Below are positions 1 to 47,908 of a stretch of 47,908 bases of DNA, in pieces. Source of the stretch: Rhodothermales bacterium (GTDB lineage: Bacteria; Bacteroidota; Rhodothermia; Rhodothermales; JANQRZ01). The notes under the pieces were generated by a model, which was given only the letters and a program-made list of their open reading frames with translations, was not told the DNA's origin and did not search any database. Location: contig JBDUXZ010000035.1 of assembly GCA_039944855.1 (NCBI GenBank), forward strand, positions 1-47,908. The letters run 5' to 3'. The first letter of the stretch is position 1. Every line of letters starts with the position of its first letter. The position numbers and the translations under genes were made by a program.

Positions 1-423
1 CGGGTTGCCGAAGTCGAACACGAGCGTCTCCCACGCCATCGCCACCGTCGTGAACGTGAAGGTCTCCGCGTTGATCTCGGGGACGCCGACCTCCTCGACC
101 TTGAAGAGGACGCGGACGCCGGCCTCCGGCGACCACACGCGGACGCTCATCGTGAGGTTGCCCTCAGAGAACGGGATGGGCGGGGTGAAGCCGGAGTTCT
201 CGGCGACGGTCGTGCCGGCGAAGCACTCCGCGGCCGCCGTGCGGTTCGACGCGACGACGGTGTTCTCGGCGTCCTCGGGGTCGGCGACGAGCTGCGACAT
301 GGTGCCGCCGAAGTCGGTGAGCTCGTAGTTGATCCCCTCCTCGAACGTCACCGGAAGGCTGATTTGAGCGTGCGATAGCGGGGCTATCAGCACGAGGAGG
401 GCGCAGAGTAAAGCAGTTCTCAT
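1..423 (-). CDS. Secreted protein, N-terminal part (cut by window edge)
   Basis: An open frame of 141 codons runs from an ATG at 423 off the left edge, so only the N-terminus is visible. It begins with a clear signal peptide (residues 1-20, MRTALLCALLVLIAPLSHAQ), then a soluble all-beta-looking region starting with ISLPVTFEEGINYELTDFGG. This resembles the CBM-like first domain of large secreted Bacteroidota/Rhodothermota proteins that end in a T9SS sorting domain; the C-terminus that would test this is outside the window. The gene lies downstream of the GH97 gene on the same strand but 338 bases away, with its own promoter-like sequence in between, so it is probably transcribed separately. 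Function unknown; carbohydrate binding is inference only. Confidence 0.7.
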   Translation of the reverse strand, partial: MRTALLCALLVLIAPLSHAQISLPVTFEEGINYELTDFGGTMSQLVADPEDAENTVVASNRTAAAECFAGTTVAENSGFTPPIPFSEGNLTMSVRVWSPEAGVRVLFKVEEVGVPEINAETFTFTTVAMAWETLVFDFGNP

Positions 424-761
424 GGTCGCATCGAGTTTGTACGGGGCGGAAGTCAACCGCGCTGGATGCGCGGCCGAAGGGACATAACACCAACTCTGGC
501 GGTCCCCGTTACACGCTCGGTGCAAAAGAGAGGCATCGCATCCTGGCTCGATGCCGGCGTTCTCCAGAGGAGAATCAGAGAGTGGCAACGGAAGGCCGAG
601 GGCTCCCACAAATCGCCTCGACTCAAGGGGTTGCCATTTCTATGAAAAGGTTTTCATAAAGTATGAAATCGCTTCCCCCCACGCAAACACGGTGTTCTCT
701 TCCCCCCGCGCCCGACCGGCTTCCCCCGCGCCCGACCGGGGGCCGGCCCCTCGACCGCGCG
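424..761. other. Intergenic region with promoter-like and operator-like sequence
   Basis: No credible gene. The open frames that cross this stretch are high-GC shadows. The only notable structure is an AT-rich island at 636-665 holding a perfect 8-bp inverted repeat and a promoter-like pair of elements on the minus strand, reported separately. The remainder is unremarkable and would form a roughly 220-base untranslated leader for the minus-strand gene starting at 423. Confidence 0.6.
641..687 (-). promoter_or_regulatory. Candidate Bacteroidota-type promoter overlapped by an inverted repeat
   Basis: On the minus strand TTTG (687-684) is followed after 20 bases by TACTTTAT (663-656), close to the Bacteroidota -33 TTTG and -7 TAnnTTTG elements. 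The palindrome TATGAAAAGGTTTTCATA (641-658; 8-bp arms, 2-base centre) overlaps the -7 element and the expected start of transcription, the usual place for a repressor operator. Its TGAAAA/TTTTCA arms recall LacI-family sites, although the centre is GG rather than CG. Identity as promoter and operator is inferred from sequence alone. Confidence 0.4.
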
Positions 762-2822
762 CTACTCGACGGGGTGAAAGCGGACGGCGAGGCCGCCACC
801 GGGCGCGAGCGCGACGCGGAGCCGCCCCCCGGCCTTCACCTCCCGCGTCTCGATCTCGTACGCCACCGGGTTCGTCTCCCAATCCGCGTCGGCGGCGTCG
901 CGGTAGACCTCGGCGGTGTACGTCCGTCCCGGCTCCAGAAAGTCGAGCACGACGTCCACGGTGCGAGCCGAGGCGTCGGTCTTGGCCCCGAGGTACCAGT
1001 CGTCGGAGTGGCGGTCTTTCCGGGCGATCGTGACGAAGTCGCCGATCGCGGCTTCGAGCACGCGGGTGTCGGCCCAATCGACGGGGACGTCTTTGATGAA
1101 CTGGAAGGCGTCGAGGTGCGGCTCGTAGTTCTCCGGGAGGTCGGCCGCCATCTGGAGCGGGCTGTAGAGCACGACGTAGAGCGCGAGTTGGCCGGCGAGC
1201 GTCGTCGGGACATTGTTTGCGCCTTCGTCTTCGGCGGCGAGGTCGAAGATGCCGGGCGTGAAGTCCATTGGGCCGGCGAGCAGCCGCGTGAAGACGAGTG
1301 TCGGGATGTGGTCGGGGCCGTTGCCGCCGCCCCACGACGAGTTGAACTCCTGCCCGCGCGCGCCCTCGCGCGTCAGCAGGTTGGGGTACGTCCGGCGGAG
1401 CCCGGTGTCTTTGATCGGCTCGTGGATGTTGAGGGCGATGCGGTGCCGCGCGGCGGCTTCGACGGAGCGCTGATAGTGGCCGACCATGTACTGCCCGGTG
1501 TTCCACTCGCGCGCCGTCTCGCCCCCAGCGACGCCCGGCCCGTCGACGCGGGGGAAGTGCATGCCCCAGTCCACGTACCCGGTCTTGATGGCCTTTACGC
1601 CGCGGCGGTTCATGAGCGCGAACGCCTCGTCCATCTGCGCCTCGTAGTTCGGGATGCCGCCGCCCGTCTCGTGGTGGCCGATGAGCCGCGTCCCGCGCTC
1701 TTGGGCATAGGTCGCGAGCGCCTCGAAGTCGTAGTCCGGGTACGGCTCGGTGAACGAGAAGTCGGAGCCGTTGCCCGCCCAGTTCCCGTCCCACCCCCGG
1801 TTCCAGCCCTCGACGAGCACGCCGTCGAACCCGTGCTCGGCCGCGAAGTCGATGTAGCGCTTCGTGTGCTCGGTCGTGGCGCCGTGGTCGGGGCCGCTGT
1901 TCCACGACCATGTCCCGAGGTGCATCGCCCACCAGATGCCGATGTACTTGCCGGGCTCGACCCACGACACGTCGCCGAGCGCGTTCGGCTCGTTAAGGTT
2001 GAGCCCGACGTAGTTCGTGACAAGGTCGCCGGCAGTATCGCCGATGAGGATCGTCCGCCACGGCGAGCGTGCGGGGGCTGTGGCGTAGACGCGAACGCCC
2101 GTCGACCACGGGGCGAGGTCGGCCTGGAGTGCCGTCGGGCCGATGCGGCGGAGCGCCATCGCGGCGTAGTCGACGAGCGCGGCCTCGTGGAGCGCGACGA
2201 ACGGGCCGTCGGGGAAGGCGAGCGTGAGCGGCGTGTGGAGCACGTAGCCCGCGCCCGAGAGCGCGGACTGCTCGTAGAGGTATTCGTAGCGGTTCCACTC
2301 GTACGCCCGAATCCACCACGCCTGCGGGTCGGCCGCGAAGCGGAACTCGGTCAGCTCGTCGCGGATCTCGAACGCGCCGAGGCCGGGCTGCTCGGGCCAC
2401 TCGTACCGGAACCCGACGCCGTCGTCGAACACGCGGACGACGACGTCCATCCGCCGCTCGGCCCCGACGGTTTCCTGCAATGCGAGCCGGAGTTCACGGT
2501 GGTGATCGCGGATGGTCTCGACCTCGCCCCACGGCTGCGTCCACGTCTCGTCGTGCTCGGTCGTCGTCGCCTCCGCGATCCGCATTCCGACGCCGAGCGT
2601 GTCGCCGCCGCCGATGACGACGCCGAGCCGCGACGGGAGGACGAGCACGTGGCCGTCGCGCTCGACGCGGTAGCTCGGCACGCCGCGCGCGTCGAGCGCG
2701 ACGGCCACGTCGATCCGGCCATCGGGGGACGAGACGGTCGCGGCGTCGGGCACGGTCGGAGCGGGTTGCGCGATGGCGGGAAGGGCAGACGCGAGGAGGA
2801 GCGCGAGCAGGGAGAGGCGCAT
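762..2822 (-). CDS. Glycoside hydrolase family 97 alpha-glucosidase (SusB-like)
   Basis: Predicted periplasmic or exported alpha-glucosidase of 686 residues, the normal GH97 length. A signal peptide (MRLSLLALLLASALPAIAQ) is followed by the N-terminal beta-sandwich, the (beta/alpha)8 barrel (about 280-560) and a C-terminal beta domain. Three glutamates match the inverting SusB type: Glu385 in HHETGG, Glu468 in NIHEPIK and Glu492 in GQEF; the 24-residue gap between the last two equals that of SusB Glu508/Glu532. Retaining GH97 enzymes use an aspartate instead, so inverting release of glucose from alpha-glucans is predicted. The gene stands alone: no susCD pair or amylase is present in the window. 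A hairpin terminator separates it from the redox cluster upstream. Confidence 0.9.
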   Translation of the reverse strand: MRLSLLALLLASALPAIAQPAPTVPDAATVSSPDGRIDVAVALDARGVPSYRVERDGHVLVLPSRLGVVIGGGDTLGVGMRIAEATTTEHDETWTQPWGEVETIRDHHRELRLALQETVGAERRMDVVVRVFDDGVGFRYEWPEQPGLGAFEIRDELTEFRFAADPQAWWIRAYEWNRYEYLYEQSALSGAGYVLHTPLTLAFPDGPFVALHEAALVDYAAMALRRIGPTALQADLAPWSTGVRVYATAPARSPWRTILIGDTAGDLVTNYVGLNLNEPNALGDVSWVEPGKYIGIWWAMHLGTWSWNSGPDHGATTEHTKRYIDFAAEHGFDGVLVEGWNRGWDGNWAGNGSDFSFTEPYPDYDFEALATYAQERGTRLIGHHETGGGIPNYEAQMDEAFALMNRRGVKAIKTGYVDWGMHFPRVDGPGVAGGETAREWNTGQYMVGHYQRSVEAAARHRIALNIHEPIKDTGLRRTYPNLLTREGARGQEFNSSWGGGNGPDHIPTLVFTRLLAGPMDFTPGIFDLAAEDEGANNVPTTLAGQLALYVVLYSPLQMAADLPENYEPHLDAFQFIKDVPVDWADTRVLEAAIGDFVTIARKDRHSDDWYLGAKTDASARTVDVVLDFLEPGRTYTAEVYRDAADADWETNPVAYEIETREVKAGGRLRVALAPGGGLAVRFHPVE

Positions 2823-2936
2823 TGGCAGGGACGGGATTCGGATCAGTCGGCGATGGGTGTGGGAATAATATCCGACAGATCCGCCGAGCCTGAGCCCCGA
2901 TGGAAGCGAGAAAACTCCGCCCTTACGTCCTGCAGT

Positions 2937-2962
2937 GGGGACGACCTGAAGCGGTCGTCCCC
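2937..2962 (-). terminator. Hairpin terminator at the end of the redox cluster
   Basis: Perfect 10-bp stem (GGGGACGACC / GGTCGTCCCC) around a 6-base loop, 29 bases after the stop codon of the flavoprotein-FHA-ferredoxin gene and before the GH97 start. There is no tight T-run directly after the stem; a TTTTCT lies about 20 bases further on. It shares its core with hairpins at 36064 and 42038. Confidence 0.6.
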
Positions 2963-2990
2963 GTGCACGCCGATCGCCACGGCGCAGCCC

Positions 2991-5438
2991 TTACGTAACC
3001 CGCTCGACGACGACGGGGCCCTTCGCCCGCATCACGCACGCGAGGCGGCACTTACCGGGCTCGTTGCCCGCGGGCAGCCCGCAGATGGCGTCGAGTGTGT
3101 CCGCCTCCTCGTCGCCCACGTCGCTCAGGAACTCGCCGCCGGATACGATGCGCACGGCATCGCTCCCGCAGATCCCGACGTGACACTCCGCCTGCATGTC
3201 GATCCCGTTCGCTTCGGCGGCGTCGCAGAGCGTCTGCCCCGGCTGCAACGTGACGGTTTTACCCAAGCCCTGGAACGTCACAGCGGGTTCCCCCGCGGGA
3301 GCGGCAGCTGGAGCAGGAGCCGCCGGAGCAGAGGGTGCCGCGGCCGGCGACTCGGCCGGCGACGCGGCCGGTGCACGGTACGGCGCGGGGGACGGGGTAG
3401 GCGCTTCGGCGGGCGGAGCCGAAGCGGGGTACGGCGATACGCGGAACGTGGTGCTGCTCTCTTTGACCTCCTCCTGCAGCCTCATCCTGAACATCTGCTG
3501 GCCGGCCCGGAACGAGTCCTCGTCGCCGAGTTCGACGGGGTTCCGCACCCGGAGATAGGTCCCGTTGAGGCTGTTGAGGTCCTTTGCGAGCAGCGTCCCC
3601 TCTTTGAGCGTGAGCGAGAGGTGGCGGCGCGAGAGCACCATGTCGCGCTCGTCGAGGGTGATGTCGGGGGCCTGACGGCCCAACACGACGGTGCCCTCCG
3701 AGAGCGCGTGGCGCTGGATGGGCTGCCCCGCCTGGTCGTACTGGACGAAGCCGAACTCCCCACCCTGCGCGTGGAACAGCAGGAACCGCTGGCCGAGGCG
3801 CAACAGATCGCCCGACTCGATCGGGTACGACTTGCCGGGGCGCAGGATCAGAAACGTGCCCGTCTCGCTGCCATCGTCGCGCAGGAAATAGCCGTCGTGG
3901 CTGTGGAGGACGGAGGCGTGGCTCGGGGAGAGCGTGCTGTCTTCGGGGAATGAGATCGTGCACTCGTGCCGGCCGATCGTGGTGACGCCGTGAGCGCGGA
4001 GGGCGAACTCGTCCTCCTCGATTCCGCCCGCCGTCACACGCACGAGGTGGGCCTCGACGGCGCGGTCCGGCGCGATGCTCTCTTGGGGGGGACCCTCTGC
4101 ATAGGCGGTGCCCCCCAGCACCATCGTCATCTCCCCGCGATCCACGGGCTCGCGGGCAGGCATCGGGGGGACCGGCGTGTCGCTCGCTGCAGGGGTCGCG
4201 TTTTCCTCCTGCGCGGGCATCGTCTGCACGGGCGCGTCCTCCGCAAACTCGAGGTTGACCTCGATGACGTCGCGGCCTTCGAGCTTCTGCTTGATGACCT
4301 CGGCCACGAACACGCCGTCGCGCAGGGCCGACTTGATGTTGCCCCGGTGCTTGATGTCGCGGAAGCCGGACGGGTCCGCATTGAAGTCGTCGGTTTCGAG
4401 GTACGCCTGGCTCAGCAGGTCGCCGATGAGGTAGACGTTGGGCTGCTGCGTTTCGAGGAGCGGCGTGACGGCCATCCGCTTCTTCGCGTCCGGCCCGCCC
4501 GTCACCATGTAGACCCCGAGCGAGTTCAGCAGCGCCTCCGGGATGTCCTCGCCGATGCAGGCGACGCAGTGGTTCTTGCTGAACTCGAGGTGAACCGTCT
4601 CACTGGGCCGGCCCGTCGGCGTTTTGCGGTCCACGCGGATGGAGAGGCGCTCCTCCTTCTCCGGCGTCGTCACGATCGCGACGGGCTCGCTGCCGGGGCA
4701 GTAGCGGATGTTACCGTTGCCGAGGTAGGCGTTGAAGAACGCATCGGCGAGGGCACGCGATACCTTCGGCAGCTTGTCACCGCGGTACGACCAGTAGACG
4801 GCACACTCGTCGCCCGCCTCGGCCTTGGCTTCGGAGAGGGCGATGACGGCCTCGGCCGCCGAGGTCCCGCCGCCGACGACGAGGACGGGGTGGCCGAGGT
4901 ACTGCGTCGCGTCCTCGAGCTTGTAAGCGATGCCGTCAGTCGAGCCGGGGATGTCGAAGCGGCGGGGCACGCCGCGCCCGATCGCGAGGACGACGTGGCG
5001 GGCCTTGAACGGCTGGTCGGTCTTCGTGCGATGGTTCCACGTGTTAACTTGCCACACGCCATCGGGCTGGCGCTCCAAGCCGGTGAGCTCGACGCCGCTC
5101 TGGGCGGGCACGTTGAACGTCTTGTAAAACCCCTTCCACTCGACGCACATGTCGTCTTTGTCGATGGGCGAGAAGTGCAGCTTCTTGACGAGCTCGCCGC
5201 CCTCGGGGAACTGCATCTTGTCGCCGCCGCCGAAGTGCGGGAGGATCTGCTTGTCTTTGGCGTAGTCGCGGATGCGCTTCATCAGGTCATCGTAGTCGAT
5301 GACGAGGGCGCTGAGGCCGAGCTCGTGCGCGCGGAACGCCGCCGCGGTGCCCGCCGGCCCACCGCCTACGATGAGCACGTCTAGCACGTCCGGGAGCCCG
5401 GAGAGGCCGTCGGGGGATTTTCGGTCGTCTACTTGCAT
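2991..5438 (-). CDS. Flavoprotein oxidoreductase fused to two FHA domains and a ferredoxin
   Basis: An 815-residue fusion and the last gene of the redox cluster. Residues 18-390 form a two-Rossmann FAD/NAD(P) oxidoreductase: FAD motif VGGGPAG (24-30) and NAD(P) motif VVGGGTSAAE (187-196), with IGDLLSQAYLE (338-348) closing the FAD domain. The layout resembles YpdA-type reductases but has Ala29 where YpdA has a cysteine, and it lacks the CxxC of thioredoxin reductases. FHA1 (about 485-555; GR, SPSH) and FHA2 (about 585-650; GR, SRRH, LNG) follow, then a Pro/Ala linker (670-718) and a [2Fe-2S]-type domain (718-815; Cys752, 757, 797, 801). No signal peptide, so cytoplasmic. Likely passes electrons between NAD(P)H and the cluster, with FHA domains docking phosphothreonine partners; the direction of flow is unknown. 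Confidence 0.85.
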   Translation of the reverse strand: MQVDDRKSPDGLSGLPDVLDVLIVGGGPAGTAAAFRAHELGLSALVIDYDDLMKRIRDYAKDKQILPHFGGGDKMQFPEGGELVKKLHFSPIDKDDMCVEWKGFYKTFNVPAQSGVELTGLERQPDGVWQVNTWNHRTKTDQPFKARHVVLAIGRGVPRRFDIPGSTDGIAYKLEDATQYLGHPVLVVGGGTSAAEAVIALSEAKAEAGDECAVYWSYRGDKLPKVSRALADAFFNAYLGNGNIRYCPGSEPVAIVTTPEKEERLSIRVDRKTPTGRPSETVHLEFSKNHCVACIGEDIPEALLNSLGVYMVTGGPDAKKRMAVTPLLETQQPNVYLIGDLLSQAYLETDDFNADPSGFRDIKHRGNIKSALRDGVFVAEVIKQKLEGRDVIEVNLEFAEDAPVQTMPAQEENATPAASDTPVPPMPAREPVDRGEMTMVLGGTAYAEGPPQESIAPDRAVEAHLVRVTAGGIEEDEFALRAHGVTTIGRHECTISFPEDSTLSPSHASVLHSHDGYFLRDDGSETGTFLILRPGKSYPIESGDLLRLGQRFLLFHAQGGEFGFVQYDQAGQPIQRHALSEGTVVLGRQAPDITLDERDMVLSRRHLSLTLKEGTLLAKDLNSLNGTYLRVRNPVELGDEDSFRAGQQMFRMRLQEEVKESSTTFRVSPYPASAPPAEAPTPSPAPYRAPAASPAESPAAAPSAPAAPAPAAAPAGEPAVTFQGLGKTVTLQPGQTLCDAAEANGIDMQAECHVGICGSDAVRIVSGGEFLSDVGDEEADTLDAICGLPAGNEPGKCRLACVMRAKGPVVVERVT

Positions 5439-5556
5439 CTTACCATCGGCTTAGCCTTCGGATTACGTCGTCGCACCGTTCGTTTCTCGGTGGCCCAGCG
5501 TCCTGCGGAGTCCTGCGCCCTGCGGCCCGCCTCGTGCGCCGTCGGCGAGCGTAGGG

Positions 5557-6501
5557 TCAGGCCCGCCTCAGCGTCGCTTCGATCTCCACGCCGAAGCGGA
5601 TCACCGCGCCGGGCGGCACGTCGACCGGCGTGACCACGCGCTCCCCATTGAGGAAGGTGTGGTTCCGGCTCCCCATGTCCTGGAGCGTGACCTTGCCACC
5701 GCGCACCGTCACTGCCGCGTGCTGCCGCGAAACGGAGGTGTCGTCGAGGACGACGGCGCAGTTCGCGGCCCGGCCCACCACGTTCTCCCCTTCCATCAGG
5801 GGATGCGTCTCGCCACGCCCGCCCTTCGTGACCTGCAGCGAGTAGCGGATGGGCGTAGCCGCCGGGGCCGCTCCGCCACCGACGCCGGGGATGTTCGGCG
5901 TCGGCGTGTACGCCGGGCCGATGTGCGTGTGCTGCGCCCCCTCTTCCGGTGCGGTGGGCAGCGGGCCGGAGCCGAATGCCTGCGTGCGGATCGTCAGGTC
6001 GTTTTTGGACTCGTCGTCGCCAATCTGCGGCGTAGGCGTGAACGCCGGCGAGAACTGGGTCCGGGTCCCGCTGTCCGCCTCGTTCTGAGCTGCTGGCGGC
6101 GGAGTTACCGGCGGCGCGGCGGGGGGCGGCACCGGAGTCACGAAGCCCGCCGGCTGCGTGTGCTCGGCCTCACGCGCCGCGACTTTCTTCGGCGCCGCTG
6201 CCTTCGCGCTCTCGTGGTAGATGAAGTCGATCTGATCGGCGAGGGTGACCACGTGGAGCCGGCCGAGCTTGACAGGCTCGGTGACGGGCATCCCGTCGAG
6301 CTTCGTCCCGTTGCGGCTCTGGAGGTCTTCGAGGAAGTAGCCCTTCCGCTCGGCGTCGAAATAGATCCGCGCATGGCGACCTGAGACCACGTCGGCGGGC
6401 AGCCGGATCGCCTCCTCTCCCCGCCCGATGACGGCCTCGTTCCCGATCTCGAACGAGGACCCGGCGAACTCACCCGTCTGGCAGAAGAAATGCGCTGGCA
6501 T
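5557..6501 (-). CDS. Double FHA domain protein
   Basis: Cytoplasmic 314-residue protein with an FHA domain at each end: FHA1 about 20-95 (GR26-27, SGRH 40-43, RNG 63-65) and FHA2 about 238-310 (GR243-244, SRQH 258-261, LNG 284-286). Both keep the serine, histidine and asparagine positions used for phosphothreonine recognition. The 140-residue linker is rich in Pro, Ala and Thr and repeats a short pattern (FTPTPQIG at 154-161, YTPTPNIPG at 198-206) with three RTQ/HTQ-type sites. These look like kinase targets that could bind the protein's own or a partner's FHA domains; this is inference. It lies 51 bases after the decaheme cytochrome gene and 118 bases before the flavoprotein fusion, which carries two more FHA domains. 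No Ser/Thr kinase of the PknB type is in the window. Confidence 0.88.
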   Translation of the reverse strand: MPAHFFCQTGEFAGSSFEIGNEAVIGRGEEAIRLPADVVSGRHARIYFDAERKGYFLEDLQSRNGTKLDGMPVTEPVKLGRLHVVTLADQIDFIYHESAKAAAPKKVAAREAEHTQPAGFVTPVPPPAAPPVTPPPAAQNEADSGTRTQFSPAFTPTPQIGDDESKNDLTIRTQAFGSGPLPTAPEEGAQHTHIGPAYTPTPNIPGVGGGAAPAATPIRYSLQVTKGGRGETHPLMEGENVVGRAANCAVVLDDTSVSRQHAAVTVRGGKVTLQDMGSRNHTFLNGERVVTPVDVPPGAVIRFGVEIEATLRRA

Positions 6502-6552
6502 GATTCAGGTCGGGATGGGGATGGATGTCGAGCGGGCGCGCGGGGCCGAGCC

Positions 6553-8118
6553 CTATTCGAGGTACTGCAGGAGGTTGGAGTGCTGCGACTTGTCCGGGTG
6601 GAAATCGTGGCACGTGACGCACGTGTTCGACGCCTTGCCGTCGTCGTGGCACGTCTGACATTTTGCGATAGACGGGAGGTTCTGGATGCCCGCGTTGTCC
6701 TCCGCCCACTCGGCCGGCGTGTTCGTGGCCGCGCTCTCCCGGATCGGGATCGCGGTGTGGCAGTCGAGGCAGCGCGTGTGGATGATGTGGGCGCCGTGGT
6801 CGAACTCGGCCCGGATAAGGTTGCCCTGATCCGCCTGCACGCGGACGATCGTGGCGTCCTCGACGTAGTGGCACTTCTGACACGCCTGCGTCAGCTGATC
6901 CACGACGCGCTGGTAAGCTCGGATGTCGGCGTCTGTAAGCGAGGTGTCGCGCTCGGCCGGGGAGACGAGGAACTTCGTCTCGTCGAGCGGAGCGTAGGGG
7001 TCGCGGAGCCGGCGGCGGACCACCTTGAGAAGGCCTTCGATCTCAGCGAGTTCCTGCTGCACCTCGCGCTCCGGTGAGGCGCGGAGTTCATCGGCGTAGG
7101 TGTCGAGCGTGGCGATGGCTTCTTCGTAGAGCGTGCGCACCTCGCGCGGGTCCACGTCGCCCGACGCCCGCAGCAGGTCGGCGAGGCCGTTCCGCGAGGG
7201 GTAGATGATCTGGCGCACACGGCGGAGGTTCTCCAGCACCCACGGGTCGCGGTGATAAACCGGCGTCTTGCGGACGGTCGCGCCCCGGCTCTGGAATTCG
7301 TTGGGGTTGGTGTAGTACGTCCAGAGCGAGCCCGGCCGCTGCTGTGCGCGGAGCGTCTCCAGCGTCAGCACACCCGGCCCCTCCGCTGAGGCCGTAGCGA
7401 TCCACGGCGTCGCATCGCTCGTGGTGAGGTGGCACGTATCGCAGTGGTCCTCGAACGAGATCGGCTGAAAGCCTGTGCCGTCGGGCGTGGCGTTGTGGCA
7501 GTAAAGGCACGTCTGCTCGAGGTCGCCGAGGTTCTCCCGGTCGCGGACCTGGTTGACGTGGAGGGTGTGGGGGAATTTGAGGTTGCCGTCGTCGAGGAGG
7601 CTGTCCGCCGCGAAGTCGAACTCGGGGTGCTCGGTGTTGAACGAGTCGAAGGCGTGGCACTGGAGGCAGTTGTCGTCCGCGACGGCCGTGATCGGGTTGT
7701 CGCGGCCGACGTGCTCGGTGTGGCAGCCGAAGCAGGCGGGCTCGTTGGGGTCGGCGACGACGCGCGTAAAGTCGTCGGAGCGGTAGAGGTAGTGCGAGGC
7801 GAAGGTGTGGACGCCAACCTCGTCGCCGAACTTCTCGTGGCACGTCGAGCACTTCTCGCTCGTGACGTCCTGGAACGGCGTGTGGCACGTCGAGCAGTCG
7901 CCGCCGAAGGCCGCGTGATTGGACGAGAGCGGGCCGTTCGAGACGAGTTGCCCCTGCTGCACCGTGGCGTTGAACGCGAAGAGGCCGAGCACGAGGAGCG
8001 CTCCGATCCCGCCCACGAAGAACATCATGTTCCGCGACGTGGGATAGATGTACTCCTTCGCTACCGGCAGCTTGAGCCAGCTAAAGAAGCCTTTGGTACG
8101 GAATCGGTCGAACTGCAT
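6553..8118 (-). CDS. Membrane-anchored decaheme cytochrome c
   Basis: 521 residues with one N-terminal transmembrane helix (MMFFVGGIGALLVLGLFAF, preceded by basic residues) and a periplasmic region containing ten CXXCH sites: CSTCH twice, CFGCH, CLQCH, CLYCH, CDTCH, CQKCH, CLDCH, CQTCH and CVTCH. Six lie in the first half and four in the last quarter, separated by a helical heme-free stretch of roughly 190 residues. The ATG at 8118 was chosen because it overlaps the stop of the cytochrome b gene (TGATG); the longer frame upstream is a shadow. It resembles NapC/NrfB or c3-type multiheme proteins only in general. The translational coupling suggests that it takes electrons from, or gives them to, the cytochrome b subunit at the periplasmic face. 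Confidence 0.9.
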   Translation of the reverse strand: MQFDRFRTKGFFSWLKLPVAKEYIYPTSRNMMFFVGGIGALLVLGLFAFNATVQQGQLVSNGPLSSNHAAFGGDCSTCHTPFQDVTSEKCSTCHEKFGDEVGVHTFASHYLYRSDDFTRVVADPNEPACFGCHTEHVGRDNPITAVADDNCLQCHAFDSFNTEHPEFDFAADSLLDDGNLKFPHTLHVNQVRDRENLGDLEQTCLYCHNATPDGTGFQPISFEDHCDTCHLTTSDATPWIATASAEGPGVLTLETLRAQQRPGSLWTYYTNPNEFQSRGATVRKTPVYHRDPWVLENLRRVRQIIYPSRNGLADLLRASGDVDPREVRTLYEEAIATLDTYADELRASPEREVQQELAEIEGLLKVVRRRLRDPYAPLDETKFLVSPAERDTSLTDADIRAYQRVVDQLTQACQKCHYVEDATIVRVQADQGNLIRAEFDHGAHIIHTRCLDCHTAIPIRESAATNTPAEWAEDNAGIQNLPSIAKCQTCHDDGKASNTCVTCHDFHPDKSQHSNLLQYLE

Positions 8119-8993
8119 CAGTAGTACAGGACGGCGAAGATGTGGAACCCGAGCAGGGCGAGGGCGATGACGGACACGGGCACGTGGAGGTAGAGCCACC
8201 CGCGCAGCGCACGCTGTAAGGTAAAGTGGGCGTCGATATCCATTTTGGCGGCGTACAACTCCTCCAGTTCATCCAACTTGATCCGCTCCTCGGCCGGCTG
8301 CATCTCGCGGAGCGAGGCGAAGAGCTTCGCCTTCCCCCCCATCCCGCTCGGGATGCCGAGGAAGTAGATCGGGCGGAACTGCGGCGCGGCGAGGGCCGGG
8401 GCGATCTGCTTCCGGTAGAAGTCTTGCACAGCGAAGTCGGCCGATTCCGCCACGGCGTCGCCCCGCTTCTGGAGGTCGGCGACGAGTTCGGGGATCCGGT
8501 CGTAGTTCACCTCGGTCCGCACCCCGCCGGCGAGGAGCGTGGGGATCCACTTCTGCAGCACGATCCCGAAGAGCCCACTGCCAACGACCCAGAGACTCAG
8601 CGCCCAGAGCCACCACGTCAGCACCCCGTGCGGCACTTGGAATCCGACGTGCATCAGCATGAGCAAGAGGAAGAGCGTGCCGCCGTAGACGTGGAACTGG
8701 AGGTAGTACCACGCCCGGCCGAGCGCGCGGACCTTCATCGTCCGCCGCTTGACCCCGTAGAAGAACACGCCGACGAAGAGCACCGCCGCAGCGATCCCGT
8801 AGCCGAGCCCCCACGTGCTGCCCGGATGAACCCGACCAAACACGACGTTGAGCACGAACACGACGAGGCACACCGCCACGGCGATCCCGAACCCCAGGAA
8901 CCACTGCGGCGACTGGATCCACTTGTTCGCCCAGCGCGACGCGCCGGGGCGCTTCTTCTGGTAGATCGCCGTTTTTTGTACCGCTGTCTTCAT
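8118..8993 (-). CDS. Cytochrome b-like integral membrane protein
   Basis: 291 residues with about five transmembrane helices: near 26-48, 58-79, 93-117 and 124-150, and a last helix pair-like segment at the C-terminus. A large soluble loop lies between helices four and five. Histidines sit inside helices at FHVYGG and LMHVGF and in the last helix at YLHVP and GFHIF, the spacing expected for bis-histidine b hemes that cross the membrane. The ATG at 8993 overlaps the stop of the upstream iron-sulfur gene (ATGA), and the 3' end overlaps the decaheme gene by one base, so the three proteins are probably made together. A quinone-reactive membrane subunit linking the FeS protein and the decaheme protein is the simplest reading, by analogy with DmsC/HybB/NrfD-type modules, though it is not a member of those families that I recognise. 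Confidence 0.8.
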   Translation of the reverse strand: MKTAVQKTAIYQKKRPGASRWANKWIQSPQWFLGFGIAVAVCLVVFVLNVVFGRVHPGSTWGLGYGIAAAVLFVGVFFYGVKRRTMKVRALGRAWYYLQFHVYGGTLFLLLMLMHVGFQVPHGVLTWWLWALSLWVVGSGLFGIVLQKWIPTLLAGGVRTEVNYDRIPELVADLQKRGDAVAESADFAVQDFYRKQIAPALAAPQFRPIYFLGIPSGMGGKAKLFASLREMQPAEERIKLDELEELYAAKMDIDAHFTLQRALRGWLYLHVPVSVIALALLGFHIFAVLYY

Positions 8994-10666
8994 CGTTGCG
9001 CGTGATCTACGGCTTGAAGCTGCTGGAAGTCCTCGATGGAGTTGATGCGGAAGGCGCAGGCGTGGGGGCAGTTGTTCACGCACGCCGGACCCGCATCGGA
9101 CTCGTAGCAGAGGTCGCACTTGCTCGCCACGCGCCGGTCCCGCCCGCGCAGGAACTCCGGCAGGGCGGTGTCGGGCCAGACCTCTTCGGTGTCGTGCATC
9201 ACGATCGCGTCGTAGGGGCACTTGTTGGCGCAGTTGCCACACCCGATGCAGATGTTGTCGTCCACCGCGACGACCTCGCCCACGTTCGTGCGCCGGATCG
9301 CGCCCGTCGGGCAGCCGATCAGGCAGACCGGGTCTTCGCAGTGGTAGCAGGACCGGGCGATGAGGAAATTGTCGTAGCGGTCGCCTTCGCGGACGAAACG
9401 GGGCCGGCCGTCGTGCGTGCTGGCGCAGCCCCGCACGCAATCGTCGCACCGCGTGCACACGTCGAGGTCGATGACGAGGATGCTGTTGCCCTGCACGAGC
9501 CCTTTGGCGAGCGAGAACTCGATCAGGTCGGGCTGCTCGGGATTCTGCTTGGTGTAGCCGGTCTCCTTGATCCGATTGATGGCGGCCGCCCAGAGGTGCT
9601 GCCGGACGGCAGGATCGTCCCGGAGGATGCTTTCGAAGTCGGCGCGCGGGATGCGGACGAGTTCGGTAAAGCCCACCGACGTCACCGTCGTCTGCCACCC
9701 GTCGAGGCCGTCGATGAGGAGTTCGACCTCGCCCAGCGTCATCCCTTTGCGGAGGTACGTGACGGCCACTTCGCCGTCCCCCACCTTCTGCGAGACGCGC
9801 AGGAAGCCGGAGCGCACGAGGTAGAACGCATCGACCGCCGCGCCCTCCTCGGTCACCACGTCGCCGGGCGAGCACGAGATCAGCTCCACGCGGTTCGCCA
9901 GTTGCTCGACGAACCGGTCGTCGGTGCCTCGGAAGAGCGGCGTGGTCTTGAGTTGCTGCGAGAGCGTTCGCTCCCGGTACAGCTTGTCGACCCACTCCTT
10001 GAAATCGCTGGAGCGGAGCTTGAGCTTCTGCAGGGCGGGCAGCCGGATCTGGACGAGCGTGCAGTCCGTCGCGGTCCGCGCCGTCACCGACTGCGGCCAC
10101 CCGTTGAGCGCCCCGATCTCGCCGAAGATGTCGCCGCGTCCGAGTTGGTGCTCCTCCCCGTGCGCGAGGTCGAAGTCCATCGAGGCGAGGTAGGTGATGT
10201 TCGCCCCGTCGCCCTTCTTCTTGCCTTTCGCCTCCTTCTTCTCTTTCGGCGGTTGGTAGGGCTGGACGAAGGCGGTCTGCGCCGCCCCATCGCCCTGCGA
10301 GGGCTCACTCGCCACGGCCTCCACCAGCTTCGTATCGAAGATGGGCTGCGAAGCGGAAGTGGCGTGCTTGTCGAGGAAGAGGCTTACTGTACCCTCGACG
10401 ATGTAGAACGCCACGTCAAGATAGCTGCCTTCCTCGAAGAGGATCGCCCCCTTCTCCCACTTAGCGATCGAGATGTCCGGCGAGAGCTGGTCGAGGAGTT
10501 GGTCGTCGTACGGCTTGAAGAGGTCGAACCGCTTGAGCTCGCTCGCGGAGGGTTTCGAGGAGAGGTGGAGGAGCCCGGCGTTCGCGCCGTACGCTGACCA
10601 CCGGTCCTCGTACAAGCGCTGTTGCTGGAGGACGGTCGCCGAAGAGTCCGCTGCGTCTACACTCAT
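8990..10666 (-). CDS. Two cyclic-nucleotide-type domains fused to a four-cluster [4Fe-4S] ferredoxin
   Basis: 558 residues, no signal peptide, so cytoplasmic. cNMP-binding-type domain 1 spans about 45-215 with a charged insertion (KEKKEAKGKKK, near 140-151); domain 2 spans about 240-350. The C-terminal third (395-540) holds sixteen ferredoxin cysteines in four groups: CTRCDDCVRGC, CYHCEDPVCLIGC, CIGCGNCANKC and CDLCYESDAGPACVNNC. This is the pattern of HybA/DmsB/NrfC electron-transfer subunits with four cubane clusters. The phosphate-binding cassettes (FGEIGALNGWPQSVTA and LGEVELLIDGLDGWQTTV) lack the usual arginine, so nucleotide binding is doubtful. It starts one base after the ten-heme gene and is translationally coupled to the cytochrome b gene. 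Likely an electron wire on the cytoplasmic side with a sensory or regulatory input. Confidence 0.9.
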   Translation of the reverse strand: MSVDAADSSATVLQQQRLYEDRWSAYGANAGLLHLSSKPSASELKRFDLFKPYDDQLLDQLSPDISIAKWEKGAILFEEGSYLDVAFYIVEGTVSLFLDKHATSASQPIFDTKLVEAVASEPSQGDGAAQTAFVQPYQPPKEKKEAKGKKKGDGANITYLASMDFDLAHGEEHQLGRGDIFGEIGALNGWPQSVTARTATDCTLVQIRLPALQKLKLRSSDFKEWVDKLYRERTLSQQLKTTPLFRGTDDRFVEQLANRVELISCSPGDVVTEEGAAVDAFYLVRSGFLRVSQKVGDGEVAVTYLRKGMTLGEVELLIDGLDGWQTTVTSVGFTELVRIPRADFESILRDDPAVRQHLWAAAINRIKETGYTKQNPEQPDLIEFSLAKGLVQGNSILVIDLDVCTRCDDCVRGCASTHDGRPRFVREGDRYDNFLIARSCYHCEDPVCLIGCPTGAIRRTNVGEVVAVDDNICIGCGNCANKCPYDAIVMHDTEEVWPDTALPEFLRGRDRRVASKCDLCYESDAGPACVNNCPHACAFRINSIEDFQQLQAVDHAQR

Positions 10667-10667
10667 A

Positions 10668-13427
10668 TTACTGGCCCTGGCCTAGTCTTCGGTGAAGCGA
10701 TTCGAGCCGTCGTTTGATGAGCAGCAGGATGTCCTCGGTCGAGGTGGTGTCGCTGACGGCCGTGCCCGACGAGGTCGCCACGCCCGACCCACCGGCCGGC
10801 GGCGGCTCGAAGCCCTGGACGGGGCGGGGACGAGGCGGCTGCGGCCGGCTCACGCTGCTCCCCGACGACGAGGATGCCGAGCCACTCGATGCCCTGCGTG
10901 GCCGCGACGACGTGGTGGTGACCGGCGGGAGGTCGGCCCGCGCGACGGTCGGGACCGGCCGCGACCCGATGGCAGAGGCGTAAGCGGAGTTGAGCGCACT
11001 CGCGCTCAAGGTGGGCCCTTCCCAGTGCTTGATCGCGTCGTTGCGGCTGGCGAGTTGGAACGAGCTGCCGTCGGAGTGGCCAGCGGAGAGCAGCCGCTCG
11101 TCGGTGATGTGGTGGCAGCGGGCGCAGTTGTTCGCACGGGCCGCCGCCTGTTCGAGCTGGACCATGCCCTTTGAAGCGGAGCCGGCGTACTTATCGCGCG
11201 GGTGCGAGCTGAGGTACTCGCTCGCGGGTCCGTGGCAGCTCTGGCAGCTCACGCCGTCGAACACCTCTTCAGACTCCTGGCCCGTCTCGACGCTGCCGTG
11301 GCAGCTCATACATAGCTGATTGCCCTGCTTCATCTGCGACGTGCTCAGCCCGTAGTTCTGCGCGATCTGCACCGCGCGCGGGCTGGCGTTGAGAAGCGGC
11401 TCGGCCGACGCGCTGTGCTTGTCGCCCCGGTGCCAGCTGAGTTGGCCCCCGTGGCACCCGCAGTTCTGCAGCGGCGCCAGCGTGGACTGGCGGAATGTGG
11501 GGAACCACGACGGCTGCTGCCGCCTCTCCCCCACCACGCTTGCCACGACCACGTTCGCCGGGGGCGGCGCCGGCTGCCGTGTCGGCCGCACCTCCGGAGT
11601 TCCGGCTACGGGCTCGTCAGCCGCCTCGGCATCAGGCGTCGGCGCAGGAGGCGTGGGGCGCTCGTCGGCCGGTGGCGGAGGCGGCGGGTCGATGACCTCC
11701 ACGTCCGGAACCGGGCGCGAGCTGATCGCCGCCGTGTATGCGTCGTTGAGACTGGCGGTGCTGATCGTCGGCTCGGCCCAGTGCTGGATTCGACCGTTGC
11801 GCTCGCCGAGGCGGAACGACGCGCCGGTCGAGTGGCCGGCGGCGAGGAGCCGCTCGTCGGTGATGTGGTGGCAGCGGGCGCAGTTGGTGGCGCGGACGCT
11901 GGCGTCTTCGAGCCGGACCATGCCGTGCTCGGCGCCCTGCTCGTAGCCGCCCGACTGGTGCTGGAACTGGTACTCGCCGGCCGGGCCGTGGCAGTTCTGG
12001 CAGTCCACGCCCGCGTCCACCTCGAACGCCTCATCACCGGTGACGATCGTGCCGTGGCAGTTCATGCAGAGCTGGTTGCCCTGTTTCATCTGCGTCGGGC
12101 TCAGCCCGTAGGCACTCGCGATCTGTACGGCCCGCACGCTCTCGGTCAGGAGCGGGTCAGCCGCCTGGCTGTGCTTGTCATTGGCGTGCCACGCAAGCTT
12201 GTCGATCCCACTCACCGTGTCACCCGACCCGTGGCAGCTACAGCCGCCGGGAGCGACCGTGGCTTCGTTCAGCGTGGGGAACCACGCCGGACGCGTCCGG
12301 CGCTCGTAGTCGTTGCCTTCGACCTCGGCCACCACCACCTCGGCTTCGGCCTCGGCCGGGGCCGCCCGCTCGCCTCGGACGAGCGGATCGAGGGCGGCGA
12401 AAGCACTGCCGTCGTGCTCGCGGACGAACGCCTGTCCCTGCTCGCTGATGCGGTCGGCGGCGGCGAGGAGCGCGCGCTCGTTGTTCGGGACGATGCGAAG
12501 GTCCTTGCCAATGCTGACGATCTGCGCGATCTCCGGGATCGAAACGACGCGGAGGATCTCGTCGAGGTCGCGGCGGGCCTTCTTCACGAGGCTCTCCATC
12601 CCCTTCGCGTAGTTGCCCTCGGTCGTCGCCTGCGCCGCGCCGCGGATGCTGTACTCGTAGCTCAGCGCCTTCCCGACGACGTACATCAGCCGCTTCCGCT
12701 CGGGCGAGATCGGGCGGTTCGCCTCACTCCCCCCCCATTGCGCCGCGACGAAGTTGTGCCGGATCAGGTCGACGCGCGCGATCAGGTCGAAGTCGGCCCG
12801 CCCGACGAGGTGGCCGCCCGTGTTGACCAGCTTCTCCTCGGGGACCGTGTGGCACTCGAAGCAGTTGGCCGTCACGGCGTAGAGGTTCGACGAGGGCCGG
12901 AGCATCCCATTCGTGATGGCCTGGTTGACCCGCATCGCCTTGTGCTCCTCGGACTCGGTCTCGCGTGTCGCTCCGCCATAATCCTGGTGGATGTTGACCC
13001 AGTCGCGCGCGGCTCCATGGCAGGACTCGCACGAGACGCCGGCGACGGCCTGCACCTTGTCGCGCTTGATGTTCGCCGTGTAGTGGCACTTCAGGCAGAG
13101 GCTCTCGCGCTTGGACTGGCTGAGATCCATGTTGTCGAGGATCGCCTGAGCCCGGTCCGTGCGATGGAGGTTGTCGAAGCCCGTCGCGTGCTTCGTCTCC
13201 CGCCACGTCTCGAACTCGAGGTTGTGACACTCCCCGCACGGGATGCGCGGGTCCTTGTCGTCGATGACGATCTTCTCCGGGTCGATCCGGAGGTACGGCG
13301 AATCCGAGAGGTTCGTCTCGTCCTGAAAGAAGGCCGTGATCGGCAGGACGAGCCCTAAGCCGAGGAGGCTGCCCAGGAACAGGAGCGGCCAGGATTGCAC
13401 GTAGGATGGGGAGTACCAGGGTCTCAA
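10668..13427 (-). CDS. Ten-heme cytochrome c with an internally duplicated module
   Basis: 919 residues. An N-terminal hydrophobic segment (WPLLFLGSLLGLGLVLPITA) anchors or exports it. Module A (about 60-200) has four CXXCH sites (CGECH, CLKCH, CESCH, CFECH) of cytochrome c-554 type. Two closely similar modules follow (about 380-560 and 640-830), each starting WFPT and containing one CXCH, then CXNCH/CXSCH, CQxCH and CARCHHITDERLL. They are joined by Pro-rich linkers, and a Ser/Pro-rich tail precedes the C-terminus. Total: ten CXXCH plus two CXCH. The start is TTG at 13427: the frame is closed just upstream by the stop of the barrel gene, no ATG lies before the membrane segment, and a CGGAG ribosome-binding sequence sits 6 bases ahead. 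Confidence 0.87.
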   Translation of the reverse strand: MRPWYSPSYVQSWPLLFLGSLLGLGLVLPITAFFQDETNLSDSPYLRIDPEKIVIDDKDPRIPCGECHNLEFETWRETKHATGFDNLHRTDRAQAILDNMDLSQSKRESLCLKCHYTANIKRDKVQAVAGVSCESCHGAARDWVNIHQDYGGATRETESEEHKAMRVNQAITNGMLRPSSNLYAVTANCFECHTVPEEKLVNTGGHLVGRADFDLIARVDLIRHNFVAAQWGGSEANRPISPERKRLMYVVGKALSYEYSIRGAAQATTEGNYAKGMESLVKKARRDLDEILRVVSIPEIAQIVSIGKDLRIVPNNERALLAAADRISEQGQAFVREHDGSAFAALDPLVRGERAAPAEAEAEVVVAEVEGNDYERRTRPAWFPTLNEATVAPGGCSCHGSGDTVSGIDKLAWHANDKHSQAADPLLTESVRAVQIASAYGLSPTQMKQGNQLCMNCHGTIVTGDEAFEVDAGVDCQNCHGPAGEYQFQHQSGGYEQGAEHGMVRLEDASVRATNCARCHHITDERLLAAGHSTGASFRLGERNGRIQHWAEPTISTASLNDAYTAAISSRPVPDVEVIDPPPPPPADERPTPPAPTPDAEAADEPVAGTPEVRPTRQPAPPPANVVVASVVGERRQQPSWFPTFRQSTLAPLQNCGCHGGQLSWHRGDKHSASAEPLLNASPRAVQIAQNYGLSTSQMKQGNQLCMSCHGSVETGQESEEVFDGVSCQSCHGPASEYLSSHPRDKYAGSASKGMVQLEQAAARANNCARCHHITDERLLSAGHSDGSSFQLASRNDAIKHWEGPTLSASALNSAYASAIGSRPVPTVARADLPPVTTTSSRPRRASSGSASSSSGSSVSRPQPPRPRPVQGFEPPPAGGSGVATSSGTAVSDTTSTEDILLLIKRRLESLHRRLGQGQ

Positions 13428-13457
13428 ACGATCTCCGCAGTACGGTGCTTGAGGGTG

Positions 13458-14972
13458 TTAGAGTTGGATGGCGAGTTCAACGCGCGTGCCGAAGTTAGGC
13501 TGGCTCGCGTTAAGATCATAGGCCCCAAAGCCATCAAGTATGATGGTCCCGCGCCGGCCTACGGCGAACGAGTAGCGAACGGCGCCCGCTGCGATGTCCT
13601 GCGTGAAGATGTCGGGCCCGCTGCCGTACGTGTATCGGCCGCCTGCTTCGAGGATCAACTGCTGCCGACGCGCCGTGCCGAAGAACATCTGGTAGCCGAT
13701 GCCGCCGCCGACCGACTCGTCGGCCTGGTTGCCGAGCGCGGCGCCGTAGCGGCCGAGGCCGACGGCGGCGAAGAGCAATCCGGTCTGGCCGAGGGGCCCG
13801 CCGGCACCGGGACCGCGCGCCGCTGAGCGAAACTGGCCGATCCCGCCGAAGAGGTTTACGTAGACCCAGTTGTGGGTGTGGTGCGGGGTGAAGCCGAACT
13901 GGTTGTGGATGACCACGCCCGCTTGGTTAAACACGGTCTCTTTCCCGACGGGATACGAGCCTACGATGCGGAAAGTGTTATTGTACTCCCCGATCCGCTG
14001 CGTCGACCCGATCCCGGCGTACACCCCGTCGCCGGTCGAGTCATCGGCCAAGACGTACATCGCGTCGATCTCGATCGTCCGCTTGCGGGTGTCGGTCTCG
14101 GTGAACAGGCCGAAGAGAAGGGCCGAGTCGTCCATACAGTTCCCAAACGCGGCAGCACCCGCCGCGAATAGCTCGTCGCAGTCGCCGAACCCACCGCCGA
14201 GACTCGAGTGGCGGTTGACGTCGCCCCAGCCGAAGACCGCGGCGGCGCGGGTGTTGATGAGCCCGCCCATCCGCATGTTGGCTCGCGTCAGCCCGACCAT
14301 GTCGAGGGCGTCCTCGTTGATGAGGAGGCCGTCCTGGAAGCTGAGTGGCTGCCGACCAACGGAGAGATAGTAGTCGAGGGGGCTGCTGTCATCCCAGTCG
14401 ATTTTGGGGAAGATCTCGGCGATGTCGCCCTCGAAGAAGAGGGTGTTGATGCGGAAGTTCAGCTCTTCCTGGAAGTCGTCCGGCTCCTCCCCGTTCACGA
14501 GGACCGGAGCCCCGCCGACCTCATTGACAAGGGTGAAACTCGTGAAGCGGCCCTCCTGATTGAGCGGTGAGACCCCCGCGACGATCCGCTCAGTCGGCGT
14601 CAGGTAGAGGTTGCCAAAGAGGTCGAACCGGGCTACGGCCTCGGCTACCTGCCGATCTGCGACCCCATTTTCGATCCCCTGAGTGGCGGTGCGAATGGTG
14701 CCGAAGAGCATGAAGGCCGGCGTCCACACCGCGCCCGTCGGAAGCGTGAAGCCCTGGTTGATGTTGCCGGTGCCGAGGAACTTCGGTCCGAGTTCGAGGA
14801 GGGGCCGGGGCCGGTCAGGGATGTCAGCGAGCGGAATCGGCTCGTCCGAGAAGCGGCTGTTGCTGTCGCCGTGCCCGTCGCCGTGATCGTCCTCACCGTA
14901 CTGTGCCCACGCCGGGCCCACGACGAGTAAGGATGCCAGAAATACCCACCCGAATCGAATGCCTTTGTTCAT
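13458..14972 (-). CDS. Outer-membrane beta-barrel protein of the redox cluster
   Basis: 504 residues with a signal peptide (MNKGIRFGWVFLASLLVVGPAWAQ), a short His/Asp-rich segment (GEDDHGDGHGDS) and then alternating hydrophobic beta strands to a C-terminal strand (RVELAIQL). No CXXCH site. It lies between two multiheme cytochrome genes (30 bases to the next, 51 from the previous) and has a good AAGGAG ribosome-binding sequence. In porin-cytochrome conduits such as MtrCAB a barrel holds a multiheme cytochrome through the outer membrane; the gene neighbourhood suggests a similar role, but the barrel itself has no recognisable family signature and could be a simple porin. The N-terminal His/Asp segment could bind metal ions. 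Confidence 0.75.
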   Translation of the reverse strand: MNKGIRFGWVFLASLLVVGPAWAQYGEDDHGDGHGDSNSRFSDEPIPLADIPDRPRPLLELGPKFLGTGNINQGFTLPTGAVWTPAFMLFGTIRTATQGIENGVADRQVAEAVARFDLFGNLYLTPTERIVAGVSPLNQEGRFTSFTLVNEVGGAPVLVNGEEPDDFQEELNFRINTLFFEGDIAEIFPKIDWDDSSPLDYYLSVGRQPLSFQDGLLINEDALDMVGLTRANMRMGGLINTRAAAVFGWGDVNRHSSLGGGFGDCDELFAAGAAAFGNCMDDSALLFGLFTETDTRKRTIEIDAMYVLADDSTGDGVYAGIGSTQRIGEYNNTFRIVGSYPVGKETVFNQAGVVIHNQFGFTPHHTHNWVYVNLFGGIGQFRSAARGPGAGGPLGQTGLLFAAVGLGRYGAALGNQADESVGGGIGYQMFFGTARRQQLILEAGGRYTYGSGPDIFTQDIAAGAVRYSFAVGRRGTIILDGFGAYDLNASQPNFGTRVELAIQL

Positions 14973-15023
14973 AGATCTACGCTCCTTACTCCGAATCGTT
15001 GATTAACCTGGTTCTGCCTCGAC

Positions 15024-17072
15024 TCAGTTCGATACCGCGTCGTTGCCCCGTGAGGTGATCGTCGGCCCCGGAAGCCGCTGCTCGGACCACGTCGCCGACG
15101 GGCGTAGCTCCACGTCGCGGTCGTACAGCGTCAGCGCCCCTTCGACGATCCGATCCGCGACCGTCCTCGGCGACATGAAGTAGTCGAACCCCACGTGCTG
15201 GATCTCGTCGATGAGGTTGACCGGGACCATCTGCGCGATCAGCTTTACGTTGGCCTTGTAGGGAGGCCGGCTCCCGGCGAGCTCAGAGCGGCTCACCACG
15301 TACTCCGGCCATTCGCTGTGATTGGGGGGCAGTGTTTGTCGGTGCTTCCGCACGTTCGTAGGCCGGCCCAGCAGCACCGTCGAGCTCGTCGAGGGCCGCA
15401 GGAAGGGGAGCGGGCTCGGGGAGTAGTTGACGGCCAGCACCTGCTCGCGATCGCCGCCCCGGATCATCTTCGTGACGAACTTCGACTGCAGGTTGAAGAG
15501 GTACTTGTCGAGCGGGAGTTCGCCGTTGTGGACGTAGATCGAGTGGAGGTCGCGGACGTCCCCGTTGGGGTCGCGGTCGCCGGACTGGAAGACTACGCGG
15601 TCGTCGGCGTCGGTGACGGTAACCTGGAGGAAGACGAGCCGCTCGGCGTCGAAGCCGGTGGGGACGTTGTGTCCGTCAGTGCCGTTGCGAAACTCGACGT
15701 TGAAGGCGATCCCATCCGGCCCGGCCCGATCCACCTCCACATCACCCAGGACGTAGCCAGCGCGGAGCACGGCGTAGCGTTCCACGTTGATCTCGGCGAG
15801 CGCGGCGAAGTTCTCTTCCAGGACTTCGCGCGCGTCGTAGCGGTCGTCCGCCGTGGACCAGCGGGGCGGGAATTCATAGCCCTCTGGCACGTTGTCCTCG
15901 AACTCGTCTGTCCCCCACCCGGCCGCTACGTCGAAGGTGAGCCACTCGCGCATGGTCGCGAGGTCGTTCGCCCGCACGTTCTGCGGGAACAGGCCCGGGT
16001 GTATGATGGAGTGGTCCGGGCCGGCGAAGCGGTGGTTGGTCCGCTTGTCAATGGCCGTAGGCTTGCCACCGACAATCGCCGCCGGCCCCTGGTCGTAGCC
16101 TTTGTCCTCGCCGGGCACGCTGCCCATGTGACAGTCCTGGCACGAAACGCCGCGCTTCGAGGCCGGCGTGGCTTTGTATTCACTGAAGGCCTCCTCGAGC
16201 CGGAACCCGTTGACGAGGTTCACGTCGTGGCACGCCCCACAGAACGAGGACTCCCCGATCTGCTCGAACTGGATGGCTCCCGTGTGGATGGCCCGGCCGG
16301 AGGCACCGCGCTGCGTGTTCACGTTGAAGTCCGGATCGCCGATCACCCGGTCGAGTTCCGCCTCGCCGTCGGGTCCAAAGACCGGATCGAAGATGTCACC
16401 CTCGACAATCGCGAAGCGCCCGCTGATCTTGCTGTAGGCGTTCTTGACGCGGTGGCAGACGATGCAGGTGATGCCCTCGCGCGAGGTCGGATTCCGGTCC
16501 ATGTTCGACATGAACACGTCCTCACCGAGGTTCATGCCCACCTGCGTGTGGCAGCGGATGCAGAAGTCACCGTTCGTCCCGTTCGTGAGTTTCACGATCG
16601 TCCCGTGCATCGCGTTGAAGACGGGGCTGAGCTGGGCGTAGGCGTGCGACGAGACGGACCACTCGCGGTACTGGTCTGGGTGGCAGGTCTGGCATGCGTT
16701 CGCCGACGGGAAGCGCTCTTCGAGCAGGAGCACGTTGTGCGCGGAGTCCGCGATCTGCTGCACGAGCGCCCGGCCCCGGATTGATCCCGACTCGGCGTCC
16801 AACCACGCCCGCAGCAAGCTCGACGGCATCGGCTCGTCGTCGTCCCCTCCTCGAAGGAGACGCGTCTCGACGCCCGAGGCAGTAGCACGCGCCGGGACGA
16901 CGTCTGACACGAGGAGCGCCTGGACTTCGCCGGACCCCGCCGTGTTGGACACGAGCTCAACAGGCTGTGGCGCGACGAAAGCCCAGAGGAGGACTAAGGC
17001 CGGGATGCCAGCGAGGAGGAGCAAGGAGGAGGCGGAGAGCCATCGGCTCAGGCTATCGAACGTTCGTTTCAT
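15024..17072 (-). CDS. Pentaheme cytochrome c-554-like protein
   Basis: 682 residues and the first gene of the redox cluster. One N-terminal hydrophobic segment (ASSLLLLAGIPALVLLWAFV) serves as signal or anchor. Five CXXCH sites lie between about residues 125 and 325: CQTCH, CIRCH, CIVCH, CGACH and CQDCH. The first is in the setting ACQTCHPDQYREW typical of cytochrome c-554/NrfA-like folds, where CxxCH is followed by a substrate-side tryptophan. The C-terminal half (about 440-680) is heme-free and beta-rich. Expected in the periplasm. It could be a catalytic multiheme enzyme or a carrier; the sequence does not settle which. Confidence 0.85.
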   Translation of the reverse strand: MKRTFDSLSRWLSASSLLLLAGIPALVLLWAFVAPQPVELVSNTAGSGEVQALLVSDVVPARATASGVETRLLRGGDDDEPMPSSLLRAWLDAESGSIRGRALVQQIADSAHNVLLLEERFPSANACQTCHPDQYREWSVSSHAYAQLSPVFNAMHGTIVKLTNGTNGDFCIRCHTQVGMNLGEDVFMSNMDRNPTSREGITCIVCHRVKNAYSKISGRFAIVEGDIFDPVFGPDGEAELDRVIGDPDFNVNTQRGASGRAIHTGAIQFEQIGESSFCGACHDVNLVNGFRLEEAFSEYKATPASKRGVSCQDCHMGSVPGEDKGYDQGPAAIVGGKPTAIDKRTNHRFAGPDHSIIHPGLFPQNVRANDLATMREWLTFDVAAGWGTDEFEDNVPEGYEFPPRWSTADDRYDAREVLEENFAALAEINVERYAVLRAGYVLGDVEVDRAGPDGIAFNVEFRNGTDGHNVPTGFDAERLVFLQVTVTDADDRVVFQSGDRDPNGDVRDLHSIYVHNGELPLDKYLFNLQSKFVTKMIRGGDREQVLAVNYSPSPLPFLRPSTSSTVLLGRPTNVRKHRQTLPPNHSEWPEYVVSRSELAGSRPPYKANVKLIAQMVPVNLIDEIQHVGFDYFMSPRTVADRIVEGALTLYDRDVELRPSATWSEQRLPGPTITSRGNDAVSN

Positions 17073-17545
17073 TGGAGCAAGCGTGGGTGCTGAAAACTGT
17101 GCGTCACGGAGCTACGGGATCGGCTAAAACAGAGGTTATTGAAGCCACCTCCAATCTGTTGTCTTTCCGCCGTTAACGCTTGGGAAGCCACAGGCAAATA
17201 TGTGGTAAAAGAGTGGACTTTTCAACTTCTTTGCAAAATTAAGTAGGAACAAAAGGCAATAACGCTGCCTCCTCCCTTTAGGTAAACGCAAACAAAGCGC
17301 TCTGGGGATCGAGCCTACGCCACCCAATCATACCTAACCCCCACAAACCTCCCATCCGGCGAAGAAAGACAGACAAAATCCACTCCACCGCGTCCCAGCC
17401 CACTTTTCAATAGCACTTCGCCACCCGGCGGGGTGCTATTGTCGTAGATGACGGGTAGACTCCGATCGCCCCGACTCCTTTTCCACCGGCACGACTCCCG
17501 GTGAACACGGCGACCTCTTCCTTGCCCGCCCTCCTTTCCGACCCG
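17073..17545. promoter_or_regulatory. Divergent regulatory region between the redox cluster and thrS
   Basis: No gene. The half nearest the redox cluster is unusually AT-rich (17150-17300). On the minus strand CATATTTG (17202-17195) lies 20 bases after TTG (17225-17223), and a perfect TAATTTTG (17241-17234) matches the Bacteroidota -7 consensus without a well-placed -33 partner. Either could start the eight-gene cluster. The thrS side contains a hairpin at 17409-17440. Assignments rest on consensus matching only. Confidence 0.45.
17409..17440 (+). other. Hairpin in the thrS leader
   Basis: Arms AATAGCAC and GTGCTATT (8 bp, perfect) enclose a GC-rich interior that can extend the stem imperfectly (CGCC/GGCG). 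It lies about 105 bases before the chosen thrS start and is therefore inside its probable leader. It could be a terminator of a short transcript, an attenuator, or an anticodon-arm mimic like the autogenous thrS operator of E. coli. I saw no T-box motif. Confidence 0.35.
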
Positions 17546-19534
17546 ATGACGATTACGCTCCCCGACGGCTCCGCCCGCGACCTCCCCGTGGACGCCTCCG
17601 GCTTCGACCTCGCCCAGTCCATCTCGTCCGGCCTCGCCCGCGCCGCCCTCGCCGTGAAGGTGGACGGCGAGGTGCGCGACCTCCACCGTCCCCTCCCCGA
17701 CGGCGCGACGGTCTCCATCCTCACGTGGGACGATCCCGAAGGCAAAGCCGCATTCTGGCATTCCTCTGCCCACCTCCTCGCCGAAGCGCTCGAAGCGCTT
17801 TACCCCGGCGTGCAGTTCGGCATCGGTCCGGCGATCGAGAACGGGTTCTATTACGACGTGGACCTCAGCGGCACCGATCACCCGACGCTCTCCTCTGCCG
17901 ACCTGGAGCAGATCGAGGCGAAGATGAAGGAGCTCGCGAAGCAGGACAACCGCTACGAGCGCCGCGACGTCTCGAAAGCTGAAGCGCTCGACTACTTCAC
18001 CGAGAAGGGCGATGGCTACAAGCTCGAACTCATCGAGGAGTTGGAGGACGGGACGATCACGTTCTACCAGCAGGGCGGCTTCGTCGACCTCTGCCGCGGA
18101 CCGCACATCCCGAGCACGAAGCCGATCAAGTACCCCAAACTGCTCAACATCGCCGGGGCGTACTGGCGCGGCGACGAGTCGCGCCCGCAGCTCACGCGCA
18201 TTTACGGCGTGAGCTTCCCGAAGCTCTCGATGCTCGAAGAACACCTCGAACGACTGGAGCTGGCGAAGCAGCGCGACCACCGCAAGCTGGGGCGCGAACT
18301 CGGCCTGTTCATGTTCTCGAACAAGGTCGGCCCCGGCCTGCCGATGTGGCTGCCGAAGGGGACGACGCTGCGCGAGACGCTCGTGGACTTCCTCAAAGAG
18401 GAGCAGCTCCGGCGCGGCTACCAGCCCGTCATCACCCCGCACATCGGGCGGCTGGAACTCTACAAGACGAGCGGGCACTACCCGTACTACGCCGAGAGCC
18501 AGTTCCCCCCGATGTTCGAGGATCGCGCCGAGGCCCGACCCCAGGACGCGAATGCTCTCGTCGCCGACGACGGGCGTGAGGGCTACCTCCTCAAGCCGAT
18601 GAACTGCCCGCACCACACGCAGATCTACGACCACGTCCCCCACTCGTACCGCGACCTCCCCGTCCGCCTCGCCGAGTTCGGGCAGGTCTACCGCTTCGAG
18701 CAGTCCGGCGAGCTCGGCGGGCTGACGCGCGTGCGCGGCTTCACCGTCGACGACGCCCACATCTTCTGCACGCCCGAGCAGGTGAAGGCCGAGCTGAAGG
18801 ACGTGATCGAGCTCACGCTGAAGGTGTTCAACGCGCTCGACTTCCACGACTACAAAGCGCAGGTCTCGCTCCGCGACCCGGCCAACACCGAGAAGTACAT
18901 CGGCGGCGACGAGCTCTGGGACAGCGCCGAGCAGTCGATCCGCGAGGCCGCCGCCGAGATGGGGCTCGACACCGTCGAGGAGATCGGCGAGGCCGCGTTC
19001 TACGGGCCGAAGCTCGACTTCATGGTGAAGGACGCGCTGGGGCGAGAGTGGCAGCTCGGCACGGTGCAGGTGGACTACAACCTCCCCGAGCGCTTCGACC
19101 TGACGTACACCGACGCCGACGACGCGAAGCGCCGTCCGGTGATGATCCACCGCGCCCCGTTCGGCAGCCTGGAGCGGTTCATCGGCGTTCTCATCGAGCA
19201 CTGCGGCGGCAACTTCCCGACGTGGCTCGCGCCCGTGCAAGTCGCCGTCCTCCCCATCTCGGACGAGTACAACGGCTACGCCCGCGACGTCGCCGCGACG
19301 CTCCGCTCCGCCGATCTCCGCGTGGAGGTCGACGACCGGAGCGAGAAGGTCGGGCGGAAGATCCGCGACGCCGAGGTGCAGAAGACGCCGTACATGCTCA
19401 TCGTCGGGGCGAAGGAGCGCGAGGCCAGGGCCGTCGGCGTCCGCCGCCACGGCGAAGGCGACCGCGGCGCCCTCCCGACCGCGGACTTCGTGGACTCCGT
19501 CCGCGCCGAGATCGCCGAGCAGCTCGGCCAGTAG
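17546..19534 (+). CDS. thrS: Threonyl-tRNA synthetase
   Basis: Charges tRNA-Thr in the cytoplasm. The 662-residue protein has the full family layout: N-terminal TGS domain (TITLPDGSARDL), the editing domain with HSSAHLLAEAL (HxxxH) and a later CRGPHIP, the class II catalytic core with the zinc-binding MNCPHH motif and RFEQSGELGGLTRVRGF (motif 2), motif 3 HRAPFGSLERF, and a C-terminal anticodon-binding domain. The ATG at 17546 is preferred over the GTG at 17501 because family members begin just before the TGS strand ITLPDG; the 15 extra residues look non-coding. It is transcribed away from the redox cluster and ends in a long perfect palindrome. Confidence 0.97.
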   Translation: MTITLPDGSARDLPVDASGFDLAQSISSGLARAALAVKVDGEVRDLHRPLPDGATVSILTWDDPEGKAAFWHSSAHLLAEALEALYPGVQFGIGPAIENGFYYDVDLSGTDHPTLSSADLEQIEAKMKELAKQDNRYERRDVSKAEALDYFTEKGDGYKLELIEELEDGTITFYQQGGFVDLCRGPHIPSTKPIKYPKLLNIAGAYWRGDESRPQLTRIYGVSFPKLSMLEEHLERLELAKQRDHRKLGRELGLFMFSNKVGPGLPMWLPKGTTLRETLVDFLKEEQLRRGYQPVITPHIGRLELYKTSGHYPYYAESQFPPMFEDRAEARPQDANALVADDGREGYLLKPMNCPHHTQIYDHVPHSYRDLPVRLAEFGQVYRFEQSGELGGLTRVRGFTVDDAHIFCTPEQVKAELKDVIELTLKVFNALDFHDYKAQVSLRDPANTEKYIGGDELWDSAEQSIREAAAEMGLDTVEEIGEAAFYGPKLDFMVKDALGREWQLGTVQVDYNLPERFDLTYTDADDAKRRPVMIHRAPFGSLERFIGVLIEHCGGNFPTWLAPVQVAVLPISDEYNGYARDVAATLRSADLRVEVDDRSEKVGRKIRDAEVQKTPYMLIVGAKEREARAVGVRRHGEGDRGALPTADFVDSVRAEIAEQLGQ

Positions 19535-19557
19535 GACCGGGCGAAGGGATGCCGGCG

Positions 19558-19597
19558 GCGGGGCGCCACGGGTTCGGCCGAACCCGTGGCGCCCCGC
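19558..19597 (+). terminator. 40-bp perfect palindrome after thrS
   Basis: A stem with no mismatches; the arms from 19558 and to 19597 meet at a central TTCGGCCGAA. It starts 23 bases after the thrS stop and ends 36 bases before the msrB start. There is no T-run, so it may work as a strong hairpin pause, a bidirectional terminator or a dispersed palindromic repeat. Confidence 0.55.
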
Positions 19598-19633
19598 TGC
19601 GTTTCTGCCCCGAACCCACCTGCCCCTGCCCCC

Positions 19634-20110
19634 ATGCCCGACGCCGCCCCGACCTCCACCTACGACCTCACCCCGCTCCGCGGCGAGGCGCGCGACCGCG
19701 CCGCCGACGCCGCCGGCCTCGACGCCGAGGAGCGCCGCATCCTCCTCGATCACGGCACCGAACGCCCCGGCTGCGGCCTCCTCCTCGACAACAAAGAAGA
19801 CGGCCTCTACGCCTGTCGGCTGTGCGGCCTCCCGCTCTTCGAGAGCGGTTCGAAATTCGAGTCCGGCACCGGCTGGCCCAGCTTCTTCCAGCCCGTCCAC
19901 CCCACCCACGTCCGCGCGATCCGCGATGTCTCGCACTTCATGGTCCGCACCGAGACGCGCTGCGCACGGTGCGACGGCCACCTCGGCCACGTCTTCCCCG
20001 ACGGCCCCCCGCCGACCGGGAATCGCTACTGCATGAACTCGGCCGCGCTGGAGTTTTTCCCCGAAGGCACCGAGCCCGAGCAGCGCACCGCCGACGCCCC
20101 CACCGGCTAG
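19634..20110 (+). CDS. msrB: Peptide-methionine (R)-S-oxide reductase
   Basis: Repairs methionine R-sulfoxide in proteins. The 158-residue protein shows the MsrB fold: two zinc-binding pairs (CRLC and CARC), the conserved GTGWPSFFQP, the HLGHVFPDGP strand and the catalytic cysteine in RYCMNSAAL. The ATG at 19634 is chosen because the upstream in-frame start lies inside the palindrome. No signal peptide, so cytoplasmic. It follows thrS by 99 bases on the same strand but across a palindrome, so it may have its own promoter. An MsrA partner is not in the window. Confidence 0.95.
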   Translation: MPDAAPTSTYDLTPLRGEARDRAADAAGLDAEERRILLDHGTERPGCGLLLDNKEDGLYACRLCGLPLFESGSKFESGTGWPSFFQPVHPTHVRAIRDVSHFMVRTETRCARCDGHLGHVFPDGPPPTGNRYCMNSAALEFFPEGTEPEQRTADAPTG

Positions 20111-20152
20111 CCCGGCCGCACCGAGATCGCCGAGCCAATCGGGCAGAAACAA

Positions 20153-20182
20153 CGTAGGGGCGCAGCATGCTGTGCCCCTACG
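20153..20182. terminator. Bidirectional hairpin between msrB and phoU
   Basis: Near-perfect 30-base palindrome (GTAGGGGCGCAGCATGC and its complement, one G-T pair) between the convergent msrB and phoU genes. On the minus strand it is followed by GTTGTTTCT, acceptable as a weak U-tract for the pst-phoU transcript. The GTAGGGGC...GCCCCTAC form is a common intergenic palindrome in many genomes. Confidence 0.6.
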
Positions 20183-20207
20183 CCTTGTACCGGGTATCAA
20201 CGCCCAC

Positions 20208-20888
20208 TTACGGCCGGTCCGTCGGCGAGAGCTTGCGGTGGCGGATGTCCACGCCTTCGATGAGGAAGACCACGGACTCCGCGATGTTCTTCGCGTGATC
20301 GGCCACGCGTTCGATCCCCTTGCTCATCGTCACGAGGTGGACGAGGGCCTCGGTATTGTCCGGGTTCTCTTTCGCGAGCTCGACGAGGGTGTCGATCGTC
20401 TCCTCGTGGAGCCGGTCGATCTCGAGGTCGTGCGCGATGACCTTGCGGGCGAGCACGCGGTCGCGCTTCACGAAGGCGTCCTGCACCTCGTGGAGGATGC
20501 GGCGGGCGGTGTCGGCCATCTCTGCGATTTTCGTCCGGTCCAGGAGGTCCGAGCAGCCCGAGACAAACGGGGTGTTCTTCGCGAGGTTCTTCGCGTGGTC
20601 GCCGATCCGTTCGAGGTCGGTGTTGACCTTAACGGCCGTGATGATGAGCCGGAGGTCGACGGCGACGGGCGTGTGGAGGGCGAGGATCCGCTCGCACTGG
20701 TGGTCGATCCGAAGCTCCAGCGCGTCCACCTCATCGTCGCGCTCGCGGACGCGCTGGGCGAGGTCGAGGTCGCACGTGCTCAGGGCGTTGATGGCGTCGG
20801 CGAGCTGCTCGTCGACGACGTTGGACATCTGGACGAGGAGGTCCCAGAGGAGCTGGAGTTCATCGTCCAGGGGGCGATGGGTCTTCAT
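20208..20888 (-). CDS. phoU: Phosphate transport regulator PhoU
   Basis: 226-residue all-helical protein with two PhoU repeats; the metal-binding ERIGDHAKNLAKN and ERVADHAKNIAES signatures (E/DxxxD) lie in repeats one and two. PhoU restrains Pst uptake and PhoR kinase signalling when phosphate is plentiful. The start at 20888 (MKTHRPLDDEL) is preferred to an upstream one because it matches the usual N-terminus. It is the last gene of the pst operon, 131 bases after pstB, as in many genomes. No phoR/phoB pair is visible in the window. Confidence 0.95.
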   Translation of the reverse strand: MKTHRPLDDELQLLWDLLVQMSNVVDEQLADAINALSTCDLDLAQRVRERDDEVDALELRIDHQCERILALHTPVAVDLRLIITAVKVNTDLERIGDHAKNLAKNTPFVSGCSDLLDRTKIAEMADTARRILHEVQDAFVKRDRVLARKVIAHDLEIDRLHEETIDTLVELAKENPDNTEALVHLVTMSKGIERVADHAKNIAESVVFLIEGVDIRHRKLSPTDRP

Positions 20889-21019
20889 AAGTTCGGCGTA
20901 GCGCTTGCGTGTGGGAGGGAGAGATGCGCTCGGGCGGGGCCGGTCCACAGGGTACACCGCGTGAGGGGAAAAGTGTCCAACTGCCGCCGGCCTATCCGAA
21001 TAAATCAGCCGGAGCCGGC

Positions 21020-21901
21020 TCAGCCGAAGCGCCCGGTGATGTAGTCCTCGGTCCGCTGGTTGTGGGGGCGCGTGAAGAGCTCGTCGGTCCGGTTGGCCTC
21101 GATCAGCTCGCCCATGTAGAAGAACGCCGTCTCATCGCTCACGCGCGACGCCTGCTGCATGTTGTGCGTGACGATGATGATGGTGTAGTCCTTCTTCAGC
21201 TCGCGGATCGTCTCTTCGAGCTTCGCCGTGGCAATCGGGTCGAGCGCGCTCGCGGGCTCGTCCATCAGCACGACCTCGGGCTTGACGGCGAGCGTCCGTG
21301 CGATGCAGAGCCGCTGCTGCTGGCCGCCGGAGAGGCCGTAGGCCTGCTCGTCGAGCCGGTCCTTCACCTCGTCCCAGAGGGCGGCCTGGCGGAGGCTCTC
21401 CTCGACGCGCTGATCCATGTCGCCCTTGAACCCGTTGATCTTCGCGCCCCACGCCACATTCTGGTAGATCGTCTTGGGGAACGGATTCGGCTTCTGGAAC
21501 ACCATCCCGATCCGGCGGCGGACGACGACGGGGTCGGCGTCGTGGTAGATGTCCTGCCCGTCGATCGCCACGACGCCTTCGAGCCGGGTGTCGGGGATCA
21601 GCTCGTTCATCCGGTTGATGCAGCGGAGGAGTGTGCTCTTGCCGCAGCCGGAGGGGCCGATGAAGGCCGTCACCTCGTTCGTGGGGATGTCGAGCGAGAT
21701 GCCCTTGAGCACCCTCTTCTCGCCGTACCAGAACTCGACGTCCTCGATCTTGATTTTCGGGTCCACGGTGGCCGTGCGGTCGGCGGACTTCGCGGCGCGC
21801 TGGACGGGGGCAGCGCCGTTCGCGGCGGGCTGCGCCTCCGCTTCCTCGCGGATCGTCTCGGGCGTGCTCGTCTTGTCAGGCATGAGGGGGGATTCGGTCA
21901 T
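21020..21901 (-). CDS. pstB: Phosphate ABC transporter ATP-binding protein
   Basis: ATPase subunit that powers PstCA. Contains Walker [10 protein letters not shown], signature [12 protein letters not shown], Walker [13 protein letters not shown] and the switch histidine in IIIVTHNM. The 293-residue protein carries an N-terminal extension of about 45 residues (Ala/Glu/Thr-rich) before the normal start of the ABC domain ([11 protein letters not shown]). ATGs at 21901 and 21883 are both possible; neither has a good ribosome-binding sequence. It lies 23 bases after pstA. Confidence 0.95.
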
Positions 21902-21924
21902 GGGATCGGGAAGCAGCGGCGCGG

Positions 21925-22815
21925 CTACTGCGCGCGGTAGCGCTCGAAGCGGTTGCGGAGGAGGATGGCGCTGAGGTTCATCACGAGGAGCAGCACCATC
22001 AGCACGATGATGCCCGCCGCGGCGAGCTCCTGAAACTCGGCCTGCGGGCGCGAGGTCCAGTTAAAAATCTGGATGGGCAGCACGGTGAACGAGTCCATCA
22101 CGGACTCCGGCAGGAACGCCACGAACGTGAGGGCGCCGATCATGATGAGCGGGGCCGTCTCGCCGATCGCGCGGCTGAGCGAGAGGATGACGCCCGTCAG
22201 GATGCCCGGCGCGGCGATCGGCAGGAGGTGGCTCCAGATCACCTGCCACCGCGTGGCGCCGAGGGCGTAGGCGCTCTCGCGGACGCCCTGCGGCACGGCC
22301 CGCAGCGCCTCCTGCGTCCCGATGATCACGACGGGCAGGATCAGCAGCGCCATCGTCATCGACCCCGCCATCAGGCTCCGGCCGAGCGCGAGGAAGCGCA
22401 CGAAGAGCGCGAGCCCGAGGATCCCGTAGAGCACCGACGGCACGCCCGCGAGGTTGGCGATGTTGATCTGCACGAAGCGGAAGAACCAGTGCCGCGGCGC
22501 GTACTCCTCCAAGTACACCGCGCTCGCGATCCCGATCGGCACCGAGAGCAGCGCCGTCAGCCCGATCATCCACAGCGAGCCGACGAGCGCCGACTTCACG
22601 CCCGCCTCCGCCGGGAAGCGCGACGGGTAGTTCGTGAGAAACGACCCGCTCAGCCACGGCCACCCCGTCACGACGATATCGACGAGGAGTGTCACGAGCA
22701 CGACGATGCCGAAGAGCGTCGCCGCGAAGAGCAGCGATGACACGACGAGCCCCGTCCGGCGCCGCGCGCCGACGCGCTCGTTGAACTCCAGTTCCGGCTG
22801 TGTCAGCGTAGCCAT
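21925..22815 (-). CDS. pstA: Phosphate ABC transporter permease PstA
   Basis: 296 residues with about six transmembrane helices and the ABC permease EAA-type loop ([21 protein letters not shown]) that contacts Pst[11 protein letters not shown] is the conserved PstA segment in the pore. The start ATG overlaps the stop of pstC by one base (TGATG), so the two permeases are translationally coupled, giving equal amounts for the heterodimer. Confidence 0.95.
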
Positions 22816-23780
22816 CAGTAGCGCTCCTGGTATTTCCGGATGACCGCGTTCGCGGCGAGGTTCATCGCGAACGTGATGAGGAAGAGGACGAGCCCGACGG
22901 CGAAGATGCTCTTATAGACGATGCTCCCCTGCGCCGTGTCGCCGAGCGAGACCTGCACGATGAACGCCGTCATCGTCTGGATCGAGTCGACGGGGTTGAG
23001 CGTGAGGCGGGGCGTCGCGCCGGCGGCGAGCGTTACGATCATCGTCTCCCCGATCGCGCGGCTGACGGCGAGGATGAACGAGGCGATGATGCCGCTGACG
23101 GCGCCGGGCACCATCACCCGCGTCACGACCTCCACCTTCGTCGCGCCGAGGGCGTAGGCCCCGTCGGCGAGCGAGCGCGGGACGGCGCGGAGGGCGTCCT
23201 CGCTCAGCGACGCCACCATCGGGATGATCATCACGCCGACGACGAGCCCGGCCGAGAGCGCGTTGTACACGCTGAGCCCCGGCACGAAGGTCTGCAAGAG
23301 CGGCGTCACGAACGTGAGCGCGAAGTAGCCGTAGACGACGGTCGGCACGCCGGCGAGCAGTTCGAGGCTCGGCTTGAGCCACTTCCGCACGGCGTCGGGC
23401 GCGTACTCCGCGATGTAGACCGCGCTCGCGAGCCCGACCGGGAGGGCGAGGAGCGCCGCGATGACGGTCACGAGGAGCGTCCCCGAGAGGAGGGGCCAGA
23501 TGCCGAAGTTTTTGTCGACGAACTGCGGCGTCCACTCCGTGTCCGTGAAGAACTCCACGAACGACACCTCGGCGAAGAACCCGATCGACTCCCACACGAG
23601 GACGCCTGCGATCCCGAGCGTGGTGAACACGCTGATGAGCGCGCAGAACCCGAGCACGTACTCAATGGCGCGCTCCTTCGGGCTGCGGAAGAGGTTCGCC
23701 TTCAGCCCGACCGGCGGTGTCGCGTCGGGCCGGGCTGGGTCGAGGCCGGCGAGGGGATTCTGTTGCTGAGCAGGGTCCAT
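22815..23780 (-). CDS. pstC: Phosphate ABC transporter permease PstC
   Basis: 321 residues with about six transmembrane helices, the EAA-type loop [21 protein letters not shown] and the conserved [10 protein letters not shown]. The ATG at 23780 ([12 protein letters not shown]) is chosen; the frame stays open upstream, but that sequence is the pstS-pstC hairpin region and does not look coding. PstC pairs with PstA to form the inner-membrane channel. It follows pstS by 98 bases. Confidence 0.93.
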
Positions 23781-23793
23781 CGGTCGGGAGTGC

Positions 23794-23869
23794 GGGAGTG
23801 TGGGGATATGGGAGTGATTGGGGTTCAGGCTTGAGAGACTCTCACACGTCCATACCCCACAAACTCCCA
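23794..23869 (-). other. Imperfect stem-loop between pstS and pstC
   Basis: The left arm (23794-23814, GGGAGTGTGGGGATATGGG) and right arm (about 23850-23869, CATACCCCACAAACTCCC) are near-complementary, with small bulges. In other bacteria structures between pstS and the rest of the operon lower downstream expression, so that binding protein outnumbers transporter; a similar attenuating or RNA-stabilising role is inferred here. Confidence 0.45.
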
Positions 23870-23878
23870 CACGCTCTT

Positions 23879-24976
23879 TCACATCGCGGTCGTGTCGGCC
23901 ATCGTCGTGTCGGCGGGCATCGCGTCGTCCATCGGCATCGCATCGCCCTGCTCACGGCGGAGGAGCTCTTCGAGCGTGATCCCGACGGGCGCGCCGTTCT
24001 CGAAGAGGGTCCCCGTCGTGCCCGTGCGGAAGCGCTCGAGCGCGAGTTCGTACGCTGCGTCGGTGAGCGGGACGTAGCCGACTTCGCGGACGAGTTCGGG
24101 CGCGTTCTCGAGGTAGAACTCGACGAAGGCGTTGATGGCCGGGTCGTTCGCACGGGCGGCGTTGACGTAGATGAACTCGGGGCGGGCGAGCGGCTGGTAC
24201 GTCCCGTTGCCGACGGTCTCGAGCGTGGGCTGGACGCAGCCCTCACCGTTCGACGGATCGCCGTCGTCGAGGCCGAGGAGCTTGAGGCGGCTGGCGTTCT
24301 CCTCGTAGTAGGCGAGGCCGAAGAAGCCGAGGGCCTTGGCGTCGCCGGCGATGCCTTGGACGAGCACGTTGTCGTCCTCGCTCGCGGTGAAGTCGGAGCG
24401 GCTGGCCCCGCTCTCGCCGCCGACGGCCTCGGTGAAGTAGTCGTACGTCCCGCTGTCGGTGCCGGGCCCGTAGAGCGCGATCTCCTGGTCGGGGAAGCCC
24501 GCGCGGACCTCGCTCCAGTTGTCGATCTCGGAGCCGGGCGCCCAGATCCGCCGGAGCTCGTCGATGGTCAGGCAGTCCACCCAGTCGTTGCCGGGGTTCG
24601 TGACGACGGCGATGCCGTCATACGCCACGGGGAGCTCGATGAACTCGATACCGGCCGCGCGGGCCTCTTCGAGCTCGGAGGGCTTGATCGGACGCGAGGC
24701 GTCGTTGATGTCGGTCTCGTCGCGGATAAACTTCGCGAAGCCGCCGCCGGTGCCGCTCACGCCGACCGTGACGCGGACGCGGGGCTCGGTCTGCATGAAC
24801 TCCTCGGCCACGGCCTCGGTGATGGGGAAGACCGTGCTGGAGCCGTCGACGCGGACGGCGCCGGAGAGCGCGTCGCCGTCGGCGCCTTCGCGGGGCTCGC
24901 TGCCGCAGCCGGCCAGCAGGCCGAGCGCGACGGCGCACGTGAAGACCAGAGAGGGAAAGCGGGAGGAACGGGTCAT
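23879..24976 (-). CDS. pstS: Phosphate-binding lipoprotein PstS
   Basis: 365 residues. The lipobox LLAGC places it as a lipoprotein facing the periplasm, where it captures phosphate for PstCAB. Family signatures include [40 protein letters not shown] and [12 protein letters not shown], which build the phosphate site. It ends in a Met/Asp/Thr-rich tail (about 20 residues) with no known role. The ATG at 24976 was chosen as the one directly before the signal sequence. It is preceded by a porin gene (52 bases). Confidence 0.95.
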
Positions 24977-25028
24977 GGGAGGAGTCGGAAAGGTGGGAGA
25001 GACGGGCACCGCGGGCGGCGCGGAGGAG

Positions 25029-26063
25029 CTAGAAATCGAAGCGGAGGGTGAAGCGGCCCTGCACGTCGGCCGTGTCGACGTCGTCGTCTTTGACGAGGAG
25101 CACGTTGGGCATCATGCGGACGCCTTCGTGGGGGCGGAATACCACGGCTGCGAGGCCGAGCGTCGTGTTCGCCGTGCCGATGCGCGGCAGGCCGCCCTCG
25201 GGCTCGACGAGCCCCTCGCGCTGGACGAGATCGACGCGCCCGACGACGCCCCACTCCGGCGTGAACCAGACGTCGCCGAAGAGGCTGCCGCCGAACGATA
25301 CGGCGTCGTCGACACGCTCGAACGTGGCGAGCTCGTAGAAGCCCTCCGCGCCGATCCGCCACCCGTCGGTGAGGTAGCCGGCCACGGCCGAGAAGACGAG
25401 CTGGTTCTCGCGCGGCCCGTCGTACGCTGCCCAGTTGCTCGCGACCGCGGCGATGATGTTCTCGGTCGGGTAGAATTCGAGCTGGCCGTAGACGCGCTTG
25501 TACTCGTCGTCCTCGGGGAACACGGTGCTGTTGTTGCCGACCATGACGCCGTACCGGACCTTGTCGGAGCCGAGCGGGCCGTTCGCGCGGACGCCGAAGT
25601 CGCGGGACGAGACCACCCTGTTGAGGTCCAGGATCGTCTTTTCGAGGCCGCGGTAGACCCAGACTTCCTCGGCCACCTGGAACGCGGGCGGCGGCGTGAC
25701 ACCCATCCGCAGGGAATGCCCGCCACCGACCTTCCAGTTGAGGAAGAGGTCTTTGACGTAGGGCTGAGGCCCCTTCGGCCCGAAGGTGCCGGCCTCCGCG
25801 TCGAGCCGGGCGCGGGCGCTGAACGCGTCCGAGATCTTGGCATCGGTGGTGACGCGGAAGCGGCGGTAGGTGAACCCGTTCAGACCCTCCTCCTCCTCGT
25901 CGGGCGAGGCGATCTGGTAGTAGTAGTCGATGAAGGCCTGCCCGCTGATGCGGATCTCCGTCTGCGCGTGCGCAGGGCGGACCGATCCGAGGAGCGCACA
26001 CCCGAGGAGGGCGCACGCCGCGAGCCCGGCCAGGCGCGTGCGCCCGATCGTTGCATTCGTCAT
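25029..26063 (-). CDS. Outer-membrane porin of the phosphate operon (OprO/OprP-like)
   Basis: 344 residues, signal peptide ending VRPAHAQ, then a beta-barrel that opens with the porin-like strand [16 protein letters not shown] and closes with [12 protein letters not shown], a final strand with terminal phenylalanine as outer-membrane insertion signals usually have. Its position as the first gene of the pst operon suggests phosphate or polyphosphate passage across the outer membrane. The assignment to the OprP group is by context plus general resemblance, not a specific motif. The ATG at 26063 begins the signal peptide. Confidence 0.8.
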
Positions 26064-26196
26064 ACGTGGGAGAGTTTGGCGACCTGGTTGTGGGAGGGAG
26101 AAGTCGGACGGCCAATACTGCCCGGCCTCACCAGGGTGGCCGTGCGGATACGACACACGACCAACGTGCACAAACTAGGAGGCCGCGCTGAGGTGC

Positions 26197-26215
26197 ATGT
26201 TACCGGTACGTTAAG
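26197..26215 (-). promoter_or_regulatory. Candidate Pho box upstream of the porin-pst operon
   Basis: Minus-strand CTTAACGTACCGGTAACAT holds two similar 8-mers (CTTAACGT and GGTAACAT) with an 11-base period, the arrangement bound by PhoB/PhoP-type regulators, whose half-sites often contain TTAAC or TGTCA. It lies about 134 bases before the porin start codon. Consensus-based only. Confidence 0.4.
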
Positions 26216-26257
26216 CCTCCGTCGTCCCACCCCTCCCTACGCCCTCCAAACAGCCCT

Positions 26258-26803
26258 TCACGCCGATTCCACGACGGGACGAAAGAGGCTCACGACGGTC
26301 TGCCCGTACGCCCGGCTCATCTCCAGCGCCGGGTGCGCATCGAAGCCGACGTTGTCTCCGTGCTCGAGGACGAGGAGGCCTTCGGCGGCGACGTGCGGGA
26401 GGATGAGGTCCGGCAAACGCTCCAGCGCGTCGAGGTCGTACGGCGGGTCGGCGAGGACGAGGTCGTACCGCATGGCAGGCTCCACCGCCAGGAAGCGGAG
26501 GGCGTCGGCGCGGTGGAGCGAGCAGCGCGCGGCGACGCCGAGCGCGTCGGCGTTCTGCCGGATCGTGCCGAGCGCCGCGCCGCCCTGCTCGACGAACGTG
26601 GCCGAGGCCGCGCCCCGGCTCAGGGCTTCAAGCCCCAGCGCCCCGCTCCCGGCGAAGAGGTCGAGCACGCGGACATCGTGCAGCGCGACCCGGCTCTGGA
26701 GGAGGTTGAAGATGGCCTCGCGCGTGCGGTCCGTCGTCGGCCGCGTCGGACCTTTCGGCGCGCGGAGCCGGTGCCCCCGAAACGTCCCGCCGATGATGCG
26801 CAT
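26258..26803 (-). CDS. rsmD: 16S rRNA (guanine(966)-N2)-methyltransferase
   Basis: 181 residues with the RsmD layout: N-terminal [13 protein letters not shown], the substrate-side [14 protein letters not shown]-adenosylmethionine loop [16 protein letters not shown] and the catalytic DPPYD. It methylates G966 of 16S rRNA in the assembling 30S subunit. It stands 124 bases after the PilM-like gene on the same strand. The ATG at 26803 fits the family N-terminus exactly. Confidence 0.95.
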
Positions 26804-26927
26804 GAGGGGAGCAGGATGGGGTGAGAGGCTGGGTGCGTGGGAGAGACGGGGCCCGGAGTGGCTTCGACGCTGCGGCCGGCGACGCCCTCAATCTCCCGAA
26901 CCCCCGCAGTTCTACACGCGCCCTGTG

Positions 26928-27884
26928 CTACCGCAGCAGGGAGCCGATGACGGGGGCGTAGGCGGCGAGCGCGAACGGGTCCGACCCGCCGTGGGCCTGG
27001 CGGAACACGGCGAGCGGGTTCAGCGCCTGCGCTTCGATACCGAGCAGGTCCTCGACGCCCGAGAGCGTCGCGGGGTCCGCGTCGTCGCCGTAGAGAAAGA
27101 GGTGCTGGACGTCGTCGGGCGCGACGCCGAGCCGGTCGAGCAGCACCGCCCCGAAGTAGGCGCCGTCTTCGAGCGCCCCGGCCTCGGCGTGGTGGCCGAA
27201 GTGCCACGTCTCGCCCCGGCACAGGGCGTACTCCGTCCGGTCACCGTAGACGCCGAGCGCGAGCGCGAACGCCGGCTCTGCTTCGGTGTGATTCCGCAGG
27301 AAGTGCCCCACGACGGCCGCCGCGGCGCCCGTCGAATCGACGAACTCGTGCGCGCGTGCGCCTTCCTCCGAGGCCGCGCTGAAGTCCCGCGCCACGTGCT
27401 CGACGCGGGCATGGACGGCATCGGGAAGCCGGAGGACGTGGTGCCAGTGCGTCTCCCGCCCGTCGGGCAGCGCCTCGATCCGCACCGGCGTCGCCTTCAC
27501 GCGGACGGGCCGCGCGACGCTCGCATCGGAAAGCATCGCGGCCTCCTGCCGGAGCTGCTCGAACCGCTCCGACGGCGGCATCCCCGCCGGGAGCGGCGAG
27601 AAGAACGACGTGCAGTTCCACGGGTGGACGACGGCGCGGAGCACCTCAGCCTCCGACCCGTCGAAGATCTCGCGGACGGCCGTCGTCACCGTGTCGAGGT
27701 GCATCGGCCCGACGAGGCTGAGGAGCGCTTCGGCGACGTCGAAGTCGAAGTCGCACGCGCCGAGGCGGACGAGCCGGCGCGGCGGCGCTCCGCCGTTGGG
27801 GCCGCGCGGGCCGACTTCGATCTCGGCGTAGCGCATGACCCCGCCGTAGAGCTCGATGCCGGCGCGGAAAGTCGGTCGGTCCAT
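26928..27884 (-). CDS. PilM-like (actin-fold) protein
   Basis: 318 residues, no signal peptide or transmembrane helix. The N-terminal [20 protein letters not shown] resembles the phosphate-1 strand of PilM/actin-like ATPases, and the C-terminal region, with a Gly/Asp turn followed by [15 protein letters not shown], resembles the closing part of PilM. The match is weak and an alternative is an uncharacterised Rhodothermota-specific protein. The gene follows a small membrane protein with a pilin-like helix (20-base gap, GAGGGGG ribosome-binding sequence), which supports a role in a type IV pilus or type II secretion-like machine. The usual PilNOPQ partners are not present. Confidence 0.45.
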
Positions 27885-27904
27885 GCCCCCTCGGTCGTTG
27901 CGCC

Positions 27905-28393
27905 CTACTCCCAACTCGCGGCGTTGAGCATGCCCGCCGCGCGCGTCGGGTCGTCGGTGCCGATGAAGTCGCTCGAGGCGGGGTCTTGGAGGAGGTAGAC
28001 CGCGACGCCCGTGCTGTCGTCGCGGGCGACGGTGAGGTCGAAGCGCTCCCCGCTGCGCGGCGAGAACGGGAGGGAGTCGGCGATGAACGACTCGCCCTCG
28101 GCGAACTCGAAGATGCTGTCGCGCTTCGCGACGAAGAGCGAGTCCGTCTTGATGATGGTCACGACGGAGTCGAGCGTGGTCGGGAAGCGGCCGTACTCCC
28201 GCTCGTAGCTCCGCATCGCGTCGCGGATGTACCCCATCCGCTCGCGGGTAACCTCGGTGAGCTCCTGCTCGCGCTCGAAGATCTCCTGCGGTCCCCGGAT
28301 GCTGCGGTAGAGCAGGTAGCCGAGCACGACGATCACGATCGCGAGAACGATCTGAAGGACGGTGCGGACCGTGTCATTCGCCAGAATTGCCAT
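27905..28393 (-). CDS. Small membrane protein, pseudopilin-like
   Basis: 162 residues. One N-terminal transmembrane helix ([18 protein letters not shown]) is followed by a helix and [22 protein letters not shown], which echoes the AL..Y....G.YPT segment of GspG-like pseudopilins, then a small beta domain (about 90-150). It lacks the GFTLIE prepilin peptidase motif, so it is probably not processed like a pilin. The ATG at 28393 is preferred; the longer upstream frame lacks any feature. Likely co-transcribed with the PilM-like gene downstream. Function not established. Confidence 0.6.
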
Positions 28394-28677
28394 TGCGCGA
28401 GGAGCCCTTGTTGGGTGTGGGTGAACCCCGAAGCGGGGAGGAAAGGAGCGGTCCGGGTGGGTAGGGTATCGCAGGAGCGCCGGCGCAAAATACTCGGCGG
28501 CTTTCGCAAAAAGCAACCGGACGCCGCCGAACGCCAGAGCGTCTTCCGGCACGCCTACCCGTGAAGACACGCCCCGCCGTCGCAGGTTGCCCCCGAGCCG
28601 GGATTTGCCGCTCGTATCTTGCCCCACCGCGCCGAACTCGCCGCGCGCCGCACTATACATTCACACGATCCGGCCCG

Positions 28678-29466
28678 ATGCACGCCGCCAAAACAGCGCT
28701 GAGCGTCAACCTGAATAAGGTGGCGCTCCTCCGCAACGCCCGCGACCTCGACGTGCCGAGCGTGGAGCGCGCCGCCCGCACCTGCCTCGACGCGGGCGCC
28801 GACGGGCTGACGGTGCACCCGCGTCCGGACCGCCGCCACATCCGTCCGTCCGATGTCGTCGCGTTGGCCGAACTCCTCGCGGACACCGACGCCGAGTTCA
28901 ACATTGAGGGCAACCCGTTCGCCGGGGCAGAGAGCGGGTATCCGGGCTTCGTCGAACTCGTGGCTCGCGCGAGCGACGCCGGCGGTGTGGCGCAGTGCAC
29001 GCTCGTTCCGGACGCGCCCGGCCAGCGGACCTCGGACCACGGGTGGGACCTCGGCCGCGACGGCGACCGCCTCCGCCCGCTCGTCGAGCGGCTCAAAGGC
29101 TACGGCTGCCGCATCAGCCTCTTCATGGACGCCGACGCCGACGCGATGGCCGCTGCCGCTGCCGTCGGAGCCGACCGCATCGAACTCTACACCGAGCCCT
29201 ACGCCCAAGCCTTCGCGGACGGCGACGCCTCGGCCTCGCTCGCGCGGTTCGCCGCCGCCGCCGAGGCCGCCCACGCAGCCGGGCTCGGCGTCAACGCCGG
29301 GCACGACCTCAGCCTCGACAACCTCGGCCCGTTCGTCGCCGCCGTCCCGCACGTGCTCGAAGTGTCGATTGGCCACGCCCTCACGGCCGACGCCCTCTGG
29401 CTCGGGCTCGACGCCGCCGTTCGCGCGTACCAGCGCGTCCTCCGCGACGTCGCCGTCGCCGCCTGA
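28678..29466 (+). CDS. pdxJ: Pyridoxine 5'-phosphate synthase
   Basis: 262-residue TIM barrel that joins 1-deoxyxylulose 5-phosphate with 3-amino-2-oxopropyl phosphate to make pyridoxine 5'-phosphate. Signatures: [15 protein letters not shown] at the N-terminus, [14 protein letters not shown] around the phosphate site, NIEGNP and [12 protein letters not shown] at the C-terminal end. The ATG at 28678 matches the family start; the longer upstream frame is not conserved in appearance. Era follows by 25 bases. pdxB, two steps earlier in the same pathway, lies 1 kb away on the other strand. Confidence 0.96.
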
Positions 29467-29491
29467 CCTCCCGCCTCTCCCCTCCCCCGCC

Positions 29492-30490
29492 ATGTCCGAC
29501 GAATCCCCCGCCCTCCCCGACGACCTCCCCGACGCCGAGCCCGACGCAGCCGAGCAGGCAACCGACGCGACGCCCGAGTTGCCCGACGCTGAGCCCGCGT
29601 TCGCCTTCGACCCGGCGACGCACCGGAGCGGCTACGTCGCGCTCGTCGGCCCGCCGAACGTGGGGAAGTCGACGCTGATGAACGCGCTCGTCGGGCAGAA
29701 GCTCTCCATCGTCACGGCCAAGCCGAGCACGACGCGCCACCGCGTCCTCGGCATCCTCTCCGGCGACGACTACCAGGTCGTGTTCCTCGACACGCCCGGG
29801 ATCGTCCGCCCGCAGTACCGGCTCCACGACGCGATGATGCACGCCGTCGACTTCGCCGTCGCCGACGCCGACGTGCTGCTCTTTATGGTGGACGCCTCGC
29901 ACCACGGCGTGCCCGACAAGGCGCTCGAAAAGATTGCCGAGCGGCCCGCGCTCCTGCTGCTGAACAAGATCGACCTCATCGCTCAGGAGGAGGCGCTCCC
30001 GCTCGTCGAGCGGTTCACCGCGCTGCGCGCCTTCGACGCCGTCATCCCGATCTCGGCCCAGAAGGGGTTCAACCTCGACACCCTCCTGGAGCAGATCCTG
30101 CAGCGGCTCCCGCAGGGCCCGCCGTACTACCCGAAAGACCAGCTCTCCGAGCACCCAGAGCGGTTCTTCGTCTCCGAGATCATCCGCGAGAAGATCTTCG
30201 ATCTCTACCGCGAGGAGATCCCGTACTCGACGCAGGTGAACATCGTGACCTACGAGGAGCGGCCCGGCAACAAGGACTTCATCGACGCCGAGATCGTGGT
30301 CGAGCGCGACACGCAGAAGGGCATCATCATCGGGAAGGGCGGGAGCGGGCTGAAGCGGCTCGGGCAGACGGCGCGACGGGACATCGAGGCGTTCGTCGGC
30401 AAGCCGGTCTACCTCCAACTCCACGTCAAAGCGCGCGCCGACTGGCGCAACCGCGAGGGCTTCCTCCGCTCGTACGGCTACAACGTGTAG
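29492..30490 (+). CDS. era: GTPase Era
   Basis: 332 residues. GTPase motifs: G1 GPPNVGKST, G2 near STTRHRVLG, G3 DTPG, G4 NKID, G5 ISAQKG; a C-terminal KH domain (IGKGGSGLKRLGQTARRDIE) binds the 3' end of 16S rRNA during 30S maturation. The N-terminus has an acidic, Ala/Pro-rich extension of about 45 residues (pD/E-rich) that typical Era lacks and that may be an adaptation to high salt. The stop lies only 3 bases from the stop of the convergent pdxB. Confidence 0.95.
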   Translation: MSDESPALPDDLPDAEPDAAEQATDATPELPDAEPAFAFDPATHRSGYVALVGPPNVGKSTLMNALVGQKLSIVTAKPSTTRHRVLGILSGDDYQVVFLDTPGIVRPQYRLHDAMMHAVDFAVADADVLLFMVDASHHGVPDKALEKIAERPALLLLNKIDLIAQEEALPLVERFTALRAFDAVIPISAQKGFNLDTLLEQILQRLPQGPPYYPKDQLSEHPERFFVSEIIREKIFDLYREEIPYSTQVNIVTYEERPGNKDFIDAEIVVERDTQKGIIIGKGGSGLKRLGQTARRDIEAFVGKPVYLQLHVKARADWRNREGFLRSYGYNV

Positions 30491-30493
30491 CGC

Positions 30494-31663
30494 TCATGCG
30501 AGCGTAAAACAGAGCCCTTCTGCGACGGCGGTCCGGTACGCCGCCGGCACGTCGCTCGCGGCGATCGTGTGGTGCTCCCACGCGCGGCGCTTGGGATAGG
30601 TCTTGCGGAGACGGTGGAAATATGCGCCCCGCTCTTCGGCCGGTTGGTCGAGGAAGGCGCGCATCCGGGCGTCGTCGGCGCGGAGGTCATAGGCCTGCCG
30701 GGCGACCGCGTCGAGCCACGCCGTCTCCCCGAGGCCGGGGTCGGGAGGGCGAAGCGCGACCGGGCCATCGGCGGCGAGCACCACGTCGGCATCCCACGTC
30801 GGCGGCGCGCCGAGCCAGTCGGTGAGGGCATCGTAGAGCATCGCCGTGCCGCGCACTTTCCCGTCGAACGAGTAGCCCGCGATGTGCGGCGTGGCAATCT
30901 CGGTAGAACGGAGGAGCGCGTCGTCGGGCGTCGGCTCGTTCTCCCACACGTCGAGCACCGCTCCACCGATGGCGTCGGCTTCGAGCGCGTCGCGCAGCGC
31001 GGCGTTGTCTACGACGGCCCCGCGCGAGGCGTTGAAGAGGAACGCGCCCGACCGCATCGCGGCCAGCTCGTCCAGCCCGATGAGATGATGCGTCGAGTGC
31101 GGACCCAACCGCGTGAGCGGCGTGTGTAGCGTCACCACGTCCGCCTCCGCGAGCACGGTGCGCATCGGCACGAAGTCGTGCGCCCGCCCCGCCGCCTCTG
31201 CCGCTTCGGCGAGGGGCGGGTCGCACCGGAGCACGCGGACGCCGAGGGCCGGCAGCCGGGCCGCGAGCCGCCCCCCGATGTGTCCACACCCGACGACGCC
31301 GACTGTCCTATCGCGCAGCGCGCTGTCGCTCTCGGTATACACCGCCAGCAACGCCGCGCACACATACTCCACGACCGACTGCGCGTTCGAGCCGGGGGCG
31401 TGCGCGAACGCGATTCCGCGCTCCTTCAGGTAGGCGTGATCGACGTGGTCGGTCCCGATCGTCGCGCTCCCGACGAAGCGGACCGGACTGCCGTGCAGCA
31501 AGGTTTCGTCGACGCGCGTGACGCTTCGCACGAGCAGCGCGTCCGCCTCGGTGACCGCCCGCGAATCGATCTGCTGGCCTGGGAGGAGGGTCACGCGGCC
31601 GATCCGCCCGAAGACCTCCTCGGCGTGCGGGATGTTAGCGTCGGCGATAATGCGAAAGGGCAC
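30494..31663 (-). CDS. pdxB: Erythronate-4-phosphate dehydrogenase
   Basis: 389-residue D-2-hydroxyacid dehydrogenase family member. It oxidises 4-phosphoerythronate in the DXP-dependent pathway to pyridoxal phosphate. Features: N-terminal RIIADANIPHAEEVFG typical of PdxB, NAD loop VGVVGCGHIGGRLAARL, catalytic Arg in NASRGAVVD, Glu in VWENEP and His in TPHIAGYSFDGK, plus the C-terminal PdxB dimerisation domain. The last feature distinguishes it from SerA and other relatives. Convergent with era. Confidence 0.93.
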   Translation of the reverse strand: MPFRIIADANIPHAEEVFGRIGRVTLLPGQQIDSRAVTEADALLVRSVTRVDETLLHGSPVRFVGSATIGTDHVDHAYLKERGIAFAHAPGSNAQSVVEYVCAALLAVYTESDSALRDRTVGVVGCGHIGGRLAARLPALGVRVLRCDPPLAEAAEAAGRAHDFVPMRTVLAEADVVTLHTPLTRLGPHSTHHLIGLDELAAMRSGAFLFNASRGAVVDNAALRDALEADAIGGAVLDVWENEPTPDDALLRSTEIATPHIAGYSFDGKVRGTAMLYDALTDWLGAPPTWDADVVLAADGPVALRPPDPGLGETAWLDAVARQAYDLRADDARMRAFLDQPAEERGAYFHRLRKTYPKRRAWEHHTIAASDVPAAYRTAVAEGLCFTLA

Positions 31664-32040
31664 GGGGAGATGGCGGATTGCAAGGGAAGGATGGGCCTGC
31701 TGAAGCTACGCCGAGCCCGTACACCCCGTAACTTTTGGCATCACAGAAGAGTACACCTCTCGGCTTAATCAAATATCAATCGGGGTTCTCTCGTTTTCAC
31801 ACACGGATCCGAGGGATGCACCCTACTTTGGGTACTGATACGGGGCGCGACCGTCTAAACGATGCGTTTAGCCCCGATTCCTTGAGCCAGTGCGCCTCCC
31901 ATTTTTCGCCGCACGTTTTTTGGCAGGGTATTGGCTTTGAGTTGTTTTTAATCTTTAGTCCGTCGGCGGCGGTCCGCCCCCCACCTGCAGCAGGGGCCGC
32001 GAACGCTCGCCGTTCTCTCTGACCAACCTGAATCGCTACT
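31664..32040. promoter_or_regulatory. Divergent intergenic region between pdxB and the SleB-like gene
   Basis: No gene. The middle is AT-rich compared with its surroundings. A 7-bp perfect hairpin (CTAAACG / CGTTTAG, 31855-31871) sits inside a flanking GGGG/CCCC pairing (31842-31875). Near 31925-31965 a stretch with TTGG, TTGAG and TTTTTAATCTTTAG could hold the promoter of the plus-strand gene, though no element matches a consensus fully. I see no other structure. Confidence 0.5.
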
Positions 32041-32664
32041 ATGGAGCCTTTCGCTAACAAGAAAGTGATCGGTGCCGCCGGCGTCGTCCTTTCCGTGTTG
32101 CTCCTCGCGCTCTCGTTCGTTTTCAACACCGTGGACCGGGATGTCCTGGCCGAGTCGATGCCCGCTGTAGATGCGGCCCCGCTCACCCAAGAGGTCTCCG
32201 TCCGAAGCGCGGAGTTCGCAAGCGAAGCCGTAAAAGACGACGTGCTGTGGCTGGCGCGCTGCATCTTCTCCGAGACGAAGCGGCCCGACGAGCAGGAGCT
32301 CGTCGCGTGGGTCGTCCGCAACCGCGTCGAGACCGGCTACCGGGGCCGCCGCAGCTACCGCGACGCCGTCCTCGACCCGTGGCAGTTCAGCGCCTTCAAT
32401 AGCAACAGTCCGAAGCGGGGCTACTACTCCAACCTCGACTTCGACTCGAAGCCGAAGGGGTGGAAAACGGCTCTTTTCATCGCGTATGACGTGCTGCACG
32501 CCCCGGCTTACGAGCGCCCCTTCTCCAACAAGACGCGCCACTTCTACAGCGAGCGCTCGATGAAGGGCACGCTCAAGCCAGACTGGGCCGGCGGCAAGCG
32601 GCCCGTCTCTCTCGACCGCGAGATCGACCCCAGGCGGTTCCGATTCTACGCCGGCGTTTCCTAA
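32041..32664 (+). CDS. SleB/CwlJ-like cell-wall hydrolase
   Basis: 207 residues. An N-terminal membrane anchor (VIGAAGVVLSVLLLALSFVF) is followed by a Hydrolase_2-type domain (about 75-207) with WLARCIFSETKRPDEQELVAW (catalytic glutamate in SET), WVVRNRV and DPWQFSAFNS. Members are lytic transglycosylase-like enzymes that cut peptidoglycan glycan strands; outside spore formers they serve wall turnover. Expected to be tethered to the inner membrane and to face the periplasm. It ends with a good hairpin terminator, so it is probably a single-gene transcript. Confidence 0.85.
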   Translation: MEPFANKKVIGAAGVVLSVLLLALSFVFNTVDRDVLAESMPAVDAAPLTQEVSVRSAEFASEAVKDDVLWLARCIFSETKRPDEQELVAWVVRNRVETGYRGRRSYRDAVLDPWQFSAFNSNSPKRGYYSNLDFDSKPKGWKTALFIAYDVLHAPAYERPFSNKTRHFYSERSMKGTLKPDWAGGKRPVSLDREIDPRRFRFYAGVS

Positions 32665-32698
32665 AACGGATCGCCCCGTTCGTTAGCCCGATTTTCTT

Positions 32699-32730
32699 CG
32701 CAGGGCGCGCCTCCTCCGGCGCGCCCTGCG
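32699..32730 (+). terminator. Rho-independent terminator after the SleB-like gene
   Basis: Perfect 13-bp GC stem (CGCAGGGCGCGCC / GGCGCGCCCTGCG) with a 6-base loop TCCTCC, followed by CTGTTTTAC. It starts 34 bases after the stop codon. Confidence 0.8.
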
Positions 32731-32814
32731 CTGTTTTACGGGGACCGATCGCATAGGGACCACGGGCGCGGCCGGGCGGTATCTTCCCCCCTCCCTCGCT
32801 TACTCCCCGCTCCC

Positions 32815-33867
32815 ATGCCGCGCCGCTTACTCACGTTCCTGCTCGCCCTCGGCTTCGTCGCACTCACGGTCGTCCTCGTGGCCGGATGCCTCCGCACGAC
32901 GGAACGGACCGGGGGGACCTCGGTCTCGGGCCCTGTGCCCAGCATAGAGCAGAGCGGGGAGCTCCCGCAGGCGGAGGGCCTCCGCATCGCCACCTTCAAC
33001 ACGGAGTTCCTGTTCGACGGGCTCGACAAGGAGGGGCAGGCTAGCTTCGCGTGGAAGGGCGATCCGGCCCTCGCCCGCGCGCACCGCGACTCCGTCGCCC
33101 GCGTGATCCGCGCGATCGACGCCGACGTGCTGATGCTTCAAGAAGTCGAGAACTTGGAGACGCTGGAGATGCTGATCAGCGAGTCTCTCGCCGACCTCGG
33201 CTACACGGCGTACCTCGTCAACGGGCAGGACAACTTCACCGGGCAGGACGTGGGGCTCCTCTCCCGCCTCCCCGTCGACGAGGTCGGCCGGACGAACGAG
33301 CGGGTCAAGGTCGGGACGACGGCGCAGCAGTACGGCGTCAGCAAGAACCTCTGGGCCCGGCTCGACCTCGGCGGCGTCCCGACGACGCTCATCGGCGTGC
33401 ACTTCCTCGCGCGGCCGGACGACGTCGAGCGGAAGCCGCGCCGCGAGGCGCAGGCCGAGGTCATCCGCCAACTCGTCGTCCAAGAGATGATGTCCGGCCG
33501 CGCCGTCGCTGTCCTCGGCGACTTCAACGACTTCGACGACGCCACGCCCGACCGCGCCGGCAGCTCGCCGATTACGAACGTGCTCGCGACCATCAAGGAC
33601 GCCGGGCCCGGCACTCAGGACGACCTCCGCAATGTCGCCGCCGAAGTCCCGCAGCGGGACCGCTACACCGCGTTCTGGGACCGGAACCGGAACGACACGA
33701 TCGACCCCGGCGAGTTCTCGTCGCTCGACCACATCCTCCTCTCCCCTCGCCTCTACGACGCGCTGCGCACCGTCACCTTCGCGCACATCCACGACCCGCG
33801 CTTCGTCTCCGACCACTTCCCCATCGTCGTCACGCTCGACCTCGCGGGCGGGCTTGGGACGCGCTGA
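32815..33867 (+). CDS. Endonuclease/exonuclease/phosphatase-family lipoprotein with an EF-hand-like loop
   Basis: 350 residues. The lipobox VLVAGC suggests attachment to a membrane outside the cytoplasm. The EEP fold shows IATFNTEFLF (metal-binding Asn), LMLQEVEN (metal Glu), LIGVHF, VLGDFND (catalytic Asp/Asn) and VSDHFPIV (catalytic His). Substrate could be nucleic acid, a phospholipid or an inositol phosphate; the family does not tell. Near residue 289 the sequence DRNRNDTIDPGE fits a 12-residue EF-hand calcium loop placed inside the catalytic domain. Stands alone between a terminator and the sigma-factor operon. Confidence 0.87.
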   Translation: MPRRLLTFLLALGFVALTVVLVAGCLRTTERTGGTSVSGPVPSIEQSGELPQAEGLRIATFNTEFLFDGLDKEGQASFAWKGDPALARAHRDSVARVIRAIDADVLMLQEVENLETLEMLISESLADLGYTAYLVNGQDNFTGQDVGLLSRLPVDEVGRTNERVKVGTTAQQYGVSKNLWARLDLGGVPTTLIGVHFLARPDDVERKPRREAQAEVIRQLVVQEMMSGRAVAVLGDFNDFDDATPDRAGSSPITNVLATIKDAGPGTQDDLRNVAAEVPQRDRYTAFWDRNRNDTIDPGEFSSLDHILLSPRLYDALRTVTFAHIHDPRFVSDHFPIVVTLDLAGGLGTR

Positions 33868-34042
33868 GCACGCACCCTAGCCTGCCGGTTCGACGCGCGC
33901 CGCTCTGAACGGCCGGGCAGGGAGCGACGCGCAGGCACGGCTCGGGACGATTTAGTGCCGCCGCCGTGGGGAGTGGGACCCATCGCGGCGCGGGATCATT
34001 TAACCCGTCCCATCTCTTCTCTCGCAGCCTGCCCCTCCCCCT

Positions 34043-34852
34043 ATGGCCAACCCTCCCAACACGACCTCCCAACCGGACGACCTCTGGGCCCGCGCGATTG
34101 ACGGGGACCGAGACGCGTTCGAAGAAGCCATCGCTCCGCACCACGACACGCTGATGGAGGCCGCGCGCCGCAAGGTCGCCGCGCGCATCGACGCGGGCGA
34201 GCTCCGCGAGGGCGCCCTCACCCCGGAGGAGCTCGTCGGCGAGACGATGATCCGCGCGTTCGACCACCGCGAGAACTTCGAGCCCGACCAGATGAGCTTC
34301 CGCGCGTGGCTCGTCGGCATCCAGTACCGGACGCTGAACCGGCTCATCCGCGACGAGCACAGCTACGACGACCAGAAGGCGCTCTCGCTCGACGCCGAGG
34401 TCCCGACGAACGACGACTACGACGCCGTCGAGGAGAGCTTCTACGAGTTCCGCCAGCCCTTCGACGTGACGACCTACGCCGAGATGATCCCGAGCCGGCA
34501 GCCGGGTGACGTCGAGATCGACCCGCGCAACCAGGCGCTCACGCAGCAGGAGCGGGACTACCTCGACGCCAGCGGGCTCCCCCCCGAGCACCGCCACCTC
34601 GTCGAGTTCCACGACGAGTTCGAGCTCTCGCTCTCCGAGGTCGCGCAGATCATGGAGTACTCGCTGCGCGACACGGCCGAGGCCCTCGGCGAAGCCCGCA
34701 TGCACGTCCGCCACTACATCGGCTCGACGGACGTGGACGACGTGGCCGAAGACGAGCCCATCGACAGCTACACCGGCGAGCCCATCCGCCAGAACCCGTC
34801 CTACCCCGACACCTCCACTGACTCCGACAACGACACCGCGACCCGAGCATGA
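34043..34852 (+). CDS. ECF-type RNA polymerase sigma factor
   Basis: 269 residues. Region 2 covers about 14-105 (LWARAIDGDRDAFEE, ELVGETMIRAFDHR, FRAWLVGIQYRTLNRLI, the last being the -10 recognition helix). A long acidic spacer (105-170) follows, then region 4 at about 175-225 (LPPEHRHLVEFHDEFELSLSEVAQIM) and a Ser/Asp/Thr-rich acidic tail. Region 4 is divergent: the second helix lacks the usual basic residues, so -35 recognition may be weak. No anti-sigma factor is adjacent; the following gene is an eRF1-like protein sharing an ATGA overlap. Confidence 0.8.
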   Translation: MANPPNTTSQPDDLWARAIDGDRDAFEEAIAPHHDTLMEAARRKVAARIDAGELREGALTPEELVGETMIRAFDHRENFEPDQMSFRAWLVGIQYRTLNRLIRDEHSYDDQKALSLDAEVPTNDDYDAVEESFYEFRQPFDVTTYAEMIPSRQPGDVEIDPRNQALTQQERDYLDASGLPPEHRHLVEFHDEFELSLSEVAQIMEYSLRDTAEALGEARMHVRHYIGSTDVDDVAEDEPIDSYTGEPIRQNPSYPDTSTDSDNDTATRA

Positions 34853-36039
34853 GCAACGCCCTGACCCCCGAACTCCGCGACTCCCTCATCGCTGAACTCG
34901 AAGAGCGCACGACCTCCCCCGGCTTCCACTACCTCGACGCCGCCCACCTCACCGAACTCGCCGCGATCGAGAGCGCGGAGGCCCCCGTGCTCTCCTTCTT
35001 TATGGAGCTCACGCCGGAGATGCGGGTGAACGACTCGTGGACGATCACGTTCAAAGACCTCGCCCGGCAGGCCCTCGCCCACTCCAATGGCCACTACGAT
35101 GATAAGACCGTGCAGCGGGAGCTCGACCGCGTCGAAGCGGCGTTGCGGCAGGGCATCCCACGCACGGGGCGCGGGCTCGTGTTCTACGCCTGCGAGGACA
35201 TCGGCCTCTTCCGGCAGTTCGGCGTCGCCATCACGCTCCCGAACACGGTGTACGTGGACCGGCGGCCCTACGTCCGCCCCCTCGTCCGCGTCCGCGACGA
35301 GCACGACCGCTTCGGCATCGCCCTCCTGAGCCAGAAGCAGACCCGGTTCTTCTTCAGCCAGATCGGCCTCGTCGAAGAGGTGTTCGAGCTCGAGGGCCGT
35401 GAGATCCTCACCTCCGACTACCAGAGCAAGGACCAGCGGCAGGACAAGCAGACGGAGTATCGGAAGGAGCAGGCCAAGCGCGCCGCCCACGCCTTCGAAC
35501 TCCTCGCGCAGAAGCTCGACATCCGCCACCTCATCTACGCCTGCCCGACCGACATGGAGGCCCCGTTCCTCGACAGCCTCGACCAGCGTACGCGGACGCG
35601 GATCGCGGCCAGCTTCCAGTGCGACATCAACGCCACCTCGGCGGAGATCGCAGAGAAGGCCGAGCCGATCCAGCGCGAGGTGGAGGAGCGTGAAGAGCTC
35701 GAAACCCTCGACAAGGTGCAGTCCCTCCTCACGACCCGCGCCGTCGCCGGGCTCGACGACACGCTGGACATGCTGAACCAGCAGCGCGTGATGACCCTCC
35801 TCCTCGACGACGAGCACCAGATCCCGGGCGGGCTCGACCGCGAGACGGGCATGCTCACGACGCAGACCGAGGGCACGCTCGACGCGACGGGCAACGAGGT
35901 CTTCCCCGAGAGCGACCTCTTTGAGATCATGCTGGAGCGCGCGCTCGAACAGGGCGCCTCGCTCGAGCTCATCCGCAGCGAGGCGGCCCGCGCCCGGATG
36001 CAGGACCTCGGGCCCGCCGCGGCCCTGCTGCGCTTCTAG
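34849..36039 (+). CDS. eRF1-like (baeRF family) protein
   Basis: 396 residues, soluble. The opening (APVLSFFMELTPE), the central RGLVFYACEDIGLFRQFGVAITLPNTVYVDRRPYVRPL and the C-terminal eL30-like part (about 280-396, ending ESDLFEIMLERALEQGASLELI) correspond to the order of domains in bacterial archaeo-eukaryotic release-factor homologues. These are predicted ribosome-associated proteins with no GGQ motif identified here. The ATG overlaps the stop of the sigma-factor gene (ATGA), so it is translationally coupled. The gene could assist stalled ribosomes or regulate translation; that is inference from the family. Confidence 0.6.
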   Translation: MSNALTPELRDSLIAELEERTTSPGFHYLDAAHLTELAAIESAEAPVLSFFMELTPEMRVNDSWTITFKDLARQALAHSNGHYDDKTVQRELDRVEAALRQGIPRTGRGLVFYACEDIGLFRQFGVAITLPNTVYVDRRPYVRPLVRVRDEHDRFGIALLSQKQTRFFFSQIGLVEEVFELEGREILTSDYQSKDQRQDKQTEYRKEQAKRAAHAFELLAQKLDIRHLIYACPTDMEAPFLDSLDQRTRTRIAASFQCDINATSAEIAEKAEPIQREVEEREELETLDKVQSLLTTRAVAGLDDTLDMLNQQRVMTLLLDDEHQIPGGLDRETGMLTTQTEGTLDATGNEVFPESDLFEIMLERALEQGASLELIRSEAARARMQDLGPAAALLRF

Positions 36040-36063
36040 CGCTGGCTCACGCCCTACGGTTTC

Positions 36064-36098
36064 AGAGCGGGACGACCGACTGCCGGTCGTCCCGCTCT
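36064..36098 (+). terminator. Strong hairpin terminator after the baeRF gene
   Basis: Perfect 15-bp stem (AGAGCGGGACGACCG / CGGTCGTCCCGCTCT) with a 5-base loop, starting 25 bases after the stop codon and followed by GTCTGTCTT. Shares the GGACGACC/GGTCGTCC core with hairpins at 2937 and 42038. Confidence 0.75.
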
Positions 36099-36213
36099 GT
36101 CTGTCTTGGGCCGGGTGCGCAGCGGGGTGATCTTACCCGACGATGGAGAAAAGGCGCCTTCTCCACCCCAAAAAGGCCGATGTCGGATTGAGAATCGGGG
36201 TTGTTTCACAATG

Positions 36214-36260
36214 ATCGGCGCTCCTCGGGCGATTACAAACATCGCTCGCAAAGCGCCGAT
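36214..36260 (+). other. Two-helix stem-loop upstream of the subtilase gene
   Basis: Outer perfect 9-bp helix (ATCGGCGCT / AGCGCCGAT), a symmetric 3x3 internal loop, then an inner 8-bp helix (CGGGCGAT / ATCGCTCG, one G-T pair) closed by a 7-base loop TACAAAC. It lies 90 bases before the start codon. Could be an RNA element in the leader, a protein-binding site or a remnant of a mobile palindrome. No known riboswitch was recognised. Confidence 0.45.
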
Positions 36261-36350
36261 ATCGTTCCAGAGTGAGACGGCAACCCCCCGGCTCTATCTA
36301 CGGGCTGCATTGTTGCTGCAGCAGGGCGTGACACCAACTACTACGCCCCG

Positions 36351-38453
36351 ATGCCCAGCTTCTCTCTCTCCACTCCTACTCGGCACCTCGCCGTCCTCCT
36401 CCTCGCGACGGTACTCCTCGCCGCCTGCGACCTCGCGGACCCCGTCCTCGATGACGCCCGTCCGCCCAGCGCGGAACCCCTCGCCGCTGCCAGTGCCCCC
36501 CAAGGCGCCAGCAAGCTCCGCCACAGCCACCTCCTCGACCGGGCCAAGCGCACCGGCGAGGCCGCACGCGGCGGCGAGGCCGAGGGCTACATCGGCCTCA
36601 TCGTCGGGCTCGACCCGTACCGGATCATCGAGCGCTACGGCGAGATCGACCCGTACCGGATCATCGAGCGCTACCAGGACATGGATCCGTACCGGATCAT
36701 CGAGCGCTACCAGTATTCCGACGTGTTCGCCGGGTTCGCCATCTGGGTGGACGAGGACGAGGCCGACGCCCTCCTCAATGACATGGCCGCCGACGACGAG
36801 ATCGCGTGGGTGGAGCCCGACATCAAGATCCTCGCGACGCCGCTCGGCAATATGACGTACTCCGAAGGCGGCGCGGAGATGACGCCGTGGGGCGTCGCCC
36901 GCATCGGCGGCGGCGGCCTCGACGGCTCGGGGGTCGACCTCTTCGTGATCGATACGGGCATCGACAGCGGGGACGTCACGACGGGGCCTGGGTTCGACTT
37001 CGTCCATGAAGCCAACGCCTCGGGGCAGGATCTCGACGGGCACGGCACCCACATCGCGGGCACCGCCGCCGCCCTCGTGAACGGGCAGGGCTCCGTGGGC
37101 ATCGCCCCAGGCACCACCATCCACGACCTCCGCGTGCTCACCGGGCACGAAGTCGACGACAACGAGAGCCCCGTCGACCTCTCCCGTGCCATCGCGGCCG
37201 TCGAGCACGTCACGGCCTACAAGCTCGCGAACCCGAACCGGCCCGTCGTGGTGAACTTCAGCCTCGGGGCCGAGATCGGCACGACGGCGTACAACGCCCT
37301 CGACGAAGCCATCGTGGCCTCGACGGCCGTGGGTGTGGTCTACGTCGTCGCCGCGGGCAACGATGGCATCGACGCCTCGACGGTGACGCCGGCCCACGTG
37401 GCTGAGGCCATCACGGTCGGCGCCTACGGGCAGGACGATCGGTTCGCCTCGTTCTCGAACTACGGCGCTCGCCTCGACATCCTCGCCCCCGGCGTGGACA
37501 TCGTGTCGACGGCGCCGTCGTCGACGGGCCTCGCGGTCATGTCCGGCACGTCGATGGCGGCGGCCCACGTCTCCGGTGCCGCAGCGGCGTTCCTCGCGGC
37601 CAACCCCACAGCCACCCCCGACCGCGTGGCGCAGTCGATCGTCGGGACCGCACAGCCCGGGATCGCTGGGGTCCCCGCCGGCACGGCGTCGGCATCGGTG
37701 TACGCCGGGCCCCGCGGGCTCATGAGCGCGAGCGTCCCCCCGTTCTTCCAGTACGCCCTCACGGCCGGCGACGACGTGAAAGTCCTCTCTGGGAACCTCT
37801 CGGTCCGCGTGGGTGGCTCGGGCGCTCCCAACGCGAGCGTGTTCGCGAACGACCGGCTCCACCTCCCGCTCCGAGGGTCGGAGTTCGAGGGCTTCGGCTA
37901 TTACGGAACGAGCGCCGATCGGCCCTACTCGTTCCGCCCGGCCTACAACCCGAGCGGCCTCCCGACGACGATGGCACAGCCGCCCATCGACGTGCCGGCT
38001 TTCCGCGCCCAGGACTACGCCCACCTCGCGACGGCCTCGACGGGGACGTACCACCTCGCAGGTCGGCTCCAGATGGGCACGGCGGAGCAGCCTTCGATCC
38101 TGTACGTCAACGGCGACCTCGTCGTAAGCGGCCCCGCGCACTTCACGGGCTACGGCATCGTGCTCGTTACCGGGAACGTCTACGTGAATAGCCGCATCAC
38201 CTCGCCCACCGACGGGAGCACCCGCCTCGGCATCTACGCCAACGGAGACATCACCGTCACCGCTGCCAGCTCGAACGTAGCCGCGCAGGTGTTCAGCGCG
38301 GGCGACATCATCCTCCGCGCCCCGACCACGATCTACGGGAGCGTGACCGCCGGCGACGACGTGCAGGTGGAGACGGCCGGGGCCGTCGTGCACTACCGCA
38401 CGGCTTCCCCTGCCCTCACCGAACCGTTCTGGCCGATGGCGGGCCAGCACTAA
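36351..38453 (+). CDS. Subtilisin-like lipoprotein protease with a repeat inserted in its propeptide
   Basis: 700 residues. Lipobox VLLAAC (Cys26). An I9-type propeptide (about 78-165: YIGLIVGL ... VFAGFAIWVDEDEADALL ... IAWVEPDI) is interrupted by three exact copies of DPYRIIERY with a 12-residue period (88-122). The S8 catalytic domain follows: Asp201 in VIDTGID, His231 in DGHGTHIAGT, oxyanion Asn in AAGND and Ser401 in SGTSMAA. The C-terminal part (about 460-700) is beta-rich, with a LYVNGDLVVSG ... GIYANGDITV ... VFSAGDIIL ladder suggesting a beta-helix/bactofilin-like fold. Likely a cell-surface protease that frees itself by cutting the propeptide. The first gene after a terminator, so it is its own transcript. 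Confidence 0.9.
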   Translation: MPSFSLSTPTRHLAVLLLATVLLAACDLADPVLDDARPPSAEPLAAASAPQGASKLRHSHLLDRAKRTGEAARGGEAEGYIGLIVGLDPYRIIERYGEIDPYRIIERYQDMDPYRIIERYQYSDVFAGFAIWVDEDEADALLNDMAADDEIAWVEPDIKILATPLGNMTYSEGGAEMTPWGVARIGGGGLDGSGVDLFVIDTGIDSGDVTTGPGFDFVHEANASGQDLDGHGTHIAGTAAALVNGQGSVGIAPGTTIHDLRVLTGHEVDDNESPVDLSRAIAAVEHVTAYKLANPNRPVVVNFSLGAEIGTTAYNALDEAIVASTAVGVVYVVAAGNDGIDASTVTPAHVAEAITVGAYGQDDRFASFSNYGARLDILAPGVDIVSTAPSSTGLAVMSGTSMAAAHVSGAAAAFLAANPTATPDRVAQSIVGTAQPGIAGVPAGTASASVYAGPRGLMSASVPPFFQYALTAGDDVKVLSGNLSVRVGGSGAPNASVFANDRLHLPLRGSEFEGFGYYGTSADRPYSFRPAYNPSGLPTTMAQPPIDVPAFRAQDYAHLATASTGTYHLAGRLQMGTAEQPSILYVNGDLVVSGPAHFTGYGIVLVTGNVYVNSRITSPTDGSTRLGIYANGDITVTAASSNVAAQVFSAGDIILRAPTTIYGSVTAGDDVQVETAGAVVHYRTASPALTEPFWPMAGQH
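36612..36719 (+). repeat. Three tandem 36-bp repeats in the protease propeptide
   Basis: Three units of 36 bases start at 36612, 36648 and 36684. The 27 bases encoding DPYRIIERY are identical in all three except for a GAC-to-GAT change in the last; the 9-base spacers (GEI, QDM, QYS) differ. In-frame expansion by slippage or unequal exchange is the likely origin. Confidence 0.95.
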
Positions 38454-38524
38454 TCGGCGAATCCCGGAAATGAGTTAAGACATCCGGTTCGCATTCCGAT
38501 AGCAAGGGAAGGGGCTGTGCGCAC

Positions 38525-41500
38525 ATGCGGTCCCTTCCCTCACCTTCCCCCATGTTCGTGTCGGTTCTGGATCGCATCCCTCGTACGGTGAACTCGCTCC
38601 GGCACCTGTCCTGGCTCGTCGCCGGGGTCGTCGTCGTAGCGTGGGGGGCCTCCGTACAGGTCCATGCGCAGGACCAACCGACCCTCGATCCCGGGCGGGC
38701 CCTCTCGCAGTACGTGCTGGACGTCTGGACGACCGACGACGGGCTCCCGCAGAATACCATCGTTTCTCTGGCCCAGACACAGGACGGCTACCTCTGGCTG
38801 GGCACGCAGGAAGGGCTCGTCCGCTTCGACGGGCTGCACTTCACGACCTACACGCAGGAGCTCCCGAACCCCTTCGTCTCCGCGCTCCACGAGGATGCCA
38901 CCGGGGTCCTCTGGGTCGGGACCTACGGCGGGGGGCTGGCTCGGTACGAAAATGGGCGCTTCACCTCGCAGACCATCGACGGCGTGCCGGACGGCCACAT
39001 CAGCGCCATCGCGTCGGCCGCCGACGGGAGCCTCTGGGTCGGGGCGTTCGGAGGCGGGCTCGTCCGGGTCTCCGGCGAACAGACCAGGACGTTTGCAACG
39101 GCCGAAGGCGCGCCGACGAGCGGCATCACGGCGCTCGCTACGGACGCAACGGGAGCGGTCTGGATCGGCACGTTGACCGAAGGTCTCGTCCGCTTCGCCG
39201 ACGGGCGCTTCACGCGCTCCACCGCCGCCGATGGCCTGAGCGCCGACGAGGTCCGCTCGCTCCACGTCGCGGAGGACGGGAGCCTCTGGGTTGCGACCGA
39301 GAACGGGATCGACCACATCGTGCGCGGCCAGATCGTCGCTACCCCGGCCGCCGTGCTGGCCGACGACGCACCACGCACCATCCTCAGTGACACGGAGGGC
39401 ACCCTCTGGGTCGGGACACAGCAACAGGGCCTGGTCCGGCTCCACGACGGTCGAGCCGAACGGCTGACGGCAGCGGAGGGCCTCCCCCACGACGCCATCT
39501 CTCTCCTCTACGAGGACCTCGAGGGCAGCCTGTGGATCGGCACCGACGGCGGGCTGGCGCGGCTGCACGGCGGCCGGGTAGTCACCTACTCGACGCCGGA
39601 AGGCTTGGCTCATCCCGTCGTGCTCTCCGTCTACGAGGACGCTCAGGGCGCTGTCTGGATGGGGACGGAAGGCGGCGGCCTCGCGCGGCTCGATGGCAAC
39701 CGCATCACGATGCTCACGACGGCCGACGGGCTGCCTAGCGACGTCGTCCTTGCCGTACGAGGGACACAGGATGGGAGCCTCTGGATCGGAACACATGGCG
39801 GCGGTCTCGCCCGGCTCAAGAACGACCGGATCTCCACATTCACCGTAGCCGACGGCCTGCCCTCGGCCTCTGTCTTCGCGCTCTACGAAGACCGCGCAGG
39901 CACGCTGTGGTTCGGGACCTCGAACGGGCTCGGCCGCTATCGCGACGGCCGTTTTACGACGCTCACGACCGCCGACGGGCTCTCGAACGACCTCATCACC
40001 GTGATGACGGAGGACGCACGGGGCCGGCTCTGGGCGGGTACCTATGAGGGCGGTCTCAACGTGTTAGAAGGCGACGTGGTCGTAGCCCACATTTCCACTG
40101 AGGACGGTCTCCCGAGCAACCTCATCCTCTCGCTCCACGCCGGATCGGACGGCGTACTCTGGTCCGGCACCCAGAACGGGCTCAGCCGGATCGTAGACGC
40201 CGGCGAGGGCTTCGCGGTCCACACCTTCACCGCGACCCAAGGGCTCCAGAGCAGCACCGTACTCCAGTTGCTGGAGGACACTCGCGGCTGGCTCTGGATG
40301 AGCTCCAACCGGGGGCTCTCGCGCGTCCACACCAGTGACTTCGAAGCCGTCGCCGGGGGCGAGCGAAACCAGGTGACGCCGACGCTCTACGGCCGCTCCG
40401 ACGGGCTCCGCAGTGAGGAGTTCAACGGCGGTGTACAGCCCGCCGGCTGGCAAGGGCACGACGGAGCCCTCTGGTTCCCCACCACGGATGGCGTCGTCGC
40501 CATCTACCCCGAGCACGTACCGGACTATCCGCTGGCGTCTGCCCGCATCGAGGGGCTGCTCGCCAACGGCGCCGCTGTCGACCTCGGCAGCGCGGACCAT
40601 CTGGCTCCGGATCGGCGGCGGCTCACCTTCCGGTACGCCGCCCCGAGCTTCTTGGCCCCGGAGCGCATCCGCTATCGGTACCAACTCGAGGGAGTCGACG
40701 AGCAGTGGATCGGGGCCGGGGCACGCCGCGAGGCGTTCTATACGAACCTCGCGCCGGGGGACTACACGTTCCTCGTCCAAGCCCTCAACGCCGACGGCAC
40801 CCCCGGCCCGATCGCCTCACTCCCGCTCCGCATCGAGCCGTACTTCTACGAAACGGGGTGGTTCAGAGCGTTGTGCGTGCTGACCGTGCTCCTCTTGCTG
40901 CGCCTGATCTACGGGGCGCGGATCCGCTTCCTCAAGACGCGCCAGCGCGAGTTGGAAGTCCTCGTCGAAACGCGCACCGACGAGCTCCGCCGGACAAACG
41001 AGCAACTCGCTGCAACGAGCGAGATGAAGACGCAGCTCATGCACGTCGTCGCCCACGACCTCAAGAACCCGCTCAATGGCGTCCACGGACTCGCCCAGGT
41101 GTTGCGGGACGAGCTCCCGCCGGACCTCCCACTGCAAGAGTTCGTCCACCTCATCGAGAAGGCCGCTGAGGAGATGCTAGTGATGGTCATCCGCTTCCTC
41201 GACGTGGAAGCTCTCGACAGCCAGGGGAACGTCCTGCTCGCTATCGAACGCATCGACATGTGCTACCTCGCACATGAAGCCGTAGAGCGGTTCCAGGGAC
41301 AAGCCCAGCGTAAAGATCAGGTGCTCACCTTCGCGCCTCCGTCCCCAGCCGATTATATCATCGAAGGCGACCCGGCGTGGCTCAAGGAGGTGTTCGACAA
41401 CCTCGTAAGCAACGCCGTGAAGTACACGCCGCTCGGGAAACGCATTCACGTTCGCGTCGCCCACCGGGAGGAAGACGGCCGCCGCTACGTCCGTTTCGAG

Positions 41501-41947
41501 GTGCAGGACGAGGGACCGGGCCTCACCAGCGAAGACATGGACAAGCTGTTCGAGCGGTTCCAGCAGCTCTCCGCCCAGCCTACCGCCGAGGAATCCTCGA
41601 CGGGGCTCGGACTCTCCATCGTAAAGGGGATCGTCAATCGACACAACGGCAGCGTTTGGGCGGAGAGCGAGGTCGGCGTTGGCAGCACGTTCATCGTGGA
41701 ATTCGAAGCCGCCGGCGCGGCTCCCCCCTCAGCCCCTACCGCAGACGAGCCCTCATACGATGACGCCGTAGCCTCCGCCGCGTCCGAGGACGCGGCGCTC
41801 ACGGCCGAGGACGACGCCTGGCTCTATCAGGACGCCCTCGTCCTCGGCTCGGACTTCGAGGAAAGCGAGGCGAAGCCTGCCTCTGCCCCGCCCGCCGAGC
41901 CGGCTCCTAATGCCGCGCTCGACGCCACCTTCAGCTACATCGGCTAA
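38525..41947 (+). CDS. Propeller-type sensor histidine kinase (HTCS-like, without receiver)
   Basis: 1140 residues. Signal segment near 30-49, then about fourteen two-component-propeller repeats (pattern DGSLWVGT..GGLARL; the run from DGYLWLGT to DGALWFPT), enough for two seven-bladed propellers. A Y_Y_Y domain (about 690-770), one transmembrane helix (ALCVLTVLLLLRLIYGARI), a coiled coil, the HisKA H-box VVAHDLKNPLNG and an ATPase with NAVKYTP, DEGPGL and GLGLSIVK follow. The acidic tail (about 1065-1140) has no known domain. Unlike complete hybrid HTCS proteins it lacks receiver and AraC domains, and no response regulator is nearby. Such sensors usually read glycans or oligosaccharides in the periplasm. 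The ATG at 38525 has GGAAGGGG 10 bases upstream; 38552 is an alternative. Confidence 0.9.
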   Translation: MRSLPSPSPMFVSVLDRIPRTVNSLRHLSWLVAGVVVVAWGASVQVHAQDQPTLDPGRALSQYVLDVWTTDDGLPQNTIVSLAQTQDGYLWLGTQEGLVRFDGLHFTTYTQELPNPFVSALHEDATGVLWVGTYGGGLARYENGRFTSQTIDGVPDGHISAIASAADGSLWVGAFGGGLVRVSGEQTRTFATAEGAPTSGITALATDATGAVWIGTLTEGLVRFADGRFTRSTAADGLSADEVRSLHVAEDGSLWVATENGIDHIVRGQIVATPAAVLADDAPRTILSDTEGTLWVGTQQQGLVRLHDGRAERLTAAEGLPHDAISLLYEDLEGSLWIGTDGGLARLHGGRVVTYSTPEGLAHPVVLSVYEDAQGAVWMGTEGGGLARLDGNRITMLTTADGLPSDVVLAVRGTQDGSLWIGTHGGGLARLKNDRISTFTVADGLPSASVFALYEDRAGTLWFGTSNGLGRYRDGRFTTLTTADGLSNDLITVMTEDARGRLWAGTYEGGLNVLEGDVVVAHISTEDGLPSNLILSLHAGSDGVLWSGTQNGLSRIVDAGEGFAVHTFTATQGLQSSTVLQLLEDTRGWLWMSSNRGLSRVHTSDFEAVAGGERNQVTPTLYGRSDGLRSEEFNGGVQPAGWQGHDGALWFPTTDGVVAIYPEHVPDYPLASARIEGLLANGAAVDLGSADHLAPDRRRLTFRYAAPSFLAPERIRYRYQLEGVDEQWIGAGARREAFYTNLAPGDYTFLVQALNADGTPGPIASLPLRIEPYFYETGWFRALCVLTVLLLLRLIYGARIRFLKTRQRELEVLVETRTDELRRTNEQLAATSEMKTQLMHVVAHDLKNPLNGVHGLAQVLRDELPPDLPLQEFVHLIEKAAEEMLVMVIRFLDVEALDSQGNVLLAIERIDMCYLAHEAVERFQGQAQRKDQVLTFAPPSPADYIIEGDPAWLKEVFDNLVSNAVKYTPLGKRIHVRVAHREEDGRRYVRFEVQDEGPGLTSEDMDKLFERFQQLSAQPTAEESSTGLGLSIVKGIVNRHNGSVWAESEVGVGSTFIVEFEAAGAAPPSAPTADEPSYDDAVASAASEDAALTAEDDAWLYQDALVLGSDFEESEAKPASAPPAEPAPNAALDATFSYIG

Positions 41948-42037
41948 GCCTCCTCCCTCCCGTATCACGATGACCGGATGCAGCAGGTTATCGAAGCCGC
42001 TGCTTGCTCCAGTTCTTCAGGGCACGGTACAGGAATC

Positions 42038-42069
42038 ACGCGGGGGCGACCGGCCGGTCGCCCCCGCGT
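42038..42069. terminator. 32-bp perfect palindrome between convergent genes
   Basis: ACGCGGGGGCGACCGG followed directly by its complement. It lies between the stop of the sensor kinase and the stop of the FadL-like gene, where a shared terminator is expected. No clear T-run on either strand. Core GGGGCGACC/GGTCGCCCC is related to the hairpins at 2937 and 36064. Confidence 0.6.
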
Positions 42070-42087
42070 TCGTTTACAGCCGCCCGC

Positions 42088-43242
42088 TTACAGCCGCACG
42101 CTCGCGCCGACCTTCACGAGCGTCTGCCGCTGCTCGGCACCCGAGAGCAAGCGACTGTCGGCGACGGCAGCGTCGAGGCGGAGTCGGTCGAAGGTGAGCG
42201 CACCGCCGAGAGTAAGGTATATGGCCTGCCCGTCGTCCACGAAGGCGCTGCGCGAGAAGGGGTGCCCGCCCTGCCTCCACACGCCGAACGAGGCCAAAGC
42301 GCGGTCGGAGAGGTCGAGCCGCGCCCACGCGGCGGCCTCGATCTGGTTCTCGTAGCGATCGGCGTCCTCCATCTGCCAGAAGGCGTAGTGGAGGTCGGCC
42401 CCGATGTCCAGCGTCGGCGTAGCATCGACGGTTGTGCTGAGGCTGAGGCGTGCAGGGATCGCAGCGACACTGAACGAGAAGTCTTCGATAAAGCCTGCGA
42501 TCTCGCCCTGCCCGTCCGGTCCCGTCGTCGGGACCGGCGTTTCCAGTCCTCCTTCGTAATCCGTTGCCCCCTCGACGCGGAGCGCGTGCTCGTAGTGAAC
42601 GGCGAGGCCGTATCGGTCGGTGCGGTAGCGCACACCGGCCGCGAATTGCAGGCCCCACTCCGAGAACATCCCGGTGACGTTGTCGATCTCACTGTTTATC
42701 GAACCGCGCCCGAGGCCGAGCCGGAGAGCGAGATCGAACGTACTGCCAGAGGTGCCGATCGTGCGGTAAGCCACCTGTGAGGCGAGCACCTCCGCCCGCG
42801 CCGTCTGCTCCGCGCACCACCCCGACGACTCGACATCGGGGTTGTATGGAGTCTGGCGTGGGATGCACATGTCCATGCTCGACGCATAGCGCTGGCTGTA
42901 GCTAACCCCGAACGTCCACGCGCCGCGCGGGAAGACGACGGCCGCGCTCTGCGGACGCAGCCCGTTCGCCGGACCGACCTCGACATCGCTCGCGACCTCC
43001 GCCGCCGTTCCCAATCCGTACGACACCCCCACGGTCGTTTGCTCGAAGCCGCCGAGCGCAGCCGGGTTCGCCCCGCCCACGTCGGCCACGGTCACGCCGA
43101 ACGCTGACGAGAGGCCGCTCCCACTGAATGCAGCCGGGAGCTGACCCTGAGGCATCAGAAAATCGCTCTGGGCCTGCGCGGCGAGGGGCGTTGCGAGGAG
43201 GAGGGCGAAGACGAGCGCGACGCGGAGAGGCGATGGGATCAT
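42088..43242 (-). CDS. Outer-membrane protein, OMPP1/FadL/TodX-like
   Basis: 384 residues. Signal peptide MIPSPLRVALVFALLLATPLAAQAQ. The mature N-terminus (PQGQLPAAFSGSGLSSAFGVTVADVGGANPAALGG) has the hatch-like NPAAL segment of FadL-type transporters, then a beta-barrel ending LVKVGASVRL. This family moves hydrophobic compounds across the outer membrane. Two cysteines are present (in DMCIPRQT and SGWCAEQ) and may form a surface disulfide. The ATG at 43242 begins the signal peptide; the start further upstream would run through the terminator of the next gene. Confidence 0.75.
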   Translation of the reverse strand: MIPSPLRVALVFALLLATPLAAQAQSDFLMPQGQLPAAFSGSGLSSAFGVTVADVGGANPAALGGFEQTTVGVSYGLGTAAEVASDVEVGPANGLRPQSAAVVFPRGAWTFGVSYSQRYASSMDMCIPRQTPYNPDVESSGWCAEQTARAEVLASQVAYRTIGTSGSTFDLALRLGLGRGSINSEIDNVTGMFSEWGLQFAAGVRYRTDRYGLAVHYEHALRVEGATDYEGGLETPVPTTGPDGQGEIAGFIEDFSFSVAAIPARLSLSTTVDATPTLDIGADLHYAFWQMEDADRYENQIEAAAWARLDLSDRALASFGVWRQGGHPFSRSAFVDDGQAIYLTLGGALTFDRLRLDAAVADSRLLSGAEQRQTLVKVGASVRL

Positions 43243-43270
43243 GGGTATCGGAGGCCGGCGGAAAAAGAAA

Positions 43271-43297
43271 CGGGCCGATGATACGCTCATCGACCCG
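43271..43297 (-). terminator. Rho-independent terminator of the small barrel gene
   Basis: On the minus strand a stem of 4 + 6 bp with one mismatch (CGGG..CGATGA / TCATCG..CCCG) and a 5-base loop is followed by TTTCTTTTTC. It begins 28 bases after the stop of the 43325-43903 gene and is the best-formed terminator in the window. Confidence 0.85.
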
Positions 43298-43324
43298 CCC
43301 TTTTCAAACACTGCCGGCATCCGC

Positions 43325-43903
43325 TCAGAGCCCGACGCCGACGCGGAGGTAAAAAACGCTCACCTTAAACGACTCGTCGGTCGGGACATCGAAGAACTCG
43401 TCGTCGGCGAAGCCGGTCACGTCGAGGGAATAGCGAAGCTCGGCGAACACACTCGGGCCGACGATGGCGCTGAGTTCAGCACCGATGCCCGCGTTGAGCG
43501 CGAGGTTTACGCTCCGAGCTTCGGCGTCGGCGAGATCACCTGTGGCGAAGCGGGCCTCGGGACCGAGGAGGGCGTAGGGCTTCACGACGGGCGAGGGGAA
43601 ACGGAACTTGAAGTCCACCGGCACGGCGATGAACGTGACGTTCGCCGCATCATCCCCCTCCCCGATGTCACCGGCCTTGACGTAGAGCAGCGACACGCGC
43701 GCGGCGAGCGGCCCGAAACCGACGTCGCCGAAGACGCCGACGTGGTAGCCCGTCGAGCTGTCGAGGTCGAAGCCGGCGGCGTCGGTGAGGGAGCCGAAGT
43801 TGAGCCCGCCGGCGACGCCGAACTTCGGGATGATCTGGGCCTGGGCGAGCGGCGTCGCGGCCACGAAGACGGCGGCGAGGAGGAGGTAGCGGAAGGAGCG
43901 CAT
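43325..43903 (-). CDS. Small outer-membrane beta-barrel protein (PF13568-like)
   Basis: 192 residues. Signal peptide (MRSFRYLLLAAVFVAATPLAQAQ) and then an eight-stranded barrel typical of Bacteroidota OMP_b-brl proteins: IPKFGVAGGLNFGSL at the first strand, ALLGPEARF in the middle and SVFYLRVGVGL as the last strand. Role unknown; such proteins often act as structural or adhesive surface proteins. Transcribed divergently from bshA. It has its own terminator, so it is monocistronic. Confidence 0.8.
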   Translation of the reverse strand: MRSFRYLLLAAVFVAATPLAQAQIIPKFGVAGGLNFGSLTDAAGFDLDSSTGYHVGVFGDVGFGPLAARVSLLYVKAGDIGEGDDAANVTFIAVPVDFKFRFPSPVVKPYALLGPEARFATGDLADAEARSVNLALNAGIGAELSAIVGPSVFAELRYSLDVTGFADDEFFDVPTDESFKVSVFYLRVGVGL

Positions 43904-44067
43904 GAGGGAACGGGGGGATGGCGAGAGGATGGGTGAGCCGACGGCTGAGGAGCGCAGCGCCCCGCCGCAGCGGGGGCGACCGTCGGTGCAGGCAACTTAT
44001 CCCGACCCCCCGGAGTTTCCACGCCCCTCACCCCGCGGCCTGCTCCCGCCCAGCGACCGACTTCCCC

Positions 44068-45246
44068 ATGCGCATCGGCATCACCTGTTACCCTACGTAC
44101 GGCGGCTCCGGCGTCGTCGCCACCGAGCTTGGAAAAGCGCTCGCGCGGCGCGGCCACGAGATCCACTTCATCGCCTACGCCCCGCCGCAGCGGCTCGCCC
44201 ACTTCACCGAGCGCATCTACTTCCACGAGGTCCGCGTCAACACGTATCCCCTCTTCGAATACCCGCCGTACTCGCTCGCGCTCACGAGCAAGATGATCGA
44301 CGTGGTGAAGTACGAGAAGCTCGACCTCCTCCACGTCCACTACGCCATCCCCCACGCCACGAGCGCCGTCCTCGCCCGGCAGATCCTCGCCTGCGAGGGC
44401 ATCCACATCCCCGTCGCCACGACGCTCCACGGCACCGACATCACGATCGTCGGGCAGGACCCCTCGTTCGTCCCCGTCGTCACCCACGCCATCAACGCGA
44501 GCGACGGTGTCACGGCCGTGAGCGACTACCTCCGCCGCGAGACGCACGCCGCCTTCGACGTGGAGCGGCCCATCGAGGTGATCCCCAACTTCGTCGACAC
44601 CGAGCGCTTCAACCGGCAGGAGAAGGGGCACTTCAAGCAGGCGATCGCGCCGAACGGCGAGAAGCTGCTCATCCACGTCTCCAACTTCCGCGAGGTCAAG
44701 CGCGCCACCGACGTCGTCCGCGTCTTCCACCGGCTCCACGAGGAGGCCCGGAGCGGCGGGCCCGGCGTCAAGCTCCTCCTCGTCGGCGACGGGCCGGACC
44801 GGACGGCGTGCGAGACGCTCGCCCGCGAGCTCGGCGTCTACGGCGACGTCCGCTTCCTCGGCAAGCAGGAGCCCGTCGAGGAGATCCTCTCCGTGGCCGA
44901 CGTGTTCCTCATCCCCTCCGGCTCCGAAACGTTCGGCCTCGCCGCGCTCGAAGCGATGGCGTGCGGCGTGCCCGTCGTCTCGTCCGACATCGGCGGGTTG
45001 CCCGAGCTCAACGTCGACGGCGAGACCGGCTACCTCTGCCCCCTCGCCGACATCGACTGCCTCACCGACGCCACGCGCCGCATCCTCCGCGACGACGACC
45101 TCCACGAGCGGATGAGCGCCGCCGCCCGCCGCCGCGCCGTCGACGAGTTCGACATCGACCGCATCGTGCCGCAGTACGAGACCTTCTACCAGGAGATGGT
45201 CGACGCCGCCCTCGCCCGCCCCGAGCCAGTCGGCGACTGCGCCTGA
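44068..45246 (+). CDS. bshA: N-acetyl-alpha-D-glucosaminyl L-malate synthase
   Basis: 392-residue GT4 glycosyltransferase (GT-B fold) that joins UDP-GlcNAc to L-malate, the first step of bacillithiol synthesis. Signatures: MRIGITCYPTYGGSGVVATELG, LLHVHYAIPHATSA, TTLHGTDITIVG, the IPNFVD hinge, ISNFREVKR-like VSNFREVKR, and the EX7E-type PSGSETFGLAALEAMACG. These give a strong match to BshA rather than other GT4 enzymes. The ATG at 44068 begins the family N-terminus. bshB and bshC are not in the window. A kinase-like gene follows after 3 bases. Confidence 0.94.
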   Translation: MRIGITCYPTYGGSGVVATELGKALARRGHEIHFIAYAPPQRLAHFTERIYFHEVRVNTYPLFEYPPYSLALTSKMIDVVKYEKLDLLHVHYAIPHATSAVLARQILACEGIHIPVATTLHGTDITIVGQDPSFVPVVTHAINASDGVTAVSDYLRRETHAAFDVERPIEVIPNFVDTERFNRQEKGHFKQAIAPNGEKLLIHVSNFREVKRATDVVRVFHRLHEEARSGGPGVKLLLVGDGPDRTACETLARELGVYGDVRFLGKQEPVEEILSVADVFLIPSGSETFGLAALEAMACGVPVVSSDIGGLPELNVDGETGYLCPLADIDCLTDATRRILRDDDLHERMSAAARRRAVDEFDIDRIVPQYETFYQEMVDAALARPEPVGDCA

Positions 45247-45249
45247 AGC

Positions 45250-46395
45250 ATGAGCACGACCGACCGACACGTCAGCGAGAACGGCAGCGGCGGACGCCGC
45301 CCGTCGCCCGTCCGCAACCTGATCTCGAAGAAGAAAGAGATCTACCCCATCAGCGACTTCTTCGGCGAGTACCTCGAGCGCTACGACCGCCTCCACGAAT
45401 CCGGCGTCCGCTACGAGAACCTCCTCCGCTACGACAACGCCGTCGCCCTCTACGACGAGCACGGCAACGACACGCTCTGGAGCACGGTGTTCTACGGCCC
45501 GGCCGAGATGCGCGAGATCAACGAGCACCTCCGCCTCACCTACGCCATCCTCAAGTCCGACGGCGACCTCTCCACCGTCGAGCACCTCTTCGTCGACCGG
45601 ATCGACCTCTGCCTCTACGGGAACACCCTCCCGTTCCGCGTCCGCATCGTCAACCGGCTCAACGAGAACTTCGACTACTTCTACGTCAAGCGCGTCGACG
45701 CCAACCGAGTCTACGGGCTCGAGCTCGAGCACATCCTCTCGCCCAACCGGATCAACTACTTCGTCTCCGGGCAGACGCTCATCGAGGAGCACATCATCGG
45801 CATCCCCGGCGACGCGTTTATGCGCGAGACGATGCCCGAGAACCGGTTCGACCAGGTCCGCCTCGCCAAGGAGTTCGTGAAGTTCAACGAGCGCTGCTTC
45901 GTCCGTCTGCTGGGCGATATGCACTCGGGCAACTTCGTGATCGACATCACGCCGGACTTCGAGAAGATGCAGTACCGGATGCGCCCGCTCGACTTCGACC
46001 AGCAGAGCCACCACTGGCGCAAGCAGGTCTACCTCCCGCAGTTCTACCCCCAGAACAACGCCATCATCGCCGTCGGCATGGAGTTCATGGGGCCGACGAC
46101 GGTCGACCAGTACCAGCGCGAGGAGCGAGCCCTCATCGCGAACCGGCTCCGCGTGAGCCACGGCCGCTACCAGGCCGTGATGGACGTGATGCGCGAGGAC
46201 CTCATCGCCCCCTCCGAGCACGTGCAGAAGCTCGGCCGCCAGCTCGCCGAGCACTACCACGACGACGCCTTCGCCGCCTGCGACACGATGGGCGAGCTCG
46301 TCCACGCCTCGCTCGAACGGCTCCTCCAGCGCGCCGAGCCCGCCTCGGCTTCCCTCCTCAACTTCCCCGTCCCCACCACCGACCCGATGGGGTGA
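45250..46395 (+). CDS. Divergent kinase-like protein downstream of bshA
   Basis: 381 residues, soluble. No family recognised by name, but the sequence shows marks of a protein-kinase-like/aminoglycoside phosphotransferase fold: a Lys in a beta strand (YFYVKRVDAN, near 143), LLGDMHSGNFVID with catalytic Asp223 and Asn228, and PLDFDQQS with metal-binding Asp248 in place of DFG. The N-terminal third has PISDFFGEYLERYDRL and a beta-rich part. Only 3 bases separate it from bshA, so the two are one operon. It could phosphorylate a small molecule, perhaps in thiol metabolism; that is guesswork. It could also be an inactive relative, since the glycine loop is unclear. Confidence 0.75.
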   Translation: MSTTDRHVSENGSGGRRPSPVRNLISKKKEIYPISDFFGEYLERYDRLHESGVRYENLLRYDNAVALYDEHGNDTLWSTVFYGPAEMREINEHLRLTYAILKSDGDLSTVEHLFVDRIDLCLYGNTLPFRVRIVNRLNENFDYFYVKRVDANRVYGLELEHILSPNRINYFVSGQTLIEEHIIGIPGDAFMRETMPENRFDQVRLAKEFVKFNERCFVRLLGDMHSGNFVIDITPDFEKMQYRMRPLDFDQQSHHWRKQVYLPQFYPQNNAIIAVGMEFMGPTTVDQYQREERALIANRLRVSHGRYQAVMDVMREDLIAPSEHVQKLGRQLAEHYHDDAFAACDTMGELVHASLERLLQRAEPASASLLNFPVPTTDPMG

Positions 46396-46473
46396 GGATT
46401 GGTCCGCAATCCGTGGTTCGTGGTCCGTTGTGGGTCGGCGGCACCGAAGGGATGCAACGTCGTATCATGGAGC

Positions 46474-46701
46474 ATGAACTGGCGCGATTACATCGTTTCG
46501 GACCCTCGCATCCTCGTCGGTAAGCCGACGCTGAAGGGAACGCGCATCTCGGTCAAGCTCGTCCTAGAACTGCTCGGCGCGGGGTGGACGCAGGAGGAGG
46601 TGTTGGAAAACTATCCGACGCTTACTCCCGAGATGCTACAGGCGGCGTTCGCTTACGCAGCAGAAGCAGTGCAGGACGAAGCCGTCCACCCTGCTGCCTG
46701 A
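46474..46701 (+). CDS. DUF433 antitoxin
   Basis: 75 residues: IVSDPRILVGKPTLKGTRIS ... LLGAGWTQEEVLENYPTLT ... LQAAFAYAAE is the DUF433 helix-turn-helix-like domain. Members are the antitoxin or DNA-binding partner of DUF5615 PIN-like toxins. The ATG at 46474 was chosen as the family start. It is usually adjacent to the toxin; here the toxin start is 118 bases after its stop. Confidence 0.85.
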   Translation: MNWRDYIVSDPRILVGKPTLKGTRISVKLVLELLGAGWTQEEVLENYPTLTPEMLQAAFAYAAEAVQDEAVHPAA

Positions 46702-46819
46702 GTTGCTTTCTCGCGAGACCGATCAGCTTGGCTTCGAAGGACGAGGACGAGTCAAGCCACGCTTCGGCGGGGCGCGGTAGATCTAGCGTAGGTTGGCCTT
46801 ACACCAGTCGATGCCTTCC

Positions 46820-47182
46820 ATGCGCCTGCTCGCTGACGAAAACGTTCCTGCTGTCGTAGTCGAGGCGCTGCGCCAATCCGGCCTCGACGTTGTTCACATC
46901 ACTGAAACGGCTCCGGGGATCTTAGATCCGCAGGTTCTGCAGCAAGCCGGGGCGGAAGCGCGGCTGCTAATCACCGCCGACCGCGACTTCGGCACGCTAA
47001 TCTTTGGGGAGTGGCAGGACGCACCGGCTGGCGTGCTCTACGTTCGCATGGGAACGGCGAGCCCCCAAGCCGTGGCCGACGCGGTTCTCGATGTGGTGCA
47101 GAGCCCGGAACGCGAACTCATGGGCTATTTCAGCACCGTCCAGCCCGGCCGTGTTCGCCAGCGTCCGCTGCCGCCGCGATAG
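46820..47182 (+). CDS. DUF5615 PIN-like toxin
   Basis: 120 residues: MRLLADENVPAVVVEALRQSG with the first metal aspartate (Asp in LADEN), then ITADRDFGTLIF carrying the second acidic cluster, the DUF5615/Mut7-C-type PIN-like RNase core. Expected to be an RNA-cutting toxin held by the DUF433 protein upstream. The ATG at 46820 begins the RLLADEN strand. The C-terminal tail is basic (RVRQRPLPPR). A strong bidirectional terminator follows. Confidence 0.85.
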   Translation: MRLLADENVPAVVVEALRQSGLDVVHITETAPGILDPQVLQQAGAEARLLITADRDFGTLIFGEWQDAPAGVLYVRMGTASPQAVADAVLDVVQSPERELMGYFSTVQPGRVRQRPLPPR

Positions 47183-47210
47183 CCTTCGGGAGCGCGCAAC
47201 GGGATAACCC

Positions 47211-47251
47211 AACGGAGCCCCGCCCGAACTCATCTCGGGCGGGGCTCCGTT
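47211..47251. terminator. Bidirectional terminator
   Basis: Perfect 17-bp stem (AACGGAGCCCCGCCCGA / TCGGGCGGGGCTCCGTT) with a 7-base loop ACTCATC between the convergent toxin gene and the T9SS cargo gene. No T-run on either side beyond the TT within the stem. Confidence 0.75.
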
Positions 47252-47274
47252 GCAAATACAATACAGACGGTTCG

Positions 47275-47908
47275 CTAGCGAACGAGCGACACCTTCAGCG
47301 TCTTCGTGAAGTCGCCGGCCTGCATCCGGTAGAGGTAGACTCCGCTCGCCATCGAGGCGGCGTCCCACTCCGCTTCGTGGCTGCCGGCGGCCATCTCACC
47401 ATCGACGAGGACGGCGACGCGGCGGCCTACGGCGTCGTAGACCTCGACCGTCACGCGAGCCGCTTCGGGCAGCGCGTACCGGATCGTCGTCGAGCCCGCA
47501 AACGGGTTCGGGTACGCCGGCTCCAGCGCGAACGCCGTCGGGACGGCGTCGCCCTCGTTCGCTACCGTGGGGAGCACCTCGACCGAGAGGGGCACCGTGA
47601 GCGTGGGCGTCTCGGTGCTGTTCGTCGTGATCGTGATCTCGTACTCGTATAACCCCGGCGCGAGGCCGGATGCGTCGACGGTCACGGTCAGGTTCTCCGA
47701 GCCATCTGCGTCGACGGTGCCACTCTCGGGCGAGACCGTGACGGCGAGCCCCGGAGGCACAGGCGTGAGGGAGACGTCGTCGATGAAGAAGTTGATGAAG
47801 TCGGGGTCCGGCGCCGACCCGTCGTTCTCCTGCAGCAGCGAGAGGGTGTACACCCCGTCGGCCGCCACCGTCACCGGGAGCTCGAGGAGGCCGTAGTCCC
47901 CGTCGTAG
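47275..47908 (-). CDS. T9SS-exported protein, C-terminal part (cut by window edge)
   Basis: About 211 C-terminal residues; the start lies beyond the right edge. The visible order is a CBM-like beta domain (YTLSLLQENDGSAPDPDFINFF, IDDVSLTP), an Ig-like/BACON-like domain (VTVSPESGTVDADGSENLTV) and a type A sorting domain (YPNPFAGSTTIRYALP ... GVYLYRMQAGDFTKTLKVSLVR). The last is the signal for export by the type IX system and for surface attachment or release. Enzymatic content, if any, is outside the window. It has the same orientation as the truncated gene at the left edge, but the reading frames do not join (see rejected items). Confidence 0.9.
   Translation of the reverse strand, partial: YDGDYGLLELPVTVAADGVYTLSLLQENDGSAPDPDFINFFIDDVSLTPVPPGLAVTVSPESGTVDADGSENLTVTVDASGLAPGLYEYEITITTNSTETPTLTVPLSVEVLPTVANEGDAVPTAFALEPAYPNPFAGSTTIRYALPEAARVTVEVYDAVGRRVAVLVDGEMAAGSHEAEWDAASMASGVYLYRMQAGDFTKTLKVSLVR

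Follow-up and report, generated by a model that had tools for sequence, protein, structure and literature searches.

The window analysed here, a whole stretch of 47,908 nucleotides from a Rhodothermales bacterium (contig JBDUXZ010000035.1), carries a triple repeat in the propeptide of a lipoprotein subtilase. This repeat is probably the lineage's form of an old and slowly evolving structural array of six-residue units (hexads) within an I9-like prodomain, with a putative role in the maturation of the protease. No report of this hexad array was found in the open-access literature searched.

The repeat array and its host protein

The host gene (36351..38453, plus strand) is an open reading frame of 700 amino acids belonging to the S8 subtilases (Pfam E=2.3e-38; PF00082 with 132.6 bits against a cut-off of 21.8). 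The catalytic triad, taken from conserved alignment columns, is formed by D201 (36951-36953), H231 (37041-37043) and S401 (37551-37553), and a structure comparison dominated by the catalytic domain identified PDB neighbours at Z about 30. The protein is classed as a bacterial lipoprotein from reading the sequence by eye, being preceded by a signal peptide (36351..36428, plus strand) with the lipobox LLLATVLLAAC (residues 16-26) ending at Cys26. Triad, fold and order of the prodomain elements are like those of S8 proteases with an I9 propeptide (PF00082 and PF05922), such as subtilisin, aqualysin I and proteinase K.

Two further regions of this protein were noted. Downstream of the lipobox nearly all members of the family contain the motif K[LVIF]R[HN]xHLL or a similar one, present in the window as SKLRHSHLLDR (36510-36542) and helical in part in the model. 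The C-terminal part (about residues 460-700; window about 37731-38450) is without Pfam or NCBIfam match and is conserved in the related proteins L005, L006, L013, L014, L015 and L016.

The repeat comprises three in-frame units of 36 bp (36612-36719), each encoding DPYRIIERY followed by GEI, QDM or QYS. Their translations are DPYRIIERYGEI for unit 1 (36612..36647), DPYRIIERYQDM for unit 2 (36648..36683) and DPYRIIERYQYS for unit 3 (36684..36719), all on the plus strand. The preliminary description of a triple repeat with nine-residue cores and near-identical DNA was confirmed, with a single base differing among the three 27-nt cores (GAC/GAC/GAT). Tandem Repeats Finder reported a period of 36, 2.9 copies, 91% matches and a score of 166, the highest of any array in the window. 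Nine residues is the longest peptide occurring three times in the reading frame, versus 3-4 in 1000 codon shuffles, and a degenerate DNA pattern for DPYRIIE matched its own genome at these three places only. Aligned with the five KVLDRY units of relatives, the stretch 36621..36710 (plus strand) reads RIIERY-GEIDPY-RIIERY-QDMDPY-RIIERY. In this register the 12-residue unit reads as two hexads, and the window array as five, three of them canonical and two altered to xxxDPY.

Prodomains of the subtilisin class act as chaperones of the enzyme and inhibit it until they are removed. The Pfam I9 profile matched the whole protein weakly (E=0.05) and the propeptide alone with 18.6 bits (E=0.0031), below the gathering cut-off of 21.2. 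This match spans profile positions 35-76 and starts just ahead of the third unit. The AlphaFold model, which covers residues 27-455, contains E54-61, H63-70, H75-83, E90-95, E102-108, H109-121 and E125-130 (strand 1 at 54-61 in the numbering of the fragment). The I9 order of strand-helix-strand-strand-helix-strand is present, the slot of helix 1 being filled by two short helices, and confidence in the repeat is moderate to low (pLDDT about 49-73). Strand 1 is predicted at 36588..36611 (YIGLIVGL); units 1 and 2 are predicted as helix and unit 3, with the I9 profile match, as prodomain strand 2; strand 3, helix 2 and strand 4 follow at 36732..36818, placed by the model and the profile match, all on the plus strand. 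The claim of an I9-like lipoprotein subtilase propeptide with repeats in its middle is supported, the I9 match itself staying below gathering. The wording that the units split the propeptide was right about their place in its middle and imprecise otherwise, as the third unit itself is strand 2 in the model.

The last hexad aligns with the strand 2 region of I9 prodomains. Known I9 prodomains have one helix 1, which is not repetitive; in contrast, the region from helix 1 to strand 2 is formed here by two to seven similar hexads. A relative with 6x KIVDRY was modelled with helices at 49-55 and 68-75 and a strand at 83-88, so placed that unit 1 and the surroundings of unit 4 are helix and the last unit is a better predicted strand. 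Units 2-3 have low confidence and the middle units a pLDDT under 50; the alignments behind the models were 13 sequences deep. In a relative lacking a hexad at strand 2 (protein 6), KVLERY falls in the helix-1 portion of the I9 match. An identical hexad sequence, predicted both as helix and as strand with low to moderate confidence, may therefore be a chameleon. Beta-branched residues are favoured in the last unit (P=0.02, or 0.10 once near-duplicates were removed), a preference that is only suggestive.

Hexad arrays in the order

Close homologs were identified in 33 of the 114 genomes of the order, and most of these have tandem repeats of six residues in the corresponding position. Tandem hexads of the form x-phi-phi-[DE]-R-[YF], 3-7 per gene, occur in 34 related subtilase genes of the order, invariably located between strand 1 and strand 3 and with the last unit coinciding with strand 2. 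The types found include KVLDRY, KIVDRY, KVLERY, RILERY, EVVDRY, KLVDRY and KLFRRY, among others. DNA patterns, whose counts are lower bounds as some unit types lie outside them, gave 16 stretches for two degenerate hexads in a scan of about 85,000 species, each stretch reading as this propeptide; tandem hexads in 19 of the 114 genomes of the order and in none of 130 other genomes of the class, with zero matches for the reversed control; and the 12-residue spacing in three genomes among 395 of the phylum, all from this order and one of them (G033) matching through plain RILDRY hexads. The titles of the 16 stretches are mostly Rhodothermia, Rhodothermales, Rhodothermaceae or Bacteroidetes/Bacteroidota MAGs, and one is only "bacterium". 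This lipoprotein subtilase family with its hexad array is found in a single bacterial order (Rhodothermota-type genomes).

In the catalytic-domain tree the window protein is nested in a clade whose outer members carry an array of KVLDRY x4 and a KILERY-like x4 array; the 12-residue form is thus most likely derived from hexads.

Other variants were observed among the relatives. One protein (L028) contains RILERYGSLSSS twice followed by five RILERY, a second case of alternate hexads being altered, as in the dodecads of the window. A ten-residue version, (YGVTRRVLDS)n, reaches about eight copies in propeptides of a related clade (L017, L021, L074 and L066), and unit lengths of 6, 10 and 12 are all present in the subtilase family. 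Hexad-like motifs were also identified in an insert just ahead of the catalytic His, in L021 (DILERYGLLERFALMERFAW...GHGTH) and L071 (GILDRYSETM...GHGTH), and upstream of strand 1 in other relatives (KFLSRHKVLERYEELAASND in L056). Paralogous proteases of the family adjoin in three genomes: G034 (contig 1, 2098974-2104544), G030 (contig 324) and G024 (contig 158). In the first of these the adjacent protease genes differ in hexad sequence.

Copy number and conservation of the units

The number of hexads is stable within the genera compared and ranges from 2 to 7 units across genera. Four species of g38 (5x KVLDRY) have 5,5,5,5 copies, four species of g47 (6x KIVDRY) have 6,6,6,6, and the three dodecads are present in 3/3 genomes of f1, the family of the window. 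Close relatives in f1, g38 and g47 do not show the differences in copy number that define a hypervariable or phase-variable repeat. The other two of the three f1 genomes belong to a different, sister genus, and their orthologs, at 60% identity, have these three units as well, but with other residues, LDTYKILDRYGELD(T/L)QKILDRYQE(M/V)DEYRILDRYEYDHVF, that is KILDRY/KILDRY/RILDRY where the window has RIIERY in all three. The sister-genus ortholog is close to synonymous saturation (0.68 vs 0.62). The recent expansion put forward in the preliminary description does not agree with these orthologs nor with the constant hexad counts within genera.

Much of the near identity in the DNA of the window array can be put down to codon bias at high G+C. 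Eight of nine codons are common to all three units; given the amino acids, local codon usage, taken from five genes of the window, predicts 4.8 (P=0.013). This modest excess, along with RIIERY in every unit against the KILDRY/KILDRY/RILDRY of the sister genus, suggests that the window array was homogenised after the genera split, its number unchanged. Homogenisation specific to this lineage is the part of the preliminary interpretation that gains weak support from these two features.

Over the 34 genes and 156 hexads, identity between hexads is 0.90 inside one gene and 0.61 across genes, and reached at most 0.66 when units were dealt at random among genes; hexads were chosen by a pattern restricting each position to few residues, which leaves this contrast unaffected. 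Arg at position 5 was found in 156/156 units, an invariance partly built in by that pattern, and all units are identical in 18 of the 34 genes. Synonymous identity in many arrays is close to the chance agreement computed from each gene's own codon usage (for example 0.42 vs 0.40, 0.42 vs 0.42, 0.43 vs 0.43, 0.38 vs 0.39 and 0.33 vs 0.39), and neighbouring units pooled gave pS 0.65 and pN 0.066. The identical protein with synonymous codons at random level indicates that in many arrays protein-level selection, and not ongoing conversion, holds the hexads identical. Of the arrays with at least three units, about a third have synonymous similarity above chance (nominal P<0.05, uncorrected for multiple tests), which indicates that duplication or conversion also happens and is not rare everywhere. 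Diverged DNA at a fixed copy number in all relatives, named at the outset as the finding that would speak against a dynamic repeat, is seen in several genera but not throughout the relatives: one genus differs from another in its count, and the DNA of some genes is still more alike than expected.

Explanations and meaning of the array

An expandable repeat, its unit number often altered by slippage or unequal exchange so that protease activation is tuned, is improbable. The near-identical 27-nt cores, codon identity beyond bias, the spread of unit number across the family and the several relatives with excess synonymous similarity are in its favour, but the sister genus retains the same three units at 60% identity, and within genera the number is constant with synonymous codons at random level. 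The array resembles phase-variable or minisatellite-type coding repeats in its short in-frame tandem units and, in the window, in their near-identical DNA; unlike them, its copy number is stable within genera and its DNA has diverged in many relatives. A feature of the DNA itself without protein role (mobile palindrome, recombination site or codon-bias artefact) would agree with the share of near identity due to codon bias in the window. It was rejected and is hardly credible, as the synonymous sites of relatives are scrambled while the protein stays identical, and all hexad-pattern matches fall in a single protein family, always in the same reading frame.

Two explanations at the protein level were also considered, both of them unlikely. 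The units could serve as spacer, cleavage ladder or bait in an insert that is flexible or sacrificial and needs no defined fold, as the low model confidence of the middle units and the varying unit number among genera would allow; however, every unit is strongly constrained at protein level, as the pooled pN and pS indicate, the Arg is invariant and strand 2 holds the last unit. Only slightly less favoured are repeated docking motifs for another protein, such as a partner protease or a secretion or outer-membrane factor, with the prodomain fold not their main role. The conserved short core phi-phi-[DE]-R-[YF] and the hexad-like motifs that some relatives carry upstream of strand 1 and in the insert before the catalytic His fit with docking, but the placing of arrays exactly between strand 1 and strand 3, with the last unit as strand 2, does not.

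In the preferred explanation, that of a structural array, the hexads would fill the I9-like prodomain from helix 1 through strand 2. Arrays would rarely be re-made through in-frame duplication or conversion, and purifying selection would afterwards hold each unit to the shared sequence. Because the early units would form helix and the last unit strand 2, the array would be part of the chaperone and inhibitor fold that releases the active protease. Copy number would determine how long the helix-1 region is and would not act as an on/off switch. In the window array, the Asp-Pro of the xxxDPY hexads would cap the two short helices.

An addition to the structural array, which we regard as a long shot, is that the prodomain folds in several registers, any of several units serving as strand 2, and so works as a register-sliding folding aid or inhibitor. 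It comes from the interchangeable hexads of one protein and from the same sequence being predicted as helix and as strand. If true, it would explain why the units of one protein stay identical while their common sequence drifts from clade to clade.

A survey of protein repeats (Persi, Wolf and Koonin 2016, PMC5120217) reported faster divergence among the copies of one protein than among orthologs, with homogenisation mostly in repeats of variable copy number. The hexad arrays are like the conserved tandem repeats of that survey in their long retention and in the likeness of copies within a protein, and unlike its general trend in having protein-identical units, a nearly constant number and randomised synonymous sites. 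They would represent a short repeat inside a functional fold that is kept nearly identical unit by unit while its shared sequence shifts in step between clades, contrary to the reported trend of diverging copies. Their setting in a subtilase prodomain makes the role of the hexads directly testable.
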